From positions 434,001 to 498,000 of the forward strand of contig NZ_VKKZ01000020.1 of the NCBI RefSeq assembly GCF_008271745.1: a DNA stretch of 64,000 bases. Reading direction: 5' to 3'. Below, piece by piece: positions 1 to 64,000 of the stretch. The notes under the pieces are model-generated. The model was not told the origin of the DNA and searched no databases. It saw only the letters and a list, made by a program, of their open reading frames with translations. The stretch is from Rufibacter glacialis. GTDB taxonomy: Bacteria; Bacteroidota; Bacteroidia; Cytophagales; Hymenobacteraceae. How positions within the stretch are numbered: position 1 is the first letter of the stretch; each line of letters begins with the position of its first letter. A program made the translations under genes and the position numbers.

Positions 1-1
1 G

Positions 2-1408
2 GCGCACCCCATGACCTCGGTGTCCATGACCATCAACGGCCCGGCCGCCATGCTCACGGGTTTCTTCATGAACGCCGCCATTGACCAGCAGTGCGAACTG
101 TACATCAAAGAGCAAGGGTTAGAAGACGAGGTAAACAAACGAATTGAGGCTATTTTCCGGGAATCGGGCCAAAAACGCCCCGTCTACCAAGGTGAACTTC
201 CGGCTGGTAATGATGGCTTGGGCTTGATGCTGTTGGGCGTAACCGGCGACCAGGTGTTACCGGCAGACGTGTACGCCCAAATCAAGGAAAGAACGCTGGC
301 TTCGGTACGGGGTACGGTGCAGGCCGATATCCTGAAGGAAGACCAGGCCCAGAACACCTGTATCTTCAGCACGGAGTTCGCGTTGCGCCTCATGGGCGAT
401 GTGCAGCAGTACTTCATTGACCACAACGTGCGCAACTTCTACTCGGTGTCCATCAGTGGGTACCACATAGCGGAGGCAGGCGCCAACCCTATCTCGCAGT
501 TGGCCTTCACGCTGGCTAACGGCTTCACCTTTGTGGAGTACTACGTGAGCCGCGGCATGGACATTAACGCGTTTGCGCCTAACCTGAGCTTCTTCTTCTC
601 CAACGGCATTGACCCTGAATATGCGGTGATCGGTCGGGTGGCCAGAAGAATCTGGGCCAAGGCAATGAAGCTGAAATACGGCGCTAATTCCCGTTCCCAG
701 ATGTTGAAGTACCACATCCAGACCTCGGGCCGCTCCCTGCATGCCCAGGAGATCGACTTCAACGATATCAGAACCACGTTGCAAGCCCTCTACGCGATCT
801 ACGACAACTGTAACTCGCTTCATACCAACGCCTATGACGAGGCCATCACCACGCCTACCGAGGCAAGCGTGCGCCGCGCCATGGCCATCCAATTGATCAT
901 CAACCGCGAGTTGGGCTTGGCCAAGAACGAGAACCCGCTGCAAGGCTCCTTTATCATTGAGGAACTGACGGATCTGGTAGAGGAAGCCGTCCTGTTGGAG
1001 TTTGACCGCATCACGGAGCGCGGCGGCGTATTAGGCGCCATGGAGACCATGTACCAGCGCGGCAAGATCCAGGAGGAAAGCTTGTACTACGAGACCCTGA
1101 AGCACACCGGTGAGTACCCCATTATTGGGGTGAACACTTTCCTGAGCAGCCAGGGCTCCCCTACGGTCATCCCATCGGAAGTGATCAGGGCTACTGAGGA
1201 AGAAAAGCAGTACCAGATCTCTATGCTGCAGGAGTTGCAAACCCGCCACGCAGAGAAAGCACCTCAGCTACTGAAGCAACTGCAGGAGGTGGCAGTGCAG
1301 AACGGGAACATCTTTGAGGCTTTGATGGAGGCTTCCAAATTCTGCTCCCTGGGCCAGATCACCAACGCTTTGTTTGCGGTAGGGGGCCAATACCGCCGAA
1401 ACATGTAA
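2..1408 (+). CDS. icmF: Fused acyl-CoA mutase (IcmF-type isobutyryl-CoA mutase), C-terminal part; 5' truncated by window edge
   Basis: The reading frame is open to the left edge (codons A-H-P precede the first ATG at 11), so this is the end of a longer gene. The 468 visible residues are the substrate-binding half of a B12-dependent acyl-CoA mutase. [21 protein letters not shown] motif and the C-terminus GGQYRRNM are typical of the fused isobutyryl-CoA mutase IcmF, where a B12 domain and a MeaI-like G-protein chaperone precede the mutase barrel in one chain of about 1,100 residues. Methylmalonyl-CoA mutase large subunits carry a different sequence around this motif. IcmF interconverts isobutyryl-CoA and n-butyryl-CoA in cytosolic acyl-CoA metabolism. 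The N-terminal domains lie outside the window, so the exact substrate is inferred. A terminator follows at 1440-1467. Confidence 0.85.
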
Positions 1409-1439
1409 ACCGGGTCTTTTCCTAAAAACCCCCTTAAAA

Positions 1440-1467
1440 GGGAGCCAATAGATTTGGCTCCCTTTTT
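1440..1467 (+). terminator. Rho-independent terminator of the icmF-like gene
   Basis: A perfect 9-bp stem (GGGAGCCAA / TTGGCTCCC) with a 5-nt loop is followed by a run of five T. It lies 32 nt after the mutase stop codon. Confidence 0.8.
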
Positions 1468-1590
1468 GCATTAATAACTTATCTTACAAGAAGTTGAAGG
1501 CTTTACCTAAAGATAATCATACGGTAACAGCTAAGTTAACTTAATTGTAGTATTTTACGTTATAAATATAAACGATCAAAGCAACCAGCC

Positions 1591-1719
1591 ATGAAAAAGA
1601 TCACAACAATTTCCTCCCTTTTGCTGCTTGGCGCCTTAGGCTTTTTAGCCACCACATGGTTAACCCCAGGAAATCTGCATGTAGATCTTTCTGATGAAGA
1701 CTTCCACCTTTACTTATAA
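1591..1719 (+). CDS. Small exported or membrane peptide, 42 aa
   Basis: The ATG at 1591 opens a 42-codon frame ending in TAA, directly followed by a good terminator (1738-1763), so it sits in its own transcription unit between two larger genes. The protein starts MKK, then has a hydrophobic stretch (about residues 8-25) ending near TWLTP, which looks like a signal peptide or single membrane helix, then a short acidic tail (DLSDEDFHLYL). No family is recognised. The arrangement (AT-rich upstream DNA, clean signal-like N-terminus, own terminator) argues for a real gene, but length alone does not rule out chance. Function unknown. Confidence 0.5.
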   Translation: MKKITTISSLLLLGALGFLATTWLTPGNLHVDLSDEDFHLYL

Positions 1720-1737
1720 AGTGTAGTGCTGCTAAAA

Positions 1738-1763
1738 CAAAAACCCCGCCGTGGCGGGGTTTT
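1738..1763 (+). terminator. Terminator after the 42-aa peptide gene
   Basis: AAAACCCCGC and GCGGGGTTTT form a 10-bp stem around a 4-nt loop, with a T-rich tail. It begins 18 nt after the small gene's stop codon. Confidence 0.75.
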
Positions 1764-1822
1764 CTGTTTTAGGGAATCAAAATAGGCCAGAAACCGTACC
1801 TTTACTCTACAAAAGACAAGCT

Positions 1823-2446
1823 ATGGAATTAAAAGACCTTTCCCAGAGAATCAGTTACATCATTGGCCGCGACATGGCCGCCAATTTTGCCAAACAAGGA
1901 ATTGAAGTAGAACCCGAAGCCTTGCTGTTTGGGTTGAAAGAGGCCATTGGCGGCGCTCCTTCTAAACTAAGCCAGGAGGAAGTGCAACAAGCCATGATGC
2001 AATTGCAGATGCAAATGCAGGAAAAGCAGCAGGCAACTGCTGGTGCTTCCGGCGAACAGAATAAAAAAGAGGGTGAAGCTTTTCTTCAGGCTAATAAAGG
2101 GAAAGAAGGAGTTCAGTCCCTGCCCAGCGGCCTCCAGTACCAAGTGTTGGAAAGCGGCTCTGGCAAAACACCTACCAGAAACTCAAACGTGACTACCCAT
2201 TACCACGGCACTTTGATCGACGGAACCGTTTTTGATTCTTCGTATGAGCGCGGTGAACCAGCGTCGTTCCCGGTAAATGGCGTTATTGCTGGTTGGACAG
2301 AAGCTTTACAGTTGATGAAAGAAGGCGATAAATGGCGTCTGTTTATTCCAAGCAACCTGGCCTACGGCTCAAGAGGTGCGGGCGCAGACATTGGGCCTAA
2401 TGCTACTCTTATCTTTGATGTGGAGCTGATCACCGTCAATAACTAA
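1823..2446 (+). CDS. fklB: FKBP-type peptidyl-prolyl cis-trans isomerase (FklB-like)
   Basis: The protein has 207 residues. Residues 1-95 form the helical FKBP_N dimerisation domain, rich in Gln and Met, followed by a linker; residues about 105-205 are the FKBP catalytic domain with the expected aromatic pocket residues (HYHG, VFDSS, FPVNGVIAGW, AYGSRGAG). It catalyses cis-trans isomerisation of prolyl bonds. No signal peptide is present, so a cytosolic FklB-like chaperone is likelier than the periplasmic FkpA. The frame stays open upstream to an ATG at 1751, but that start lies inside the preceding terminator hairpin. The ATG at 1823 gives the family's usual N-terminus, and a TACCTTTA box at 1797-1804 could be its -7 element. 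Confidence 0.9.
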   Translation: MELKDLSQRISYIIGRDMAANFAKQGIEVEPEALLFGLKEAIGGAPSKLSQEEVQQAMMQLQMQMQEKQQATAGASGEQNKKEGEAFLQANKGKEGVQSLPSGLQYQVLESGSGKTPTRNSNVTTHYHGTLIDGTVFDSSYERGEPASFPVNGVIAGWTEALQLMKEGDKWRLFIPSNLAYGSRGAGADIGPNATLIFDVELITVNN

Positions 2447-2470
2447 GGATCTTATCTTATTAAAAGTAGA

Positions 2471-2507
2471 AAAGGAGCGGGTGCACCACAGCACCGCTCC
2501 TTTTTTT
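2471..2507 (+). terminator. Terminator of the FKBP isomerase gene
   Basis: AAAGGAGCGG(G)TGC pairs with GCACCGCTCCTTT with one bulged G, followed by seven T. Confidence 0.8.
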
Positions 2508-2656
2508 GTTCCCGAAGATCTTTCATCAAGTTTTATATTAGAAAAGACGTCTTCGGTGGCAAGTGCAGCAACCATATTCCTTAAGCGGCTGGTTCAGCGG
2601 GTAAGGCGGCAGTGTTCTTTCAATTAGGTTCCAGCTCTCTCCCTTTCTACAGGTTT

Positions 2657-3079
2657 TTAGGAGGCCAGGGGATCGGGTTCATGCAACAGCCAGTCTAATG
2701 CTTCCTCATCTTGGGTGAAGAAGTTGATTTTGATAGGCAGGTTAAAGGAACAGAACCGGTTAAGGGAATAGTCATGGATAAATTGTTGGTATTTGTTTTC
2801 TGACAAGACCAGGGCCACCTGAAGTTCTATGGCGATAAAATTAAAATGGTCTCCCTGCAGCATGTTCAGTTCCCACTCTTCGGCTTCTACAGAATGGTTA
2901 CTTCGTTGATGGCTGTTTATCAGGCATTTCCCCAACTCATGTTCATTCAGGAGCTGGAACAATTGGTTCACCCCCAGTTGGCACTCCTCTAAGGAAACTT
3001 CCTTTTTCCAGATTAAACTGGCCATTTGGTTTGGTAGGTCTAAGGCTAATTGATAGGCGTCAGTCTCAAGTGAACCCAT
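2657..3079 (-). CDS. Hypothetical protein, STAS/SpoIIAA-like
   Basis: A 140-residue soluble protein without signal peptide or membrane segment. The C-terminus (about residues 95-140), with SLNRFCSFNLPIKINFF followed by DEEALDWLLHEPD, resembles the end of SpoIIAA/STAS-like proteins common in Bacteroidota, where an E-x-A-x-x-W-L helix follows the last strand. Beta-strands alternating with helices fit that fold. The assignment is weak, and no catalytic residues can be named. The gene is alone, transcribed away from kup, with AT-rich DNA upstream that probably holds its promoter. Confidence 0.6.
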   Translation of the reverse strand: MGSLETDAYQLALDLPNQMASLIWKKEVSLEECQLGVNQLFQLLNEHELGKCLINSHQRSNHSVEAEEWELNMLQGDHFNFIAIELQVALVLSENKYQQFIHDYSLNRFCSFNLPIKINFFTQDEEALDWLLHEPDPLAS

Positions 3080-3441
3080 ATGATAATTTAAATACAGAAT
3101 TTTCCTATTACATGAAGAAATAACATTATCTATATTTTTATTTACATAAACCTACAACAAAATATATCAATCAGCTAATAAGTTTAAGTATTTATTTTTT
3201 TTATCCTATTTTAAAACTTACCTCCTCTTTATATAAAAGTATTTTGTACTTCACCTATTCCTTGGGTCTTTTATTGCAAAGAATAATTTCTGGATAGGTA
3301 TGCTTTTATATGAAACTAGCTGTTACTTTTGCCCACTTTACTCAAGCGGGTAGGTTAAAATACTGCCCCTGGAGTGAAGGAATATAGGAGCCTTCCCAGA
3401 AGGAAGATCCAGAAGAGGTACATTTTTTATCTATTAGAAAG
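3080..3441. other. AT-rich divergent spacer with kup leader
   Basis: This 362-bp stretch between two divergent starts is strongly AT-rich up to about 3300. A good -7 box for kup lies at 3324-3331, leaving a leader of about 105 nt before the kup ATG. The leader contains a short CTTCC...GGAAG hairpin but no riboswitch class I can recognise. No credible ORF is seen. Confidence 0.5.
3324..3331 (+). promoter_or_regulatory. Putative Bacteroidota -7 element for kup
   Basis: TACTTTTG matches the TAnnTTTG consensus exactly. No clear TTTG lies 18-20 nt upstream, so the -33 element is weak or replaced by an activator. Confidence 0.4.
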
Positions 3442-5388
3442 ATGAACAATACCAACCACGCTCAACGGATTTCCGGAGCAGGTTTACTTATTGCCTTGGG
3501 CATCATCTACGGAGACATAGGAACATCTCCGCTGTACGTGATGAAGGCGGTGATTGGCTCTACCCCTATCAACGCTACTTTGGTGTACGGGGGTATTTCC
3601 TGCGTGGTCTGGACCCTTACCCTGCAAACCACCATTAAATATGTGGTGTTGACCCTGCAGGCCGACAACAAGGGCGAAGGCGGTATTTTCTCTTTGTATG
3701 CGCTGGTGCGCAGGAAAGCCTCCTGGCTCACCATCCCGGCCATGGTGGGAGGAAGCGCCTTATTAGCCGACGGCATCATTACCCCGCCTATCTCGGTCTC
3801 CTCGGCCGTGGAAGGGCTCCACATCCTTAACCCAGACATTCCTACCGTTCCCATTGTCATCGGCATACTGGTGCTGCTGTTCCTGCTGCAAAGCTTCGGG
3901 ACGCAAATAGTAGGCAAGACGTTTGGCCCGGTCATGTTCCTTTGGTTCAGTATGCTGGCCATCTTAGGCATCAACTCTGTGTTACAACACCCGGAGATCC
4001 TGAAGTCCCTGAACCCTTACTACGCGTATGACTTGCTGGCCAACTACCCGGGCGGTTTCTGGCTTCTGGGGGCGGTCTTTCTGTGTACCACGGGGGCCGA
4101 GGCCTTGTATTCTGATCTGGGCCATTGCGGCAAGGGAAACATCAGGATCAGCTGGGCTTTTGTGAAAAGCTGTCTTTTGCTCAATTACTTTGGGCAGGGT
4201 GCCTGGCTTATGCAGTTTGAGGGGCAACGATTGGGCACACTTTCCACCAACAACCCCTTTTATGGCCTTATGCCGGACTGGTTCCTGCTCATAGGCATTA
4301 TCATTGCCACCATTGCCGCCGTTATCGCGAGCCAGGCCCTGATCACCGGTTCCTTTACCTTGATCGGCGAGGCCATCCGGCTGAACATGTGGCCAAAAGT
4401 ACGGCTTATCTACCCTACCAACGTGAAGGGCCAGCTGTATGTGCCCAGCATCAACCTCTTGCTTTTGATGGGGTGCGTGGGCGTGGTGCTGTACTTCCGG
4501 GAATCGGCGAACATGGAGGCGGCTTACGGCTTGGCCATCACGGTGACCATGTTGATGACCACTACCCTGCTGAGCTATTACCTGATCACCCGGCGCGTGG
4601 CGAAGGTCTGGGTGGGCTTGTTCCTGGCTGTGTATCTGGCCATTGAAGGCTCTTTCCTGATTGCCAACCTCATCAAGTTCCCGCACGGCGGATGGGTAAC
4701 CCTGGTGATCGGGTTCCTGTTGATCTCCATCATGTACATCTGGCTGAAGGCCTTTTACATCAAGCGCCGCCTCACCGAATACGTGCCCTTGCCAGAATAC
4801 GTGCCTGCCCTGCGGGAACTGAGCGAAGACGATTCTATTCCCAAGTACACCACGCACCTGGTGTTCATGACCAGTGCTGACCGTACCACCGACATAGAAT
4901 CGAAGATTATCTACTCTATTTTCCAAAAGAGGCCCAAACGGGCCGACATCTACTGGTTCATTCACGTGAATACCTTGGATGAGCCTTACACCATGGACTA
5001 CAAGGTAAAGGTACTGGCCAACCAGGATGTGGTGCGCATTGACTTCAACCTGGGCTTTAGGGTGGAGCAGCGGATCAACCTTTTCTTTAGGAAGGTGGTG
5101 GAAGATCTGGTCCAGAACAAGGAAGTAGACATCACCAGCCGGTACAGTTCCCTGAACAAGCAGAACCTGATAGGCGATTTCAGGTTTGTGGTGCTGGAGA
5201 AGTTCCTGAGCTACGAGAACGACCTGCCTTTCTGGGAAAACACCATCATGCAGTCGTACTTCTACATCAAACAGTTCACCCCGTCAGAAGGCAAATGGTT
5301 TGGCCTGGATACCAGTTCGGTGAAAATCGAAAAGGTGCCCCTGATCATCAAACCCGCCCGGGAAGTGGAATTGAAGCGCGTGCGGTAA
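3442..5388 (+). CDS. kup: KUP/HAK/KT family potassium transporter
   Basis: A protein of 648 residues, the usual length for bacterial Kup (about 620-650). Near the N-terminus it carries the family signature LGIIYGDIGTSPLYV, followed by about twelve hydrophobic segments up to about residue 440 and a long cytosolic C-terminal domain. Kup takes up potassium, probably with protons, across the inner membrane. The start at 3442 places the signature at the usual distance from the N-terminus. The gene is monocistronic, ending in a copy of the 36-nt intergenic palindrome and then a bidirectional terminator shared with the convergent M61 peptidase gene. Confidence 0.95.
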   Translation: MNNTNHAQRISGAGLLIALGIIYGDIGTSPLYVMKAVIGSTPINATLVYGGISCVVWTLTLQTTIKYVVLTLQADNKGEGGIFSLYALVRRKASWLTIPAMVGGSALLADGIITPPISVSSAVEGLHILNPDIPTVPIVIGILVLLFLLQSFGTQIVGKTFGPVMFLWFSMLAILGINSVLQHPEILKSLNPYYAYDLLANYPGGFWLLGAVFLCTTGAEALYSDLGHCGKGNIRISWAFVKSCLLLNYFGQGAWLMQFEGQRLGTLSTNNPFYGLMPDWFLLIGIIIATIAAVIASQALITGSFTLIGEAIRLNMWPKVRLIYPTNVKGQLYVPSINLLLLMGCVGVVLYFRESANMEAAYGLAITVTMLMTTTLLSYYLITRRVAKVWVGLFLAVYLAIEGSFLIANLIKFPHGGWVTLVIGFLLISIMYIWLKAFYIKRRLTEYVPLPEYVPALRELSEDDSIPKYTTHLVFMTSADRTTDIESKIIYSIFQKRPKRADIYWFIHVNTLDEPYTMDYKVKVLANQDVVRIDFNLGFRVEQRINLFFRKVVEDLVQNKEVDITSRYSSLNKQNLIGDFRFVVLEKFLSYENDLPFWENTIMQSYFYIKQFTPSEGKWFGLDTSSVKIEKVPLIIKPAREVELKRVR

Positions 5389-5401
5389 CACTTGTTACTC
5401 G

Positions 5402-5436
5402 GTTTTAAGGCTATTTTAAGGAAACCACCCTAAAAC
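5402..5436. repeat. 36-nt intergenic palindrome, copy after kup
   Basis: Starts GTTTTAAGGC and ends CTAAAAC, 14 nt after the kup stop. Member of a dispersed family with left arm near GTTTTAGGCTTGTTTT and right arm near AAAACAGGCCTTAAAC (see findings). Confidence 0.55.
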
Positions 5437-5472
5437 AGAACGGCCACCTGAAGAGGTGGCCGTTCTGTTTTA
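5431..5472. terminator. Bidirectional terminator between kup and the M61 peptidase
   Basis: A 19-bp perfect stem (TAAAACAGAACGGCCACCT and its complement) with a GAAG loop. A/T runs on both sides let it act on both converging genes. Confidence 0.85.
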
Positions 5473-5532
5473 GAAGAAACATCAAGAGAAAGAACAGTTT
5501 CATTGCTGTTCTATAGAACCAGGTCTTAAACG

Positions 5533-7335
5533 CTAGTTACTGCCGGTCCAGGCCAGGTAGTTCATCTTCTGGGCTTCTGTGACGGGAGAACTACGCTCTG
5601 CCCGGTATTTCACGGTTTGGTCTTTCAGCAACGTAACCGGCAGGATCATGAGTTGCCCACTTCTGCTCACCACCAGTTCCAGCGCATCACCTACCTGGTA
5701 GGCAGGAATAATCTTGTTCAGGTCATCAGTTACCCGGTAGCCGTTCATGCCGATAATCTCATCATGCACGTTAAGTCCCGCTTGCCAGGCACTGCCGTTA
5801 CGTGTAACGGTGGTCACTACTGGTTTGCCCGTGGCAAGGGAGATTCCCGCCCCCAGCAGCGGCTGGTTCGTGCCGTGGTTCAAATCTTTCAAAGTAATAC
5901 CAACCGTGCCTAAAAACGCGTTGTAATCAGGCGTTTCTACCCCATAGACGTACCGGCTAAAGAAGTCATCCATGGAACGGCCGGTGAATTTCTCTATGCC
6001 TTCCTGGAATTCCTTCTCGGTGAAGCCGCGGTTCTTCTTTTTGTAGTACAGGTCATACATCGCTTTCATGGCGTCATCCAGAGTTTTGGTGCCGTTGGTC
6101 GCCTTCAGGATCTCCATGTCCAGCAGCATGCCCAGCAGGGCGCCTTTGCTGTAGTAAGAGAGGTGCGTGTTGTAGGAGTTCTCATCGGGGCGGTATTGCT
6201 TGATCCAGGCGTCAAAACTGGATTGGGCCGCCGAGACCACCTTGTTACCCGGGGTGTTTTCTACGCTGGTGATGCTGCTGGCAATCTTCTCCAGGTGCTC
6301 CTGCTCAGAGGTGAAGCCCGCACGGCGCATGATCAGGTCAGCGTAATAGGTGGTGAAGCCCTCAGACACCCACAGCAGGCGCGAGTAATTCTCCTGGTTG
6401 TAGTCAAACGGGCCCAATTCAATAGGGCGCAGGCGCTTCACGTTCCAGAGGTGGAAGTATTCGTGCGCTACCAGGTTCAGAAAGCCTTTGTACGTTCTCT
6501 CGTTGCCGTACGTGGTGCGGGTGGCGTGCAGGGTGGTGGAATTCAAGTGCTCCAGCCCGCCGCCGCCGGCCGCCAGGTTATGGACAATGAAGAGATAGTA
6601 CTTGATGGGCAATTCCCCAAACACCTTGGCCGACTCATCGGTCACGCGTTTCATATCGGCGGTTAATCTGGCAGGGTCATAGTTGGCATCGCCGTACATG
6701 GCTACCTCGTGCTTTACCCCGTTGCTCTCAAAGGAAAGGATCTCATGGTTGCCTATCTCAATAGGGGAATCCGCAAGAACGTCATAGTTGGGGGCGCGGT
6801 AGGTGAAAGGTTTGCCCTCCACCACCGGTAACCCGGTAGACACCTTGCTCCAGCCCTTGTAGGGCACTACCGTTAAGGTAGAAGGCAGGTCCTTGTGGCC
6901 TTCGGGGTACATGAACACGCTGGTACCGTTCAAATAGCCGTGGGTGGCGTCAATGAAACTGGTGCGCACGCTCAACTCATAGGCGTACACTTTGTAGGTA
7001 ACGGTCACGTCTTTTCCGCCGGTGGCCACGCGCCAGGTGTTCTTATCGGTTTTTTCCGCTTTGACCCGATTTTTGCCTACGTGCGCCTGAAACGCTTCCA
7101 CGTTCTTTGGGAATTCCCTGATGAGGTAAGACCCCGGGGCCCAAACCGGCATGGTCACCTCCAGGTTTTTCCCCCTGAAGCCTTCCAGCCGCATCTCCAC
7201 CTCAAAGTAATGGGTGTGGGGCTCTGGCATTGACAACCGGTATGAAATGGAAGGCGCCGCGTACGCGGAAGACGAAAGTGCTACTGCCAGCAGCAACAGC
7301 ACCCCGTACGCCCAGGAATGGATTATTTTTTGCAT
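5533..7335 (-). CDS. Secreted M61 family metallopeptidase with C-terminal PDZ domain
   Basis: The 600-residue protein starts with a signal peptide ending near SSSAYA. The beta-rich N-terminal M61 domain is followed by the zinc site VAHEYFHLWNVKRLRP (HExxH at about residues 291-295) and the third ligand in LLWVSEG about 30 residues on; the C-terminal 100 residues form a PDZ-like domain (GITLKDLNHG, NGSAWQAGLNVHDEIIGMNG). M61 enzymes are glycyl-type aminopeptidases, here acting in the periplasm or outside the cell. The frame could extend two codons to a TTG, but the ATG at 7335 gives a normal signal peptide. It shares the terminator at 5431-5472 with kup. Confidence 0.9.
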   Translation of the reverse strand: MQKIIHSWAYGVLLLLAVALSSSAYAAPSISYRLSMPEPHTHYFEVEMRLEGFRGKNLEVTMPVWAPGSYLIREFPKNVEAFQAHVGKNRVKAEKTDKNTWRVATGGKDVTVTYKVYAYELSVRTSFIDATHGYLNGTSVFMYPEGHKDLPSTLTVVPYKGWSKVSTGLPVVEGKPFTYRAPNYDVLADSPIEIGNHEILSFESNGVKHEVAMYGDANYDPARLTADMKRVTDESAKVFGELPIKYYLFIVHNLAAGGGGLEHLNSTTLHATRTTYGNERTYKGFLNLVAHEYFHLWNVKRLRPIELGPFDYNQENYSRLLWVSEGFTTYYADLIMRRAGFTSEQEHLEKIASSITSVENTPGNKVVSAAQSSFDAWIKQYRPDENSYNTHLSYYSKGALLGMLLDMEILKATNGTKTLDDAMKAMYDLYYKKKNRGFTEKEFQEGIEKFTGRSMDDFFSRYVYGVETPDYNAFLGTVGITLKDLNHGTNQPLLGAGISLATGKPVVTTVTRNGSAWQAGLNVHDEIIGMNGYRVTDDLNKIIPAYQVGDALELVVSRSGQLMILPVTLLKDQTVKYRAERSSPVTEAQKMNYLAWTGSN

Positions 7336-7440
7336 AAACAAGTGTGGGGTAGTTTGGATTAATACCGCATAATACGGCTAAAAACGGGAGAAACCAAGGA
7401 AGGGACCGCCTGAGGTAACCGAAGCCCTGGGCAAAAACGT

Positions 7441-8064
7441 ATGCACTGGAAAATAAAGAATATGAAGAAAATTTGGATCGGCTTTGGTTTGCTTTTTACC
7501 GCCCTGGTGGTGTACGCTTTTGTATTAAAGCCAAGTGAGGCCCCCGGGAACATGGTACGCCGCACCAGCGCAGACGGCCGCGACCACGACTTCCATGGCT
7601 CCCACACCTCAGACACCTTGGCCGGGCCAGAAGAGAAGCGGGCATCTTTGGGAGTATTAAAAGGCAACTATGCCACAAAACAAGACAGCATGGTAGCGTT
7701 TGCCCTGCAGCGGTACGGCATTGACTATAGCTACGGGGGAGCCACCGAAGAGGGCTTTGACTGCTCTGGCTTCATCACCTACGTTTATGACCAGTTTGGA
7801 GTGACGGTGCCGCACGGCTCTTCGCTTCAGGCGAAGGTAGGCGAGAGTGTTCCGCTGGAGCAGGCTAGGAAAGGGGATCTGATCATTTTCACGGGCACCA
7901 AGGTAGAAGACCGCACGCCCGGCCACGTGGGCATCGTGATCACCAATCCTCCTAAAGGAGTGCAGTTCGTGCATTCTTCCTCAAACGGGGGCGTAAAGGT
8001 AAGTGAGGTGGAAGGCACCTTATACCAGCAGCGCTTCCTGGATGTGAGGCGGGTTTTGCCTTAG
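7441..8064 (+). CDS. NlpC/P60 (C40) cell-wall hydrolase, membrane anchored
   Basis: A 207-residue protein with an N-terminal hydrophobic helix (about residues 11-29), a charged spacer, and an NlpC/P60 domain from about residue 80. The catalytic cysteine is C108 in EEGFDCSGF; the histidines are H162 (GHVGIV) and H178 (VHSSS). Such enzymes cut the D-Glu-diaminopimelate bond in peptidoglycan peptides. A second in-frame ATG at 7462, beginning MKKIWIGFG, gives a more standard signal sequence and may be the true start. No cleavage site is clear, so a signal anchor is likely. It is divergent from the M61 gene. Confidence 0.88.
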   Translation: MHWKIKNMKKIWIGFGLLFTALVVYAFVLKPSEAPGNMVRRTSADGRDHDFHGSHTSDTLAGPEEKRASLGVLKGNYATKQDSMVAFALQRYGIDYSYGGATEEGFDCSGFITYVYDQFGVTVPHGSSLQAKVGESVPLEQARKGDLIIFTGTKVEDRTPGHVGIVITNPPKGVQFVHSSSNGGVKVSEVEGTLYQQRFLDVRRVLP

Positions 8065-8300
8065 TCCTTAAAGGAAAAGATCATCCTTCCCTTCTATTTT
8101 ACCCACCAGCATAAGCAAGGGTGGCTCCTGCCTTACCTTGCCATTCTCCAATTAAGGAGGGAGCGTTCCTGTTTTCTGTGGTTGGCGGTACTTTTTGAAG
8201 AGTATTGTTTTGAGAGCGTTTTCAGGAAAACAGGTTAAATTCAAACCCGTTCTGGCGTTTAAAGCCCACCAGCCTCCATAAACGAAAAAAAACATAAGGC
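8065..8300. other. Gene-free spacer
   Basis: This stretch between the NlpC/P60 gene and the RNA gene has no credible ORF and no clear terminator. A partial copy of the GTTTTCAGGAAAACAGG-type motif lies around 8218-8236. Confidence 0.4.
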
Positions 8301-8333
8301 AAAAAAATACCCGGCCACTGCAGTAGCCGGGTA
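8301..8333 (-). terminator. Terminator of the candidate ncRNA
   Basis: On the minus strand TACCCGGC and GCCGGGTA form an 8-bp stem followed by seven T. Confidence 0.75.
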
Positions 8334-8595
8334 CGGAATCCTTTGAAATGGTATCAAGCGACACGAAAGAGAACTGCCTCTCAGTCGCATGGGCTACCTC
8401 ATGCCGGATTCGCCAGTAGACGAAGTCTAGTTAGCAAGCTTCAACACGGTTAACGGTTGACACATGAGCTAGGCTTAATACATTTTTACTGGGATTAGAC
8501 ACTTTTACCTCCTTTCTTTAAGTCCGACATAAACCCATCCGCTGCGCCAAGTAATTTATGGTTTGGCTAGAGAGGCCCGGAGCACTCGCTTCCGT
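8301..8595 (-). ncRNA. Candidate structured non-coding RNA, about 290 nt
   Basis: The minus strand of this otherwise empty stretch has a promoter (8600-8629), no ORF longer than a dozen codons starting with ATG, and a strong terminator at its end. The RNA's 5' end (ACGGAA) is complementary to a segment just before the terminator (TTCCGT), closing the molecule with a terminal helix. Inside it are several perfect hairpins: GCCAA/TTGGC, TAGAC-TTC-GTCTA, GCATG/CATGC and GCGAC/GTCGC enclosing GAGA/TCTC. The loop of the first hairpin (AAACCAT) can pair with downstream ATGGGTTT, a possible pseudoknot. It lacks the conserved cores of RNase P RNA, SRP RNA and tmRNA, and is branched rather than one long hairpin like 6S RNA. 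Function unknown. Confidence 0.6.
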
Positions 8596-8599
8596 TTTA

Positions 8600-8629
8600 T
8601 AAAGTTAAAAAACGGTTGGATAGTTCAAA
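8600..8629 (-). promoter_or_regulatory. Promoter of the candidate ncRNA
   Basis: On the minus strand TTTG (8629-8626) is followed after 18 nt by TAACTTTA (8607-8600), one base off the Bacteroidota TTTG-N19-TAnnTTTG consensus. Transcription would begin near 8593-8595, exactly where the terminal helix starts. Confidence 0.6.
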
Positions 8630-8669
8630 AGGTTTGATGAAAAAAATACTCTTTTATTCGACCGTATTT

Positions 8670-9026
8670 TCATCCCTGTTTCTTGAAAAATAACCAGACC
8701 CAAGTGGTCGCAATTGTGAATTCTATTAAAGCATCCAGCAGGTACACGTCCAAAATCTCGTCCCGGGTGGCATAGCGCATGTCTACCGCCCCCATGGCCA
8801 GCGCACTGAAGAAACCTAGCACCTGCGGGCTTTTCTCCTCCTGCGGCAAGAAGGCCGCCGTGAGCAGGGCGGCCCCAATGGCCAGGATCAGCAAGCCAAC
8901 CGTGACCACCAACCGCACTTCGTTTTTGGGGCCGGTCACTGCCAGAAAGCTGGGCATGTGCAAAAGGGGCCAAACCCCGGTGAGGGCAAAGTAACTCCCC
9001 TGCCCTAGTAAAAGCCATTTTCGCAT
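8670..9026 (-). CDS. Hypothetical integral membrane protein, four predicted helices
   Basis: The 118-residue product has four hydrophobic segments: about residues 8-28, 38-62, 68-82 and 92-114. It has a basic N-terminus (MRKW) and C-terminus (FFKKQG). The open frame continues upstream for 69 codons, but that part is basic and overlaps the divergent DUF2147 gene's promoter region; the ATG at 9024-9026 begins directly before the first helix and is the likely start. No family motif is recognised. It is divergent from the DUF2147 gene, and the ncRNA promoter lies just downstream. Confidence 0.65.
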   Translation of the reverse strand: MRKWLLLGQGSYFALTGVWPLLHMPSFLAVTGPKNEVRLVVTVGLLILAIGAALLTAAFLPQEEKSPQVLGFFSALAMGAVDMRYATRDEILDVYLLDALIEFTIATTWVWLFFKKQG

Positions 9027-9144
9027 AGGTGCTTTTTCATACGTGCAGGCCCTTCTGCGAGAAACTTTCTGGGCCGGAGATTTTTGGATTGTAATTTGCT
9101 TATATTTAATACCTAAAACCCTAAACCACCAAACAGCAGCGTGT

Positions 9145-9573
9145 ATGAAAAAGATCTTTTTACTTGCCCTCTTCCTTTGCTTGACTACCCTTGGCTGGGC
9201 GCAGAAAAAATCTCCCATTGGCATCTGGACCAATGAAGAGAAAGAAGCCCGCTTTGAGATTTACCAGTGCGGCGATAAACTCTGTGGCAAGATCATCTGG
9301 CTTAGTGAACCGAACAGAGACGGCAAACCTAAAGTAGATCAATTCAACCCAGACCCAAAACTGCAGAAACGTCCTGTGATGGGCTTGGTGTTCCTGAAGA
9401 ACTTCTCCCCCGTGGGCGATAACAAATGGGACGACGGCACCATCTATGACCCAAAATCTGGCAAGACCTATTCCTCTTACATGAAGCTGCTGGGCAACGG
9501 CAAGCTGGAGGTGAAAGGCTATATTGGCATCTCCTTGATTGGACGGTCCCAAACCTGGACCAGGGTGAACTAA
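9145..9573 (+). CDS. Secreted DUF2147 domain protein
   Basis: A 142-residue protein with a clear signal peptide (MKKIFLLALF...GWAQ, cleavage near residue 20). The mature part matches the DUF2147 pattern: PIGIWTNEEKEARFEIYQC, CGKIIWL, WDDGTIYDPKSGKTYSSYMKL and a final TWTRV. The family forms a small beta-barrel of unknown role, common as a periplasmic protein in Bacteroidota and Proteobacteria. The two cysteines (YQCGDKLCGK) are close enough to form a disulphide. The longer open frame from 9043 is rejected because the signal peptide starts at the ATG at 9145. Confidence 0.88.
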   Translation: MKKIFLLALFLCLTTLGWAQKKSPIGIWTNEEKEARFEIYQCGDKLCGKIIWLSEPNRDGKPKVDQFNPDPKLQKRPVMGLVFLKNFSPVGDNKWDDGTIYDPKSGKTYSSYMKLLGNGKLEVKGYIGISLIGRSQTWTRVN

Positions 9574-9587
9574 GCCACTACTTTTTA

Positions 9588-9642
9588 CCATAAAACGCCA
9601 ACGGGGACTTCTGATTCAGAAGTCCCCGTTGGCGTTTTATGG
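9588..9642. terminator. Very long bidirectional terminator
   Basis: An almost perfect 27-bp stem (beginning CCATAAAACGCCAACGGGGA) lies between the converging DUF2147 and GreA-like genes, with A/T runs at both ends. Confidence 0.85.
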
Positions 9643-9680
9643 CTTTCCCTGAAAAAACAGGCCAGAAATCGGGCCTGGTC

Positions 9681-10157
9681 TTAGAACAGGTCCAGGATGT
9701 TGATTTTTTTGTCGCGGAATACAAAAGACTCCCCTTTGCGTTTGCCGGCCATGGCCTGGAAAACTGGTGAGGCGGTTGAAATCGCGAAGAATTTCTCGCC
9801 AGCTAGGTTGATCTCGCCCAGGCTCACGGAGATGAAATAGTTCTGCGCGTCTGTGCGCACAATAGACCCCAGTGAAACATCTTCGTTCACCTTGTTACGC
9901 ACAATGCGCTTCAAGATGCTCTGCTTGGCAATGGCCTCGTCCAATTGCTTGGCGAACATATCCCGCTGAATGTGGCAGGCCTCCCTGAAGGATTCGAACT
10001 TATCTTCAATGGCTCCCTGGCTTTCGTTCGCGCTGGCCTGGGCTTCCTCCATGGCTTGCCGCGCGTTCTCCACGAAATCAGTTTGCTGGCGAAGGCACTC
10101 TTCTAACAACCTATGTTTTATATCCAGGTCAAGGGTAGTTTCAGAAGTCATAGACAT
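9681..10157 (-). CDS. GreA/GreB C-terminal-domain protein with N-terminal coiled coil
   Basis: A 158-residue soluble protein. Residues 10-80 are a charged helical hairpin like the Gre coiled coil. Residues 85-150 match the Gre C-terminal FKBP-like fold: VSLGSIVRTDAQNYFISVSL and ISTASPVFQAMAGKRKGESF, corresponding to the Gre motif ISPxSPxGKALLGKKxGD. Gre factors bind RNA polymerase and stimulate RNA cleavage in backtracked complexes. The helical-hairpin tip does not clearly show the acidic pair needed for cleavage, so it may bind polymerase without that activity; this is an inference. Monocistronic, sharing the terminator at 9588-9642. Confidence 0.75.
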   Translation of the reverse strand: MSMTSETTLDLDIKHRLLEECLRQQTDFVENARQAMEEAQASANESQGAIEDKFESFREACHIQRDMFAKQLDEAIAKQSILKRIVRNKVNEDVSLGSIVRTDAQNYFISVSLGEINLAGEKFFAISTASPVFQAMAGKRKGESFVFRDKKINILDLF

Positions 10158-10388
10158 AGTTTTATAAGGTACAACAGTTGATGCTCTCTACTTTTTGGGC
10201 GTTACTAAAGGAGGGAAAGGGGCCTCTGGTTATCTGCGACGGACCTGTATTCCGGCACTTTTCAGCAAAGGGCTCGGTAAACAGCAACAGAGGGCTTCAG
10301 TATAACACGCAAAGCTTTAAACTGATAATATGGTTTTTTGTTGGATAAAAACCATGAAAAAGTTGGGATTCTACCAATTAATCCTCCT

Positions 10389-12383
10389 TTAGAGCTTTAT
10401 TAGCCGGGTTTGCACCAGATTTGTATCATACCAGAGCTTCAGGAAATAAGTGCCTGCCCCTAAATCAGCCACTGAGAAAGTGGTACCCGCGGGGGCGAAA
10501 GTGCGGATATGCCGCCCTACCATATCATAGATGGCAATCTTTTGCGGCACCCCCTGCCCTGCCCGTAGGTGTACCTCGCCCCACGTGGGGTTAGGGTAAA
10601 GCACCAGGGTTCCGGCCGGCGGGGCCGGCGGAATGATCAAGGCATCTTCCCGAACCGATTTTACCACCTCCAGAAGCCATTGGTTGGGGTCTACTTCAAC
10701 GCCCAACACCGTCCCGGCTACCTGAAACTGGTACTCTTCCTGCTGTTGCCGGTGCCGCACCACTACTACCGTATCTTTCAAGGAGGTTCTGATCTTATAC
10801 TCCACCTCCGTGGTGAACAAAGGAGTAGCCGGGCTGGAAGTAGTTTGTAGGCTTCTTAGGTACACCTTGTTTCCTGCCTGCGCCCAGGACACGTCAAAAA
10901 TGGGGAATCCTTCGCCGTATACCCATTGGTCAAAGAAATACTGGAAAGAGCGGCCACTTACCCGTTCCACCACCTGCTGGAAATCTCTGGTGGTAGCCAC
11001 TTTATGCTGGTAGGCTTGGCGGTATTCCTGCAGCACCCGCAAGAACAAAGCGTCTGAGGCCAGGGCATGGCGCAGCATGTGCAGCACCAGCGCTCCTTTG
11101 CGGTACGTAAGGGCAGAACTGAAAATGCGGGCCACGTTGGTGCTGTCTTTCACAAAAACTGATCCGGCTGGCTGGCTTAAAGTGCTTTGGTACGCCCGGT
11201 TAAGCCAATTGGCTCTTTCTGCGGGCCAGAGCTTTTCCAGGGCCAGCAGTTCACTGTAAGAGGCGAAGCCCTCATTCAACCAGATGTGGCTCCAGTCTGC
11301 AGTGGTGACTTCGTTTCCCCACCATTGATGGGCCAATTCATGGGCGGTAAGGGTGAACTCAAAGGTGGATTGGGTAGTCATGGTCTGGTGCTCCATGCCG
11401 CCGCCAATGGGCGCCATGCTATGGCCGTACTTTTCCCGGTGAAAAGGGTAAAGCCCAAACAACTCAGAAAATAACTGTAGAAAAGGTCCTGTTCTGTCAA
11501 TTTCGGGTTTAAAGGTGGCCAAGGCCTGCGGATAGAGGTAATTCTGCACCAGCACCGGCTTAGGAGCCCCCGGTAAAGCCACGTCAAAGGAATATTCCTC
11601 GTATTGACCTACGGCCACCGAGATGAGGTAATAGGCAATAGGATAGGTAGAACGCCATTCATACCGGTGCTTTTGATCAGGCAAGGGGGTAATGCGCTGC
11701 AACAGCCCGTTTGCCCCTACCTTGTTAGACACATCAGTGGTGACCCAAACCGTGACTGAATCTGCTTTGTCATACAGCAACTGCTTGCACGGAAACCATT
11801 CTGAGGCGGCAAAGGGTTCGCTCAGACTCCAGGCCACCTGTTGCCCCCAAGGCTGCGCAATACCAGTATTGAACCCGTTGCCAATGGCGGCACTCGCCCC
11901 CGACGGCGCCCGGCCCGCATAGAAAACCTGCACTTGGAATTTCTGCCCGGCCGTAACGGGAGTGGGCAATTCTGCGGTGACTTCATTGCCCGAGCGGCGC
12001 ACCATGCAGGGTGTCCCGTTCAGCAACACCTGTTGGATGTTGAAATTGGAATGCAGCTCAAAGGCAAACTGGCGCACCGTGATGGCTACCGCCGAGGCAT
12101 TGAGCACCACGTTCCCGCTGATGTCCAAAGAATTCCGCTCCAGTTGCAGATCCAGCTTGTACCAGTGAAGGTCATACTGGCGCATCAGGTCCCGGTGTGG
12201 AGGCGAGGTAATGCCATCCGCCAGAAGGGCGGGCACAGTCTGTAACCGGGAGGCCGCGCAGAGGTGCAGGTCCCTGTCTGGGGCCTGCGCCACCGCCTCA
12301 AGACCACAAGGAAAGAGCAAAAGACCCAGCCTCAGCAGCTTAAAGAAAACCAGGAATTGGAGAGCGGTAAATCGTTGTACCAT
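10389..12383 (-). CDS. Secreted M1 family aminopeptidase with T9SS sorting domain
   Basis: The 664-residue product has a hydrophobic N-terminus (about residues 10-33, ending VAQA) acting as signal peptide. An M1 N-terminal saddle domain follows, then the substrate motif GGGMEHQ (327-333), the zinc site HELAHQWWGN (H348, H352) and third ligand E371 in LNEGFAS. The usual GxMEN is GGMEHQ here, a variant I associate with secreted Bacteroidota M1 enzymes. The final 80 residues (LVLYPNPTWGEVHL ... TRLIKL) form a type A T9SS C-terminal domain, so the enzyme is exported across the outer membrane and probably anchored. It would release amino acids from peptides in the medium. Confidence 0.9.
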   Translation of the reverse strand: MVQRFTALQFLVFFKLLRLGLLLFPCGLEAVAQAPDRDLHLCAASRLQTVPALLADGITSPPHRDLMRQYDLHWYKLDLQLERNSLDISGNVVLNASAVAITVRQFAFELHSNFNIQQVLLNGTPCMVRRSGNEVTAELPTPVTAGQKFQVQVFYAGRAPSGASAAIGNGFNTGIAQPWGQQVAWSLSEPFAASEWFPCKQLLYDKADSVTVWVTTDVSNKVGANGLLQRITPLPDQKHRYEWRSTYPIAYYLISVAVGQYEEYSFDVALPGAPKPVLVQNYLYPQALATFKPEIDRTGPFLQLFSELFGLYPFHREKYGHSMAPIGGGMEHQTMTTQSTFEFTLTAHELAHQWWGNEVTTADWSHIWLNEGFASYSELLALEKLWPAERANWLNRAYQSTLSQPAGSVFVKDSTNVARIFSSALTYRKGALVLHMLRHALASDALFLRVLQEYRQAYQHKVATTRDFQQVVERVSGRSFQYFFDQWVYGEGFPIFDVSWAQAGNKVYLRSLQTTSSPATPLFTTEVEYKIRTSLKDTVVVVRHRQQQEEYQFQVAGTVLGVEVDPNQWLLEVVKSVREDALIIPPAPPAGTLVLYPNPTWGEVHLRAGQGVPQKIAIYDMVGRHIRTFAPAGTTFSVADLGAGTYFLKLWYDTNLVQTRLIKL

Positions 12384-12431
12384 ACGCGAGCTATACGGAT
12401 TTTCTTTGGGTGGAAGGTACTGCTAAAACGC

Positions 12432-12466
12432 GAAAGAGACCTGAAATTTTATTTCAGGTCTCTTTC
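12432..12466 (-). terminator. Terminator of the T9SS cargo gene
   Basis: GAAAGAGACCTGAAAT and its complement form a 16-bp stem between two minus-strand genes, 20 nt after the stop at 12486. The T tract after it on the minus strand is weak. Confidence 0.6.
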
Positions 12467-12485
12467 TGCAAAATAGTCAATAAAT

Positions 12486-13553
12486 CTACTGCACCACTAC
12501 TTTTCCTGCCTGGGTGGTTTTGCCCACGATTACCTGAATGGTATAGGTCCCTTTCCCAAGCCGGGTCAGGTTCAGCTCCCGGAAATAGGTGCCTTCTACC
12601 GTTCCCAGATCTTCCTGGTGCACGGTTTTTCCCAGGTTGTCTACCACCCGTACCTGGGCTTTGGCCTTTTTGGGAGAGGTGAAGGAATAGGTGACCGGCC
12701 CACTGGTAGGGTTGGGAAAGAAGCGGAGCTCCAATTTAGCCGCTTTCTGGGCTTCCTTCTTTTTCCTGCCTTTGGCTGCCTGCTTTTCCCCTGAATTAAT
12801 CGTGGCCTTCGCCTCTTGTAGAAGGATGATCCTGGTATTGTCTCCCCTTCTGAGTTTCACCACGTCATAATCACCGGGTTCAATAACCTCCCCGGTGTCT
12901 TTCTTCCGGAGCCTCCTGATGGTGATTCCCTCAGTACCCTCCTCTTTCAGCACCCGAATGGTCTCTCTCCCCAACAGGGAATCCCCGGACAGGGAAAAGG
13001 TACTGTCAATTCTGAAGATCCGGGGATTAACCAGGGAATCAATAGTGATGGCCCGATGTACCACGGTAGGGTTGCCCCGCAAGGTGAAGGCCCTTACCCG
13101 GGTTCTCCGCAGGGAGTCGCCGCCTAAAGTAGTGGCCCCATATACCCGAATCTCCTTGTTTCGGGAAAAAACAGAATCTGGAGCAGCTAACCTGAAAACC
13201 ATGGTTCTAAGTGAATCTCTTCCCTGAGAAGGTACCACCTTGATTACCTCCCCCAGTTTCCCAGCTGATATACGCACCGGGCTCAAGGGTTTAGCCCCTA
13301 ATTTTTTGAAAGACGCCGAATCTGCCTGAAGTTTTTCCAAGGCTTTGCCCATGCTCGTGCCCGCCGGGATGGTGAGGGTGGTATCCAGCACGTAATACGT
13401 ATCCCCTTCCTGCCGGAAAATCTTCACTTTGGCCTTTTTGGGTGCGCCTGCCTGGGCTTTCTCTTTCTCCTGGGCCTGGGCCGGCAGATGGAGCCCGCCG
13501 GCCAGTAACAGAAAGGAAAGGAGCCCTAAAAGTGAGTATTGTTTCTTTCTCAT
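12486..13553 (-). CDS. Secreted protein of unknown function with T9SS sorting domain
   Basis: A 355-residue protein with a signal peptide (MRKKQYSLLG... ending PAQAQ). The middle part is strand-rich and charged, with many S/D/R residues, and matches no family I know. After a basic linker (KGRKKKEAQKAAK) the C-terminus from LELRFFPNPTSGPVTYSF to GKVVVQ is a type A T9SS sorting domain. It starts 147 bp from the divergent sensor kinase gene. The spacer holds four phased GTTAAA repeats (13613-13661), so this cargo protein may be controlled by that two-component system. That link is inferred from position only. Confidence 0.8.
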   Translation of the reverse strand: MRKKQYSLLGLLSFLLLAGGLHLPAQAQEKEKAQAGAPKKAKVKIFRQEGDTYYVLDTTLTIPAGTSMGKALEKLQADSASFKKLGAKPLSPVRISAGKLGEVIKVVPSQGRDSLRTMVFRLAAPDSVFSRNKEIRVYGATTLGGDSLRRTRVRAFTLRGNPTVVHRAITIDSLVNPRIFRIDSTFSLSGDSLLGRETIRVLKEEGTEGITIRRLRKKDTGEVIEPGDYDVVKLRRGDNTRIILLQEAKATINSGEKQAAKGRKKKEAQKAAKLELRFFPNPTSGPVTYSFTSPKKAKAQVRVVDNLGKTVHQEDLGTVEGTYFRELNLTRLGKGTYTIQVIVGKTTQAGKVVVQ

Positions 13554-13612
13554 AACATTAGTACATTAGGTAAAGCTATCTGGTTGATGTCTACAATATT
13601 ACCGGGTAGGAT

Positions 13613-13661
13613 CTTAACCGGTGGTTAAGGCTTGGTTAAAGTCTGTTAAAGAAACGTTAAA
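13613..13661. promoter_or_regulatory. Putative response-regulator operator: phased GTTAA(A) repeats
   Basis: GTTAA-type half-sites start at 13624, 13635, 13645 and 13656, i.e. 11, 10 and 11 bp apart, on one face of the helix. The first also belongs to an inverted repeat CTTAACC-GGT-GGTTAAG (13613-13629). OmpR-family regulators bind such tandem sites, for example PhoP and CpxR boxes. The array ends 26 bp before the kinase gene's -7 box, in the position of an activator site. Confidence 0.55.
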
Positions 13662-13687
13662 GTAGAAATACCCCATTGGTAAGCTTT

Positions 13688-13695
13688 TATCTTTG
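13688..13695 (+). promoter_or_regulatory. -7 element of the sensor kinase gene
   Basis: TATCTTTG is an exact TAnnTTTG match. No TTTG -33 box is present at the right distance; the GTTAAA array lies there instead. The box ends only 5 nt before the ATG, which implies a leaderless or almost leaderless mRNA. Confidence 0.45.
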
Positions 13696-13700
13696 CCTAG

Positions 13701-15881
13701 ATGAGAAAGAAAACATTGCTATGGGTCATTTTTCTGATGACGATCTCCCTGATTGGGCTGATCGGGTTCCAGGCGTTCTGGATCCACCATGCCGTGCAGA
13801 TGGAAGAGGAGGTATTTGACCGGAACGTGAACGATGCCCTGCACCAGGTAGTGCGCCGGCTGGAAACCCAGGAAGCGGTGCATTTCCTGAAGGAAGAAGC
13901 CCCCCAGATACGGGCCGCCGTCCTGTCACCAGAGCCACCGTCTCTTCCCGAACCGGAAAAGCCCAAACGGGTGATGGCCCACAAAACCCCACGTAGCCCC
14001 AGGCCAGCGTCTGCCCCCACCCCCCCTGCTGCCCAAGCACCCTCCCAGCGGCACCCAGTCCTGCTTTCCCCTAACCAGATCATGGTAGCCCCCAGCCAGA
14101 TGGCCCCGGTTACTGCCCCCAATGTCATCATCACTCGGGCGGAGGCCGCTACCCTCACCACGGGGAAAGAGCTTAGGACCAGCACCTACCTGAGGGGCGC
14201 GCGCGTGATGGCTCACGGCGGCAAGCCGGTAACGGGAGGCCAACCAGTGGAGATTTTCGGGAAGGGAGCCACGGACTCGGTGGTTATCTGGAAAATCATT
14301 GCCTCCCAGAAGCCGATTATTGACTCTTTTCACAGAAATCACCCCATAAAGTACCTTCCGGCCAGAGTTGATTCTGGGGTGGTATTCAGGATGAGCCCAG
14401 ATTCCCTCACCCGGGCCCGCCAGCAGGAACTGTTACGCCAGATCAAAAACAGGAACATTCAGGAAGTACGGGTAGAGAAAGGCAAAAGCATTGCCATCAT
14501 GGTAGACACCCTGCCCAATAAAACGTGGCGGCAGGCCATCACTTTGCAGAGAGACTCCTTAACCACTACGGTGCCCGTCTACGCGAAGACCAGGAGAGGA
14601 AATACGGTAGTCGGGACGGCTTCTTCTACGCACGGTTTTACTTATACCCTTTCCCCCACCAGGGTTCCGGTAAAAAAGGAGAAACCAGCCCCTGCCCCCG
14701 TGAAAAAGCTGGCTCCGGAAAAAGCCCCTCATAAAAAAGCCGAAGCCAAGGCCCAGCACCTGAACCAGGTCATGCAGCAGATGGCGGTAGAATACGTGAG
14801 AAAAGAAAAGCCGCTGGCAGAACGCCTGCAGCAACTGCACCTCAATGACCTGTTGGCTTCTGAACTACAGGCCCGCAACATCTTTACCCCGTATCATTGC
14901 AAGCTTCAGACCGTGGCAGGTAGAAACGGCGCGGAGATCGTGTTGGCCTCGTCTAATAACCTGGTGCTGCCGGCCAACCTGCGGGAGAACGAATACGCCG
15001 TGCGGCTGTTCCCCAATGATGTCATGACCGCGCCGGGCTTTCTGTTGCTCAATTTCCCCAACCGCAACCTGTACGTGTGGCAGAGCCTGTTGATCCCTTC
15101 GCTTATCTCAGTGCTGTTTACGCTCATCATCATTGGCACCTTCTCTTTCACGCTATACACCATTCTGCGCCAGAAGAAGATCTCAGAGATCAAAAACGAC
15201 TTCATCAACAACATGACGCATGAATTCAAAACCCCCATTGCCACCATTTCTTTGGCTTTGGATGCGTTGGTGAACCCCAAGGTGCGCACAGATGAGGCAC
15301 GGGTAGACTATTACGCCCGCATCATCAAAGACGAGAATAAACGCATGCACCAACAGGTAGAGAAAGTGCTGCAGACGGCCCAGATGGAGCGCAAGGCGCA
15401 GCAACTGGCCTTTGAGAAGGTAGACGTGCACCAGCTGATCAGGAAAGTGGCCGAACCCTTTCAACTGCACATTGAGCAGCGCCAAGGGGTACTGGACCTG
15501 AAACTGGATGCCCAGGAAGCCGAGATCTGGGCCGATGCCGGGCACCTGGCCAACATGATCGGCAACCTGCTGGACAACGCGAACAAATATTCACCCAACG
15601 CCCCAAAAATCGTGATCCAGACCTCCACCATTGCCAAAGGCTTGCACATCACCGTGGAAGACCAAGGAGTAGGCATGTCCAGGGAAGCCCAGAAAAGGGT
15701 TTTTGAGAAATTCTACCGGGTACCCACCGGCAACGTGCACAACGTGAAAGGGTTCGGGCTGGGGCTCAGCTACGTCAAGACCATGGCCGAGGCCCATTCC
15801 GGAAGCATCCACCTCCGCAGCGAGCTAGGGAAAGGCAGCAAGTTCACCTTGTGGCTCCCGTTTCAGAAACATGTCAGCTAA
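13701..15881 (+). CDS. rprX: Two-component sensor histidine kinase (RprX-like)
   Basis: A 726-residue kinase. The first membrane helix is at about residues 6-28, the second at about 462-488, and between them is a periplasmic region of some 430 residues that is rich in Pro, Ala and Lys. The kinase core has the H-box NNMTHEFKTPIATI (H507), the N-box NLLDNANKYS, G1 VEDQGVGM and G2 GFGLGLSYVK. It pairs with the OmpR-type regulator starting 31 nt downstream; the pair resembles RprX/RprY, the two-component system of Bacteroides. The low-complexity periplasmic segment (positions 13960-14090 and 14680-14760) is unusual. An upstream direct-repeat array suggests autoregulation. Confidence 0.9.
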   Translation: MRKKTLLWVIFLMTISLIGLIGFQAFWIHHAVQMEEEVFDRNVNDALHQVVRRLETQEAVHFLKEEAPQIRAAVLSPEPPSLPEPEKPKRVMAHKTPRSPRPASAPTPPAAQAPSQRHPVLLSPNQIMVAPSQMAPVTAPNVIITRAEAATLTTGKELRTSTYLRGARVMAHGGKPVTGGQPVEIFGKGATDSVVIWKIIASQKPIIDSFHRNHPIKYLPARVDSGVVFRMSPDSLTRARQQELLRQIKNRNIQEVRVEKGKSIAIMVDTLPNKTWRQAITLQRDSLTTTVPVYAKTRRGNTVVGTASSTHGFTYTLSPTRVPVKKEKPAPAPVKKLAPEKAPHKKAEAKAQHLNQVMQQMAVEYVRKEKPLAERLQQLHLNDLLASELQARNIFTPYHCKLQTVAGRNGAEIVLASSNNLVLPANLRENEYAVRLFPNDVMTAPGFLLLNFPNRNLYVWQSLLIPSLISVLFTLIIIGTFSFTLYTILRQKKISEIKNDFINNMTHEFKTPIATISLALDALVNPKVRTDEARVDYYARIIKDENKRMHQQVEKVLQTAQMERKAQQLAFEKVDVHQLIRKVAEPFQLHIEQRQGVLDLKLDAQEAEIWADAGHLANMIGNLLDNANKYSPNAPKIVIQTSTIAKGLHITVEDQGVGMSREAQKRVFEKFYRVPTGNVHNVKGFGLGLSYVKTMAEAHSGSIHLRSELGKGSKFTLWLPFQKHVS

Positions 15882-15912
15882 GCAGCTTATCTAACTTTAA
15901 CGCTTTCCATCC

Positions 15913-16650
15913 ATGACAGCACATACCGCCACCCGCCTTCTTCTGGTAGAAGATGACCCTAACTTCGGCATGGTCCTGAAAGATTACCTGGAACTCCATG
16001 ATTACGAGGTCACTTTGTGCACCGATGGCCTGCAAGGCCTGCGCACGTTCCAGAAAGAAGCCTTTGACGCCTGCATCCTGGATGTCATGATGCCCCTGAA
16101 AGATGGTTTCTCCCTGGCCACCGACATCAAGAAAGCAGACCCGCAGATGCCCGTGATCTTCCTGACCGCCAAGGCCATGAAAGCCGACATGCTAGAGGGG
16201 TTCAGGATAGGCGCCGATGACTACATCACCAAACCCTTTGATTCTGAGATCCTGCTCTGCAAGCTGAAAGCCATTTTGCAGCGCAAGGCCATCTCCTCGG
16301 CCCCAGAGAAAACCCAGTCCACGGAGTATCAACTGGGCCGTTACCACTTCAATGCTAAAACCCGCTTGATCACCCATGATGGCGAAACCCAGAAGCTTTC
16401 ACCCAAAGAGGCGGAATTGCTCCTGCTCCTTTGCCAGTACCTCAATGATGTGTTGCCCCGCGAGGTAGCCCTGAGCAGAATCTGGAAAGACGACAACTAT
16501 TTCACGGCCCGCAGCATGGATGTGTTTGTCACCAAGCTGCGCAAATACCTGAAGGCAGATCCCAGCGTAGAGATCATCAACGTGCACGGGAACGGTTTCC
16601 GGCTGGTGGCCCCGGTGAACGAAGCCCAGATTCTGGCTCCTTCTATGTAA
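15913..16650 (+). CDS. rprY: OmpR-family response regulator (RprY-like)
   Basis: The 245-residue protein has a receiver domain with acidic residues D14/D15, phosphoacceptor D57 (ILDVMMPLKDG), T85 and K107 (DDYITKPFD), then a winged-helix DNA-binding domain from about residue 140 (LSPKEAELLLLL; ARSMDVFVTKLRKYLKADP; NVHGNGFRLV). Its motifs, including IWKDDNYFTARSMDV, closely match my memory of Bacteroides RprY. When phosphorylated by the adjacent kinase it should bind tandem repeats; the GTTAAA array at 13613-13661 is the obvious candidate. It is co-transcribed with the kinase and ends at a good terminator. Confidence 0.92.
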   Translation: MTAHTATRLLLVEDDPNFGMVLKDYLELHDYEVTLCTDGLQGLRTFQKEAFDACILDVMMPLKDGFSLATDIKKADPQMPVIFLTAKAMKADMLEGFRIGADDYITKPFDSEILLCKLKAILQRKAISSAPEKTQSTEYQLGRYHFNAKTRLITHDGETQKLSPKEAELLLLLCQYLNDVLPREVALSRIWKDDNYFTARSMDVFVTKLRKYLKADPSVEIINVHGNGFRLVAPVNEAQILAPSM

Positions 16651-16679
16651 AATCAGCTAGTTCTGGCTCTATCCAGCTA

Positions 16680-16730
16680 TGCGTGTTTTGTGTCTGATTT
16701 TCCATAAGCAGGCACAAAACACGCATTTTT
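16680..16730 (+). terminator. Terminator of the two-component operon
   Basis: TGCGTGTTTTGTG and CACAAAACACGCA form a 13-bp stem with a 20-nt loop, followed by five T. Confidence 0.8.
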
Positions 16731-17294
16731 GCTTGCTACAGAGGTAGAAAACCAAGTTCGTGATAATAAGCGCAGGAAAGGCAATTGTTTAAGTTTTCAA
16801 AAGATCAAGGTCCCGAAATGAACAAAAAGGGCAAAGTCAGATGTAGGGGCAATCCCTTATGGCCGCCCAGGCAACTAGTTCTACCGTCTGGATTCTTTCC
16901 TTTAGGTGAGCGAAGAGGGGTGTTTACTCCTGCTGTTGGGGATCTTTAGTATCCTTTTGGGTTATCGCTTTATTGCACAGAAGGTTCTTCAGGCGGATTG
17001 TTCATCTCCTACCCCCTTCAAAGGGGGACGAAATTCCGGTGCATTAAAAAAGCTATTGAAGCCCTACGGAACAAGAGATAGGAAAAGAAGGCGAAGGGGC
17101 ATCCACAAGAGAATGGGCATTCCTCAGGGCTCCAACCTTTACTAAGAAGGCTTACTGATTTTGGGCTTGTTTTTCAGAAAATGCGCAGAAATCAGGTTGG
17201 GGAGAACTTTTAGGCCCCGGAAAGGGAACAGTGTAGAATTTTTCCGCATCTTCACGACCGGAAACACTCCTGTTCACGTTTATTTATCCCTCCC
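16731..17294. other. Gene-free spacer with small palindromes
   Basis: No credible gene is seen. A GTG-started 79-codon frame at 16906 is rejected. Structures include TGTAGGGGCAATCCCTTATGG at 16843-16863, resembling a widespread bacterial intergenic palindrome, the perfect hairpin CCCCCTT-CA-AAGGGGG at 17012-17027, and a divergent copy of the 36-nt element around 17157-17193. Confidence 0.45.
17012..17027. repeat. Short perfect palindrome
   Basis: CCCCCTT-CA-AAGGGGG, a 7-bp stem with a 2-nt gap. It has no T tract and is far from any stop codon, so it is unlikely to be a terminator. Confidence 0.5.
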
Positions 17295-17774
17295 ATGAAG
17301 CGCATTGCCATTTTCCCGGGCTCTTTTGATCCTTTCACCAATGGTCACCATGATGTGGTACAGCGCGGGTGCGAGCTGTTTGACAACATCATCATTGCCA
17401 TTGGCAACAACAGCAGCAAGAGCAGGTATTTTCCGGTGCAGGAGATGGTTTCAATTATTGAGGGCGTGTTCAAAGACAATCCGCAGGTCTGGGTGCAGGC
17501 CTATAAGGGCCTCACCGCCGACTTCGCCAAGGAGGTGGGCGCTAAGTTTCTGCTGCGGGGTTTGCGCAACACGACTGACTTTGAGTATGAGAACACCATT
17601 GCGCAGGCCAACCGGCACGTGAACCCAGAGCTAGAGACGGTTTTTCTCATCACCTCGCCCACCCTGGCGGCCATCAACTCCTCCATCATCAGGGAGATCC
17701 ACCGGTTTGGGGGCAATGTCCAGGATTTTATCCCCTTCCACCTTTCTTCATTGCCTTCAAATAGTCCCGGATAA
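17295..17774 (+). CDS. coaD: Pantetheine-phosphate adenylyltransferase
   Basis: A 159-residue nucleotidyltransferase that transfers AMP from ATP to 4'-phosphopantetheine, the penultimate step of coenzyme A synthesis. It has the N-terminal FPGSFDPFTNGHHD with the (T/H)xGH motif at residues 15-18, the substrate loop LRGLRNTTDFEYE, and the C-terminal INSSIIREI signature. Length is typical. The last 47 nt overlap the 3' end of the convergent Nudix gene; the extra C-terminal residues beyond VQDFIP may be a late feature of this lineage. Confidence 0.95.
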   Translation: MKRIAIFPGSFDPFTNGHHDVVQRGCELFDNIIIAIGNNSSKSRYFPVQEMVSIIEGVFKDNPQVWVQAYKGLTADFAKEVGAKFLLRGLRNTTDFEYENTIAQANRHVNPELETVFLITSPTLAAINSSIIREIHRFGGNVQDFIPFHLSSLPSNSPG

Positions 17775-18411
17775 CGAATTGGATGGAGGCATATGACTCG
17801 GGTAGAACTTCCAGCACTTCATCTGGGGTCATGAACCGTACTTCCTCAATGAATTCCTCGGCCTGGGGCTTCATGTAGGTATCATCCAGGCACTGCATGG
17901 TGAACCAGCTGGTTTTCTTCAGGATTTTGTTTCCCTTGAAGGCGTAGGAGTGCCAGGTATTGGGGAGTTCCCCGGTAATGGCCACCTTGATGTTGCATTC
18001 TTCCTCCACTTCCCGCAACGCGCCCAGTTGGGTTTCTTCAGACTTCTTGATCTTTCCCTTGGGTAGATCCCACATGCCCATGCGGTAGATCATCAGGATC
18101 TTGCCTTCTTTCACTACCAGGCCACCGGCTGCTTTGATGATCTTGAACTGGTCTTTGAGGTGGTCAATGAGCTTTTTCTTCTTATCGGTGACCAGGGTGA
18201 GAGAATCCAGTTTTTTGAGCTTCTTTACTTCCATGAGCCGTACCAGGCGGTCAATGAGCACAGAATCCACGTCCCTGATGAGCACGTCGCCAATCAGGTC
18301 TTTGGAGGTGAACTGGTCGTCTTTACCTAGCACCAAATCATATTTGTGCTTAAAGATCTTGTCACTGCTTCTTTTGATGATCAGTGGGATATCGTTGATA
18401 AAGACATTCAT
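17728..18411 (-). CDS. Nudix hydrolase
   Basis: The 227-residue protein has an N-terminal alpha/beta part and, from about residue 115, a Nudix domain. The Nudix box is visible as PKGKIKKSEETQLGALREV plus EEEC (pattern GX5EX7REXXEE). Such enzymes hydrolyse nucleoside diphosphate derivatives; the substrate cannot be read from the sequence. I place the start at the ATG at 18411 (MNVFINDIPLIIK), where the domain-like sequence begins. In-frame ATG 18468 would add 19 residues without recognisable structure. The C-terminal codons overlap the convergent coaD by 47 bp. Confidence 0.88.
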   Translation of the reverse strand: MNVFINDIPLIIKRSSDKIFKHKYDLVLGKDDQFTSKDLIGDVLIRDVDSVLIDRLVRLMEVKKLKKLDSLTLVTDKKKKLIDHLKDQFKIIKAAGGLVVKEGKILMIYRMGMWDLPKGKIKKSEETQLGALREVEEECNIKVAITGELPNTWHSYAFKGNKILKKTSWFTMQCLDDTYMKPQAEEFIEEVRFMTPDEVLEVLPESYASIQFVIRDYLKAMKKGGRG

Positions 18412-18524
18412 GCAGGTATCGCTTATGTACGGAGCGTATGGAGATACAAAATAAGAAAGAATTTTCATAGGGCACAAGCCAGGGCGGTGGGGAAAAGATT
18501 ACTACTATTTGTGTAATTTCGCCC

Positions 18525-19163
18525 ATGCCACAAACTCAAACCGCCGCTCAGATAGCGGCTTACCTTCTGGAATCCCAGGCCGTGCGCCTTCGTCCAGAGC
18601 AACCGTTCAAGTGGAGCTCCGGCTGGAACTCCCCTATCTATTGTGATAACCGCGTCACGCTTTCTTATCCGCATATCCGTTCGTTCATTAAAGAGGCGCT
18701 GGCCCAGGCCATCCGAGAGCGCTTTTCGGGCGTTCAGGCCATTGCCGGGGTGGCCACTGCTGGCATCGCGCAAGGCGCTTTGGTGGCAGACATCCTCAAC
18801 TTGCCGTATTTATACGTACGCCCTGAGCCAAAAAGCCATGGAATGGGGAATCAAATTGAAGGAAAAATGGAAAAAGGCCAGCGAATCGTGTTGGTGGAAG
18901 ACCTGATTTCTACCGGAGGTTCCTCGCTCAAGGCGGCTAAAGCCGTGCAAGCGGCTGGCGGTGACGTTATTGGCATGGCGGCCATCTTCACCTATGGGTT
19001 CCAGCAAGCCGAAGACAATTTCGCTGCCGCCGGCATTCCCATGATCTGCCTCAGCCACTACCATGCCCTTCTGGAAACCGCGGCCGCCCAAGGCTACATT
19101 TCACCAGAGGCCATCACCACCCTGGAGCAATGGCGCCAACAACCGGAGACGTGGGGGAAATAA
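18525..19163 (+). CDS. pyrE: Orotate phosphoribosyltransferase
   Basis: A 212-residue type I phosphoribosyltransferase converting orotate and PRPP to OMP in pyrimidine synthesis. It contains FKWSSGWNSPIYCDNR near the N-terminus, the catalytic loop region RPEPKSHGMGNQIEG and the PRPP-binding motif IVLVEDLISTGGSS at about residues 121-134. Length is typical. Divergent from the Nudix gene, and immediately followed by a GATTGA-rich low-complexity tract. Confidence 0.95.
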   Translation: MPQTQTAAQIAAYLLESQAVRLRPEQPFKWSSGWNSPIYCDNRVTLSYPHIRSFIKEALAQAIRERFSGVQAIAGVATAGIAQGALVADILNLPYLYVRPEPKSHGMGNQIEGKMEKGQRIVLVEDLISTGGSSLKAAKAVQAAGGDVIGMAAIFTYGFQQAEDNFAAAGIPMICLSHYHALLETAAAQGYISPEAITTLEQWRQQPETWGK

Positions 19164-19166
19164 TTT

Positions 19167-19365
19167 TTGATTGAATGAATGAGAGATTGAGAGATTGAAT
19201 GAGTGAGAGATTGAATGATTGAGAGAATGGAAGAATAAAATATTGAAAGGGTGAAAAGGCGTTTTGAGGCTAATTCTCTGGAAACAGGCAAACAAACCTC
19301 CAATCCTAAATTATCCGTATTTTATAAACCAATCTCTCACTCATTCAATCATTCAATCTCTCAAT
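19167..19365. repeat. Spacer bounded by inverted low-complexity tracts (GATTGA ... TCAATC)
   Basis: Repeats of GATTGA, GAATGA and GAGTGA run from 8 nt after the pyrE stop to about 19245. The complementary type (TCACTCATTCAATCATTCAA) occupies 19335-19365 and runs up to the next ATG. The two sides could form a long imperfect hairpin. Similar spacers occur at 42409-42722, 51405-51685 and 62385-62725. Confidence 0.6.
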
Positions 19366-19863
19366 ATGAAAATCGGCCTTCTCTCAGATACCCACAGTTA
19401 CCTGGATGACCGCATTCTGGCGCATTTGTCGGGGTGTGATGAGATCTGGCATGCCGGGGATTTTGGCACGGCAGCGGTTTCTGAGCGCCTGTCTGAAATA
19501 GCCCTGGTGCGAGGGGTGTATGGCAACATTGACGCTGGAGACGTGCGCGCCCTGCACCCCAAAAACCTACGATTCAACTGCGCCGGGTTGGAGGTCTTGA
19601 TGACACATATTGGCGGTTACCCCGGCAAATACGCCCCAGAAGTACGTACCCTGCTGAAAGACAAGCTACCAGACCTGTTCATCTGCGGGCATTCGCATAT
19701 CCTGAAGGTGATGACCGACCCCAAGCATGGGAACTTGCTGCACCTGAACCCCGGGGCGGCGGGCCGGCATGGGTTCCACCAGGTGCGCACCATGATGCGG
19801 TTCTCTGTACAGGAGGGCAAGGTGAAGGACCTGCAGGTCATTGAACTGGGCAAGCGGGCATAA
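19366..19863 (+). CDS. YfcE/MJ0936-type metallophosphoesterase
   Basis: A 165-residue calcineurin-like phosphoesterase. Metal-binding motifs appear in order: LLSDTHSY, HAGDFG, GVYGNID, THIGGYPGKY, and CGHSHILKV followed by LNPGAAGRHG. This matches the small YfcE/YsnB-like phosphodiesterases, whose physiological substrates are mostly unknown. The open frame begins 34 codons earlier, but that part is only the TCAATC repeat, so the ATG at 19366 is the start. A G/C hairpin follows directly after the stop. Confidence 0.92.
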   Translation: MKIGLLSDTHSYLDDRILAHLSGCDEIWHAGDFGTAAVSERLSEIALVRGVYGNIDAGDVRALHPKNLRFNCAGLEVLMTHIGGYPGKYAPEVRTLLKDKLPDLFICGHSHILKVMTDPKHGNLLHLNPGAAGRHGFHQVRTMMRFSVQEGKVKDLQVIELGKRA

Positions 19864-19892
19864 AAAAAGTGTGGCCCCAGGGGTCACACTTT
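19862..19892 (-). terminator. Terminator of the 59-aa protein gene, also after the phosphoesterase
   Basis: AAAGTGTGGCCC pairs with GGGTCACACTTT. On the minus strand it is followed by seven T, suiting the small minus-strand gene that ends at 19964. On the plus strand the tail is weaker. Confidence 0.7.
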
Positions 19893-19963
19893 CTAGTATC
19901 TTCTTGAATGAGTACTCGCGTCCAGTTTGCCGAAAGGCAGTAGGCGAACGAAAAAACGCAGAA

Positions 19964-20143
19964 TTACTCAGCGGTAGCTACGGCAGCGTTTGCAGCTGGA
20001 GCGGAAGCGAAACGAGCTTTCAGCTCTTCAACATCTACGTTCTTGATAACTGGAGTAGACAACAATTGCTTAATGATGCGTTGTTTGTTGTTCTGTCTTG
20101 CTTTATTCTTGCGGTCTTTTCTTTTTAATCTAGTAACTGCCAT
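19964..20143 (-). CDS. Conserved small basic protein, 59 aa
   Basis: This gene of 59 codons begins ATG at 20143. The first half is extremely basic (MAVTRLKRKDRKNKARQNNK), followed by an amphipathic stretch (TPVIKNVDVEELKARF) and an Ala-rich tail (SAPAANAAVATAE). It has its own promoter (20168-20199) and terminator (19862-19892), so it is a discrete transcription unit. I recall similar small proteins starting MAVTRLKRK in other Cytophagales and Flavobacteria, without known function. The Arg/Lys-rich N-terminus suggests rRNA or nucleic-acid binding, e.g. a ribosome-associated factor; that is an inference. Confidence 0.8.
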   Translation of the reverse strand: MAVTRLKRKDRKNKARQNNKQRIIKQLLSTPVIKNVDVEELKARFASAPAANAAVATAE

Positions 20144-20167
20144 CGGTCAATATTTAAAATTGAATCG

Positions 20168-20199
20168 CAAAAGTAAGTTATTACTTTTACAATCTCAAC
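20168..20199 (-). promoter_or_regulatory. Promoter of the 59-aa protein gene
   Basis: On the minus strand GTTG (20199-20196), then 20 nt, then TACTTTTG (20175-20168), an exact -7 match. The 5' leader would be short, about 20 nt. Confidence 0.5.
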
Positions 20200-20219
20200 A
20201 ATTCAGCTTAAAAAAACAC

Positions 20220-21248
20220 ATGAATCCATATATTGACCTTAGAAGCGATACGGTCACCAAACCCACCCCTGCCATGCTGGAAGCCATGTTTCAGGCGCAG
20301 GTAGGGGACGATGTATACAGTGAAGACCCCACGGTGAATGAGTTACAGGCCTACGGCGCCCACCTCTTCGGTATGGAGGCCGGCCTCTTCTGCCCTTCCG
20401 GCACCATGACCAACCAGATCGCCATTAAATTACACACCCAGCCCCTCTCTGAGGTTATCTGTGAGCGCAACAGCCACATCTACGTGTATGAAGGCGGTGG
20501 CATCGCGTTCAACTCGGCAGCCTCGGTGCAATTGCTGGACGGGGTGCGCGGAAAGATTTCGCCGGAGCAGGTAGCGGCAGCCATCAACCCAGACAACATC
20601 CACTTCCCGGTAACCAGCTTGGTTTCTTTAGAGAATACCTGCAACAAAGGAGGCGGCTCTTATTATACCCTGCCAGAGATTGCGGCCATCTCAGAGGTCT
20701 GCCAAAAGCACCACCTCCCGCTGCACTTAGACGGCGCCCGCGTGTTCAATGCCCTGGTGGCCTCCGGAGAAGAGGCAAGAGAATATGGCCGCTACTTTGA
20801 CACCATCTCCGTCTGCCTTTCCAAAGGGTTGGGGGCGCCGGTAGGTTCTTTGCTGTTGGGTCCCAAGCCCCTCATAGAGCAAGCCAAACGGGTGCGCAAG
20901 GTACTGGGTGGCGGCTGGCGCCAGGCTGGTTTTCTGGCCGCGGCAGGCCTTTACGCGCTCCAAAACCACGTAACCCGTTTGCAGGAGGACCATGACCACG
21001 CTACTCTCCTAGGCAACGCCCTGGCGCAGGCGCCATATGTAGCTTCTGTCATGCCCGTAGAGACCAACATCGTCATCTTCACGCTTGCGCCGGAAGTAAC
21101 CACTGATGCTTTCCTGGGGTACCTGGCGCAGAAAGGCATCCAAGGCACTTCCTTCGGGCCACAGATGATCAGGTTTGTCACCCACTTAGACCTCTCCCCT
21201 GACATGGTGACCGCCATTATCCAGGCAATTGAAGGGTATCAGGCATAA
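20220..21248 (+). CDS. ltaE: Low-specificity L-threonine aldolase (beta-eliminating lyase family)
   Basis: A 342-residue PLP enzyme of fold type I. It starts YIDLRSDTVTKPTPAMLEAM, the aldolase hallmark, and has FCPSGTMTNQIAI, the cofactor aspartate in HLDGARVFNA, and the PLP lysine K202 in VCLSKGLGAPVGS. It cleaves threonine or allo-threonine to glycine and acetaldehyde. The frame is open 59 codons further upstream through the promoter of the divergent 59-aa gene; the ATG at 20220 gives the normal N-terminus. A 36-nt palindrome follows the stop by 16 nt. Confidence 0.93.
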   Translation: MNPYIDLRSDTVTKPTPAMLEAMFQAQVGDDVYSEDPTVNELQAYGAHLFGMEAGLFCPSGTMTNQIAIKLHTQPLSEVICERNSHIYVYEGGGIAFNSAASVQLLDGVRGKISPEQVAAAINPDNIHFPVTSLVSLENTCNKGGGSYYTLPEIAAISEVCQKHHLPLHLDGARVFNALVASGEEAREYGRYFDTISVCLSKGLGAPVGSLLLGPKPLIEQAKRVRKVLGGGWRQAGFLAAAGLYALQNHVTRLQEDHDHATLLGNALAQAPYVASVMPVETNIVIFTLAPEVTTDAFLGYLAQKGIQGTSFGPQMIRFVTHLDLSPDMVTAIIQAIEGYQA

Positions 21249-21264
21249 AACTGATCAATACCCG

Positions 21265-21299
21265 GTTTAGCGGCTGTTCTTGGAAAACAGGGGTTAAAC
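21265..21299. repeat. 36-nt intergenic palindrome, copy after ltaE
   Basis: Begins GTTTAGCGGCTG and ends GGGGTTAAAC, enclosed in a longer CCCGGTTTA/TAAACCGGG dyad. It may serve as the transcription terminator of ltaE, although there is no strong T tract. Confidence 0.55.
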
Positions 21300-21479
21300 C
21301 GGGATTGGATTTGGTTTTACTTCTCTTTTATCTGAAAAAAACCAGCGGGAGGAAGATCAGCTAGGAGGCCATAATGAAAAGGTGAAAATTCAAGGAAAAG
21401 TACTAGCTTTAAAAGCCAGCAAGGGAAAGCGAACCCCTTTGGTTAAACTGGCGGTAATCCCTGTCCCTGCCTCTGCTAC

Positions 21480-22673
21480 ATGAGCCCACGTTTCCTATTT
21501 TTGCTGCTTTTTCTTGGAATTCACTTCAATCTGAGAGCCCAGGGCAGCCTTTTTGAACCCGGTTACCTCCTTAAGTCCGGCAATGACACAGTCAAGGGAT
21601 TCATAGAACGCTCAGATGAGATAAAGCTGAGTCTGGGGATCCATTTTAAAGACGAGGTTTCCGGAGTGGCACGTTATTTTGGCCCCGAGGAACTGGAAGG
21701 ATTTGGGTTTGAAGGCAGCGGCCTCCATTTTGCCCGGGTCAAGGTAATGATCCGCGCCCTTGCTCCAGCCGATAAAGTGACCCGCTTTGCAAAAAAATTG
21801 GTTTCTGGCCACACCAGCCTGTACAAATTACAGCTGCAGGAGCATGAGCAATCTGCCTCCTTCCTGACAGATAACACGCACGTATACGTTGTCAAAAAAG
21901 ACACCTCTTTCTTCACTCTGGCCCAATATGAACTCACGGCTGCCAACGGAAGAGGCGTAGACAAAAGATATTTGGGCATGCTCACGTTTCTCCTGAAAGA
22001 TTGCCCGGCTATTCCGGCCTCTGTCCTCGCTACCGTGCCCTTCCAAGATGCCCCGCTGGTACAGCTTCTTCAGAAATACAACACCTGCCTTGATCCAGCT
22101 TCGCCCAGCGTAGAACACCATTACACGGTCGCCTCGCAAGTGAAAAAAGGGCCGGAAATGGGATACGCCATGTTGTATACCGCATCAGATATCCCTTTCA
22201 GGAACACCAATGGCTATTGGGCGGGTTTTTTCTGGGACGTAACAAAGCCAGACTTAAGCCAACGGATCAGTTCCCGGCTTGGAATCAATTTCCTGCTGAT
22301 GAATTACGAGCGCCAGCAGGAAATCATCTCCTATGACGGGTCTTTCCATAAACGGGAGCAGGTAACGGAAAAAGACCAGGCCTACTTCCTAAGGATTCCT
22401 TTTGCGGTCCAGGTCAATTTACGCCAGGTACCAAAGGCGGCGTTTTCTCCCTTCCTGAACCTTGGCATAACTCCGCAGGTGTCCTTTATCAGAAATCTTG
22501 AGCGGTTTGATTACCTGCCGTTTCTCCACCTGGGCGCCGGTGCTTATGTCCGTCAATACAAAGTATCAGTGAGTGTAGAAAATTATGGGATTTCGCCCAA
22601 AGCCGACAAGATCTTCTCCATGGGCGTGGGCTATGTGCTGAAAAAAAGAAATCAGGCAATGACTACCCAATAG
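21480..22673 (+). CDS. Secreted protein with C-terminal outer-membrane beta-barrel-like domain
   Basis: A 397-residue protein with a signal peptide (MSPRFLFLLLFLGIHF...RAQ). Residues 22-200 are a strand-rich region (FEPGYLLKSGNDTVKGFIE is typical of Bacteroidota proteins of unknown function). From about residue 220 the sequence alternates hydrophobic and polar residues with aromatic ends (GYWAGFFWDVTK, RLGINFLLMNYERQQEIISY, AGAYVRQYKVSVSVENYGIS, FSMGVGYVLKKR), as in small PorT-like outer-membrane barrels. No function can be assigned. It precedes the protease/glycogen-binding pair by 185 bp and could be expressed with it. Confidence 0.75.
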   Translation: MSPRFLFLLLFLGIHFNLRAQGSLFEPGYLLKSGNDTVKGFIERSDEIKLSLGIHFKDEVSGVARYFGPEELEGFGFEGSGLHFARVKVMIRALAPADKVTRFAKKLVSGHTSLYKLQLQEHEQSASFLTDNTHVYVVKKDTSFFTLAQYELTAANGRGVDKRYLGMLTFLLKDCPAIPASVLATVPFQDAPLVQLLQKYNTCLDPASPSVEHHYTVASQVKKGPEMGYAMLYTASDIPFRNTNGYWAGFFWDVTKPDLSQRISSRLGINFLLMNYERQQEIISYDGSFHKREQVTEKDQAYFLRIPFAVQVNLRQVPKAAFSPFLNLGITPQVSFIRNLERFDYLPFLHLGAGAYVRQYKVSVSVENYGISPKADKIFSMGVGYVLKKRNQAMTTQ

Positions 22674-22858
22674 GGGTCTTCGGCGTGAAAACGATCTTAG
22701 GGGAAGGGCTGTTTTTCCCTGCTGTTATCTTAGAAACGGAAGAAAAACAGACAAGGAAGTGGAAAGCTCAGTAACAGAGGGAAATTACTTTTCGGCCTTT
22801 GCCCCATTACCGCACCTGTAATCAAAAAAAGGAGTCTATATTATATAAGGTTGTCTCC

Positions 22859-23890
22859 ATGTCATTTTGCCTTCGGCTTTCCCTGGTAAGGGTCTTCCTG
22901 GTTCTGGTCCTGCTGGCAAGCGGAGAGACTGCCTTGGGCGTAACCCCCAAAGGGAAAAAGGCGGCCCGTCCTAAGCGATCGCTTCCTTTACTCAAGACCA
23001 GCCCCGTTTCCATGTCGCTTGCCGCTTTCTTGGCGGGCAATGACTCTACTTCCTGCGTTTTGCCTTTTACCCGGGCGGGCAACTTGATCCTGCTCCAAGC
23101 CCGCGCTGACACCACCCAGGGAACCTTTATCCTGGACACGGGCGCCCAAAACCTGGTGCTGAACATCACCTACTTCCGGGATTACCCTAAAATAAGGGAC
23201 CCCAACGCCCAACGCACCAGTGTCACGGGAACCGGATCAGAGGTGGTGAAGACCGTTGTCAAAGACTTTTCGTTTGGAACCCTGCGGTACGTGAGGGCTA
23301 AGGCAGACTTGGTTCCTTTGGGGCACTTGGAGAACACCAAAGGGGTAAAGATCCTGGGGCTCCTGGGCATGGAGCTCTTCCGGCAATGCGAGATGATCAT
23401 TGACTATGAACGCAGCCTCATCTACCTGCACAAGATTGGCCGGAAAGAAGAGAACACCTATAGAAGCCGGCAGCTACAAGACACCTCGGCGTATCATACC
23501 ATTCCCATTGACCTCAAAGACAACCGCATCATTGCCCGAACTGCGCTGGCCGGCAAGAAAATGGAGTTTATCATTGATTGCGGCGCCGAGACCAGCCTCC
23601 TAGACAGCCGTCTGCCTGACAAGATCCTGGAGAAGGTGGAGGTAACAGGGCGGGTCTTGCTCACGGGCACTGGTAACAAAAAGGTAGAGGCCTTGCGGGG
23701 CGATTTGAAAGGCATCCGGTTTGGCAGACAGGACATTCCCTCGCTGCCGGTTTTGGTCACTAATCTGGAAAACACCTGTTTTTCGTATAACGGGTGTATC
23801 AACGGCGTCTTGGGCTTTGACTTCCTGGCGGTGAATAACAATAAAATTGGCTTTAATTTTGTGAGGCGCGAATTATACTTATGGAAGTGA
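22859..23890 (+). CDS. Secreted two-lobed retropepsin-like aspartic protease
   Basis: A 343-residue protein. The signal peptide is at about residues 8-27 (LVRVFLVLVLLASGETALG). Two homologous halves follow, each with a retropepsin signature: D93-T-G in FILDTGAQNLVL, paired with ILGLLGMELF; and D240-C-G in FIIDCGAETSLLD, paired with GVLGFDFL. Retropepsins work as dimers, so a single chain with two lobes could form one active site. The second motif is DCG instead of DTG or DSG, so activity is likely but not certain. The start is the ATG at 22859; an upstream TTG extension lacks signal character. The stop overlaps the next gene's ATG (10 nt), so the two are translationally coupled. Confidence 0.82.
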   Translation: MSFCLRLSLVRVFLVLVLLASGETALGVTPKGKKAARPKRSLPLLKTSPVSMSLAAFLAGNDSTSCVLPFTRAGNLILLQARADTTQGTFILDTGAQNLVLNITYFRDYPKIRDPNAQRTSVTGTGSEVVKTVVKDFSFGTLRYVRAKADLVPLGHLENTKGVKILGLLGMELFRQCEMIIDYERSLIYLHKIGRKEENTYRSRQLQDTSAYHTIPIDLKDNRIIARTALAGKKMEFIIDCGAETSLLDSRLPDKILEKVEVTGRVLLTGTGNKKVEALRGDLKGIRFGRQDIPSLPVLVTNLENTCFSYNGCINGVLGFDFLAVNNNKIGFNFVRRELYLWK

Positions 23891-25368
23891 ACAGGCATAT
23901 ATTTTCTTCTTGGTCCCGGCTTCTCCGCCTCTGCCGGGTTTCCCTGTTCATCCTGCTTTGGTTCCAACTGCCGGTGAACGGCCAGGACCCGGTTAAGAAA
24001 TACACCATCAAAGACGGCAAGATGCTGATTGAGCTGGGCAAAGGAATGAGCCCGGCGGCGCTGGACACTTTTTTGGAACAGTTCAACCTCAAAGGCCTGG
24101 GCTTCCACCAGTTTTTCCAGACTCGTTCCGCCGATTCGCTGCATCAACAGGGGTGGCGCGTGGAACAGACCAACAGCGGCCAGACGATGTTCAGCAAACC
24201 TTTGATGCCGGTGGGGAGCGTGAACAACCCCTTAGACAGAATGATTCTGGCGGGGAAGGAAAACCAAAGCTCCTCCCTCTTCCCGGCCATCAACCGCGGG
24301 ATCACCTACGGGTACAACCGGTTCCGGAACAAGAACGCCTTCCCGGAGAAAGACTCGGTGGTAACCTTCTACCTCCGCAACGCCTCTCAGGCCAGGCAAG
24401 TGTTTCTGGCAGGGAGCTTCAACGCTTGGGCACCGGCCCAACACGCCATGACCAGAACCGACAGCGGCTGGATTGCCCGGGTGGCTCTAGTTCCCGGCAA
24501 GCACTGGTATAAGTTTGTGGTAGACGGGAATTGGGTGGTGGACCCAGACAACCAGCTGCGAGAGAATGACGGTTCTGGCAACGTTAACTCGGTCTTTTTC
24601 AAAACCAACACGCTTTTCAGACTTCCTTCCTTCCAGAACGCCAAACGAGTGTTTCTAGCCGGTTCTTTCAATAACTGGCGCGAACGGGATTTGCCTCTGG
24701 TCAAGACCTCCCGCGGCTGGGAACTGCCCTTGTTCCTGGCCCAGGGCACCCATATTTATAAGTTCATAGTAGACGGGCAGTGGTACCATGACACCGTTAA
24801 CCCTGAGACCGTGCCCGACGGACACGGAGGCTATAACTCGTTGTTGCGCCTAGGCACCCCGCGGGTGTTCCGGCTAGACGGGTTTCCTAACGCCCAAGAA
24901 GTATTTTTGGCGGGGGATTTCAACCACTGGCGCGATTTTGAGCTGCGCATGAAGAAAACGCCCACCGGATGGGAACTGCCCTACACCATTGGCCCCGGCA
25001 ACTATGCCTATAAGTTCAAGGTAGACGGGAAGTGGGTTCTGGACCCGGCCAACCCCCTCAAAGTAGGTAACCCTGAAGGAACCGGCAATTCCTTCCTGAT
25101 CGTCTCGCCCAACCACACCTTCCGCCTGAAAAACCACGGCAAGGCCAAGGCAGCCTATGTGGCCGGCGACTTCAACAACTGGGACCCCACCGCCCTGCGC
25201 ATGACCCGCGAGGGCGAGGACTGGGTTTTCCAGGTGCACCTGCCCGTGGGAAAGAACCGCTACAAGTTCTTCGTGGACGGCGAGTGGATCATTGACCCCA
25301 GCAACAAACTCTGGGAACAGAACGAGTACAACACCGGTAATTCCATTATCTGGGTAGAGAACCAGTAG
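23881..25368 (+). CDS. Secreted protein with four tandem AMPK/CBM48-type glycogen-binding-like domains
   Basis: A 495-residue protein with an N-terminal signal segment (about residues 14-34, ending VNG). A region of about 120 residues of unknown fold is followed by four repeated E-set domains starting near residues 160, 243, 326 and 411. Each has the AMPK-beta/CBM48 pattern: V-FLAGSFN-W or AYVAGDFNNW, a -GW- or -DW- turn, then YKF-VDG-W--DP. Such domains bind glycogen or other alpha-glucans. No catalytic domain is visible, so it is probably a binding or scaffolding protein outside the cytoplasm. It overlaps the upstream aspartic protease gene, implying joint expression and perhaps joint function. 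Confidence 0.85.
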   Translation: MEVNRHIFSSWSRLLRLCRVSLFILLWFQLPVNGQDPVKKYTIKDGKMLIELGKGMSPAALDTFLEQFNLKGLGFHQFFQTRSADSLHQQGWRVEQTNSGQTMFSKPLMPVGSVNNPLDRMILAGKENQSSSLFPAINRGITYGYNRFRNKNAFPEKDSVVTFYLRNASQARQVFLAGSFNAWAPAQHAMTRTDSGWIARVALVPGKHWYKFVVDGNWVVDPDNQLRENDGSGNVNSVFFKTNTLFRLPSFQNAKRVFLAGSFNNWRERDLPLVKTSRGWELPLFLAQGTHIYKFIVDGQWYHDTVNPETVPDGHGGYNSLLRLGTPRVFRLDGFPNAQEVFLAGDFNHWRDFELRMKKTPTGWELPYTIGPGNYAYKFKVDGKWVLDPANPLKVGNPEGTGNSFLIVSPNHTFRLKNHGKAKAAYVAGDFNNWDPTALRMTREGEDWVFQVHLPVGKNRYKFFVDGEWIIDPSNKLWEQNEYNTGNSIIWVENQ

Positions 25369-25542
25369 TTTTCCCTAAGGCTCTCAGGAGGTCCTTTAAC
25401 CAGAAGGCCAACCTAAAATTTTATCTGTCTGGGTTCTCGGCGGGGCCGCTCCCTAACCGCCTCTCGTTTAGTGTCTCTTTTTCAAGAATAGGTAAAAAAG
25501 CCCGTCTTAGGCAGCTTTTATGGCCCAAGAGTAGGACAATGA

Positions 25543-27231
<1,689 letters not shown>

Positions 27232-27246
27232 CAATTAGTATCTCTT

Positions 27247-29067
27247 ATGGATAAAAATTCCGCAATAGGCATGGGCCTGATTGCCGTGATCATACTGGTA
27301 TACAGTATTTTCTTCATGAAGGAGCCGGTGCAACAACCGGTGCAGAAAGCGAACAAAACCACTACTGCCGCCACCAAGGCCACTCCCACCACCCCAGATG
27401 ATTCCCTGGCTAACGCTCAGCGTGTGGCGCAACTAGGAGAGTTTGGGGCTTTGGCGACAGGCCAGAACCAAACCACCGTTCTGGAAAACCAGGTACTGCG
27501 GGTTTCCTTAGGAAGCCAGGGCGGAAAAGTGGAGGAAGTAGAACTGAAGAACTACAAAACCTGGGACAAGAAGCCGCTGATCTTGTTTGACAAGGAGACG
27601 AGCCAGCAGGAATTCTCGTTCCAGACCAAGAACGGGCGCAGCATCCGCCTTTCTGACCTGTTTTTCCAGCCATCTGAGGTGAAGAACCTGACGGTAAATA
27701 AAAAACCAGCCAGAAGCATCACGTATACCGCACAGGTGGCCCCGGGCCAAACCATTGAGCAGGTGTATACCCTGCAAGATGATTCTTATGAGGTAGGCTA
27801 CGCGCTGAACTTCAGAGGAATGGAGGCTGTGGTGGCCCAGCAGCCCGTTGTCCTTACCTGGACGGATGAATTGAAGCGACTGGAAAGGGATATCAAGCAG
27901 AACCGCAACCACTCTACTGTAAACTACTACACCGCTGACGGGGATTTTGACTACCTCTCCGCCTCTTCTACCGATCCTGAGTCGGAAAAACTTGAAGAGC
28001 CTGTGAAGTGGGTGGCCAACAAGCAGAACTTCTTTACGGCCGCCATCATTGCCCAGAACACGTTCTCTGACGCGCAGGTAAGCAGCTCATTCACGGAGGC
28101 TGATACCAGCCAGGTAAAGAACCTGAAGTCCAGGCTTTCCATTCCGGTTTCTGACGCCCTTACGGGAAAGGCGCAGTTCACGTACTTCTTCGGGCCCAAC
28201 GACTATGACGTGCTCAAGAACGTGACCGAAGGCTTTGACCGGAACCTGGAACTGGGTTGGGGAATCTTCGCCTGGGTGAACAAGCTCCTTATCATCCCGG
28301 CATTTGATTTCCTGGAAGACTTTGTGCCTTCCTATGGCATCATCATCATCTTGCTGGTGTTGTACATCAAGCTGATCTTAAGCCCGCTTACCTATAAGTC
28401 ATACATCTCCATGGCCAAGATGAAGGTCTTGAAGCCGGAGATTGACGTGATCAAGGAGAAGAACGAGGGTGACATGCAGAAGACGCAGGCTGAGACCATG
28501 TCGTTGTACTCGAAGATGGGCGTGAACCCGATGAGCGGCTGTATTCCTATGCTGCTGCAGATGCCCATCTTGTTTGCCATGTTCAACTTCTTCCCTAACT
28601 CCATTGAACTACGCCAGGAGCCGTTCCTGTGGGCACATGACCTGAGCACGTATGATGTGTTCGCCATGCTGCCGTTCACCATCCCGTTCTATGGAAACCA
28701 CGTGAGTATGTTCACCCTGCTCATGACGGCCTCTACCATTCTGTACACGTGGTCTAACAACCAGGTGAGCACCATCCAGGGGCCTATGAAGTTCTATTCG
28801 TACCTGATGCCCGTGATCTTCATGTTCGTGCTGAACAGTTTCCCGGCAGGTCTTAGCTTCTACTACTTCGTGTCCAACATTGTCACCTTCGGGCAGCAGG
28901 CCTTGATCAGGTACTTTGTAGACGAGAACAAGATCCGCCAGAACCTGGAAGAGTACCAGGAGAAGAACAAAGGCAAAGAGCCGAAAGGAGGCTTCCAGAA
29001 GCGCCTCCAGGAAGCCATGAAAGCAGCCGCCGAACAAGAGGCCAAACGCAAGAAAGGCACCAAGTAA
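27247..29067 (+). CDS. yidC: Membrane protein insertase YidC
   Basis: A 606-residue insertase in the inner membrane. One N-terminal membrane helix (about residues 7-24) is followed by a Thr/Ala-rich linker, a large periplasmic beta-domain (about residues 65-340), and the conserved C-terminal core with about five helices (LGWGIFAWVNKLLIIPAFDF, LSPLTYKSYISMAKMKVLKP, NPMSGCIPMLLQMPILFAMF, FVLNSFPAGLSFYYFVSN) and a basic tail. It inserts membrane proteins with or without SecYEG. Length matches other Bacteroidota YidC. Co-transcribed with pyrG; a terminator follows. Confidence 0.97.
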   Translation: MDKNSAIGMGLIAVIILVYSIFFMKEPVQQPVQKANKTTTAATKATPTTPDDSLANAQRVAQLGEFGALATGQNQTTVLENQVLRVSLGSQGGKVEEVELKNYKTWDKKPLILFDKETSQQEFSFQTKNGRSIRLSDLFFQPSEVKNLTVNKKPARSITYTAQVAPGQTIEQVYTLQDDSYEVGYALNFRGMEAVVAQQPVVLTWTDELKRLERDIKQNRNHSTVNYYTADGDFDYLSASSTDPESEKLEEPVKWVANKQNFFTAAIIAQNTFSDAQVSSSFTEADTSQVKNLKSRLSIPVSDALTGKAQFTYFFGPNDYDVLKNVTEGFDRNLELGWGIFAWVNKLLIIPAFDFLEDFVPSYGIIIILLVLYIKLILSPLTYKSYISMAKMKVLKPEIDVIKEKNEGDMQKTQAETMSLYSKMGVNPMSGCIPMLLQMPILFAMFNFFPNSIELRQEPFLWAHDLSTYDVFAMLPFTIPFYGNHVSMFTLLMTASTILYTWSNNQVSTIQGPMKFYSYLMPVIFMFVLNSFPAGLSFYYFVSNIVTFGQQALIRYFVDENKIRQNLEEYQEKNKGKEPKGGFQKRLQEAMKAAAEQEAKRKKGTK

Positions 29068-29084
29068 GCCTCAAAAACCACAGT

Positions 29085-29114
29085 AAAAAAGCCCGGTATA
29101 TCCGGGCTTTTTTT
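29085..29114 (+). terminator. Terminator of the pyrG-yidC operon
   Basis: AAAAAAGCCCGG and CCGGGCTTTTTT form a 12-bp stem with a 5-nt loop and T run, 18 nt after the yidC stop. Confidence 0.85.
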
Positions 29115-29222
29115 GTTTATCTACTTTCTTATCGTTTTTCCAAAACGTGCTAACCCTCAGACAGTTACACTACCACCCTTCCACTAATGATTACGGCAAG
29201 GGCTTGCTTTTAATCAGTTCCT

Positions 29223-29258
29223 GTTTTAGCTACGTTTCCTTCAAAACAAGCCTAAAAC
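29223..29258. repeat. 36-nt intergenic palindrome copy
   Basis: Begins GTTTTAGCTACG and ends AAGCCTAAAAC; here inside a long spacer rather than directly after a stop codon. Confidence 0.5.
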
Positions 29259-29452
29259 ATTCTTGGTCCCCTAAGGGAGCGGAGGGATCGATCCAGCCTC
29301 CAGCGGCTCTTCGCGTTTTGGTCCTCCATTATGGAAATGACGCAAAAAACGGCCTCCCGTGCTGGGCCTCCACTTTATTTTTAGATCAATTGAAGCCCTT
29401 TTCTGGGGAAGCACCTCCAGAAATAGGAAGGCTTTCTCGTTTTGTTTTACCC

Positions 29453-29516
29453 GTTCTTTCGCTCCCCGGCAGGGATCCCTTAGGGTCTGCCAGAGCGGCG
29501 GCCCAGCGGAAAGAAC
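29453..29516. repeat. Nested-hairpin element, about 64 nt
   Basis: The outer arms GTTCTTTCGCT and AGCGGAAAGAAC pair with one bulge. Inside, GGCAG/CTGCC encloses CCC-TTA-GGG. The compact nested dyads look like a REP or MITE-type intergenic element rather than a terminator. Confidence 0.4.
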
Positions 29517-29679
29517 AGGCTATTTACCTGCTACCCTTACCGCCACCTAAAACGATAAATACCAGGCTTCTAGCTTTACCCTGTTCAAGAAGCTGACAAA
29601 GCCGGATTTCAGGCTGAATTGGGGATAAATAACTGCAAACTGTTAATAAGTCGGGGTTAAAAGTCTCTTCAAATTCCCT

Positions 29680-29687
29680 TATCTTTG
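29680..29687 (+). promoter_or_regulatory. -7 element of the hydrolase-parAB-lepB operon
   Basis: TATCTTTG is an exact TAnnTTTG match 52 nt before the first ATG of the cluster. No clear -33 TTTG is visible. Confidence 0.5.
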
Positions 29688-29738
29688 TAGAAGCGGATGC
29701 TGTATTTCCTTGTGAAACGACACCTTGGCAAAAGAAAG

Positions 29739-30419
29739 ATGAAAATTACTTATTACGGACAATCTTGTTTTCTCTTCGAGATGGGAGGAACCAACGTGCT
29801 GCTGGACCCTTTCATTTCTCCTAACCCTTTAGCCTCAGAAATTGATATAGACAGCATTTCCTGTGACTATATCCTGTTGTCGCACGGGCATGCAGACCAC
29901 GTGGCAGATGCCGAGTACCTGCTCAAGAAAACCGGGGCTACCCTGGTGGCCACGTTTGAGATTGTGACCTGGTATCAGAAAAAGGGTATTGAGAACGTTC
30001 ACTCCATGAACACCGGTGGCAAGGTGCATCTGCCCTTCGGCACGGTGAAGATGGTGAATGCTATTCACTCCAGCTCTTTGCCAGACGGGTCTTATGCGGG
30101 AAGTGCTGCCGGCTTCGTGATCCAGAGCGCAGACAAGACGTTCTATTACGCCGGAGACACCGCCCTGCACCTGGACATGAAATTGATTGGCGAGCGCTAC
30201 CACCTGGATTTCGCGCTTCTGCCCATTGGTGACAACTTCACCATGGATGTGGAAGATGCGTTAGTGGCCGCTAATTACGTAAACACGAAAAAAATCATCG
30301 GGATGCATTATGACACCTTCCCGTACATAGAAATTGATCATGTGGAGGCCCTGGAACTAGCCCGGCGCCAGCAGAAGGAGTTGATTTTGATGGAGATTGG
30401 TCAAACCATAGAACTGTAA
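29739..30419 (+). CDS. UPF0173 metal-dependent hydrolase (metallo-beta-lactamase fold)
   Basis: The 226-residue protein belongs to the UPF0173/YtkL family. It starts [14 protein letters not shown], has the metal motif [22 protein letters not shown] and a C-terminal [10 protein letters not shown]. The family's substrate is unknown. The ATG at 29739 has an AAAGAAAG purine stretch upstream; the open frame extends 14 codons further without family similarity. It is the first gene of a tightly packed operon and ends 8 nt before parA. Confidence 0.92.
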
Positions 30420-30427
30420 CCTGTAGA

Positions 30428-31207
30428 ATGGGAAAGATAATTGCCGTTGCCAACCAGAAAGGTGGAGTAGGGAAAACCACTTCGGCCATTAACCTGGCAG
30501 CCAGCTTAGCCGCTTTAGAATATAAGACCCTGTTGGTAGATGCTGACCCGCAGGCCAATGCCACCTCTGGCATAGGGTTTGACCCGAAAGACATTGAGAA
30601 CAGCATCTACGAGTGCATGGTAGACGGGGTGAAGACCGAAGACATCATCATGTCCTCGCCCATTGATTTCCTGGACCTGATCCCCTCGCACATTGACTTG
30701 GTGGGGGCTGAGGTAGAGATGATCAACCTGCCTAACCGCGAAGACAAGATGAAGCAGGTGCTGGTGCCCCTCAAGGAGAAGTATGACTTCATCATCATTG
30801 ACTGCTCTCCTTCTTTGGGCCTCATCACGGTGAACTCCCTGACGGCCGCAGACTCAGTGATCATTCCGGTGCAGTGCGAGTACTTTGCCCTGGAAGGCCT
30901 TGGCAAGCTACTGAACACCATCAAGATTATCCAGTCGCGCCTGAACCCAGACCTGGAGATTGAGGGCCTGCTGCTGACCATGTATGACGTTCGTCTGCGC
31001 CTGTCTAACCAGGTGGTGGAGGAAGTGAAGATGCACTTCCAGCAGATGGTGTTTGACACCATCATTCCCCGGAACGTGAAGTTGAGTGAATCTCCAAGTT
31101 TTGGAGTACCGGTTATTCTCCATGACGCGGAAAGCAAGGGAGCCATCAGTTACCTGAACCTGGCGCGCGAGATTGTGGAGAAAAACGGGGTAGCCGTTGT
31201 CCAATAG
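30428..31207 (+). CDS. parA: Chromosome-partitioning ATPase ParA (Soj)
   Basis: A 259-residue deviant Walker ATPase. The P-loop is [16 protein letters not shown] at residues 9-24, followed by [14 protein letters not shown] and [17 protein letters not shown]. ParA moves ParB-bound origin regions along the nucleoid. Typical chromosomal length, without the N-terminal helix-turn-helix of many plasmid ParAs. Followed 23 nt later by parB. No parS-like site matching TGTTTCACGTGAAACA was seen nearby. Confidence 0.96.
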
Positions 31208-31230
31208 TACCTTTAGCTTAAATCATCTAC

Positions 31231-32151
31231 ATGTCTGATAATTCAGCCAAGAAAAAACCAAGTGGCCTTGGAAGAGGCCTCAATGCCTTGATTACGGGCA
31301 GCTATGACCGCAAGCCCGAAACAGTTTCTCCCACCCCCACCTTAACCGCCGTCAATACAATCGCAGATATAAGCTTAACCCAGATTGAGACCAACCCTTT
31401 CCAGCCGCGTACCCACTTTGATCAGGTGGCACTGGAAGAATTGGCTGAGTCTATCCGCATCCAGGGCATTATCCAGCCCATCACGGTACGCCAGCTAAGT
31501 GCCGACGCGTATCAATTGATCTCTGGTGAGCGCCGTTATCAGGCTGCTAAATTAGCGGGCCTTGATACCATACCGGCCTATATCAGAAAAGCCAATGACC
31601 AGCAGATGCTGGAAATGGCCTTGATTGAGAACATCCAGCGTGAAAACCTCAACGCCATAGAGATTGCCCTCAGTTACCAGCGCCTTTTATCTGAATGTGA
31701 CCTGAAACAGGAAGAACTGGGCGAGCGCGTGGGTAAGAAACGCACCACGGTCACCAATTACCTGCGGCTGCTTAAATTGCCCCCAGATATCCAGATCGGG
31801 ATCCGGGACAACCTTATTTCCATGGGCCACGCCCGCGCCATCATCAACATTGATGACGTGGAGAAACAGCTGGAGGTGTACCGCAAGATCGTGAACGAGG
31901 AGCTGTCGGTACGCAAGGTGGAGGAACTGGTGCGCAACATCAACCTGCAGAACAAAAAGCCAGACCCACAGACTAAACTAGACCTTCACCCGTTAGAGAA
32001 CGAAGTGAAGCGGGTAGAGTCACGGCTTTCCTCTTACTTTGGCACCCGCATACACGTGAAGGCCTCTCCTGAGGGCAAAGGGGAAATCAAGATCCCGTTT
32101 GTGTCAGTAGACGAGCTGAACCGTATCCTGGAAATCTTAAATTACGCCTAA
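31231..32151 (+). CDS. parB: Chromosome-partitioning protein ParB
   Basis: A 306-residue protein with the N-terminal ParA-stimulating peptide (KKKPSGLGRGLNALI), the CTPase/clamp domain with ETNPFQPRTHFD and SGERRYQAAKLAG, a central helix-turn-helix for parS binding (EELGERVGKKRTTVTNYLRL), and a C-terminal dimerisation domain. It loads at parS and spreads as a sliding clamp. The presence of parAB suggests, but does not prove, proximity to the origin. Next gene begins 1 nt after the stop. Confidence 0.96.
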   Translation: MSDNSAKKKPSGLGRGLNALITGSYDRKPETVSPTPTLTAVNTIADISLTQIETNPFQPRTHFDQVALEELAESIRIQGIIQPITVRQLSADAYQLISGERRYQAAKLAGLDTIPAYIRKANDQQMLEMALIENIQRENLNAIEIALSYQRLLSECDLKQEELGERVGKKRTTVTNYLRLLKLPPDIQIGIRDNLISMGHARAIINIDDVEKQLEVYRKIVNEELSVRKVEELVRNINLQNKKPDPQTKLDLHPLENEVKRVESRLSSYFGTRIHVKASPEGKGEIKIPFVSVDELNRILEILNYA

Positions 32152-32152
32152 C

Positions 32153-32812
32153 ATGCGGCAGTTCGCGGCCCTGTTCCTGTTTGTTGGTTTTTCTTTTTGC
32201 AGCAGCACCGGCACCGCGCAGGTGGTTACGGCCGGTCCAGATTCTGTCGTGGTCTCCGGAGCTAAGGCCCAAACAGATACCTTAGAACTTCCCAAGCCCA
32301 AGAATGTGAAGGAAGCGATAGGGAGATGGAGCAAGCCGGCCCAAGCTGCCTTTTATTCAGCCGTGGTGCCGGGCTTGGGACAGGCCTATAACAAGAGTTA
32401 CTGGAAAATCCCTCTGGTTTACGCCACCGGAGCAGTTATTGGGTACTTCATCTATGACAACAACCGGAAGTACCAGGATTATGCCTCAGCGCTGCGGATC
32501 AGGCTTGATGGAAACCCAAACACCATAGATCCTTATTCTAATACGTATGGCTTTGCAGAAGGCTTAGCCAATAATCAAGGAACCATCAACCTTCGAAGAT
32601 TTAGAGACTTCCATCGTAAATACCGCGATTTGGATATCATTCTAGGTGTACTGGCCTGGGGTCTGAACATCATGGAAGCGCACGTAGATGCACACTTAAG
32701 GGCCTTTGACGTAAGTGAAGACCTTTCACTTGAATTGAAACCAAACCTACAACCGCTGCGCGGCACCCCCTCCTATTCAGCAGGCCTGTCTCTCCAATTG
32801 AACCTGAAATAA
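32153..32812 (+). CDS. DUF5683 domain protein, exported
   Basis: A 219-residue protein with a signal peptide (MRQFAALFLFVGFSF... ending GTAQ). It contains SAVVPGLGQAYNKSYWKIPL and YGLG-like membrane-associated segments (ATGAVIGYFIYDNNRKYQD; LGVLAWGLNIMEAHVDAHL), the pattern of DUF5683. Function unknown. In Bacteroidota this family sits regularly between parB and dapB, as here, with spacings of 1 and 4 nt, so it is clearly in the operon. It is probably attached to the envelope. Confidence 0.85.
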   Translation: MRQFAALFLFVGFSFCSSTGTAQVVTAGPDSVVVSGAKAQTDTLELPKPKNVKEAIGRWSKPAQAAFYSAVVPGLGQAYNKSYWKIPLVYATGAVIGYFIYDNNRKYQDYASALRIRLDGNPNTIDPYSNTYGFAEGLANNQGTINLRRFRDFHRKYRDLDIILGVLAWGLNIMEAHVDAHLRAFDVSEDLSLELKPNLQPLRGTPSYSAGLSLQLNLK

Positions 32813-32816
32813 CATT

Positions 32817-33533
32817 ATGCGCATATTACTCATTGGGTACGGCAAAATGGGACAAACCATTGAGCGCCTGGCCCTGGCCAAAGGCCATGAGATTGTAGGA
32901 GCCCTTACCGTAGAAGAGGCAGGCAGATTAGCCTCTTTCACCTCAGACCAGGTAGACGTCGCCATAGAATTCACTTCCCCTCACGCGGCCCTTGGTAATA
33001 TCCTGACCTGTATTAAGAACAAAATTCCGGTAGTGGTGGGTACCACCGGCTGGTTGCAGCACCTGCCGCAGATAGAAGAAAAATGCCAGGAGTTGCAAGG
33101 CACCCTTTTCTATGCCTCCAACTTCAGTGTGGGCGTGAACCTGTTTTTCCATTTCAATGAGTACGTGGCCCAGAAAATGCAGCAGTACCCTGAATATGGC
33201 GTGCAGGTGAAGGAGATCCACCACGTGCACAAGTTGGACAAACCCAGCGGCACCGCCCTCTCCATAGCAGACGGTATTCTAAAGCATTTTCCGCAGAAAC
33301 AGGGTTGGGTCAATGAAGTCACGGTGGCTCCAGAGCTATTAGGCGTGATTTCTGAGCGCGAAGGTGAAGTTGTAGGAACCCACATTGTGCAATACACCTC
33401 AGAAAACGATACCTTTGAATTACACCACATTGCCCACAGCAGAGAAGGGTTTGCCTCTGGTGCCCTGTTGGCGGCGGAATGGCTTCCGGGCCGGACGGGC
33501 ATATTTGGCATGAACGACCTGCTACAACTCTAA
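32817..33533 (+). CDS. dapB: 4-hydroxy-tetrahydrodipicolinate reductase
   Basis: The 238-residue enzyme reduces 4-hydroxy-tetrahydrodipicolinate in lysine and diaminopimelate synthesis. It begins MRILLIGYGKMGQTIE (NAD(P)H Rossmann motif), has VVGTTGW, FSVGVNLFF, and the catalytic EIHHVHKLDKPSGTALSIA. It is shorter than the proteobacterial enzyme (about 270), in line with other Bacteroidota. It lies inside the operon between the DUF5683 gene and lepB. Confidence 0.96.
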   Translation: MRILLIGYGKMGQTIERLALAKGHEIVGALTVEEAGRLASFTSDQVDVAIEFTSPHAALGNILTCIKNKIPVVVGTTGWLQHLPQIEEKCQELQGTLFYASNFSVGVNLFFHFNEYVAQKMQQYPEYGVQVKEIHHVHKLDKPSGTALSIADGILKHFPQKQGWVNEVTVAPELLGVISEREGEVVGTHIVQYTSENDTFELHHIAHSREGFASGALLAAEWLPGRTGIFGMNDLLQL

Positions 33534-33543
33534 ACTTGATTGC

Positions 33544-34650
33544 ATGAGCATCCGTTTTTGGACTAAGAAAGAAACCAAGCCCAAACAGAAGAAAGGCTTT
33601 TTCAGAGAATGGGGAGACGCCATTCTCTTTGCCGTAGTAGCGGCTACGTTGATCCGGTGGGCTACTTTTGAGGCGTATACCATTCCTACCCCTTCCATGG
33701 AGAAGACCTTGCTGGTGGGGGATTACCTCTTCGTGAGCAAATTGCATTATGGGCCCCGCACCCCCATTACCCCCTTGCAGGTGCCGTTGACCCACCAGAC
33801 CATCTGGGGAACCAACATTCCCTCCTATTCAGATGCCATTCAGCTCAAGTCGTATCGCTTGCCCGGTTTCACCACCGTGAAGAACGATGACGTGGTGGTG
33901 TTCAACTGGCCCGCTGACACCCAGCACCCCACAGACCTGCGCATGAACTACATCAAACGCTGCATTGGCATTGCCGGTGACAAGATTGAGATGCGCGACA
34001 TGCAAGTGTACATCAATGACAAGTTGATGCCGGAACCGGAAAAAGTGCAGTACGCCTACGGCCTCCTGACCACTACGCCCATCAACGACAAGTTTTTCAA
34101 AGAGAACGACATCACCGATGTGCAGGCGGCCTACGGCGGTATTGGCTACGTGGTAAACACCACGCCTGCCATGGCTGAAAAGCTGAAAGGTTATGATTTC
34201 ATCAAGGAGGTAGTGTTGTACAAAGACAGCATAGGATCAGTGAGGGCCGAGGTTTTCCCTTTCAAGCCGTCCATGTACCCCTACAACAAAGACAACTTCG
34301 GGCCTTTCGTCATTCCCAAAGAAGGCATGACGGTAAACATCACGCCTCAAACCATTCCTTTCTATGAAATGGCCATCCGGAAATACGAAGGCTTCAAAGA
34401 AAACGAGGTAGCTGTCTCTGATGACAAGATCCTCATCAACGGCCAGGAGATCAAAGAGTACACCTTCAAACAAAACTACTACTGGATGATGGGAGACAAC
34501 CGCCATAACTCAGAAGATTCCCGCTTTTGGGGTTTCGTACCGGAAGACCACGTGGTGGGAAAAGCGGTGCTGATCTGGATGTCAGCGGATCCAACTGAGA
34601 CCCTGTTCAACAAAATTCGGTGGAGCCGCATTTTCAAAGGCATTGAATAA
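33544..34650 (+). CDS. lepB: Signal peptidase I
   Basis: A 368-residue inner-membrane peptidase that removes signal peptides from exported proteins. One membrane helix (about residues 26-44) leads to the catalytic serine S51 in IPTPSMEKTLLVGDYLFV; the general base is K138 in YIKRCIGIAGDKIE. The C-terminal box E is MGDNRHNSEDSRFWG. About 150 residues of insertion between the boxes are usual for Bacteroidota. Last gene of the operon, 10 nt after dapB. Confidence 0.96.
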   Translation: MSIRFWTKKETKPKQKKGFFREWGDAILFAVVAATLIRWATFEAYTIPTPSMEKTLLVGDYLFVSKLHYGPRTPITPLQVPLTHQTIWGTNIPSYSDAIQLKSYRLPGFTTVKNDDVVVFNWPADTQHPTDLRMNYIKRCIGIAGDKIEMRDMQVYINDKLMPEPEKVQYAYGLLTTTPINDKFFKENDITDVQAAYGGIGYVVNTTPAMAEKLKGYDFIKEVVLYKDSIGSVRAEVFPFKPSMYPYNKDNFGPFVIPKEGMTVNITPQTIPFYEMAIRKYEGFKENEVAVSDDKILINGQEIKEYTFKQNYYWMMGDNRHNSEDSRFWGFVPEDHVVGKAVLIWMSADPTETLFNKIRWSRIFKGIE

Positions 34651-34659
34651 GCACCTCTG

Positions 34660-34695
34660 GTTTAGGACTCCTTTTTAGGAAAATAGGCCTTAAAC
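34660..34695. repeat. 36-nt intergenic palindrome, copy after lepB
   Basis: Begins GTTTAGGACTCC and ends AGGCCTTAAAC, 10 nt after the lepB stop and directly before the real terminator. Confidence 0.55.
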
Positions 34696-34696
34696 A

Positions 34697-34760
34697 GAAA
34701 AAAAGGAGCATCAAAAAGGGCGGCTACATAAGTAGTCGCCCTTTTTGATGCTCCTTTTTT
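34697..34760 (+). terminator. Long terminator of the parAB-lepB operon
   Basis: A stem of about 25 bp (AAAAAAGGAGCATCAAAAAG and complement) with a T run. Confidence 0.85.
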
Positions 34761-34787
34761 GGTAAAGCGTATTTTGCACTATATTGG
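34758..34787 (+). promoter_or_regulatory. Promoter of the GH9-deacetylase locus
   Basis: TTTG (34758-34761), 18 nt, then TATATTGG (34780-34787), one base off the -7 consensus. The ATG follows 22 nt later. Confidence 0.45.
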
Positions 34788-34809
34788 TTGTTGATTAAGC
34801 CCCACTGCC

Positions 34810-36639
34810 ATGCGATTTCTCCTGCTGTTACTCATTTCTTTCCTCTTGTTCTCCCAGGTGGCCCAAGCGCAAGGGGCTACAGAATCCTCCCCCTCCTCCT
34901 GGATCAGGGTAAACCAGCTGGGGTATCTGCCGCATTCCATCAAAGTAGCGGTATTAGCTTCCAAGCAGGACCAACCCATTACCTCCTTTACCCTGCATGA
35001 CGCCCAAACCCATAAAAGGGTTCTGAAAAGCACCAAAGTCACGGGATACGGCGCCTATGCTGCCTTTACCTCAACGTACCGGCTGGATTTCTCCCAAGTC
35101 AGCAAACCCGGCTCCTATTACCTGAAGGTAAACGACACCCGTTCCCCCAGCTTTTCCATCGGGCCTAAGGTATATGACCAGACTGCGGATTTCCTGCTTC
35201 GGTACATGCGCCAGCAGCGGTGCGGCTTTAACCCTTTCCTGAAAGACTCCTGCCATACCAAAGACGGGTTTGTGGTGTTTCACCCAGACAAAAAAGTGGA
35301 TTCAACCTTTATTGACGCCACTGGGGGCTGGCATGATGCCTCTGATTATCTGCAATATGTGACTACCTCGGCCAACGCTACCTTTCAGCTGCTGTTCGCC
35401 TACCAGCAGAACCCAGGGGCGTTTGGCGATGAATTCAAGGCCAACGGCTTGCCAGGTGCCAATGGTATTCCAGACATATTGGATGAGGCCAAATGGGGCC
35501 TGGACTGGCTCCTGAAAATGTATCCCAAAGCAGACCTCATGTTCAACCAGATAGCGGATGACCGGGACCACGCCGGGTACCGGCTGCCCAACCATGACCT
35601 GGTGGACTATGGCAAGGGCCCAGGCAAGGGGCGCCCGGTATATGTTGTCACTGGCCAACCCCAGGGCTCTTTCAACTACCAGAACCGCTCCACCGGCGTG
35701 GCCTCCACTGCGGGCAAATTCTCCTCGGCGTTTAGCCTGGGAGCCCAGGTCCTGGCTAAACTAGACCCGGCCTTTGCCAAAGAACTTCAGACCAAGGCCC
35801 AGCAAGCCTATGACTTTGGGGCGGCAAGGCCAGGTGTCAGTCAAACGGCTCCCGGGCGGGCGCCTTATTTCTATGAGGAAGACAATTGGGCCGATGATAT
35901 GGAATTGGCCGCCGTGCAGCTCTCGCGGCTTACAGGCCAGAAGCTCTTTTTAAACCAAGCCGCCACATACGGAAGAATGGAGCCGCTCACTCCCTGGTTG
36001 GGGAAAGACACTGCCCGGCATTATCAGTGGTACCCGTTCATCAATTTAGGCCACTACTACCTGGCTTCCGCTGGTGAGGAAGGCACCCGTAAAGAGTTTT
36101 TGCAGAATCTACGGGCGGGTTTAGAGGCGGTTCAGCAACGCGGCCAGGGAAACGCCTTTCTCATGGGTGTTCCTTTTATCTGGTGCTCTAACAACCTGGT
36201 GGCGGGACTGGCCACGCAGGCCATGCTGTACCGGCAGCTCACCGGCGACCTTCGCTTCAACCAGATGGAGGCTTCTTTACGCGACTGGCTTTTAGGAACT
36301 AACCCGTGGGGCACCAGCATGATCATTGGGCTGCCCCGCAAAGGAGAAACGCCTGAGAATCCTCATTCTTCCCTTTCCCTGCTGAAGGGGTACCGCCTGG
36401 ATGGTGGCTTGGTAGACGGCCCTGTCTACAACAGTATTTACAGCAACCTCAAGGGGTTGAAACTGGACGCTCCTGATGAATTCGCTCCCTTTCAATCTTC
36501 TTTGGCGGTGTACCATGATGACCACGGCGACTATTCCACCAATGAACCTACCATGGACGGCACCGCCAGCCTTAGCTTTTTGTTTTCTGCCTTGCAGATG
36601 GAAGGGCGCACGAAAGGCAGCGTGGTAAAAAAAAAGTAA
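34810..36639 (+). CDS. Glycoside hydrolase family 9 enzyme (zero-frame product)
   Basis: A 609-residue secreted protein with a signal peptide (ending QVAQAQ), an N-terminal Ig-like domain (about residues 30-118; IRVNQLGYLP, GSYYLKV), and an (alpha/alpha)6 GH9 domain. The nucleophile-activating aspartates are in GGWHDASDY (D176, D179) and the acid is E579 in YSTNEPTMDGTASL. GH9 enzymes are mostly endoglucanases, but some act as exo-glucosaminidases. The zero frame ends VVKKK-stop at an A9 run containing A AAA AAG, and a polysaccharide deacetylase domain continues in the -1 frame. The full product could therefore be an 842-residue fusion. Confidence 0.9.
   Translation: MRFLLLLLISFLLFSQVAQAQGATESSPSSWIRVNQLGYLPHSIKVAVLASKQDQPITSFTLHDAQTHKRVLKSTKVTGYGAYAAFTSTYRLDFSQVSKPGSYYLKVNDTRSPSFSIGPKVYDQTADFLLRYMRQQRCGFNPFLKDSCHTKDGFVVFHPDKKVDSTFIDATGGWHDASDYLQYVTTSANATFQLLFAYQQNPGAFGDEFKANGLPGANGIPDILDEAKWGLDWLLKMYPKADLMFNQIADDRDHAGYRLPNHDLVDYGKGPGKGRPVYVVTGQPQGSFNYQNRSTGVASTAGKFSSAFSLGAQVLAKLDPAFAKELQTKAQQAYDFGAARPGVSQTAPGRAPYFYEEDNWADDMELAAVQLSRLTGQKLFLNQAATYGRMEPLTPWLGKDTARHYQWYPFINLGHYYLASAGEEGTRKEFLQNLRAGLEAVQQRGQGNAFLMGVPFIWCSNNLVAGLATQAMLYRQLTGDLRFNQMEASLRDWLLGTNPWGTSMIIGLPRKGETPENPHSSLSLLKGYRLDGGLVDGPVYNSIYSNLKGLKLDAPDEFAPFQSSLAVYHDDHGDYSTNEPTMDGTASLSFLFSALQMEGRTKGSVVKKK
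36630..36636 (+). promoter_or_regulatory. Putative -1 ribosomal frameshift site (A AAA AAG)
   Basis: The heptamer is in the exact zero-frame phase (AAA = 36631-36633, AAG = 36634-36636) and is followed at once by a TAA stop (36637-36639). It is the same slippery sequence as in dnaX. It lies within a nine-A run (36627-36635), so transcriptional slippage could do the same. A purine-rich GAAAGG lies 12 nt upstream; no clear downstream hairpin is seen. Confidence 0.5.
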
Positions 36640-37337
36640 CCACCTTTCAGGGAGCTATCATTAGAGGGGACACAGCGGAAAAGAAACTTGCTCTTCTCTT
36701 CACAGGCCATGAATTTGCGGATGGCTACCCCACTATCCGGAAGGCGCTGCGGAAGAACAACGTCAAAGCCTCCTTTTTCCTGACGGGCGATTTCTACCGG
36801 AACCCTGCTTTTGCCAAGGTCATCAAAGGGCTGAAAAAGGAAGGCCACTTCCTGGGCGCCCATTCAGACCGGCACCTGCTGTACAATGACTGGGGCAAGA
36901 GAGACTCCTTATTGGTAACTAAGGAAACATTCACTACAGACTTGCTGGCCAATTATGCGGAGATGGCCAAATTCGGGATTAAGAGGGAAGCCGCTCCTTT
37001 CTTCCTGCCCCCGTATGAGTGGTATAACCAGCAAATTGCGGACTGGTGCCAGGAGACGGGGTTCACCCTGATCAACTACACGCCGGGTACCCTCTCCCAC
37101 GCAGACTATACCTATCCCAGCCTAGGCAAACAGTACCGTACCAGTGAGTTTATATACACTTCCATCCTTAACCAGGAACAAAAGGACCCACACGGGCTGA
37201 ATGGGTATTTGCTGTTACTGCACCTCGGCACAGACCCAGCCCGCACCGACAAATTCTACCACCGGCTAGACGAACTGCTCCAGGAACTAACCCGCCGCGG
37301 ATATCAAATGGCTCCTTTGCAGGAGGTCATCCAGTAG
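36636..37337 (+). CDS. Polysaccharide deacetylase (CE4/NodB) domain in the -1 frame of the GH9 gene
   Basis: After the A9 run the -1 frame reads on for 233 codons to 37337. It encodes a CE4 fold: a first motif LLFTGHEFADGYPTI, then KASFFLTGDFYR, the metal-binding HSDRH in GAHSDRHLLYNDW, and PFFLPPYEW. There is no ATG upstream of the first motif in this frame, and the next possible start (TTG at 36912) is inside the domain, so independent translation would give a broken protein. It must be made by frameshifting or slippage from the GH9 frame, or the locus is a recent frameshift mutant or sequencing error in a homopolymer. It would remove N-acetyl groups from chitin-like or peptidoglycan-like polymers. 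Confidence 0.75.
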   Translation, partial: VTTFQGAIIRGDTAEKKLALLFTGHEFADGYPTIRKALRKNNVKASFFLTGDFYRNPAFAKVIKGLKKEGHFLGAHSDRHLLYNDWGKRDSLLVTKETFTTDLLANYAEMAKFGIKREAAPFFLPPYEWYNQQIADWCQETGFTLINYTPGTLSHADYTYPSLGKQYRTSEFIYTSILNQEQKDPHGLNGYLLLLHLGTDPARTDKFYHRLDELLQELTRRGYQMAPLQEVIQ

Positions 37338-37341
37338 TTTC

Positions 37342-37377
37342 GTTTTAAGACTTGTTTTCAAAAAAGGCTGCTAAAAC
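37342..37377. repeat. 36-nt intergenic palindrome, copy after the deacetylase
   Basis: Begins GTTTTAAGACTTG and ends GCTGCTAAAAC, only 4 nt after the stop. Partial copies follow near 37464 and 37619. Confidence 0.55.
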
Positions 37378-37494
37378 CGATGAATAAGGATTTGGTGGGC
37401 TGTTCGTCTCCCCCTCGGTTTCCATTTTAAGATGGTTTCTCCTTCCTCAAAGGCTCAACGAATTAAGGACCCTTTTTAGGAAAACAAAGCATAG

Positions 37495-37544
37495 AAAACC
37501 CGCCTCCTTAGTTAGTGTGATCACCAACCAAGGAGGCGGGTTTT
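37495..37544. terminator. Bidirectional terminator between the deacetylase and ung genes
   Basis: AAAACCCGCCTCCTT pairs perfectly with AAGGAGGCGGGTTTT; the inner part (GTTAGTG...) extends the stem. Confidence 0.75.
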
Positions 37545-37662
37545 AAGGATCTATTCTGAAAAAAATATTCAAAATGGGGAGACAAGGAACCTTCCTTTAG
37601 GCACCAAACCCTTCCCTCCTTTTTAGCTTGTTTCTTGAAAATGCACCTGAAACCAAGGAGTA

Positions 37663-38325
37663 TTACCAGTCAATCTCTGGCAGGCCATGCTGGTGCAGGT
37701 AGGCATTGGCTTTGCTGAAGTGGCGGGTGCCAAAGAACCCTTTGTCGGCCGCAAACGGTGAGGGGTGGGCCGCCTTCAATACCAGGTGTTTTTTCTCATC
37801 AATGATCAACCCTTTCTTCTGGGCATAGGCACCCCACAGCAGAAACACCACGTGCTCTTTCTCGTCAGAGACTTTCTTGATAACGGCATCTGTGAATTCC
37901 TCCCACCCTTTCTTCTGGTGGGAGCCAGCGGTGTGGGCGCGTACCGTCAAGGTGGCATTCAGCAAGAGAACCCCCTGCTCCGCCCAGCGCTCCAGGTTCC
38001 CTGACCGGGGAATGGGTTTACCCAGATCAGCTTCTATCTCTTTAAATATGTTAAGCAGAGAAGGGGGCGTGCGCATACCGTCTGCCACAGAGAAAGCCAG
38101 GCCATTGGCTTGGCCAGGGCCATGGTACGGGTCTTGACCCAGGATCACTACCCGCACCTTGTCAAAGGGGCATTCATCAAAGGCATGGAAGATTTGCCGC
38201 CCCGGCGGATAGACCTCGGTAGTGGTGTATTCGGTCTTCACAAACGAGATCAGGTTCTGGAAGTAAGGCTTCTCAAATTCGTCCTGCAGCACCTGTTGCC
38301 AACTGTTTTCAATTTTTACCTGCAT
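37663..38325 (-). CDS. ung: Uracil-DNA glycosylase
   Basis: A 220-residue family 1 glycosylase that removes uracil from DNA. It has the water-activating motif GQDPYHGPGQANGLAFSV (D65), LLNATLTVR and HPSPFAADKGFFG (H187). Length is typical. The familiar GQAHG is GQANG here, a harmless variant. Monocistronic; divergent from apaG. Confidence 0.96.
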   Translation of the reverse strand: MQVKIENSWQQVLQDEFEKPYFQNLISFVKTEYTTTEVYPPGRQIFHAFDECPFDKVRVVILGQDPYHGPGQANGLAFSVADGMRTPPSLLNIFKEIEADLGKPIPRSGNLERWAEQGVLLLNATLTVRAHTAGSHQKKGWEEFTDAVIKKVSDEKEHVVFLLWGAYAQKKGLIIDEKKHLVLKAAHPSPFAADKGFFGTRHFSKANAYLHQHGLPEIDW

Positions 38326-38432
38326 AGAAGAGGTATCAGTTAAAGGTTTTTAGCGTATTTTTACTTTAGAATCCGGCTGGCTAAACTTTCAAGCCAGAAA
38401 GCCTGTTCCAGTTATACCAAATTAAGGCACGC

Positions 38433-38819
38433 ATGGATACGAAAACAACCCAAGGAGTCACTGTCAACGTCACGACAAATTACCTCCCTGACTATTCCAG
38501 TCCGGCTCAGCAACACTTTGTCTTCGCTTACAAAATCACCATCCAGAACAACAGCGAATTTACGGTAAAGTTATTACGCCGCCACTGGCATATCTATGAT
38601 TCCAACAACGAAATACGCGAGGTAGAGGGCGAGGGCGTAGTAGGCCAGCAACCCGTGCTGGAACCCGGCGAGAGCCACCAGTACGTGTCGGGCTGTAACC
38701 TAAAAACCAGTATTGGTAAAATGGCTGGTACTTACTTGATGGAACGGTTGGTAGACGGCCGGCAATTCCACGTGACCATTCCTGAGTTCACACTCATCAT
38801 TCCCTATAAACTCAATTAA
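38433..38819 (+). CDS. apaG: ApaG domain protein (Co2+/Mg2+ efflux protein ApaG)
   Basis: A 128-residue protein with a fibronectin-like ApaG fold: FAYKITIQNNSEFTVKLLRR, HWHIYDSNNEIREVEGEGVV, GQQPVLEPGESHQYVSGCNL and IPEFTLIIP. ApaG affects cobalt and magnesium resistance in enteric bacteria, with a biochemical role still unclear. Length and motifs are standard. The methyltransferase gene follows after 29 nt and may be co-transcribed. Confidence 0.94.
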   Translation: MDTKTTQGVTVNVTTNYLPDYSSPAQQHFVFAYKITIQNNSEFTVKLLRRHWHIYDSNNEIREVEGEGVVGQQPVLEPGESHQYVSGCNLKTSIGKMAGTYLMERLVDGRQFHVTIPEFTLIIPYKLN

Positions 38820-38848
38820 TCCCGCTTCTGGCTTTGCAACACGCCGCC

Positions 38849-39619
38849 ATGATCTACAGGTACGCCTCCTTCTGGTGGCGTTCAGGGAATGCCCATGGCT
38901 TGCATTCTCCTTTTGTCTTCAACCTATATTGCCACATCATTCACCACCAAGGGCATTTTGCGGCGTATGATGCGGTAGAAAATCTTCGGGAGAAGTTATT
39001 GGAGGATCACACGGTGCTGGAGGTGACTGACTTTGGGGCTGGCTCCCACGCCGGCGCTACTAAAAAGCGGAAAGTCTCCGACATTGCCCGCACCGCCGCC
39101 AAACCCGCCCGATTGGGCCAATTGCTTTTCAGGCTGGCCAACCACTTTCAACCCAACACCGTGCTGGAGTTAGGCACTTCCCTGGGTTTGACCACCGGTT
39201 ATCTGGGACTCGCCCGCCAGACGGCTGCTTTGTACACCTTTGAAGGGTGCCCTGCCATTGCGGCCCAAGCCCGGAAGAATCTGACCTCTCTAGGCTTGAA
39301 GCAGGTGCAATTAATAGAAGGAAACCTGGACCAGACCCTATCCCAAACCTTGACGCGCCTGGAGAAGGTGGATTTTGTGTTCTTTGACGGAAACCACCGT
39401 CTGGAGCCTACCCTTAGGTACTTTGAACAATGCCTGGCCAAGGCCCATGAAGGCAGCGTCTTTGTCTTTGATGATATTTACTGGTCTGGTGAAATGGCGC
39501 AGGCCTGGAAAAAAATAAAGCAGCACCCGCAGGTTCTGCTCACCGTTGACCTTTTCTATATGGGCCTGGTCTTCTTCCGGACAAACCAACCAAAACAGCA
39601 CTTCACCCTCAGGTTCTAA
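38849..39619 (+). CDS. Class I SAM-dependent methyltransferase
   Basis: A 256-residue soluble protein. The SAM-binding motif I is TVLELGTSLGLTTGYLGLA (about residues 108-126), motif II ALYTFEGCPAIAAQA, and VDFVFFDGNHRLEPTLRYFE corresponds to the catalytic-site region of O-methyltransferase-like enzymes. The N-terminus (YASFWWRSGNAHGLHSPFVF) is characteristic of a Bacteroidota subgroup. Substrate unknown. The ATG at 38849 is preferred over the in-frame TTG at 38834. Confidence 0.82.
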   Translation: MIYRYASFWWRSGNAHGLHSPFVFNLYCHIIHHQGHFAAYDAVENLREKLLEDHTVLEVTDFGAGSHAGATKKRKVSDIARTAAKPARLGQLLFRLANHFQPNTVLELGTSLGLTTGYLGLARQTAALYTFEGCPAIAAQARKNLTSLGLKQVQLIEGNLDQTLSQTLTRLEKVDFVFFDGNHRLEPTLRYFEQCLAKAHEGSVFVFDDIYWSGEMAQAWKKIKQHPQVLLTVDLFYMGLVFFRTNQPKQHFTLRF

Positions 39620-39643
39620 GCTCTTCCGAAAGATGAACCATAT

Positions 39644-39689
39644 AAAACATTTGAGGCCTGCTTTTACAAAAGCAGGCCTCAAATGTTTT
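39644..39689. terminator. Bidirectional terminator between the methyltransferase and kdsA
   Basis: A perfect 21-bp stem (AAAACATTTGAGGCCTGCTT and complement) with a short ACA-containing loop. It overlaps the last base pairs of the kdsA stop region. Confidence 0.85.
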
Positions 39690-40509
39690 AAGACTCAAAC
39701 CTAATCGCTTCCCTGATTCTGAGTAGCCTTCTCATCAGGCTTTCCAGCTGGTTCAGCGGGAGCATATTGGCGCCATCTGAGCGGGCCGATTTTGGATCTG
39801 GATGGGTTTCAATAAACAATCCGTCGGCCCCTACCGCAATGGCGGCTTTGGCAATGGTTTCAATCAAAGCCGGGCGTCCGCCGGTCACCCCGGAGGATTG
39901 GTTGGGTTGCTGCAGCGAATGTGTCACGTCCATGACTACCGGTACCTGGTTCTCCCGCATGATGGGCAGGTTCCGGAAATCCACCACCAGGTCAGAATAC
40001 CCGAAGGAGTTTCCGCGGTCGGTCAGAATCACGTTGTGGTTCCCTGATTCCTTCACTTTCTCCACCGCAAACCGCATAGATTCCCCAGACAAAAACTGGC
40101 CTTTCTTGATGTTCACCACCTTGCCCGTCTGCGCTGCCGCAATTAATAAGTCGGTTTGGCGGCACAGGAAAGCCGGGATCTGGAGTACATCTACGTACTC
40201 GGCGGCCATAGCGGCTTCATGCGCCTCATGGATGTCGGTGACGGTGGGTGCACCGAAGGTGTGGCTCACCTTGGCCAGGATCTTGAGTGCTTTCTCGTCT
40301 CCAATGCCGGTGAAAGAGTCTTTCCTGGATCTGTTGGCTTTCCGGTACGAGCCCTTGAAAATCAACGGAATATGCAGGCGATCAGAAATCCGGACCAACT
40401 CCTGGGCTATTTCCAGCGCCATGTCTTCTCCTTCAATGGCGCAAGGCCCGGCCATGAGAAAGAAGTTACCGGAAGAAGTATGCTGTAATTTAGGGATGTC
40501 GATGTTCAT
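39688..40509 (-). CDS. kdsA: 3-deoxy-8-phosphooctulonate (KDO-8-P) synthase
   Basis: A 273-residue enzyme condensing arabinose-5-phosphate and PEP for lipopolysaccharide KDO. Motifs include MAGPCAIEG, FKGSYRKANRSRKDSFTG, TDIHE, IPAFLCRQTDLL, ILTDRGNSFGY, DVTHSLQQP and IETHPDP. It confirms a Gram-negative outer membrane. The typical SFDKANR is SYRKANR here; the cysteine of the metal-binding form is present in AGPCA. Monocistronic. Confidence 0.96.
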   Translation of the reverse strand: MNIDIPKLQHTSSGNFFLMAGPCAIEGEDMALEIAQELVRISDRLHIPLIFKGSYRKANRSRKDSFTGIGDEKALKILAKVSHTFGAPTVTDIHEAHEAAMAAEYVDVLQIPAFLCRQTDLLIAAAQTGKVVNIKKGQFLSGESMRFAVEKVKESGNHNVILTDRGNSFGYSDLVVDFRNLPIMRENQVPVVMDVTHSLQQPNQSSGVTGGRPALIETIAKAAIAVGADGLFIETHPDPKSARSDGANMLPLNQLESLMRRLLRIREAIRFES

Positions 40510-40668
40510 GTTTCAGAGGTTAAATCAAAGTTGAGAATGCGAAAAGGCTATTTACAAGATGGTGCCCTTTTGATGAACCCGGTGGGGAAAGTTCCGTTTC
40601 ACGGGCCTTCCTCCGGTAGCCCGGCGTCAAAATCAATCCTGGCGTTCAAGGCCTAAAAGTACAGAATT

Positions 40669-41286
40669 CTACGCGATAAACTGTGGCCTTTCGCGCCGTT
40701 CCAACTCTATGAATAGCTCCCTCCCCTGCCGGGGAGAGATAGAGTTACGGCAAGGCTCGAAGACGTTGAACTGGAAATAAGGCTCAAAATACGCCTGGTA
40801 TTCCAGGGCCGTTCCACCAAACGGGGGCCCTTCCGCCGCAAACTCCTCTGAAAAAAGAACGCCCGCCAATTTACCACCTGGTTTCAGGATCATGTGCATC
40901 TGGCGGGCGTAGGCGGGGCGCATTTCGCGGGGTAAGGCACAAAAGAAAGTCTGCTCCAATACCAGATCATACTGGTTAGGCGTTAAAGAGAAAAAATCCT
41001 GCTGCAGAAGCTGGCCCTGGGGAAATGCCGGTACCCGCTCCTTGAGATTACGCAATGGGGCCGCTGCAAAATCAAGCAGATGCAGCCGATGGAAACCCTT
41101 CCGGAACAGGTACTCGGCCTCATGCCCGTTCCCGCCCCCTGGCACCAGAACCTGCAGATCCTGGTTGGGCAGTTGATCTATATAGGCTTTTAGGGGTGGG
41201 GTAATGGTGCCCACATCCCACTCTGTGCGGTTCTGCCGGTACCGGTGCTCCCAATACTCCTCGTCTAAACTGGCTTTTTCACTCAT
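40669..41286 (-). CDS. Thiopurine S-methyltransferase (TPMT) family methyltransferase
   Basis: A 205-residue SAM-dependent enzyme. The N-terminus EYWEHRYRQNRTEWDVGTITPPLKAYI, motif LVPGGGNGHEAEYLFRKGF, LLDFAAAP and LVLEQTFFCALPREMR match the TPMT-like family, which methylates sulfur, selenium or tellurium compounds, and halides in plant homologues. The real substrate cannot be read. Divergent from the coiled-coil membrane protein gene. Confidence 0.88.
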   Translation of the reverse strand: MSEKASLDEEYWEHRYRQNRTEWDVGTITPPLKAYIDQLPNQDLQVLVPGGGNGHEAEYLFRKGFHRLHLLDFAAAPLRNLKERVPAFPQGQLLQQDFFSLTPNQYDLVLEQTFFCALPREMRPAYARQMHMILKPGGKLAGVLFSEEFAAEGPPFGGTALEYQAYFEPYFQFNVFEPCRNSISPRQGRELFIELERRERPQFIA

Positions 41287-41314
41287 AGACTCAAGTAACT
41301 ATTTTACCCCGTAA

Positions 41315-41345
41315 TTTGCAAAGGCTAGATAGAACCGTATTTTTG
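41315..41345 (+). promoter_or_regulatory. Consensus Bacteroidota promoter for the coiled-coil protein
   Basis: TTTG (41315-41318), exactly 19 nt, then TATTTTTG (41338-41345): a full match to TTTG-N19-TAnnTTTG. Confidence 0.65.
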
Positions 41346-41393
41346 TAAGAATAGGTATTGTCCAAAACAACACTAACCACCCCACATTCCGCC

Positions 41394-42335
41394 ATGGCGA
41401 CCGAAACACCCGAAAAGGATAGCAACCGAAAATTATTAGTTGTAGGCCTTATCATTGTGCTGCTCAGCATCAACGGTATTCTCATCTACATGCAACAGCA
41501 GAAAACCCAGGAGAGCGAGGAGCAGAAAGAGATCATCAAGGTGAAAAGCACCGAGTTGGAAAACCAGATCAAAGTATTTGAGACTCTGAAAGCCGACTAC
41601 GAACGCCAGAAAGCGGAATTGGGCGCCATGGGCCTAACCAACGACTCCCTGGAAACCCGCATTGCTGCGATCAACGCGGACCTGGCCCAACTAAGGGCTT
41701 TCCGGAACAGCTCTTTCACGGTGGCTGACCAGCGCAGGTTCCAGCAGCGCGCCCAGAACCTGGAACTCGCCCTCCGGAAGAAAGACGAAGAAGTAGCCAA
41801 GCTGCAGGAAAACAACGAAGAACTCTTCACCGAAGTCACCGGCCTGAAAACCACCCAAAACAAGTTATCTGATTCCATTACCTCCCTGGCCACGAACAAC
41901 AAGGAACTGGAGGCCAAAGTAAACTTGGCGTCTAAACTGGAGGCCCAGAACATTGCCGTGACCATCATCAACCCCAAAGGAAAAGAAAAAGAGGACTCAG
42001 AGGAAGAATACAAAGCTAAAAAGGTAGACAAAATCAAGCTTTCCTTCAAGCTAGGCAAGAATGAGGTGGCCGCCAAAGAAAACAAAGAGATTCTCATGCG
42101 CCTGATTGAGCCCGACGGAGCAGCGGTCTACAACCTGGCTACCGGCTCGGGCACCTTTGAGTTTGAGGGGAAAGAGCAGTTCTACACCGCCAAGCGCGAC
42201 ATCATCTTTGACAACACGCAGCAACAGGTTTCCTTTATCTACTCCAAAGGGGCGCCTTTCAAAACCGGGAAACACCTGGTGGAAATCTACTCAGACGGCT
42301 TCCTGATCGGTACCACCTCCTTTACCCTGAAATAA
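41394..42335 (+). CDS. Coiled-coil membrane protein of unknown function
   Basis: A 313-residue protein. A short hydrophilic N-terminus is followed by one membrane helix (about residues 13-32, LLVVGLIIVLLSINGILIYM), then a long coiled coil (about residues 38-190, rich in E, K, Q, L), and a C-terminal beta-domain (about residues 195-313; IKLSFKLGKNEVA, GTFEFEGKEQFYTAK, TGKHLVEIYSDGFLIGTTSF). The C-domain looks extracytoplasmic. Topology suggests a bitopic envelope protein with a periplasmic coiled coil. The ATG at 41394 is chosen over TTG 41358; both lie after the promoter. Confidence 0.75.
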   Translation: MATETPEKDSNRKLLVVGLIIVLLSINGILIYMQQQKTQESEEQKEIIKVKSTELENQIKVFETLKADYERQKAELGAMGLTNDSLETRIAAINADLAQLRAFRNSSFTVADQRRFQQRAQNLELALRKKDEEVAKLQENNEELFTEVTGLKTTQNKLSDSITSLATNNKELEAKVNLASKLEAQNIAVTIINPKGKEKEDSEEEYKAKKVDKIKLSFKLGKNEVAAKENKEILMRLIEPDGAAVYNLATGSGTFEFEGKEQFYTAKRDIIFDNTQQQVSFIYSKGAPFKTGKHLVEIYSDGFLIGTTSFTLK

Positions 42336-42348
42336 CCGAATTACCTTT

Positions 42349-42407
42349 CCTTCCCAAAAAAGAGCCCCGAAACGTGTAATACGTTTCGGGGCTCTTTTTT
42401 GGGAAGG
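42349..42407 (+). terminator. Terminator of the coiled-coil protein gene
   Basis: A perfect stem of 27 bp (CCTTCCCAAAAAAGAGCCCC...) with a GTAAT-type loop and internal T6 run. Confidence 0.85.
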
Positions 42408-42408
42408 A

Positions 42409-42722
42409 GTGATTGAATGATTGAGAGATTGAAGGAATGATGGATGGAGTGAGTGGGAGAATTAATGATTGAGAGAATAAAGGATTGAATGGATGAGTGG
42501 GAGAAAGATGACAGTCTATTAATGGAGAGAGAAATGTTTTAGGCCAACTTTCATAAAAACATGGCTTAAACTAGTTATTGGTTGGCACCCAAGAAAGCCT
42601 ACCCTCCTCTCACTTACTACCCTCTCTCCTTCAAATCGTTCGCTCAACTTTTACTTCTTCATTCTCTGATTTACTTAATTTTCGCATTCATTCTCCCAAT
42701 CATTCAATCTCTCAATCAATCA
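42409..42722. repeat. Spacer bounded by inverted low-complexity tracts
   Basis: GATTGA/GAATGA-type tracts occupy 42409-42500 and the inverted TCAATC type 42690-42722, reaching into the last codons and stop of cphA (TGA lies in a GATTGA unit). A 36-nt palindrome copy lies between at 42536-42571. No gene is seen in this spacer. Confidence 0.6.
42536..42571. repeat. 36-nt intergenic palindrome copy
   Basis: Begins GTTTTAGGCCAAC and ends CATGGCTTAAAC. Confidence 0.55.
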
Positions 42723-45346
42723 ACCATCACCCTTCGGTCTTGGATTACCTTGAAATTCTCAATCATTTTGATCGCCTCCGGTATGTCTTCAGAGAAAATG
42801 GTGATAAAGGAATTCCGCTCGGCGTGCTCCAGGGCATAGGCAATGGCCACCATTTCCTGGCCAATCACTTTGTAGGGCTTCCGCGGATCTTCCAGTTCAA
42901 TGCCTTCAATGATCTTCTGGTAAATCTCATCGGCTGACCGGCCCCGGAGGTCTTTGTCTGACCGGATGATGATCTCGTCAAACATCTGCGCCGCCATTCT
43001 GCCTAATTCCACGAAATCCTCGTCACGGCGGTCTCCTACGCCCGCCACAATCCCTACCCGCTTACGGGCATCTACATTCTGCAGGAAATCTGCGATGCCT
43101 TTCATGCCTGCCGGGTTGTGCGCGTAATCTACCAGTACCTCAAAAGTAGGGAACTTGTACAGGTTCATTCTTCCTGGGGTCTTGGAAGCTGAGGGCACAA
43201 AGGTGCGCAATGCTGTTTTGATCTCAGAAATCTCAAACCGGGAAATATACCCAGCCAGGGTAGCGGCTAAAACGTTCTCAATGTTAAACTTAGCACGGCC
43301 CCCAAAGGTCAGCGGAATATCTGCCACCCGGTCTACCCGTATTTTGTAGGTGTTCTTGAAAATGGAAATGAAGCCGTTCTCAAAAACAGCCGCTAAACCT
43401 CCCTTGGCCACATGCTTCAAGATGCGGGGGTTGTTTTCATCCATGCTGAAGAAGGCCACTTTGCATTCCACCTCCTTGGCCATCTGGTAGACATTGTCAT
43501 CATCTGCGTTCAGGATAGCATACCCGTCTTTGCTCACGCTCTTGGGCACCACTGCTTTCACGCGGGCCATGTCTTCCAGGGTATAGATGTCCCGGAGGCC
43601 CATGTGGTCTTCAGCTACGTTGGTCACAATGCCGATGTCACACTGCCGGAAGCCCAGCCCAGCGCGTAACATGCCTCCGCGAGCACACTCCAGCACCGCA
43701 AAATTCACGGTAGGGTCGCGTAACACGAACTCGGCGCTTTTGGAACCGGTGGTATCTCCTTTCTCCAGCAGTTTGTCCTGGATGTAGATACCGTCTGTGG
43801 TGGTGAAGCCTACCTGGTAGCCGCAGGATTTCACCATGTGCGCGATTAGGCGGGTGGTGGTGGTTTTACCGTTGGTACCCGTGACAGCGATGATAGGGAT
43901 ACGGGAGGGACAGTTATCCGGGAAGAGCATTTCTACCACGGGCTCGGCCACGTTGCGGGGTAGCCCTTCGGTAGGCGCCACGTGCATCCTGAAACCTGGC
44001 GCGGCATTCACCTCAATCACGGCACCACGGGCCTCCGGCAGGGGAATGGCGATGTCTGAGGTCACTACGTCAATGCCACAGATGTCTAAGCCTATGGTGC
44101 CGGCAATGCGCTCTGCCATCAAGACGTTGTACGGGTCAATCAGGTCGGTCACGTCGGTGGCGGTACCACCGGTGGAAAGGTTGGCGGTACTCTTCAGGAA
44201 CAGCTCCTCACCTGCGGCCAATACGGTGTCCAGGGTGTACCCTTTCTTCTCTAAAATACCGGTGGAATCTTTATCAATCGCGATCCGGGTGAGCACTTTT
44301 TCGTGCCCTACCCCCCGGCGGGGATCGCTGTTCACTTTGTCTACCAGTTGCTGCACGGTAGAGGTACCATCGCCAATGACCATGGCCGGGGTACGCTTGG
44401 CCGCGGCAATGAACTTCTTGTTCACCACCAGCAGCCTAAAGTCATAGCCTTCTATGAACTGCTCCACAATCACCGCCTCTGAGTACTTCTGGGCCATCTC
44501 AAACCCGGCCGCGGCTTCTTCCCAGGTTTTGAGGTTGATGCCAGCCCCTTTGCCGTGGTTCCCGTCCAGTGGTTTGGTCACAATGGGGTAGCCCAGGTAA
44601 TCGATCGCTTCTTTGAGTTCGTCCAGGGTATACACGGTTTCGCCTTCCGGCACGGGTACCCCGGCCTCATGCAGCATTTCCTTTGTGTTGTTCTTGTCAC
44701 CGGCAATCTCTACGGCAAAGGCAGCGGTACGGCACGTCATGGTGGCCTGAATGCGCTTTTGATGTACGCCGTAGCCTAACTGGATCAGGGAGCTTTTGTT
44801 GAGCCGGATATAAGGGATGCCGCGGGCCACGGCTTCAGACACTATGGAATAGGTACTGGGGCCAATATGTTCGTCTTCCCGTATCTCGTGCAGTTCAGCT
44901 ACGTCTGGCGCAATGTCATAGGCTTGGTTCTGGGCCAAGGCTGTGGTGGCCCTGATGGCGGCATGCGCGGCGTATTCACCGGCTTTTTCTTCCTGATACG
45001 AGAAAACTACATAGTCAAAGTCTGGTTGGGGGGCAGGATATGACCGGCCGAAGCCCGACTCCATACCGCCCAGGGTTTGCAGTTCCAGGGCCACATGTTC
45101 TACTACATTACTCAAGGAAACCCCTTCTTCCCGCACCCGTTTCAGATAGCCGCCTTCCTGCCCTTCTGTGCTCCGGTGAACCAACATGCCGGGGAACATC
45201 TGTTCTAAGCGGTCAGCAAAACCAGGGATCTGCGTGGTCAGCAGACCTGCAAATTCCTCCATGTCTAGTTTGAGCACTACAATTTTAGGGTGTTTCACAG
45301 ACCAATAGTTTGGTCCACGCATAATGCGTAATTCTGCGATTTTCAT
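42716..45346 (-). CDS. cphA: Cyanophycin synthetase
   Basis: An 876-residue enzyme, the normal CphA1 length, that polymerises aspartate and arginine into cyanophycin using ATP. Domains in order: N-terminal domain (1-160), ATP-grasp domain (about 220-480; YPIVTKPLDGNHGKGAGINL, EVNAAPGFRMHVAP) that adds Asp, and a Mur ligase-like domain with P-loop VTGTNGKTTTTRLI near residue 490 and VDYAHNPAGM, which adds Arg. Its partner cphB (cyanophycinase) lies 42 nt upstream in the same direction. This points to a nitrogen and carbon storage polymer in the cell. Confidence 0.95.
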   Translation of the reverse strand: MKIAELRIMRGPNYWSVKHPKIVVLKLDMEEFAGLLTTQIPGFADRLEQMFPGMLVHRSTEGQEGGYLKRVREEGVSLSNVVEHVALELQTLGGMESGFGRSYPAPQPDFDYVVFSYQEEKAGEYAAHAAIRATTALAQNQAYDIAPDVAELHEIREDEHIGPSTYSIVSEAVARGIPYIRLNKSSLIQLGYGVHQKRIQATMTCRTAAFAVEIAGDKNNTKEMLHEAGVPVPEGETVYTLDELKEAIDYLGYPIVTKPLDGNHGKGAGINLKTWEEAAAGFEMAQKYSEAVIVEQFIEGYDFRLLVVNKKFIAAAKRTPAMVIGDGTSTVQQLVDKVNSDPRRGVGHEKVLTRIAIDKDSTGILEKKGYTLDTVLAAGEELFLKSTANLSTGGTATDVTDLIDPYNVLMAERIAGTIGLDICGIDVVTSDIAIPLPEARGAVIEVNAAPGFRMHVAPTEGLPRNVAEPVVEMLFPDNCPSRIPIIAVTGTNGKTTTTRLIAHMVKSCGYQVGFTTTDGIYIQDKLLEKGDTTGSKSAEFVLRDPTVNFAVLECARGGMLRAGLGFRQCDIGIVTNVAEDHMGLRDIYTLEDMARVKAVVPKSVSKDGYAILNADDDNVYQMAKEVECKVAFFSMDENNPRILKHVAKGGLAAVFENGFISIFKNTYKIRVDRVADIPLTFGGRAKFNIENVLAATLAGYISRFEISEIKTALRTFVPSASKTPGRMNLYKFPTFEVLVDYAHNPAGMKGIADFLQNVDARKRVGIVAGVGDRRDEDFVELGRMAAQMFDEIIIRSDKDLRGRSADEIYQKIIEGIELEDPRKPYKVIGQEMVAIAYALEHAERNSFITIFSEDIPEAIKMIENFKVIQDRRVMVD

Positions 45347-45388
45347 AGAAATAGAATCCAGTTAGGATGCAGGTGTATATGGTATTGG

Positions 45389-46288
45389 TTAAAAAACTTC
45401 CAGGCAATAGGTATCTCCCTTGCCCAACAGGTGTACCTTCAAATCTCTTATGGTCACAGGAACTCCTTCCTCTACCTCATATATGTTGGTGTGGGTGCTG
45501 CCCCGCCCGTCTACCAAGACCACCAGGCCGCTGCCAATCACCTCTATCTCATTTCCTTTTTTCACCACCACCCCGGTGTCTTCCTCCAGGCCAATGCCAA
45601 TGAAAGAGGGGTTGGTGGCAATCATCTGCGCCATTCTCACTATACGACCCCGTGAGATAAAATGGGTATCTATGGCTACGTCATTGAGCAGTTCCAGGCC
45701 TGCCGTGATACTGACAGACCCTTTGATGAAGCCCCCACCGTTCATGCCCTGGTAAATCATTTGCGTGGACATGGCTGCTGCCCCCGCACTGGTGCCTGCC
45801 ACAACCAGGGAATCCTGGTAGTAGCGTTCTTTGATCAACCGGATAAACTCGGTTCCGCCCAGCAGGGAGGTAAGCCGAAGCTGGTCTCCGCCGGTAAACA
45901 GGATACCGGCTGCTTTCCGTACTAATTCCAGGAACTCAGGGTTACAGGCATCTTCCCGAGACCGGATATCCAGCACCTTCACCTGGGGAACCTTCAGTTT
46001 CTTGAACACCTCTACGTACGACTTGCCCACTTCTTCAGGAATGGAAGAAGCCGTAGGGATTACCAGGACCAGCGGCTTTTGCCCGCTCAACTCGTTTACA
46101 AACCGTTCCAGGATCTCGGTCTTCTCAAAATTCAGGTTTTCAGCATTGGCACGATCTTCTTCCGGGTCATCCCCTTTGTTCTCACTGCCTCCTATGGCGA
46201 TGAGCGTTCCTTTGGGGATTTTGTACTCAATGGCGGCCCGGGGTGCAGCCTCTTCGCCCAACTTCCTATGTACTGTTTTTTTGGTCAT
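45389..46288 (-). CDS. cphB: Cyanophycinase
   Basis: A 299-residue serine peptidase of family S51 that cleaves cyanophycin to beta-Asp-Arg dipeptides. It has LIAIGGSENKGD, ILFTGGDQLRL (about 129-139) and the nucleophile S167 in VAGTSAGAAAMS, plus IDTHFISRGRIVRM. There is no signal peptide, so it acts in the cytosol on the stored polymer. First gene of the cphB-cphA operon; no isoaspartyl dipeptidase gene is adjacent. A long AT-rich spacer lies upstream. Confidence 0.95.
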   Translation of the reverse strand: MTKKTVHRKLGEEAAPRAAIEYKIPKGTLIAIGGSENKGDDPEEDRANAENLNFEKTEILERFVNELSGQKPLVLVIPTASSIPEEVGKSYVEVFKKLKVPQVKVLDIRSREDACNPEFLELVRKAAGILFTGGDQLRLTSLLGGTEFIRLIKERYYQDSLVVAGTSAGAAAMSTQMIYQGMNGGGFIKGSVSITAGLELLNDVAIDTHFISRGRIVRMAQMIATNPSFIGIGLEEDTGVVVKKGNEIEVIGSGLVVLVDGRGSTHTNIYEVEEGVPVTIRDLKVHLLGKGDTYCLEVF

Positions 46289-46916
46289 GGCACTATTACT
46301 GGGGGACGCAAATGAATTGACAAGCGGAACAATTCTTAATACAAACCAATTAGGCTGATATTTAAGGGAATACCCTTCAAGTTTATTTCTTCCAATTGGT
46401 GCTTCGGAATACGGAAATCTGCCTTAAAAGATTAGGATATTTACATATAGAGGATTTACCGTAAATAATTTGCGGCAAGTACTTAGTACGGGTAAGCCAT
46501 CTTCTTCTTATCTGTCAAAAAAAACTTAAAAAGCCGCTTTTATTGCCAATATAAAATAAAGCAGGTGGTGTGACCAAGCTGAATTGTGAAATTTAAAAAT
46601 TTTCCTCTTCTTATAATACAGTCTATTTCTTAACAAATTGGTCTACAATTAATTAAGTATAATTCAGGTATGCCACCCGTTTTTTACAGGTGTATTACTT
46701 TCTAAATCAAAAGATATACTCTTTTTAACCAGCAGGAAATACTAATCAATTGGCTGGAATTCCCTCTAGAAAGAAATTTAAATTGCGTGAAAATAGGCAG
46801 TTTCTTCCTTACTAATTAAGGATCAGGCTATTATCGTTTAAGGGCTTGTTTAGGGAAAGAAGGGGGAAATAGGGAGGGCTTTGTTAGAGGGGCGTTTCAG
46901 GAAAAACAGGGGCAAA
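46289..46916. other. AT-rich gene-free spacer upstream of cphB
   Basis: About 630 bp, clearly more AT-rich than the neighbours up to about 46800, with no ORF of note. Only degenerate pieces of the 36-nt element (46836-46920) are seen at the right end. A weak TTCATTTG box on the minus strand near 46306 could drive cphBA. Confidence 0.45.
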
Positions 46917-46950
46917 ACAAAAAAGCCTGCTTAAAATAAGCAGGCTTTTT
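46917..46950 (-). terminator. Terminator of tRNA-Cys
   Basis: AAAAGCCTGCTTA and TAAGCAGGCTTTT form a 13-bp stem, with a T-rich tail on the minus strand. Confidence 0.75.
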
Positions 46951-46957
46951 CCGGGAG

Positions 46958-47028
46958 AGGTAACGAGCGGATTCGAACCGCTGTACGAGCTTTTGCAGAG
47001 CTCTGCCTAGCCACTCGGCCACGTTACC
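46958..47028 (-). tRNA. tRNA-Cys (anticodon GCA)
   Basis: On the minus strand a full cloverleaf can be read. The acceptor stem is GGTAACG/CGTTACC, the D-arm GCCGAGTGGCTAGGC, the anticodon stem GAGCT/AGCTC with loop CTGCAAA (anticodon GCA), and the T-arm AGCGG-TTCGAAT-CCGCT. The discriminator is T(U), as expected for tRNA-Cys. CCA is not encoded. It lies upstream of a terminator and separate from rpsA. Confidence 0.95.
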
Positions 47029-47101
47029 GTGTTTCGGAGTGCAAATATAGCCAGGATCTATTACGATCACAATTTTAAAGCAACTATTTCTTTAAAGCGC
47101 A

Positions 47102-47133
47102 TAAAAAAAGAGCCTCTTTGCAGAGGCTCTTTC
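47102..47133 (-). terminator. Terminator of rpsA
   Basis: AAAGAGCCTCT and AGAGGCTCTTT form an 11-bp stem with a 4-nt loop; T-rich on the minus strand. It lies 30 nt after the rpsA stop. Confidence 0.8.
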
Positions 47134-47162
47134 TCTAAATCAGGTAGTTACCTACCTAAAAA

Positions 47163-49073
47163 TTATTCAGCTGACTCAGTGGTTTCCGCCTCAGGAGCAT
47201 CAGTAGATTTGTCAGCGCGGGCTTTGGCAGCCGCGGCTAATTTCTTCTCACCGGCTTCTTTCTCGTTTTCCATCATTTGGTCTTTCAAAGCAGAAAGAGC
47301 ATCAAGATCACCTAAGGTAGAACGAACTTCGTCTTTCTTAGGGGCAGCAGGAGCGGCAGCTTTGGCTGAACCAGCGGCAGCAGGGGCATCTTTCTTCTCA
47401 AATTTCTTACGCTTGGCGTCTTCTGGCTGGGCAGTGTGAACCGCAGTGTGCGACAAGATAATCTTACGGTCATCTTTAGAGAACTCCGTTACTTTGAAGT
47501 CTAATTGCTCACCAGCTTCCACGGCTGAACCATCTTCTTTGGCCAGACCTTTAGGGAACGCGAAACCTTCAATACCGTAAGGCAGTTCCAGCGTGGCACC
47601 ACGGTCAGATTTCTCCAACACCGTTGCTTTGTGCGTAGATCCTACGTTGAATACGGTAGCGAATGTATCCCATGGGTTCTCTTCTAGTTGCTTGTGACCA
47701 AGGGCCAGACGACGGGCAGAAGCATCAAGCTCCAGAACCACTACGTCTAATCTGTCACCAACTTTCACGAACTCAGATGGGTGCTTGATTTTCTTAGTCC
47801 AAGACAAGTCAGATACGTGTACCAGACCATCTACGCCTTCTTCCAGCTCAATGAACAAACCAAAGTTTGTCAGGTTACGCACCACACCAGTGTGGGTAGT
47901 TCCAACGGCATACTTCGTCAATACATCTTCCTTGGTCCAAGGATCTTCGGTCAACTGCTTAATGCCCAGAGACATTTTGCGGTCGTTACGGTCCATGGTC
48001 AACACAACGGCCTCAATCTCATCACCTTGTTTGATGAAGTCTTGTGGGTTGCGCAGGTGCTGAGACCATGACATTTCTGACACGTGGATCAAGCCTTCTA
48101 CGCCTGGCATCAGTTCTAAGAACGCACCGTAATCGGCTACGTTCACGATCTTGCCTTTCACGCGTGAACCAACTTCCACCTCGGCAGGAAGAGCATCCCA
48201 AGGGTGAGCCGTCAACTGCTTCATGCCCAAAGAAATACGCTTCTTGTCGTCGTCGAAATCCAGAACTACCACGTTTACTTTCTGGTCTAGCTCCAACACC
48301 TCTTGCGGGTGGTTGATGCGGCCCCATGAAATATCTGTGATGTGCAACAGACCATCCACGCCACCAAGGTCGATGAATACACCGAAGTTGGTCATGTTTT
48401 TGATCACCCCTTCCAGAACCTGACCTTTTTCAAGGTTGTTCAGGATAGCGGCGCGCTGCTGCTCAAGGTCTTTCTCGATCAACACCTTGTGCGATACTAC
48501 TACGTTATCAAAAGCGGCGTTGATTTTCACCACTTTCACTTCCATCTTACGACCAACATAGATGTCGAAGTCGCGGATAGGTTTCACGTCGATTTGTGAA
48601 CCTGGTAAGAAGGCTTCTACGCCGTAAAGGTCTGTGATCAGACCACCTTTGGTTCTGCGTTTCACTACACCTTCCAGTACAGTGTCGTTCTCCAAAGCGC
48701 CGTAGATCATTTCCCACGCTTTCACGATTTTGGCTTTCTTGCGAGACAGGATCAACTGACCGTTCGGGTCTTCCTGGTCTTCAATGAACACCTCTACCTC
48801 ATCACCGATTTTCAGGTCCGGCATGTCGCGGAATTCTGAAACAGGCACTAACCCATCAGATTTGAATCCGATGTTCAGGATAACGTCGCGATCAGTGATA
48901 CCAACAACGGTACCTTTGATCACTTCCTCTTCCTGAACGGTGTTCAGGGTGTCGGCGTACATTTGCTCCAGTTCGGCTCTCTGCGCAGCAGAGTAGCTTC
49001 CACCGAAACCCTGAGACTCAAACTGGTCCCAGTTAAAATCATCTACATTTGCCATATTGCTATGTTGGTTCAC
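47163..49073 (-). CDS. rpsA: 30S ribosomal protein S1
   Basis: A 636-residue protein with six S1 RNA-binding repeats. The clearest are VLEGVIKNMTNFGVFIDLGG-type and GRINHPQEVLELDQKVNVVVLD, KGKIVNVADYGAFLEL, and THTGVVRNLTNFGLFIELEE. A long N-terminal lead of about 60 residues precedes the repeats, and a tail of about 100 Ala/Lys/Glu-rich residues follows them. S1 brings mRNA to the small subunit and is especially important in Bacteroidota, where Shine-Dalgarno sequences are weak. Monocistronic. Confidence 0.96.
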   Translation of the reverse strand: MNQHSNMANVDDFNWDQFESQGFGGSYSAAQRAELEQMYADTLNTVQEEEVIKGTVVGITDRDVILNIGFKSDGLVPVSEFRDMPDLKIGDEVEVFIEDQEDPNGQLILSRKKAKIVKAWEMIYGALENDTVLEGVVKRRTKGGLITDLYGVEAFLPGSQIDVKPIRDFDIYVGRKMEVKVVKINAAFDNVVVSHKVLIEKDLEQQRAAILNNLEKGQVLEGVIKNMTNFGVFIDLGGVDGLLHITDISWGRINHPQEVLELDQKVNVVVLDFDDDKKRISLGMKQLTAHPWDALPAEVEVGSRVKGKIVNVADYGAFLELMPGVEGLIHVSEMSWSQHLRNPQDFIKQGDEIEAVVLTMDRNDRKMSLGIKQLTEDPWTKEDVLTKYAVGTTHTGVVRNLTNFGLFIELEEGVDGLVHVSDLSWTKKIKHPSEFVKVGDRLDVVVLELDASARRLALGHKQLEENPWDTFATVFNVGSTHKATVLEKSDRGATLELPYGIEGFAFPKGLAKEDGSAVEAGEQLDFKVTEFSKDDRKIILSHTAVHTAQPEDAKRKKFEKKDAPAAAGSAKAAAPAAPKKDEVRSTLGDLDALSALKDQMMENEKEAGEKKLAAAAKARADKSTDAPEAETTESAE

Positions 49074-49267
49074 AAAATATAACGGCTAGGCACAGAACCA
49101 CTTACCTCTCCGTAGCTTCTTTTACATACCCGTTTTCCACTGCGGAAACCGGGGCATTCACCTTGAACGCGGCGCGAAGGTACAAATATTTACGGAAACT
49201 TCTTTTCCAGACCCTTTAAAAAATCCATGATCTTCCTGATAATCAACCAGGTGGTCAGGGTATGAAA

Positions 49268-49323
49268 GCAGGTAAGGGTTTTGGGGCTATTTTAAACAAA
49301 ACAGCCCCTAAACCCTTACCTGC
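49268..49323. terminator. Inverted repeat after the plug-repeat protein gene, containing a 36-nt palindrome
   Basis: GCAGGTAAGGGTTT and AAACCCTTACCTGC flank a copy of the 36-nt element (49278-49313), giving a long hairpin of about 20 bp with an A/T-rich loop. It probably acts as terminator, although the following T tract is short. Confidence 0.5.
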
Positions 49324-49338
49324 TAAAGAGTCCTTTTG

Positions 49339-49977
49339 CTACTTATTGGCTTTGACCTGCCGGAGCACTTCCTGTTCTTTTTCAGGAAGGAAAGTGATTA
49401 GGATCACCCCGTTTTTGCCTTGTTCTTGGTACCTTTTTTCCGCCTCGGCATCTTTCAGGACCTCTATTGATTTGATCCACTGGGGATTGACAAGTGCAAT
49501 CTTTTCTTTGCTGACCGCCACTTCCCCAGTCTGCGTTTTGACCAGGTACAAGGGCACCGGCAAGGCCACCCCTGTTCCTCCGTCAAGATTAGTGTCCCTT
49601 GCCGTTTCAGAGGAAGCTTTCTGTTTTTTCAGGAGTTGGAGGTAGGCCTGTTCGTGCGCTGGTTCCAGTTCTATTAAAACCACCCCATGCTTCCCGTGGG
49701 CCCCAAATTGTTCCACCGCCGGTGTGTCCTTCAGCACCGAGACCGACTTTACCCATTCTTGCTTTAACTCCTGCAAAGCCGCTTGATTGATTGGCACGTT
49801 GGCTGAATCTGTCTTAAGCAAGTAAAGGGGCTGGGAAGAAGAAATGGTCTTAACCGCATACGTCTTTTCCCCTAGTCCTTTCTTTTTAGGCAGCAGGTCT
49901 TGTGCACTTAAATTAAAAGGCAGCAACGTCACTACCGCCAAGGCAACACTATATAAAAGAGGTTTATTCATATTCAT
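49339..49977 (-). CDS. Exported protein with two TonB-plug-like repeats
   Basis: A 212-residue protein with a signal peptide (ending near LSAQ). It has two copies of an about 80-residue unit: PLYLLKTDSANVPINQAAL ... VKSVSVLKDTPAVEQFG-HGVVLIEL and PLYLVKTQTGEVAVSKEKI ... IKSIEVLKDAEAEKRY-NGVILITF. The second half of each unit copies the TonB-dependent receptor plug motif IESIEVLKDA-A--YG--G-NGVILI, but no barrel follows. Related short plug motifs occur in some Bacteroidota sensor and M56-type proteins. Function unknown; a soluble periplasmic interaction role is possible. Start at ATG 49977 or 49971. It follows the HNH gene by 17 nt, so probably an operon. Confidence 0.72.
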   Translation of the reverse strand: MNMNKPLLYSVALAVVTLLPFNLSAQDLLPKKKGLGEKTYAVKTISSSQPLYLLKTDSANVPINQAALQELKQEWVKSVSVLKDTPAVEQFGAHGKHGVVLIELEPAHEQAYLQLLKKQKASSETARDTNLDGGTGVALPVPLYLVKTQTGEVAVSKEKIALVNPQWIKSIEVLKDAEAEKRYQEQGKNGVILITFLPEKEQEVLRQVKANK

Positions 49978-49994
49978 ACATTTAAATTCAGATG

Positions 49995-50504
49995 TCAGGC
50001 CCGGGCCCGTTCTCCCAGGAAAGGAATCCACGCATGGTCAGATTCCTGGATGCTTTCCCGGAGGAACCATACCAGGGACGGCTTGAACGGTTTAGAGGCG
50101 GGTTTCATGGAAACCTCCTCCGGCGTGCGGTCGCCTTTAATGGAATTGCAGCGGGCGCAGGCGGTGATGAGGTTGTACCAGGAGCTCTCGCCCCCGCGCG
50201 ACCGGGGCAGCAGGTGGTCAAGGGTGAGGTTTCTGGTGGAGCCGCAGTATTGGCAACGGTTGCGGTCACGGCGCATGATGTTCTGGCGGGTGAGGGAGAT
50301 GCCTTTATAAGGCACGCGCACGTACCGGTGCAGCCGGATCACCAGGGGCCGGGGGTACGACTGCCGTACGGTCCGCAGTACGTTTATCTGATCTTCTGCT
50401 ATCATTTCTGCCTTTTGCAGGTACAGCAAGACAAACGCCTTGTGCAGGCTGCACGCGGCAATAGCGGAGTAGTCTTGATTAAGTAAAAGCACCTTCTCAT
50501 TCAT
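49995..50504 (-). CDS. HNH endonuclease
   Basis: A 169-residue stand-alone HNH nuclease. The N-terminal part (MNEKVLLLNQDYSAIAACSL) is typical of the widely conserved bacterial family. The zinc and catalytic motifs are CQYCGSTRNLTLDHLLPRSR, then CARCNSIKGDRTPEE: two CxxC pairs around the DH residues. Such proteins are found in many Bacteroidota, Cyanobacteria and Actinobacteria outside mobile elements, and their cellular role is unclear. No toxin partner or recombinase is adjacent. Confidence 0.92.
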   Translation of the reverse strand: MNEKVLLLNQDYSAIAACSLHKAFVLLYLQKAEMIAEDQINVLRTVRQSYPRPLVIRLHRYVRVPYKGISLTRQNIMRRDRNRCQYCGSTRNLTLDHLLPRSRGGESSWYNLITACARCNSIKGDRTPEEVSMKPASKPFKPSLVWFLRESIQESDHAWIPFLGERARA

Positions 50505-50599
50505 ACGAATTCCTGCTCAGTAAATCCTAAGGTAAGTTACGTAAAAAAACTTTACCACAGATTTTACTAACTGATTTTCAGGGCTTCGTGTTTCAGTGA

Positions 50600-51379
50600 T
50601 TAGTCTGGCAGGAGGCGTTTGATGATGCGCAGTTTATGGGAATAGCGCTTGGTGTCGCGGTTGTAGATGCCGTGGTGGTCCAGCTGGTCAATACGCACCT
50701 CGCCGGAGGCATGGATGATCCGCTGGTCTTCCAGCACAATGCCTACGTGGATGATGCGGCCTTCGTCGTTGTCAAAGAACGCCACGTCGCCGGGGCGGGT
50801 CTGGCTCACGAAATGCACCTCTTGCCCGTGCTCCACCTGCTGGTAGGCATCCCGGCGCAGCTGGTAGCCGCAAACCCCGTACACCTGCTGCACAAAACCA
50901 GAGCAGTCAATGCCGAAGATGGATTTACCGCCCCACACGTAGGGCGCCCGCAGGAACTGGAGGGCAATCTTCTGCAGGAAATTCTCGCGGTAGGGCAAGC
51001 CGGGATTGGAGGCCCGGCCATTGTAGAGCAGGCGCTCCTCCCCTACCCGTATGCTCATGCCGTCAAAGAAAGGCAAGACGCTGCCAAACCCGATGGGCGT
51101 CACGGTATTTCCGCAGGTCACGGTTTGCACCAAATCCATGGAACGGGCGTGTTGGGCCCCGCGCCATTCCTGGAAATACGTTTCTGACACCGGGAAATGC
51201 TGCTTTACGTCCATCCACCCCTCGTAGTCATCGGCGGCGTTTCTGACCTGGACCCATTTTTCCTGGGTCTGGAGCACCTCATAGCATTCGCCAAACACCA
51301 GCTGGGTGGTTTGTTCACTTTTGTCAGAAGGCTCGCGGCGCACCGGCACCAGGCTCAATTTGCAAATCCCGAAGTTCAA
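50600..51379 (-). CDS. SH3-NlpC/P60 (C40) peptidase
   Basis: The 259-residue protein has two SH3b-like domains (about residues 1-60 and 65-120) and an NlpC/P60 catalytic domain with C159 in FGIDCSGF, H211 in IIHVGIV and H223 in IIHASG. There is no signal peptide, which fits the YkfC-like branch that recycles gamma-D-Glu-diaminopimelate peptides from imported muropeptides in the cytosol. A different gene of the same superfamily lies at 7441-8064, but that one is membrane anchored. Confidence 0.9.
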   Translation of the reverse strand: MNFGICKLSLVPVRREPSDKSEQTTQLVFGECYEVLQTQEKWVQVRNAADDYEGWMDVKQHFPVSETYFQEWRGAQHARSMDLVQTVTCGNTVTPIGFGSVLPFFDGMSIRVGEERLLYNGRASNPGLPYRENFLQKIALQFLRAPYVWGGKSIFGIDCSGFVQQVYGVCGYQLRRDAYQQVEHGQEVHFVSQTRPGDVAFFDNDEGRIIHVGIVLEDQRIIHASGEVRIDQLDHHGIYNRDTKRYSHKLRIIKRLLPD

Positions 51380-51404
51380 GGTTTTAATGTGCTAATTTGA
51401 AAAT

Positions 51405-51685
51405 GTGCTGATGTGGTAATGTGCTAATGTGGCAATTAGGAAATTTGGAGATATGGGAATTTGGAGATGTGGTAATGTCAAATGACAAGCCCAATCTCCC
51501 CATTTTTGTCATCCTGAAAGGATCTTGTGGGCGAACTAGATAGGCCAATGTATATTAGAACTACTGTTCACCTCGCTATAACCTTTTAAACAGCACAAGA
51601 AAGAAGTTCCCCAGGTACTCCCAACCGCCCAAGTACCTTTTTCCTAATTCTTAATTCTTAATTCTTAATTCCTAATTCCTAATTA
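51405..51685. repeat. Spacer with low-complexity tracts
   Basis: Left tract 51405-51480 has repeated AATGTG, GGAGATATGGG and AATTAGGAA-like units; right tract 51640-51685 is a TTAATTC/CTAATTC tandem array with inverted similarity (CCTAATT). Between them TGTCATCCTGAAAGGATCTTG (51506-51526) resembles a dispersed repeat I recall from Bacteroidota genomes. No gene is seen. Confidence 0.5.
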
Positions 51686-51687
51686 AG

Positions 51688-52161
51688 TTAAAACCGTTCG
51701 CGGGCCATTTCGCGTTTCACGTCGCGTTCTTTGATGTCTTCGCGTTTGTCAAACAGTTTCTTTCCTTTGGCCAGAGCGATTTCCACTTTGGCAAAGCCGC
51801 GGTCTGAGATGAAAAGCCTGGTGGGAATGATGGTCACGCCTTGCTCCTGGATGCCTTCTTTCAGATTCTTCAGTTCGCGCTTGTTCAGCAGGAGTTTGCG
51901 GTCCCGGGTGGGTTCGTGGTTGTAGTGGGTGCCCTCAGTATATTTGGAGATGGTAACCTGGTGCAGGAACAACTCGGTGCCATGGAAGGTGCAGTACCCG
52001 TCTGAGAGGTTCACGTTGCCTTCCCTGATGGATTTGATCTCAGTGCCGCGCAGCATGATGCCGGCGGTGTATTTGTCTAGAAACTGATACTCATAAGACG
52101 CCCGCCGGTTTGAGATGTGTACCGTTTTCTGCAGCCTGTCTTTCTCTCTTGATTTCGCCAT
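51688..52161 (-). CDS. smpB: SsrA-binding protein SmpB
   Basis: A 157-residue protein that binds tmRNA in trans-translation. Motifs include NRRASYEYQFLDKYTAGI, LRGTEIKSIREGNVNLSDGY, HEPTRDRKLLLNKREL and a basic C-terminal tail (DIKERDVKREMARERF). The start codon follows directly on the stop of the upstream thioesterase gene, so translation is likely coupled. No ssrA gene is present in the window. Confidence 0.96.
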   Translation of the reverse strand: MAKSREKDRLQKTVHISNRRASYEYQFLDKYTAGIMLRGTEIKSIREGNVNLSDGYCTFHGTELFLHQVTISKYTEGTHYNHEPTRDRKLLLNKRELKNLKEGIQEQGVTIIPTRLFISDRGFAKVEIALAKGKKLFDKREDIKERDVKREMARERF

Positions 52162-52557
52162 TTAGTTTCTACTGTTCGTCAAAAGTCGGTGGATCTTCTC
52201 TTTTTTCAAAATTTTTTGTCCCGTTTGCCCGGTGGCCACCAGGCGGGGGCCCACGGTTACGGTGAGGGTGCAGCGCAACTCATGGCCCTGCAGCGTGTCA
52301 AAGGTAGCTTCAATGTGCAGCTGTTCGCCCACAAAGGCGGGGCCCAGGTGGTCAATGTGGAGCATGGTGCCAATGCCCTCCTCGTCGGTTTCCTTCATCT
52401 CCAGCACAAACAGCCTAGAGGCCCATTCCATGGCCTGCGCTAGCGCGAAGGTGGAGCACACCGGGTGCACCAGCCCAGTCTCAAAACGGGCCAGGTCCTC
52501 TTCGGTTACTGTTTTCAGGTACACTTTGGTGTCTTTTTCCTGGAAGGGGTTCTGCAT
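52162..52557 (-). CDS. Hotdog-fold thioesterase (FlK-like)
   Basis: A 131-residue protein with a single hotdog domain. GLVHPVCSTFALAQAMEWAS provides the Ser/Thr and Glu of the FlK-type active site, and HLGPAFVGEQLHIEATFD the strand pair after the catalytic region. FlK proper splits fluoroacetyl-CoA, but most relatives are general acyl-CoA thioesterases, so specificity is unknown. It abuts smpB with no spacer on the same strand. Confidence 0.8.
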   Translation of the reverse strand: MQNPFQEKDTKVYLKTVTEEDLARFETGLVHPVCSTFALAQAMEWASRLFVLEMKETDEEGIGTMLHIDHLGPAFVGEQLHIEATFDTLQGHELRCTLTVTVGPRLVATGQTGQKILKKEKIHRLLTNSRN

Positions 52558-52926
52558 GGGGTTGGTTGGGAGGCTTTTTCCTAAAAGTACAACCTAAACC
52601 GGTAGTATCCTTAGTTGCTTAACCTAATAAGGAAAAGCAGACCTAAGGTTAAATGGTGTTTCAAAGCTCTTTTCTTGAAATCACAGGAAAAACAGCCTTT
52701 GCTTCACCCTTCCTCCCAAAGGGTGAGGGTAAACTTAACAGGTCTCTAACATAGAAAGATTCTTTATCTTTTAAGCAGGCTCTGACCAGCAGCACGATCT
52801 TCTCCAATCCCCTTTTCCCTTTGATTTCATCAAAACAGCGGTAAAACGGAGGCTGCTCCTTCCTCTTATGGAATTTTGGAATTTTTGCGCAACTTGAAGC
52901 CTCCATTGCCCACTCACGTTCCTACT
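52558..52926. other. Divergent spacer
   Basis: No gene is supported; an 81-codon minus-strand frame here lacks protein character and covers the serine hydrolase promoter region. Degenerate pieces of the 36-nt element are seen near 52568 and 52660. Confidence 0.4.
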
Positions 52927-54183
52927 ATGAAACTCCTTCTCCCGTTGCTGCTGCTCTTACTGGCATGCCCCTCTATGACCAACGCCCAAACCAAAACCGA
53001 TAAGTGGCTCGCCCAGCTCCTTCAGAAAAACCCGGAAAAATTCGGTAAGCTGCTGCAACATCCTGAGAAATACGAGATCCAGATCATCTACACCCAGATT
53101 GACCGCGACAAGAACAACAAACCGTCTTTCAAGACCTTCCAGTACCAGGTAAACCCGCAGCAATATTTCAACCCAGCCAGCACGGTAAAGCTGCCGGCCA
53201 CGCTCATGGCCTTGGAAAAACTTAACACCTTGCAAGTGCCCGGCCTTACGAAGGAAACCACCATGCTCACCGACAGTGCCTACCAGGGCCAGACCAAAGT
53301 GTTGGCAGACCCTACCTCGGCCACCGGTTTCCCCTCCGTTGCCCACTACATCAAGAAGATCCTGGTCACCAGTGACAATGACGCCTACAACCGCCTGTAT
53401 GAGTTCATTGGCCAGGAGCCGCTCAACGAAGGCCTGAAAGCCAAAGGCTATTCCAGTATCCGCTTGCCCATTCGGTTGACCACTTTTCTGCCCATAGAGC
53501 TGGACCGGTACACGAATCCGGTGCGTTTTCTGGAAAACGGCCGCGTTCTGTACCAGCAGGGCTTGGTGAAAAGCAGCAAGGACTACAAGAACCCCACCCC
53601 TATCCTGAAAGGGATTGGAAACTACACCAATGACGATAAGCTGGTGATGGAACCCCGCGATTTCGCCTATTCCAACACCTTTGCCTTAGATGACCAGCAC
53701 CTGATGCTGCGGGCCGTGCTCTTCCCCGAGTCAGTACCGGAGCAGCACCGTTTCCGGTTGACACAGGAAGATTACCGGTTCCTGTACCAATACCTGTCGC
53801 AGTTGCCCCGTGAGACATCGCATCCTGCCTATGCCGAGAAAGAATACCCAGACGCTTTTGTGAAGTACCTGCTGTTTGGCGGCCCCACCCGAAAAGAGCG
53901 TATCCCGGCCAATATCCGCATCTTCAACAAAATCGGCCAATCGTTCGGGTACCTCACCGACAATGCCTACATCGTTGATTTTGATACTAAGATAGAATTC
54001 CTGCTCAGCGCCACCGTACACGTGAACGAGGACCAGATCTACAACGACGGCAAATACGAGTACGACTCCATCGGGTTCCCGTTCCTGCGCGACCTGGGCC
54101 AGGTGATCTACGACCATGAACTGAAACGCAAACGGAAGCACGTGCCTAACCTGAGCACCTTCCAGCTGCAGTACGACAAATAA
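52927..54183 (+). CDS. Secreted serine hydrolase of the beta-lactamase/transpeptidase superfamily
   Basis: A 418-residue protein with a signal peptide (MKLLLPLLLL... ending TNAQ). The class A-like catalytic motifs are S85-T-V-K in FNPASTVKLPATLMALE, SDN at 149-151 in VTSDNDAYNRLYE, and NKIGQSFG in place of KTG. There is a long insertion between SDN and KIG compared with class A beta-lactamases. It is more likely a cell-wall-active or esterase-like hydrolase than a resistance enzyme, since the KTG box is altered and no resistance context is seen. The ATG at 52927 begins the signal peptide. Confidence 0.82.
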   Translation: MKLLLPLLLLLLACPSMTNAQTKTDKWLAQLLQKNPEKFGKLLQHPEKYEIQIIYTQIDRDKNNKPSFKTFQYQVNPQQYFNPASTVKLPATLMALEKLNTLQVPGLTKETTMLTDSAYQGQTKVLADPTSATGFPSVAHYIKKILVTSDNDAYNRLYEFIGQEPLNEGLKAKGYSSIRLPIRLTTFLPIELDRYTNPVRFLENGRVLYQQGLVKSSKDYKNPTPILKGIGNYTNDDKLVMEPRDFAYSNTFALDDQHLMLRAVLFPESVPEQHRFRLTQEDYRFLYQYLSQLPRETSHPAYAEKEYPDAFVKYLLFGGPTRKERIPANIRIFNKIGQSFGYLTDNAYIVDFDTKIEFLLSATVHVNEDQIYNDGKYEYDSIGFPFLRDLGQVIYDHELKRKRKHVPNLSTFQLQYDK

Positions 54184-54200
54184 GGTTTAAATTGAAAAGA

Positions 54201-54239
54201 GGAGGCCCGGGCTACAATGCAGCCCGGGCCTCCTTTTTT
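54201..54239 (+). terminator. Terminator of the serine hydrolase gene
   Basis: GGAGGCCCGGGCT and AGCCCGGGCCTCC form a perfect 13-bp stem with a 7-nt loop and six T. Confidence 0.9.
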
Positions 54240-54256
54240 CTTTAGCAAGCTGCGGG

Positions 54257-54493
54257 TTAGCGGCTTCCTGTGGAACTTCCTTCTACATTTCCCCCGTCTT
54301 CCACGCTGATGTTGCCTCTGCGGCCGCTGGCGCTCGGAACCACGCCCGGGCTATCTTCAATGTAGCTTGGGTCATCGTTCACATCCGTGGGCAAGGGAAG
54401 TTTGCCAATCGCCTCGGGCACCCGGCCCGCCTCTGGTTGGTTGCTTTCGGTGTTCTGGTTGTTTTCCAGGTTTTTATTTTTCTCCGTACTCAT
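54257..54493 (-). CDS. Small hydrophilic, probably disordered protein, 78 aa
   Basis: The product MSTEKNKNLENNQNTESNQP... is rich in N, E, S, G, P and D, has no hydrophobic segment, and ends in a Gly/Ser/Asp tail (ISVEDGGNVEGSSTGSR). It looks intrinsically disordered. The open frame extends 46 codons upstream, but the ATG at 54493 is where the disordered, uniform composition starts. No family recognised. The convergent hairpin at 54201-54239 may terminate it. Confidence 0.55.
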   Translation of the reverse strand: MSTEKNKNLENNQNTESNQPEAGRVPEAIGKLPLPTDVNDDPSYIEDSPGVVPSASGRRGNISVEDGGNVEGSSTGSR

Positions 54494-54696
54494 ATCTATT
54501 CCGCTTAAGTGAAAAATCATTTCCTTATAAATACGGGAAACCAGCAGAACAGATACCTGAAACCTTCGCGCATGGAAGCTAGCCCAGCCACCTGAAGGGC
54601 ATTTCTGCCTCGTTTTAGCCAAAACAGGCATTCATCCTTCTTTCTAAAAATACCCTAAAAACAGGAAGAAGCCAGTGGCAGGTGACAGGCGCTGGG

Positions 54697-55686
54697 TTAG
54701 AACGTCAACGCCTCGCCAATGGCCAGGCATTTCAGTTTTCCGGGAATTGCGCCCTGGCTTTCTAGCTTCTTTATCCATCTCAGGGGCTCTCCAAAGGGTT
54801 CATCAGACAGGTCAAAAACACCATAGTGCATGGGCACCAGGGAACCTCCTTTCAAATCTTTAAAGGCTTGCACCGCTTCCAGAGGGCTCGTATGGCTGGG
54901 CTGCATGATGAAGGCAGGCGAATACGCCCCAATCCCCAAAAGGCAGGTGTCTATCCGGGGAAACAGCTGCTGGATCCCCTGGAAGTGCTGGTCATAGCCT
55001 GAATCGGCCCCGAAGTACAGGGTGTGCTTCGGGGTCTGCAGCATAAAGCTTCCCCACAGAATGCGGTCATTGTCCAGCAGGCCACGCTTGTGCCAGTGGT
55101 AAGCAGGCAGGAAATACACCTCAGGCGCATCTTGAGGCAATTGGTACTGCTGGTACCACCCGGCTTCCTGAATAGGGGCGTTGGGCACCCAGCTTTGGAG
55201 AAGCGAACCCATGTTAAGGGAAGTCAACACCGAAAAAGCATGCGTTTTGTGCAGCTCTTTCAGACTTTCCTGGTCACAATGGTCAAAATGCCCATGCGAC
55301 AGCAGCACGTAATCAAGAGGCGGCAGTTCCTGGGGCGGGACCGGGAACGGGACTTTCCGTTTGATAAAGGAAACGTCATAGAACACTGGGTCGGTCAGGA
55401 AGGTCACGCCGCTTAACCTGATAAAGAAAGTGGCATGGCCCAACCACACCAAGCCATCTTGGGTGCTATTGAGGAAAGGCCGCGGGTCTTTCACCTCCGG
55501 CAGCCAGTCATCTTGCTGCTTCTCTTCTTTCTGAGGGTTTTTAGTCAGTTTCCAGCGCAAAGCCAGCTTCATGGAATGGTCTGCCTGCCTGAATTCATTC
55601 TGGAACCTGCCGTTCCTGCTTCGGTTGCCCGGCCAATCCTCTCTGATGGTAGGTAGCTGGGGATTATAGATGAACTGATCTGCCAT
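54697..55686 (-). CDS. MBL-fold hydrolase, UlaG/NAPE-PLD-like
   Basis: A 329-residue soluble protein with a metallo-beta-lactamase fold: WLGHATFFIRLSGVTFLTDP, metal motif LSHGHFDHCD, LPAYHWHKRG, YFGADSGYDQHF and PMHYGVFDLSDEP. This order matches the L-ascorbate-6-phosphate lactonase / N-acyl-phosphatidylethanolamine phospholipase D-like group. In Bacteroidota these proteins are abundant, with unknown substrates. The ATG at 55686 is chosen; the frame extends to a TTG at 55728. Confidence 0.88.
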   Translation of the reverse strand: MADQFIYNPQLPTIREDWPGNRSRNGRFQNEFRQADHSMKLALRWKLTKNPQKEEKQQDDWLPEVKDPRPFLNSTQDGLVWLGHATFFIRLSGVTFLTDPVFYDVSFIKRKVPFPVPPQELPPLDYVLLSHGHFDHCDQESLKELHKTHAFSVLTSLNMGSLLQSWVPNAPIQEAGWYQQYQLPQDAPEVYFLPAYHWHKRGLLDNDRILWGSFMLQTPKHTLYFGADSGYDQHFQGIQQLFPRIDTCLLGIGAYSPAFIMQPSHTSPLEAVQAFKDLKGGSLVPMHYGVFDLSDEPFGEPLRWIKKLESQGAIPGKLKCLAIGEALTF

Positions 55687-55890
55687 GAGATATTTGCTGG
55701 GCCAGGCCAGGGCTTCTGATGAAGCCAAGACCTAGGCTATTCATTCCTAAAAAAGTTAAGATAGATGATTCTTCCGGTACTCCCCACCCTTGGGGGCCTG
55801 CCACAATAAAATCTTAGGTCTGCTTGCTTTCGGCTTATTTTTTCACAAAATTATATATGAATTATTCCAAATACTCTTAATTCTTACCAC

Positions 55891-58800
55891 ATGAAAAATC
55901 TGTACAAAGTACTCCTGTTCTTCTGCGCTTTTCTTTGCCTGGAGGAAGAACTGGCCGCACAGAGCCGGCAAATTTCCGGCCGGGTCTTGTCTACGGCAGA
56001 TGGGTCGCCAGTCATTGGGGCCAGTGTGATTGTGAAAGGCAGCACCGCCGGCACCAACACAGATGCCAACGGCAATTATACGCTTTCTGCTCCGCCGGCG
56101 GCCACCACCCTGGTGGTTTCGTTTATAGGGTTCACTTCGCAGGAGGTGCCTATCAACGGGAGAAGCTCCATCAATATCTCTTTGCAGCCCGATGTGCAGC
56201 AACTGAATGAGGTGGTGGTCACTGCCTTTGGCCGGGAGCAGGAAAAGCGGACGCTGGGCTACTCGGTGCAGGAAATAAGCGCGGAGCAGATAGAACAAAC
56301 CCAGCACCCCAACGTGGTGAACGCCTTGCAGGGCCGCGTGGCGGGGGTGCAGGTATTGGGCACGGGAGGCACGCCCGGAGCCGGTTCACGCATCCAGATC
56401 AGAGGCATCAACTCGCTGAACCCGGGGGCCAACAACCAGCCTCTGTTTGTGATAGACGGTATTCCCATCAGCAATGAAACCATCGCCGGTAACCAATTGC
56501 CCAGCGCCGGCACCGTGGCTACCGCAGAGGCCGGCGGAAACGAGCAGTCGTTTGCCTTCACCAACCGGGCCGCTGACATTAACCCGGACGACGTGGAAAG
56601 CATGACGGTTCTGAAAGGAGCCGCCGCCACGGCACTATATGGGATCAGGGCGGCCAACGGGGCTATTATCATCACCACCAAAAAGGGGAAAGCCGGGGCT
56701 ACTTCGGTAACTTTCAGCTCCAGTTACGGTTTTGACAACATCAACAAGACGCCTGAATACCAAACCCGGTACCGCGAAGGCCTGGGCGGAAGACTTAGAT
56801 ATACCTCCGCAGGCGCTCCCAACCGGTTCCAGACCTTTGGTCCGGTGGTGACGGATGAGCCTTTCTATGACAACTTCAAGAACTTTTTCCAGACGGGCAC
56901 CCGGTTTGACAACAACGTGAGTGTGTCCGGGGGAAATGAGAAAGCTACTTTCCATACCTCGGCCTCCCACTTTAACCAGGTAGGAATTGTGCCTAACTCA
57001 GACTGGGCCCGTACCACCGTCAAGTTAGGCGGAATGGTCAACGTCTCCCCTAAATTCGGAGTAACCGGTACCGTGAGCTACAGCCAATCAGGCGGCAACA
57101 AAGCTGCCTCCGGGGACAAAGGCATCATGTCTGCGCTTACCTACCACACCCCCACCTTTGACGTGAATGACTACGTCAACCCCAACGGGACCATGAAAGT
57201 GTATGCCCCGGGGGTGATTGACAACCCCCGCTACCTGGCCGAGCACAGCACCCTGAAAGATGACGTGAACCGCATCATCGGGAACATCGGCTTCAACTAT
57301 GACTTTATGCCCTGGTTGCGGTTCAACTACAAAATAGGGGCAGACGTGTACAGTGACAGCCGCCAACGGTTAGTGCCAGGCCCCATTTTCCCGGGTGCCC
57401 CTACCCTGGATATTGCCGCCGGCACCGGAGGATTCTTAATAGAGGAGCGGGTGAATTACCGTGAATTGACCTCCAACGCCTTTTTAACCGCAGAACATAG
57501 TTTCACAGATGATTTCCGGGGTTCTCTGATGTTGGGGAACAGCATTGAAAACCAATTCTCTGACATCCTGAATACCCGTGGCGAACGTTTCGGCGTGCCG
57601 TTGTTCTACCACTTATCCAACACGTCTAACATCTTCACCTCCAATGCCATCAGCGAACGTCGCGTGATAGGAGCTTTCTTTGACGCCCGGGTTGATTACA
57701 AAAACATGCTGTTCCTGAACGTGACCGGCCGTAACGACTGGACGTCTACCCTGCCTAAAAAGAGCCGCTCTTTCTTCTACCCTTCGGTGAGCACCAGCTT
57801 TGTCTTTAGTGAACTGCTGGGCCTGGAAGACAACCGGTTCCTGAACTATGGAAAATTGCGGGCATCGTGGGCTCAGGTGGGGAAAGATACGCAACCTTAC
57901 CGGGTGGGCACTTACTTTGGGTCCGCCACTGGTTTCCCCTTTGGGTCTAGAAGCGGTTTTGCGGTAAGTACCACCCAGGGTTCCCTGGAGCTGAAACCTG
58001 AGAGAACTACCTCCATTGAATTTGGGACTGAATTGCAGTTCCTGCAGGGGAGAATGGCAGTAGACGCTACCTGGTATAGAGCCAATAGTAGTGACCAGAT
58101 CTTGTCTATTCCTACCAGCGTTACCTCGGGGTTACTGAACTACATCAGCAACGCCGGCGAAATCCAGAACACCGGGGTGGAGTTGCTCTTGTCAGGTTCC
58201 CCTATCAAAACCAACAACTTCAACTGGGAAGTGATCGTGAACTGGTCGCGGAACCGCAGTGAGGTGGTCTCCATCAATGAGGCGGTCAGTGAAATCATCT
58301 TCCAGGATGACCGTATCATGAACAAGCTGGTGGTAGGCGGTTCAGCCGGTGATCTGTATGGGCGGGTATTCAACCGGGACGCCCAGGGCCGCCTTATCAT
58401 TGGCGCCAACGGCTTCCCCATTTTGAGTCCTGCAGCCCCGCTGGTGAAAGTAGGGAACGCGCTCCCAGACTGGCAAGGCGGCATCACCAACACCATCTCC
58501 TTTAAAGGAGTAAGCCTGACCGCCCTGCTGGAGGTTCGCCAGGGCGGCGATGTGTATGATGTGAGCATGCGGAACCGTATCAGGAACGGCATTGACGTTA
58601 GAACCCAATACCGGTATGAGCAGGTTATCTTCAACGGGGTAAAAGCCAATGGGGAACCCAACACCACGCCCGTTGTCCTGGATGAAAACTTCTACAGAAA
58701 CACCGGCGGCTACAATGATGCCGCAGATGTGCTGTTGCAAGACGCTTCCTGGGTACGCCTGAGAAACGCCCAACTCGCATACACCCTGCCCACCAGCCTC

Positions 58801-58989
58801 ATCGGGAAAACCCCCTTTAAATCCATCAGGGTCCATGTAACCGGTAATAACCTGTTCCTGATCACGCCCTTTGAAGGTTTTGACCCTGAGACGCCCACGT
58901 ATGGCGCGGGCAGCAACGCCCTGGGCTATACCGGGTATGGCATTCCGGCCGTCAGGAGCTATGTTTTTGGTTTGAACATCACCCTTTAA
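55891..58989 (+). CDS. SusC/RagA family TonB-linked outer-membrane protein
   Basis: A 1,032-residue TonB-dependent transporter with a signal peptide (ending LAAQ), a carboxypeptidase-regulatory-like domain (about residues 25-110, GASVIVKGSTAGTNTDANGN), a plug with VESMTVLKGAAATALYGIRA and GAIIITTKKG, and a 22-strand barrel to the C-terminal aromatic-ended strand (YVFGLNITL). It imports a polymer or oligomer handed over by the SusD partner 8 nt downstream. No glycosidase or anti-sigma gene lies next to it, so the substrate is unknown; peptides or glycans are both possible. Confidence 0.95.
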   Translation: MKNLYKVLLFFCAFLCLEEELAAQSRQISGRVLSTADGSPVIGASVIVKGSTAGTNTDANGNYTLSAPPAATTLVVSFIGFTSQEVPINGRSSINISLQPDVQQLNEVVVTAFGREQEKRTLGYSVQEISAEQIEQTQHPNVVNALQGRVAGVQVLGTGGTPGAGSRIQIRGINSLNPGANNQPLFVIDGIPISNETIAGNQLPSAGTVATAEAGGNEQSFAFTNRAADINPDDVESMTVLKGAAATALYGIRAANGAIIITTKKGKAGATSVTFSSSYGFDNINKTPEYQTRYREGLGGRLRYTSAGAPNRFQTFGPVVTDEPFYDNFKNFFQTGTRFDNNVSVSGGNEKATFHTSASHFNQVGIVPNSDWARTTVKLGGMVNVSPKFGVTGTVSYSQSGGNKAASGDKGIMSALTYHTPTFDVNDYVNPNGTMKVYAPGVIDNPRYLAEHSTLKDDVNRIIGNIGFNYDFMPWLRFNYKIGADVYSDSRQRLVPGPIFPGAPTLDIAAGTGGFLIEERVNYRELTSNAFLTAEHSFTDDFRGSLMLGNSIENQFSDILNTRGERFGVPLFYHLSNTSNIFTSNAISERRVIGAFFDARVDYKNMLFLNVTGRNDWTSTLPKKSRSFFYPSVSTSFVFSELLGLEDNRFLNYGKLRASWAQVGKDTQPYRVGTYFGSATGFPFGSRSGFAVSTTQGSLELKPERTTSIEFGTELQFLQGRMAVDATWYRANSSDQILSIPTSVTSGLLNYISNAGEIQNTGVELLLSGSPIKTNNFNWEVIVNWSRNRSEVVSINEAVSEIIFQDDRIMNKLVVGGSAGDLYGRVFNRDAQGRLIIGANGFPILSPAAPLVKVGNALPDWQGGITNTISFKGVSLTALLEVRQGGDVYDVSMRNRIRNGIDVRTQYRYEQVIFNGVKANGEPNTTPVVLDENFYRNTGGYNDAADVLLQDASWVRLRNAQLAYTLPTSLIGKTPFKSIRVHVTGNNLFLITPFEGFDPETPTYGAGSNALGYTGYGIPAVRSYVFGLNITL

Positions 58990-58996
58990 TTCATTG

Positions 58997-60499
58997 ATGA
59001 TGCTTACTTTCTCTAGACGATATATCACCATGGGCTTGCTGGCCTTGCTTCCCATGGCTGGCTGCGATTCTTTTCTGGACATCAACGATGACCCCAACCG
59101 GGCGGCGGCGGTAAGTTCAGATGCTTTGCTTTCCCCCATTCAGGTCTTTACCGGAACTGCCCATTATGAGCTTGGGCTGCACACCAGCCTTTTCGCGCAG
59201 CAGATGGCGGCCTTTGCCTCTGGTCCGCAGCAGTTTGACCGGCACATTGACGTGCGGAGCAACAGGGCCTGGAACATGATTTACCTCAACAACCTCAACA
59301 ACCTGGATCTGCTGGTGAAGCAAGCCTCCACCGAAGGTTCTTCGCATTACGTGGGCATTGGGAAAGTCTTGCAGGCCCTGAACCTGGGGCTGCTGGCGGA
59401 TAACTGGGGAGCGGCTCCTTTTTCCCAGGCTTTTCAGGGCGCCGCAGAATTCACCCCCGCCTATGACCAGGAAGAGCAGCTGTACACCACCATCAATAAG
59501 CTATTAGATGATGCCCTGGTAGAACTCAAGAAACCCACTTCTACCCTGCGGCCTGGCGCCGATGACCTCATCTATGGGGTGGTGAAGCCAGGCGTGACCA
59601 CCGCCCCAACCCAGGCCGTACAGATAAGCCGGTGGATCAGAGCCGCCAATGCGCTCAAAGCCCGCTATGCCATCCATTTGGTGGAGAAAAACGGCGTGGC
59701 AGCCGCTAATACCGCGCTCACCTTTGTGGCCCAAGCCTTTACGTCCAACGCAGATGACTTGGAGATCCTGCACAATGACCGCAACCTGAACCCCTGGAAC
59801 CGGGAGATTGCCATTGGAACCACTACCGGTAACTTTATCATAGCTCCCTCCCTGACCCTGATCAACCTGATGAACGGGCTCACCTATGCTGGTCTGGTAG
59901 ACCCTCGCCTGCCCTTCATGGCAGACAAAGGAACCTCTCCGGACAATTACCTGGGGTACAAAAACGGGGCAGGAACAGGGGGCAACACCAATTTGACGGC
60001 CAATACCTTCTATGCCAAACCAGCTTCGCCGCTTATGATGGTTACCTTCAGCGAGATGAAGTTCATTGAAGCCGAGGCCCGCTTTCTGGCCAATGGCGGT
60101 ACCCGTACCTCCAGGGGCAGCACGGCCCAAGCTTACCAAGCTTATCTGGACGGAATCAGAGCGCATATGGACAAACTGGGAGTTCCTTCCGCTCAGGTTC
60201 AGGCTTATTTGACACATCCGCAGGTGGCGGTGGGAGCTGCCAATCTCACGCTGAGTCTGATCATGAAAGAAAAACTCATCGCGCTTTACCTGAACCCTGA
60301 AGCCTGGGTAGACGTGCGCCGCTATGACTACTCACCGGCTATCTATCCTACCATGGAGCTTCCTACAGAGCACAACCCTGCCTTGAATGGCCAATTCATC
60401 AGGAGAATTCTATACCCAGAGTCTGAGGCCGCCCGCAATGCAGCGGAAGTAACCAAGGTGACCAAAGGCTTGGCTGAGAAAATGTGGTGGGATCAATAA
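58997..60499 (+). CDS. SusD/RagB family nutrient-binding lipoprotein
   Basis: A 500-residue lipoprotein. The lipobox is LPMAGC with the lipidated C23, then DSFLDINDDPN as in SusD-like proteins. The helical TPR-type repeats include GIGKVLQALNLGLLADNWG, and the C-terminus contains LYLNPEAWVDVRRYDYSPAI. It resembles the SusD-like_2 branch more than classical SusD. It caps the SusC transporter at the cell surface. Start at 58997 (a TTG three bases upstream is in frame). Overlap or spacing with susC is a few bases, so they are co-translated. Confidence 0.93.
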   Translation: MMLTFSRRYITMGLLALLPMAGCDSFLDINDDPNRAAAVSSDALLSPIQVFTGTAHYELGLHTSLFAQQMAAFASGPQQFDRHIDVRSNRAWNMIYLNNLNNLDLLVKQASTEGSSHYVGIGKVLQALNLGLLADNWGAAPFSQAFQGAAEFTPAYDQEEQLYTTINKLLDDALVELKKPTSTLRPGADDLIYGVVKPGVTTAPTQAVQISRWIRAANALKARYAIHLVEKNGVAAANTALTFVAQAFTSNADDLEILHNDRNLNPWNREIAIGTTTGNFIIAPSLTLINLMNGLTYAGLVDPRLPFMADKGTSPDNYLGYKNGAGTGGNTNLTANTFYAKPASPLMMVTFSEMKFIEAEARFLANGGTRTSRGSTAQAYQAYLDGIRAHMDKLGVPSAQVQAYLTHPQVAVGAANLTLSLIMKEKLIALYLNPEAWVDVRRYDYSPAIYPTMELPTEHNPALNGQFIRRILYPESEAARNAAEVTKVTKGLAEKMWWDQ

Positions 60500-60519
60500 T
60501 GACTTAATTTCCAGAAAAC

Positions 60520-60999
60520 ATGAAGAAAATAGCTTTCTATCTCTGTGGGTTAGCCCTGAGCGGTCTGTCTTTGACGGCCTGTTATGATGAGCCCGATTTT
60601 ATTGCCGACAATACCACTCCTACGGGAGTAGGAAGTGCCCCGGTGAGCGCCAATGAATTGTTTGACTTGGCTACCAATACGGCCATCTCTACCGCCAACA
60701 ATGCCAACACCAGGCAATACGCGCCGGGTACCGAGATCAGATATGAACTCCAGTTCTTCTCTGAATCTCCGGTAAAAGAAATAAACGTGTATCAAACGGT
60801 GGGCGCTGGCGCCAGAACCAAGGTAAAAACCTATCCCTACGCGCCAGCTTTCTCCAAGGTTGACCGCACTGATACCCTGGTGGTTTCTTATACTGTTCCA
60901 CAGGCTCCGCCTGAAACCAACGTGAGAATTGAAACCGAGGTCCTGAACCAGAACAACCTGAACGTAATCAGAACCTTATGGATCAGAATCAGACCATAA
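60520..60999 (+). CDS. Small lipoprotein of the SusCD operon
   Basis: A 159-residue protein with a lipobox (SLTAC, C21) followed by an acidic YDEPDFIADN. The rest is strand-rich with an Ig-like pattern (IRYELQFFSESPVKEINVYQ, LVVSYTVPQAPPETNVRIET, RTLWIRIRP). It lies 20 nt after susD and ends at a terminator, so it belongs to the same operon. Accessory surface glycan- or substrate-binding lipoproteins hold this place in many polysaccharide loci; here the function is inferred by position only. Confidence 0.8.
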   Translation: MKKIAFYLCGLALSGLSLTACYDEPDFIADNTTPTGVGSAPVSANELFDLATNTAISTANNANTRQYAPGTEIRYELQFFSESPVKEINVYQTVGAGARTKVKTYPYAPAFSKVDRTDTLVVSYTVPQAPPETNVRIETEVLNQNNLNVIRTLWIRIRP

Positions 61000-61014
61000 A
61001 ATTCCACCGCAGTT

Positions 61015-61053
61015 AAAACAAAAGGGCTTCCAGGTAGGAAGCCCTTTTGTTTT
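61015..61053 (+). terminator. Terminator of the susCD operon
   Basis: AAAACAAAAGGGCTTCC pairs with GGAAGCCCTTTTGTTTT; a degenerate 36-nt element (GTTTTAGGGG...) begins in its 3' arm at 61049. Confidence 0.85.
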
Positions 61054-61151
61054 AGGGGTATTTTCCAGGAAAGAAACAGAAAACGTGATTCCTGAAGATG
61101 GCCCCGTTGTGTTTACCAGCCCTTTCTTTAAAAAAAGCCAGTAAATGAATA

Positions 61152-62384
61152 TTAATGGAAGAACAGGTATGCCAGCCAAATTGCGGCCACAATGCCCACT
61201 AAATCAGCGATGAGACCACAAACCACCGCGTAACGGGTTTTCCGGATGCCCACGGAGCCAAAGTACACTGCAAGAATGTAGAACGTGGTCTCGGTGGAGC
61301 CTTGGATCACAGCGGCCACATTGCCCACAAAGGAATCTACGCCGTAGGTTTTCATGGCATCTACCATAAGGCCGCGGGCACCGCTGCCGCTTAAAGGTTT
61401 CATCAGGGCCACCGGTAAGGCCGGCACGAAATCAGTGTTGAAGCCCAGCCAGGCAAACAGACTGCCAATACCCTGTACCAGCAAATCCAATGCGCCGGAA
61501 GCCCGGAATACGCCAATGGCCACCAACATGGCCACCAGGTACGGGATAATGGAAACCGCTACCCCAAAGCCTTCCTTGGCTCCTTCAATAAAGGACTCAT
61601 ACACGTTCACCTTCCGCACGAGGGCCAGGGTGATAAAGGAAATGATCACGGAGAAAAGGATGATGTTACTGGCCACCGAGGAAATCAAAGCAATGCGTTC
61701 CTGGGAGATGGTGCTGAAATAATAGATCAAGCCGCCAATCAGACCGCCCAGCGTACCCAGGTACAAAAGCACCACTTTATCCAGGAGGTTGATGCGCTGG
61801 TAAATGGCCACGGCCAGCAAACCACCCAACAGCGAGAAGAACGTGCCCAGCAAGATAGGAATGAACACCGCTGACGGGTCTACCGAGCCCATCTGCGCCC
61901 GGAAAACCAACACACTGATAGGAATAAGGGTCAGGCCTGCGGTATTGAGCACCAGGAACATGATCTGGGCGTTGGAGGCGGTGTCTTCACTGGGGTTCAG
62001 TTCCTGCAGTTCCTTCATAGCCTTGAGGCCCAGCGGAGTAGCGGCGTTGTCCAGGCCCAGCATGTTCGCGGAGAAGTTCATCAGGATAGAACCGAAAACG
62101 GGGTGATTCTTGGGTACTTCCGGGAAAAGACGGTTGAAGAAAGGCCCCACGGCCTTCGCGAAAATAGCGATGATGCCGCCCCGTTCCCCTACTTTCATCA
62201 GACCCAGCCACAGCGTCATGACCCCGGTTAACCCCAGGGAGATCTCAAAACCGGTTTTGGCGCTGTCAAAGGTGCTGGCAACTACTTTCTGGAAAACCTC
62301 AACATCCTGGAAGACAATGAGCTTGAAGAGGGCAATGCAGAAGGCGATCAGGAAAAACGCCACCCACAGATAATTTAAAATCAT
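61152..62384 (-). CDS. SpmA-SpmB fusion (nucleoside-recognition/Gate domain) membrane protein
   Basis: A 410-residue inner-membrane protein with about ten hydrophobic segments and two Gate domains. The first half matches SpmA (SANMLGLDNAATPLGLKAM; MIFLVLNTAGLTLIPISV); the second half matches SpmB (EGAKEGFGVAVSIIPYLVAM; PLSGSGARGLMVDAM; GSTETTFYILAVYFGSVGI). In spore formers these are separate proteins acting in spore dehydration; in Bacteroidota the fused form is common and its solute is unknown. Monocistronic, preceded by a GATTGA-type tract. Confidence 0.9.
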   Translation of the reverse strand: MILNYLWVAFFLIAFCIALFKLIVFQDVEVFQKVVASTFDSAKTGFEISLGLTGVMTLWLGLMKVGERGGIIAIFAKAVGPFFNRLFPEVPKNHPVFGSILMNFSANMLGLDNAATPLGLKAMKELQELNPSEDTASNAQIMFLVLNTAGLTLIPISVLVFRAQMGSVDPSAVFIPILLGTFFSLLGGLLAVAIYQRINLLDKVVLLYLGTLGGLIGGLIYYFSTISQERIALISSVASNIILFSVIISFITLALVRKVNVYESFIEGAKEGFGVAVSIIPYLVAMLVAIGVFRASGALDLLVQGIGSLFAWLGFNTDFVPALPVALMKPLSGSGARGLMVDAMKTYGVDSFVGNVAAVIQGSTETTFYILAVYFGSVGIRKTRYAVVCGLIADLVGIVAAIWLAYLFFH

Positions 62385-62691
62385 GCGAGATGAATGAGTG
62401 ATTGAGAGAAGTTGATTGACTGATTATTGGAGGGAAGAAATGGAGGTTTTGGCAAAAGTTGCCTAGGCCCGTTTCTTCTCCCTATTTCAGGCATAACCGA
62501 CCGAAAGATACACAGCCGGAAAATAAAAACCGCAGGTCTGTCTACCCAGTCCTGCGGTTTCATATTAGGATACATTTCTATCCTTTATTTTCAGCCCCGG
62601 AGAGCCTTTGCTCGTGAAGTTGTTTTAAGGCTTATTTTTAGAAAACAGGCTGAATCAGTCAAGAAAGAGGAGCAATTCCAATGAAGCTTCC
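62385..62691. other. Spacer with low-complexity tract and 36-nt element
   Basis: GAATGAGTGATTGAGAG-type tract at 62389-62430, a weak hairpin ACCGCAGG/CCTGCGGT (62529-62560) and a 36-nt palindrome copy (62622-62656). No gene is seen. Confidence 0.5.
62622..62656. repeat. 36-nt intergenic palindrome copy
   Basis: Begins GTTTTAAGGCTTA and continues AAAACAGGCTGAAT. Confidence 0.5.
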
Positions 62692-62723
62692 GTCACTCAC
62701 TCACTCACTCACTCACTCACTCA
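62692..62723. repeat. TCAC tetranucleotide microsatellite next to the epimerase stop codon
   Basis: About eight TCAC units. On the minus strand the epimerase TAG stop is followed immediately by GTGA units, a rare microsatellite for a bacterium and a likely slippage site, though outside the coding sequence. Confidence 0.85.
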
Positions 62724-63791
62724 CTAAATCCGCTCTACGCCTAGGCCGGGTTTGCCGTTGGGGCGCATGATGCCGTTCTCCAGCAGGAAGCCTCCGGAAA
62801 CCACGTCCCGGGCCAGGTCAAGACTGCCGTCCAGGTCAATGTAGCGGGTGTTGGCGCAGGAGAAGGCCGCGTGTAATGCGGCACTGATGCTCACAATGCT
62901 CTCGTCGTTGCAACCCCACATGAGGTCAATGCCGGCCTGTTGGGCAATAGTCGCGATCTGACGAGCCGCATACACGCCCCCACACTTCATGAGCTTGATG
63001 TTGTAAATACCACAAGCGCGGGGCTTACCGGCCAACTGGAACGCATCAGATGGAGTAAGCAACGACTCATCAGCGGCTACCAAGTCTTTAACCGAATCTG
63101 GCAGTTCACGTAAATCATCAATCATGGGAGCCGGCAGCGGCTGCTCAATCAGTTCTATGTCCAGCTTCTGGGCCTGGGAACAGAAATTGGCCAGGTCATA
63201 GGAGGTCCAACCCTGGTTGGCGTCAATCCGGATGGTGACGTGGTGGCCGTGGGCCTCGCGCAGTTTCACCAGGCGCTCCAGGTCCTGCTCCACCGTCTCC
63301 CCCACCTTCACCTTCAGGTGCGTGAAACCCCGGCCCACATATTCCTCGGCCTCCGCCAGGGTCTCGGCTACGGATTTGATCCCGATGGTGATGGAAGTGG
63401 GCAATGATTCCAGGCGTTGACCCAGGAAGGTGACTAACGGTACCTGCAGGAACTTGGCAAAAAGGTCATGCAGGGCGATGTCCAGGGCGGCGCGGGCGGC
63501 CGGGTTGCGGGGCAGGCGCTGCGGAAGCTCATCGCAGAGCCGCTGAAAACTGCGGAGGTCCTGCCCCAGAAGCCAATCCAGGTTTTCGGGCTGTAGCACG
63601 GCTAGGGTCTCCGCGAGTTTCTCGCCCACCACTTCGGTGCTGGGGTTGCCGGTGCCCAGCCCGGTCAAGCCATTTTCGGCCACCAGCTCCACCACCACAT
63701 TCTCTACTGCAGATACAGTCTTGAAGGCAATGGTGTAGGGCCGGGTTAATGCTAAATCAGCTTTCCAGACGTTGATGGCGGTGATTTTCAT
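62724..63791 (-). CDS. Dipeptide epimerase (L-Ala-D/L-Glu epimerase, enolase superfamily)
   Basis: A 355-residue enolase-superfamily enzyme. The acid/base lysines are in K160-V-K162 (HLKVKVG) and K266 (YNIKLMKCGG); metal ligands are D190 (RIDANQGW), E216 (LIEQPLP) and D241 (AADESL). Such enzymes invert L-Ala-D-Glu to L-Ala-L-Glu in recycling of murein peptides. The ATG overlaps the stop of the upstream DUF1611 gene (ATGA), so translation is coupled. The DUF1611 partner fits D-glutamate/murein peptide metabolism. Confidence 0.92.
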   Translation of the reverse strand: MKITAINVWKADLALTRPYTIAFKTVSAVENVVVELVAENGLTGLGTGNPSTEVVGEKLAETLAVLQPENLDWLLGQDLRSFQRLCDELPQRLPRNPAARAALDIALHDLFAKFLQVPLVTFLGQRLESLPTSITIGIKSVAETLAEAEEYVGRGFTHLKVKVGETVEQDLERLVKLREAHGHHVTIRIDANQGWTSYDLANFCSQAQKLDIELIEQPLPAPMIDDLRELPDSVKDLVAADESLLTPSDAFQLAGKPRACGIYNIKLMKCGGVYAARQIATIAQQAGIDLMWGCNDESIVSISAALHAAFSCANTRYIDLDGSLDLARDVVSGGFLLENGIMRPNGKPGLGVERI

Positions 63792-64000
63792 ACGGCCTCC
63801 GTCTCCTTCACCACTTCCTGCTTGATAAGGTCAATGATCTGGTCTACCCCGTCTTCCAAGGGAAGCACCACCGGCAAGTTCAACTCCTCCTGGTATTGCT
63901 TCTGGTAGGTCCGGGCCTCTTCCAGAGACAGACCGGCGGTGTTCAACGTCACCGCAATCACCTTGGAACCATACAACCTGATGAGTTCGATCTCAGTGGA
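63788..64000 (-). CDS. DUF1611 (DgcN-like) protein, C-terminal end only; truncated by window edge
   Basis: The frame is open to the right edge and ends at the ATGA overlap with the epimerase. The 70 visible residues (STEIELIRLYGSKVIAVTLN ... GVDQIIDLIKQEVVKETEAV) match the end of DUF1611 proteins, Walker-type ATP-binding proteins such as DgcN, a D-glutamate N-acetyltransferase. Partner genes of this kind and dipeptide epimerase genes are often adjacent. The catalytic part is outside the window. Confidence 0.75.
   Translation of the reverse strand, partial: STEIELIRLYGSKVIAVTLNTAGLSLEEARTYQKQYQEELNLPVVLPLEDGVDQIIDLIKQEVVKETEAV

Follow-up and report, generated by a model that had tools for sequence, protein, structure and literature searches.

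Outside mobile elements, few cellular genes of bacteria are known to have conserved −1 recoding, and E. coli dnaX (tau/gamma) is one of the closest described systems. It combines the slippery heptamer A_AAA_AAG, an SD-like stimulator at a spacing of about 10, a downstream stem-loop, and tRNALys-UUU as the sole tRNALys. The same heptamer, a similar spacing of a putative SD-like stimulator, and the same tRNALys were found for a gene that probably joins a GH9 glycosidase to a CE4 deacetylase, and a downstream stem-loop was present in some of the species that carry it. The E. coli shift truncates its product, whereas the GH9/CE4 shift would add a whole second enzyme, the stop codon lying in the 0 frame. 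The Rufibacter glacialis site further differs from E. coli dnaX in that its run consists of nine adenines (A9) and an SD element is missing. Thermus thermophilus dnaX, which is expressed by transcriptional slippage, also has a coding A9 run and two product lengths, although slippage shortens the product in Thermus and would lengthen it in GH9/CE4. Across bacteria, dnaX is expressed by the ribosome in some species and by the polymerase in others (PMC1088944 and PMC5009743, both in part), a split that resembles the one proposed below for GH9-CE4. The carboxysome gene cso2, for which −1 frameshifting was predicted in 79 of 162 species (PMC5009743, in part), is likewise a cellular gene that is frameshifted in many but not all of the species having it; however, it is a different gene and, in the same part of that source, apparently has no 5' SD stimulator. 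An SD-like element is also conserved at the recoding site of prfB in Bacteroidia, despite an occluded anti-SD (PMC8710568, in part), but the prfB shift is +1 and autoregulatory.

The mechanism is of a known kind, namely dnaX-type recoding by ribosome or polymerase. What appears to be new is the GH9/CE4 gene family, along with its conservation and the existence of two kinds of site. A search covering part of the literature retrieved no paper that pairs GH9/CE4 with frameshifting, and neither "deacetylase" nor "cellulase" occurred in the main text of PMC3711429 or in the searched part of PMC5009743. The CE4 half would be expected to appear in automated annotation as truncated or broken. The slip, if it occurs, would determine how much of a secreted glycosidase is made relative to its two-enzyme form in several families of Bacteroidota, and the natural in-frame fusions would serve as built-in controls for this recoding.

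Architecture of the GH9/CE4 Locus

The window, i.e., the whole stretch of 64,000 nucleotides of R. glacialis DNA that was analyzed, contained the following features (positions are those of the window):

33544-34650: upstream gene, signal-peptidase-like by inspection
34706..34753, +: strong terminator-like hairpin between GH9 and the upstream gene
34810..36639, +: GH9 frame (0 frame), 609 aa, with an N-terminal signal peptide MRFLLLLLISFLLFSQVAQAQG by inspection
34894..35142, +: CelD_N (cellulase N-terminal Ig-like) domain, residues 29-111, Pfam match
35173..36582, +: Glyco_hydro_9 catalytic domain, residues 122-591; HDASD and TNEPTMD stretches align with 3x17
36627..36635, +: nine-A run
36630..36636, +: slippery heptamer A AAA AAG, in 0-frame phase
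36636..37337, +: −1 frame with a CE4/NodB-fold deacetylase domain (36639-37334); GTA is the first −1 codon
36637..36639, +: 0-frame stop TAA, directly 3' of the slippery codon
37498..37541, −: strong terminator-like hairpin on the opposite strand, 3' of the GH9/CE4 unit

The GH9 frame started at the ATG at 34810 and ended GTG GTA AAA AAA AAG TAA, and the initial annotation, which had placed a KKK-stop ending in the A9 run with the heptamer in phase, was exact in its coordinates. After a −1 shift at A AAA AAG, the reading would continue as GTA ACC ACC TTT up to the TAG at 37335-37337. The resulting product agrees with the 842-residue GH9-CE4 open frame that had been claimed (609 + 1 + 232, with 233 residues added by the −1 frame). 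The CE4 domain had also been said to lack a start codon of its own; indeed, no ATG, GTG, or TTG was found in the window between the upstream −1-frame stop and this domain. Terminator-like hairpins lie on both sides of the unit, suggesting that this two-frame gene is free-standing. Near these hairpins, at about 34665-34690 and 37462-37490, there were similar stretches (CCTTTTTAGGAAAA with GGAC before it); they flank the GH9/CE4 unit and are perhaps a small repeat.

The two frames very probably form a single gene whose expression involves programmed −1 recoding. Unshifted ribosomes would produce a secreted GH9 enzyme ending at the stop beside the A run, and the fraction that moves into the −1 frame on A AAA AAG would produce the 842-residue GH9-CE4 fusion, which the shift would hold below GH9 in amount. 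Since the CE4 frame of the window lacks both a standard start codon and its own signal peptide, the shift is likely the sole route by which this deacetylase could be made and exported. The two products that had been predicted from a −1 slip at this heptamer are supported by the conservation of both the frame break and the slippery site.

Conservation of the Frame Break

Comparison of orthologues, as proposed in the initial annotation, revealed that adjacent orthologues keep the break and the slippery site, with runs of A6, A7, A8, A9, or A10. Among 16 genomes of the genus, nine (R. glacialis included) had a GH9 orthologue at a minimum identity of 57%. GH9 and CE4 were adjacent in six, where the junction was always A AAA AAG followed by TAA or TAG; five had A9 and the sixth had A6. 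In two genomes of the genus (L036 and L039), CE4 was located on a different contig, where it had a start of its own and a signal-like N-terminus, and the stand-alone CE4 genes of G002 (L036) and of R. immobilis (L064) shared the same N-terminal stretch. No CE4 match was found in the genome of G009, also of this genus; its GH9 orthologue (L006, 76%) had no A-run ending and no CE4 downstream.

At the family level, 204 genomes yielded 28 strong CE4 matches, comprising 26 adjacent −1 pairs and two stand-alone genes. The first set of loci also took in the best 80 of at least 510 confirmed named loci and 50 of 51 matches in 390 genomes of the order, with one partial match left out. Its distinct loci included 57 in-frame fusions, 43 overlapping −1 breaks, 35 separate arrangements, and one at a contig end. 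All 43 breaks had an in-phase A_AAA_AAG or A_AAA_AAA inside the overlap, where about 0.2 would be expected from the overlap sizes; the GH9 bodies of the same genes contained an in-phase A_AAA_AAR only five times in 21,519 codons. In the last 75 nt of the first-set fused linkers, the motif was in phase in none of 57 and in some phase in seven; in-phase scoring of fused loci covered these 57 of the first set. Because the fused relatives lack the in-phase motif, the comparison indicates that the fused and shifted states are alternatives, and not error versus truth.

The second set consisted of 102 loci from later searches and from 56 regions, whose selection depended on a short CE4 frame and did not involve the motif. 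It contained 68 −1 breaks, every one with the motif (60 new and eight repeats), as well as 28 fused loci, five separate ones, and a single +1 arrangement that had no motif but had a GTG start. An in-frame TAA in fused matches of the Pedobacter group was considered as a further break and rejected, being a natural C-terminal stop in the five loci inspected. Among the matches listed, a total of 103 distinct overlapping −1 junctions, spread over several families of Bacteroidota, had the motif in phase (103/103). The shift was −1 in all of them and the overlap did not exceed 16 nt in 16. The stop directly followed the slippery codon in 82/103 junctions (73/76 with short runs, A6-A8, and 9/27 with long runs, A9-A10). 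No ATG, GTG, or TTG preceded the domain in the CE4 frame in 92/103; a possible CE4 start codon was present in the other 11 (2/43 in the first set and 9/60 among the new junctions of the second).

On the CE4 tree, the frameshift label needed 14 changes, at least five of which were forced by supported branches, which indicates that shifted, fused, and separate states have interchanged repeatedly, the shifted ones always with the motif. Since the root of this tree was not inferred, it does not give the direction of gain or loss.

Two Kinds of Slippery Site

The run was A6-A8 in 76 of the 103 junctions (A6 in 72) and A9-A10 in 27. These classes differed in their upstream sequences: GGAGG occurred within 30 nt upstream of 70/76 short-run sites vs. 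3/27 long-run sites (Fisher 8e-15, kinship ignored), with a spacing of 10 in 60/76 short-run sites, and an SD-like element with A or G at its centre occurred within 22 nt in 73/76 vs. 2/27. As a background, GGAGG was present in 2.2% of 30-nt windows in the first-set GH9 bodies and in 6/57 of the 90-nt fused linkers. The slippery heptamer itself was A_AAA_AAG in 75/76 short-run vs. 12/27 long-run sites. The site in the window had no GGAGG upstream. Correction for kinship on the combined tree left five independent pairs on supported branches, of which on average 3.6 pointed the same way, 0 the opposite way, and 1.4 were ties, which was not significant; the same contrast on the CE4-only trees was under-powered, with two pairs on supported branches. 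The association between run length and SD element is suggestive but not proven, because it comprises five independent contrasts only, with a median p of 0.125.

Stimulation of −1 frameshifting by SD-like elements that lie 6-17 nt upstream is established (PMC4066793, in part), and the A6-A8 sites fit dnaX-type ribosomal frameshifting. At these sites, tRNALys(UUU) on AAG would re-pair with AAA, and the GGAGG element, in most cases 10 nt upstream, would at the same time bind the anti-SD of 16S rRNA; at seven junctions of the Pedobacter/Chitinophagaceae type, a downstream hairpin would be added to this SD-assisted slip. If this is true of the A6 class, the supposedly hidden anti-SD of Bacteroidota acts on elongating ribosomes, and A6 sites offer a direct test of the function of an occluded anti-SD during elongation. 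Nine adenines are a common threshold for polymerase slippage (PMC1088944, in part), and the A9-A10 sites possibly use RNA-polymerase slippage. At these sites, the one in the window included, the long A run would suffice with the SD element nearly absent, either through repeated ribosomal slippage or through RNA polymerase adding an A. A more general proposal, held tentatively and with slightly more doubt than belief, is that one orthologous pair uses two interchangeable mechanisms, i.e., SD-stimulated ribosomal −1 frameshifting at A6-A8 and polymerase or unassisted slippage at A9-A10, with repeated flips to in-frame fusion or to separate genes.

A six-pair hairpin of the GCCTCY/RGGAGGC type was located 5-6 nt after the slippery site in seven junctions, which belonged to Pedobacter and Chitinophagaceae records and to one genome of the Pedobacter family. 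In six sequences its covariation was not above that of shuffles (251 of 500 as high). With a seventh sequence (L264), 97.6% of cells were paired, vs. 38-60% when the pairing was slid, two pairs showed a compensatory change, and the score was reached by five of 500 shuffles, a figure that is not a probability; the pairing may also result from protein-level conservation of the same codons. The simple hairpin pattern was found in none of the 57 fused linkers, and the window had no clear downstream hairpin. A hairpin common to all sites was rejected, as per-sequence folds of the 43 first-set junctions revealed no common structure. The linkers of L112 and L118, which are in-frame fused and adjoin frameshift lineages, kept GGAGG together with a CCCTCC/GGAGGG-like inverted repeat; these are perhaps relics of a lost frameshift cassette.

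Alternative Explanations of the Two Frames

At the A9-A10 sites, that of the window included, the shift may be made by RNA polymerase, so that some mRNAs with an extra A are translated normally to the fusion. This is possible, and we lean against it rather than toward it. Nine-A runs are prone to slippage in many bacteria and are used by Thermus dnaX (PMC1088944, in part), and the near absence of the SD element from long-run sites (present in three of 27) and the lack of a strict A_AAA_AAG in 15/27 of them agree with such a route, as does the dnaX of the same genome, in which an A10 run has a −1 frame that stops at once (by inspection). On the other hand, A_AAA_AAG is kept in the remaining 12, the finding of UUU-type tRNALys alone favors ribosomal slippage, and the A6-A7 relatives fall below the length at which polymerase slippage is usual.

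The initial annotation had also named a recent mutation or a homopolymer error as alternatives to programmed −1 recoding. A homopolymer is a classic place for a frameshift mutation, a pseudogene lesion, or a sequencing error, and in-frame fusions do exist in relatives; however, the break recurs in 103 distinct junctions from many separate genomes, 72 of them with A6 only, the downstream CE4 frame bears the mark of purifying selection, and the fused relatives have no in-phase motif (0/57). Conservation of the slip site at the GH9/CE4 pair in many related bacteria thus argues against a sequencing error, and this whole group of explanations can be practically dismissed. Termination-reinitiation, in which ribosomes that finish GH9 restart on the CE4 frame, would make use of the SD-like element ahead of the stop and is possible in the 11/103 junctions where a candidate ATG, GTG, or TTG precedes the CE4 domain. 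Nevertheless, it is very unlikely as a general explanation, given that 92/103 junctions offer no start codon, that reinitiation has no need for an in-phase slippery heptamer, and that CE4 made alone would be without a signal peptide, whereas many stand-alone CE4 relatives have signal-like N-termini (by inspection). Stop-codon readthrough was rejected, since it would continue in the 0 frame, which soon closes, and CE4 is encoded in the −1 frame.

GH9 and CE4 Domains and Their Likely Function

The GH9 part matched Glyco_hydro_9 (PF00759) at 4.4e-71 and 240.9 bits (cut-off 27.7) over model positions 1-443 of 444. Its best solved match was 3x17, named endoglucanase, with which its HDA.DY and TNEP stretches aligned; we take these stretches to be the catalytic motifs of GH9.

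The initial annotation had described a complete CE4 domain. This held for the overall domain, since the deacetylase part matched Polysacc_deac_1 (PF01522; 7.9e-11, 42.4 bits, cut-off 23.1) and its AlphaFold model (mean pLDDT 90.1) had a CE4 fold, with 4l1g (2.7e-14) and PdaA 1w17 as top Foldseek matches and Bc1960 among the CE4 structures matched. One correction concerned motif 1. Canonical CE4 motifs are TFDD (motif 1) and H[ST]xxH (motif 2); here, motif 1 was FTG[DH]EFADG in most members, and HSDxH was present in most. In an alignment of 23 CE4 sequences, H75, H79, E127, and H195 were invariant and E25 was kept in most. The active site is possibly altered, with motif 1 departing from the canonical form. 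Omega in the CE4 domain was 0.04-0.14 in every pair with an estimable dS, the lowest value resting on a dS of 4.5 and several saturated pairs giving no estimate, and these values indicate that the CE4 frame is under purifying selection.

Chitin use, as suggested in the initial annotation, received weak support: NagA/NagX-like neighbors were found in 3/80 loci, and the best solved GH9 match is named endoglucanase. In Arcticibacter (L079 and L126), NagX-like and NagA-like genes lay 3' of the GH9/CE4 pair, and in one Marinimicrobia record (L139) a NagA-like gene lay 3' of CE4. No conserved gene neighborhood was found among the 20 flanking proteins scanned, which were mostly unrelated. A chitin or amino-sugar substrate is therefore weakly supported.

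Translation Machinery and dnaX of the Same Genome

tRNALys with anticodon UUU was found twice in the R. glacialis assembly and CUU was not found among the tRNAs typed, which comprised 26 loci covering 30/38 matches; of the other eight (all at least 82 nt), three were typed as neighbors. No 16S gene was found in this assembly, and some tRNAs may therefore be absent from it as well. For E. coli, having a single tRNALys is stated as the condition for slippage on A_AAA_AAG (PMC5009743, in part). Among three relatives tried, 16S was found in one, and the 16S of this member of the genus ends GGATCACCTCC with the anti-SD CCTCC intact. Bacteroidia ribosomes have been reported to hide the anti-SD, and prfB +1 frameshifting with its SD-like element nonetheless persists in these bacteria (PMC8710568, in part).

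In the dnaX gene of R. glacialis (L223, G000:C10), inspection revealed an A10 run lying in frame near codon 384, and a −1 shift at this run would meet a TAA at once. Because the run is directly followed by this −1-frame stop, dnaX is likely a second A-run recoding site in the same genome, where a short gamma-like form, as in Thermus or E. coli, is possible.
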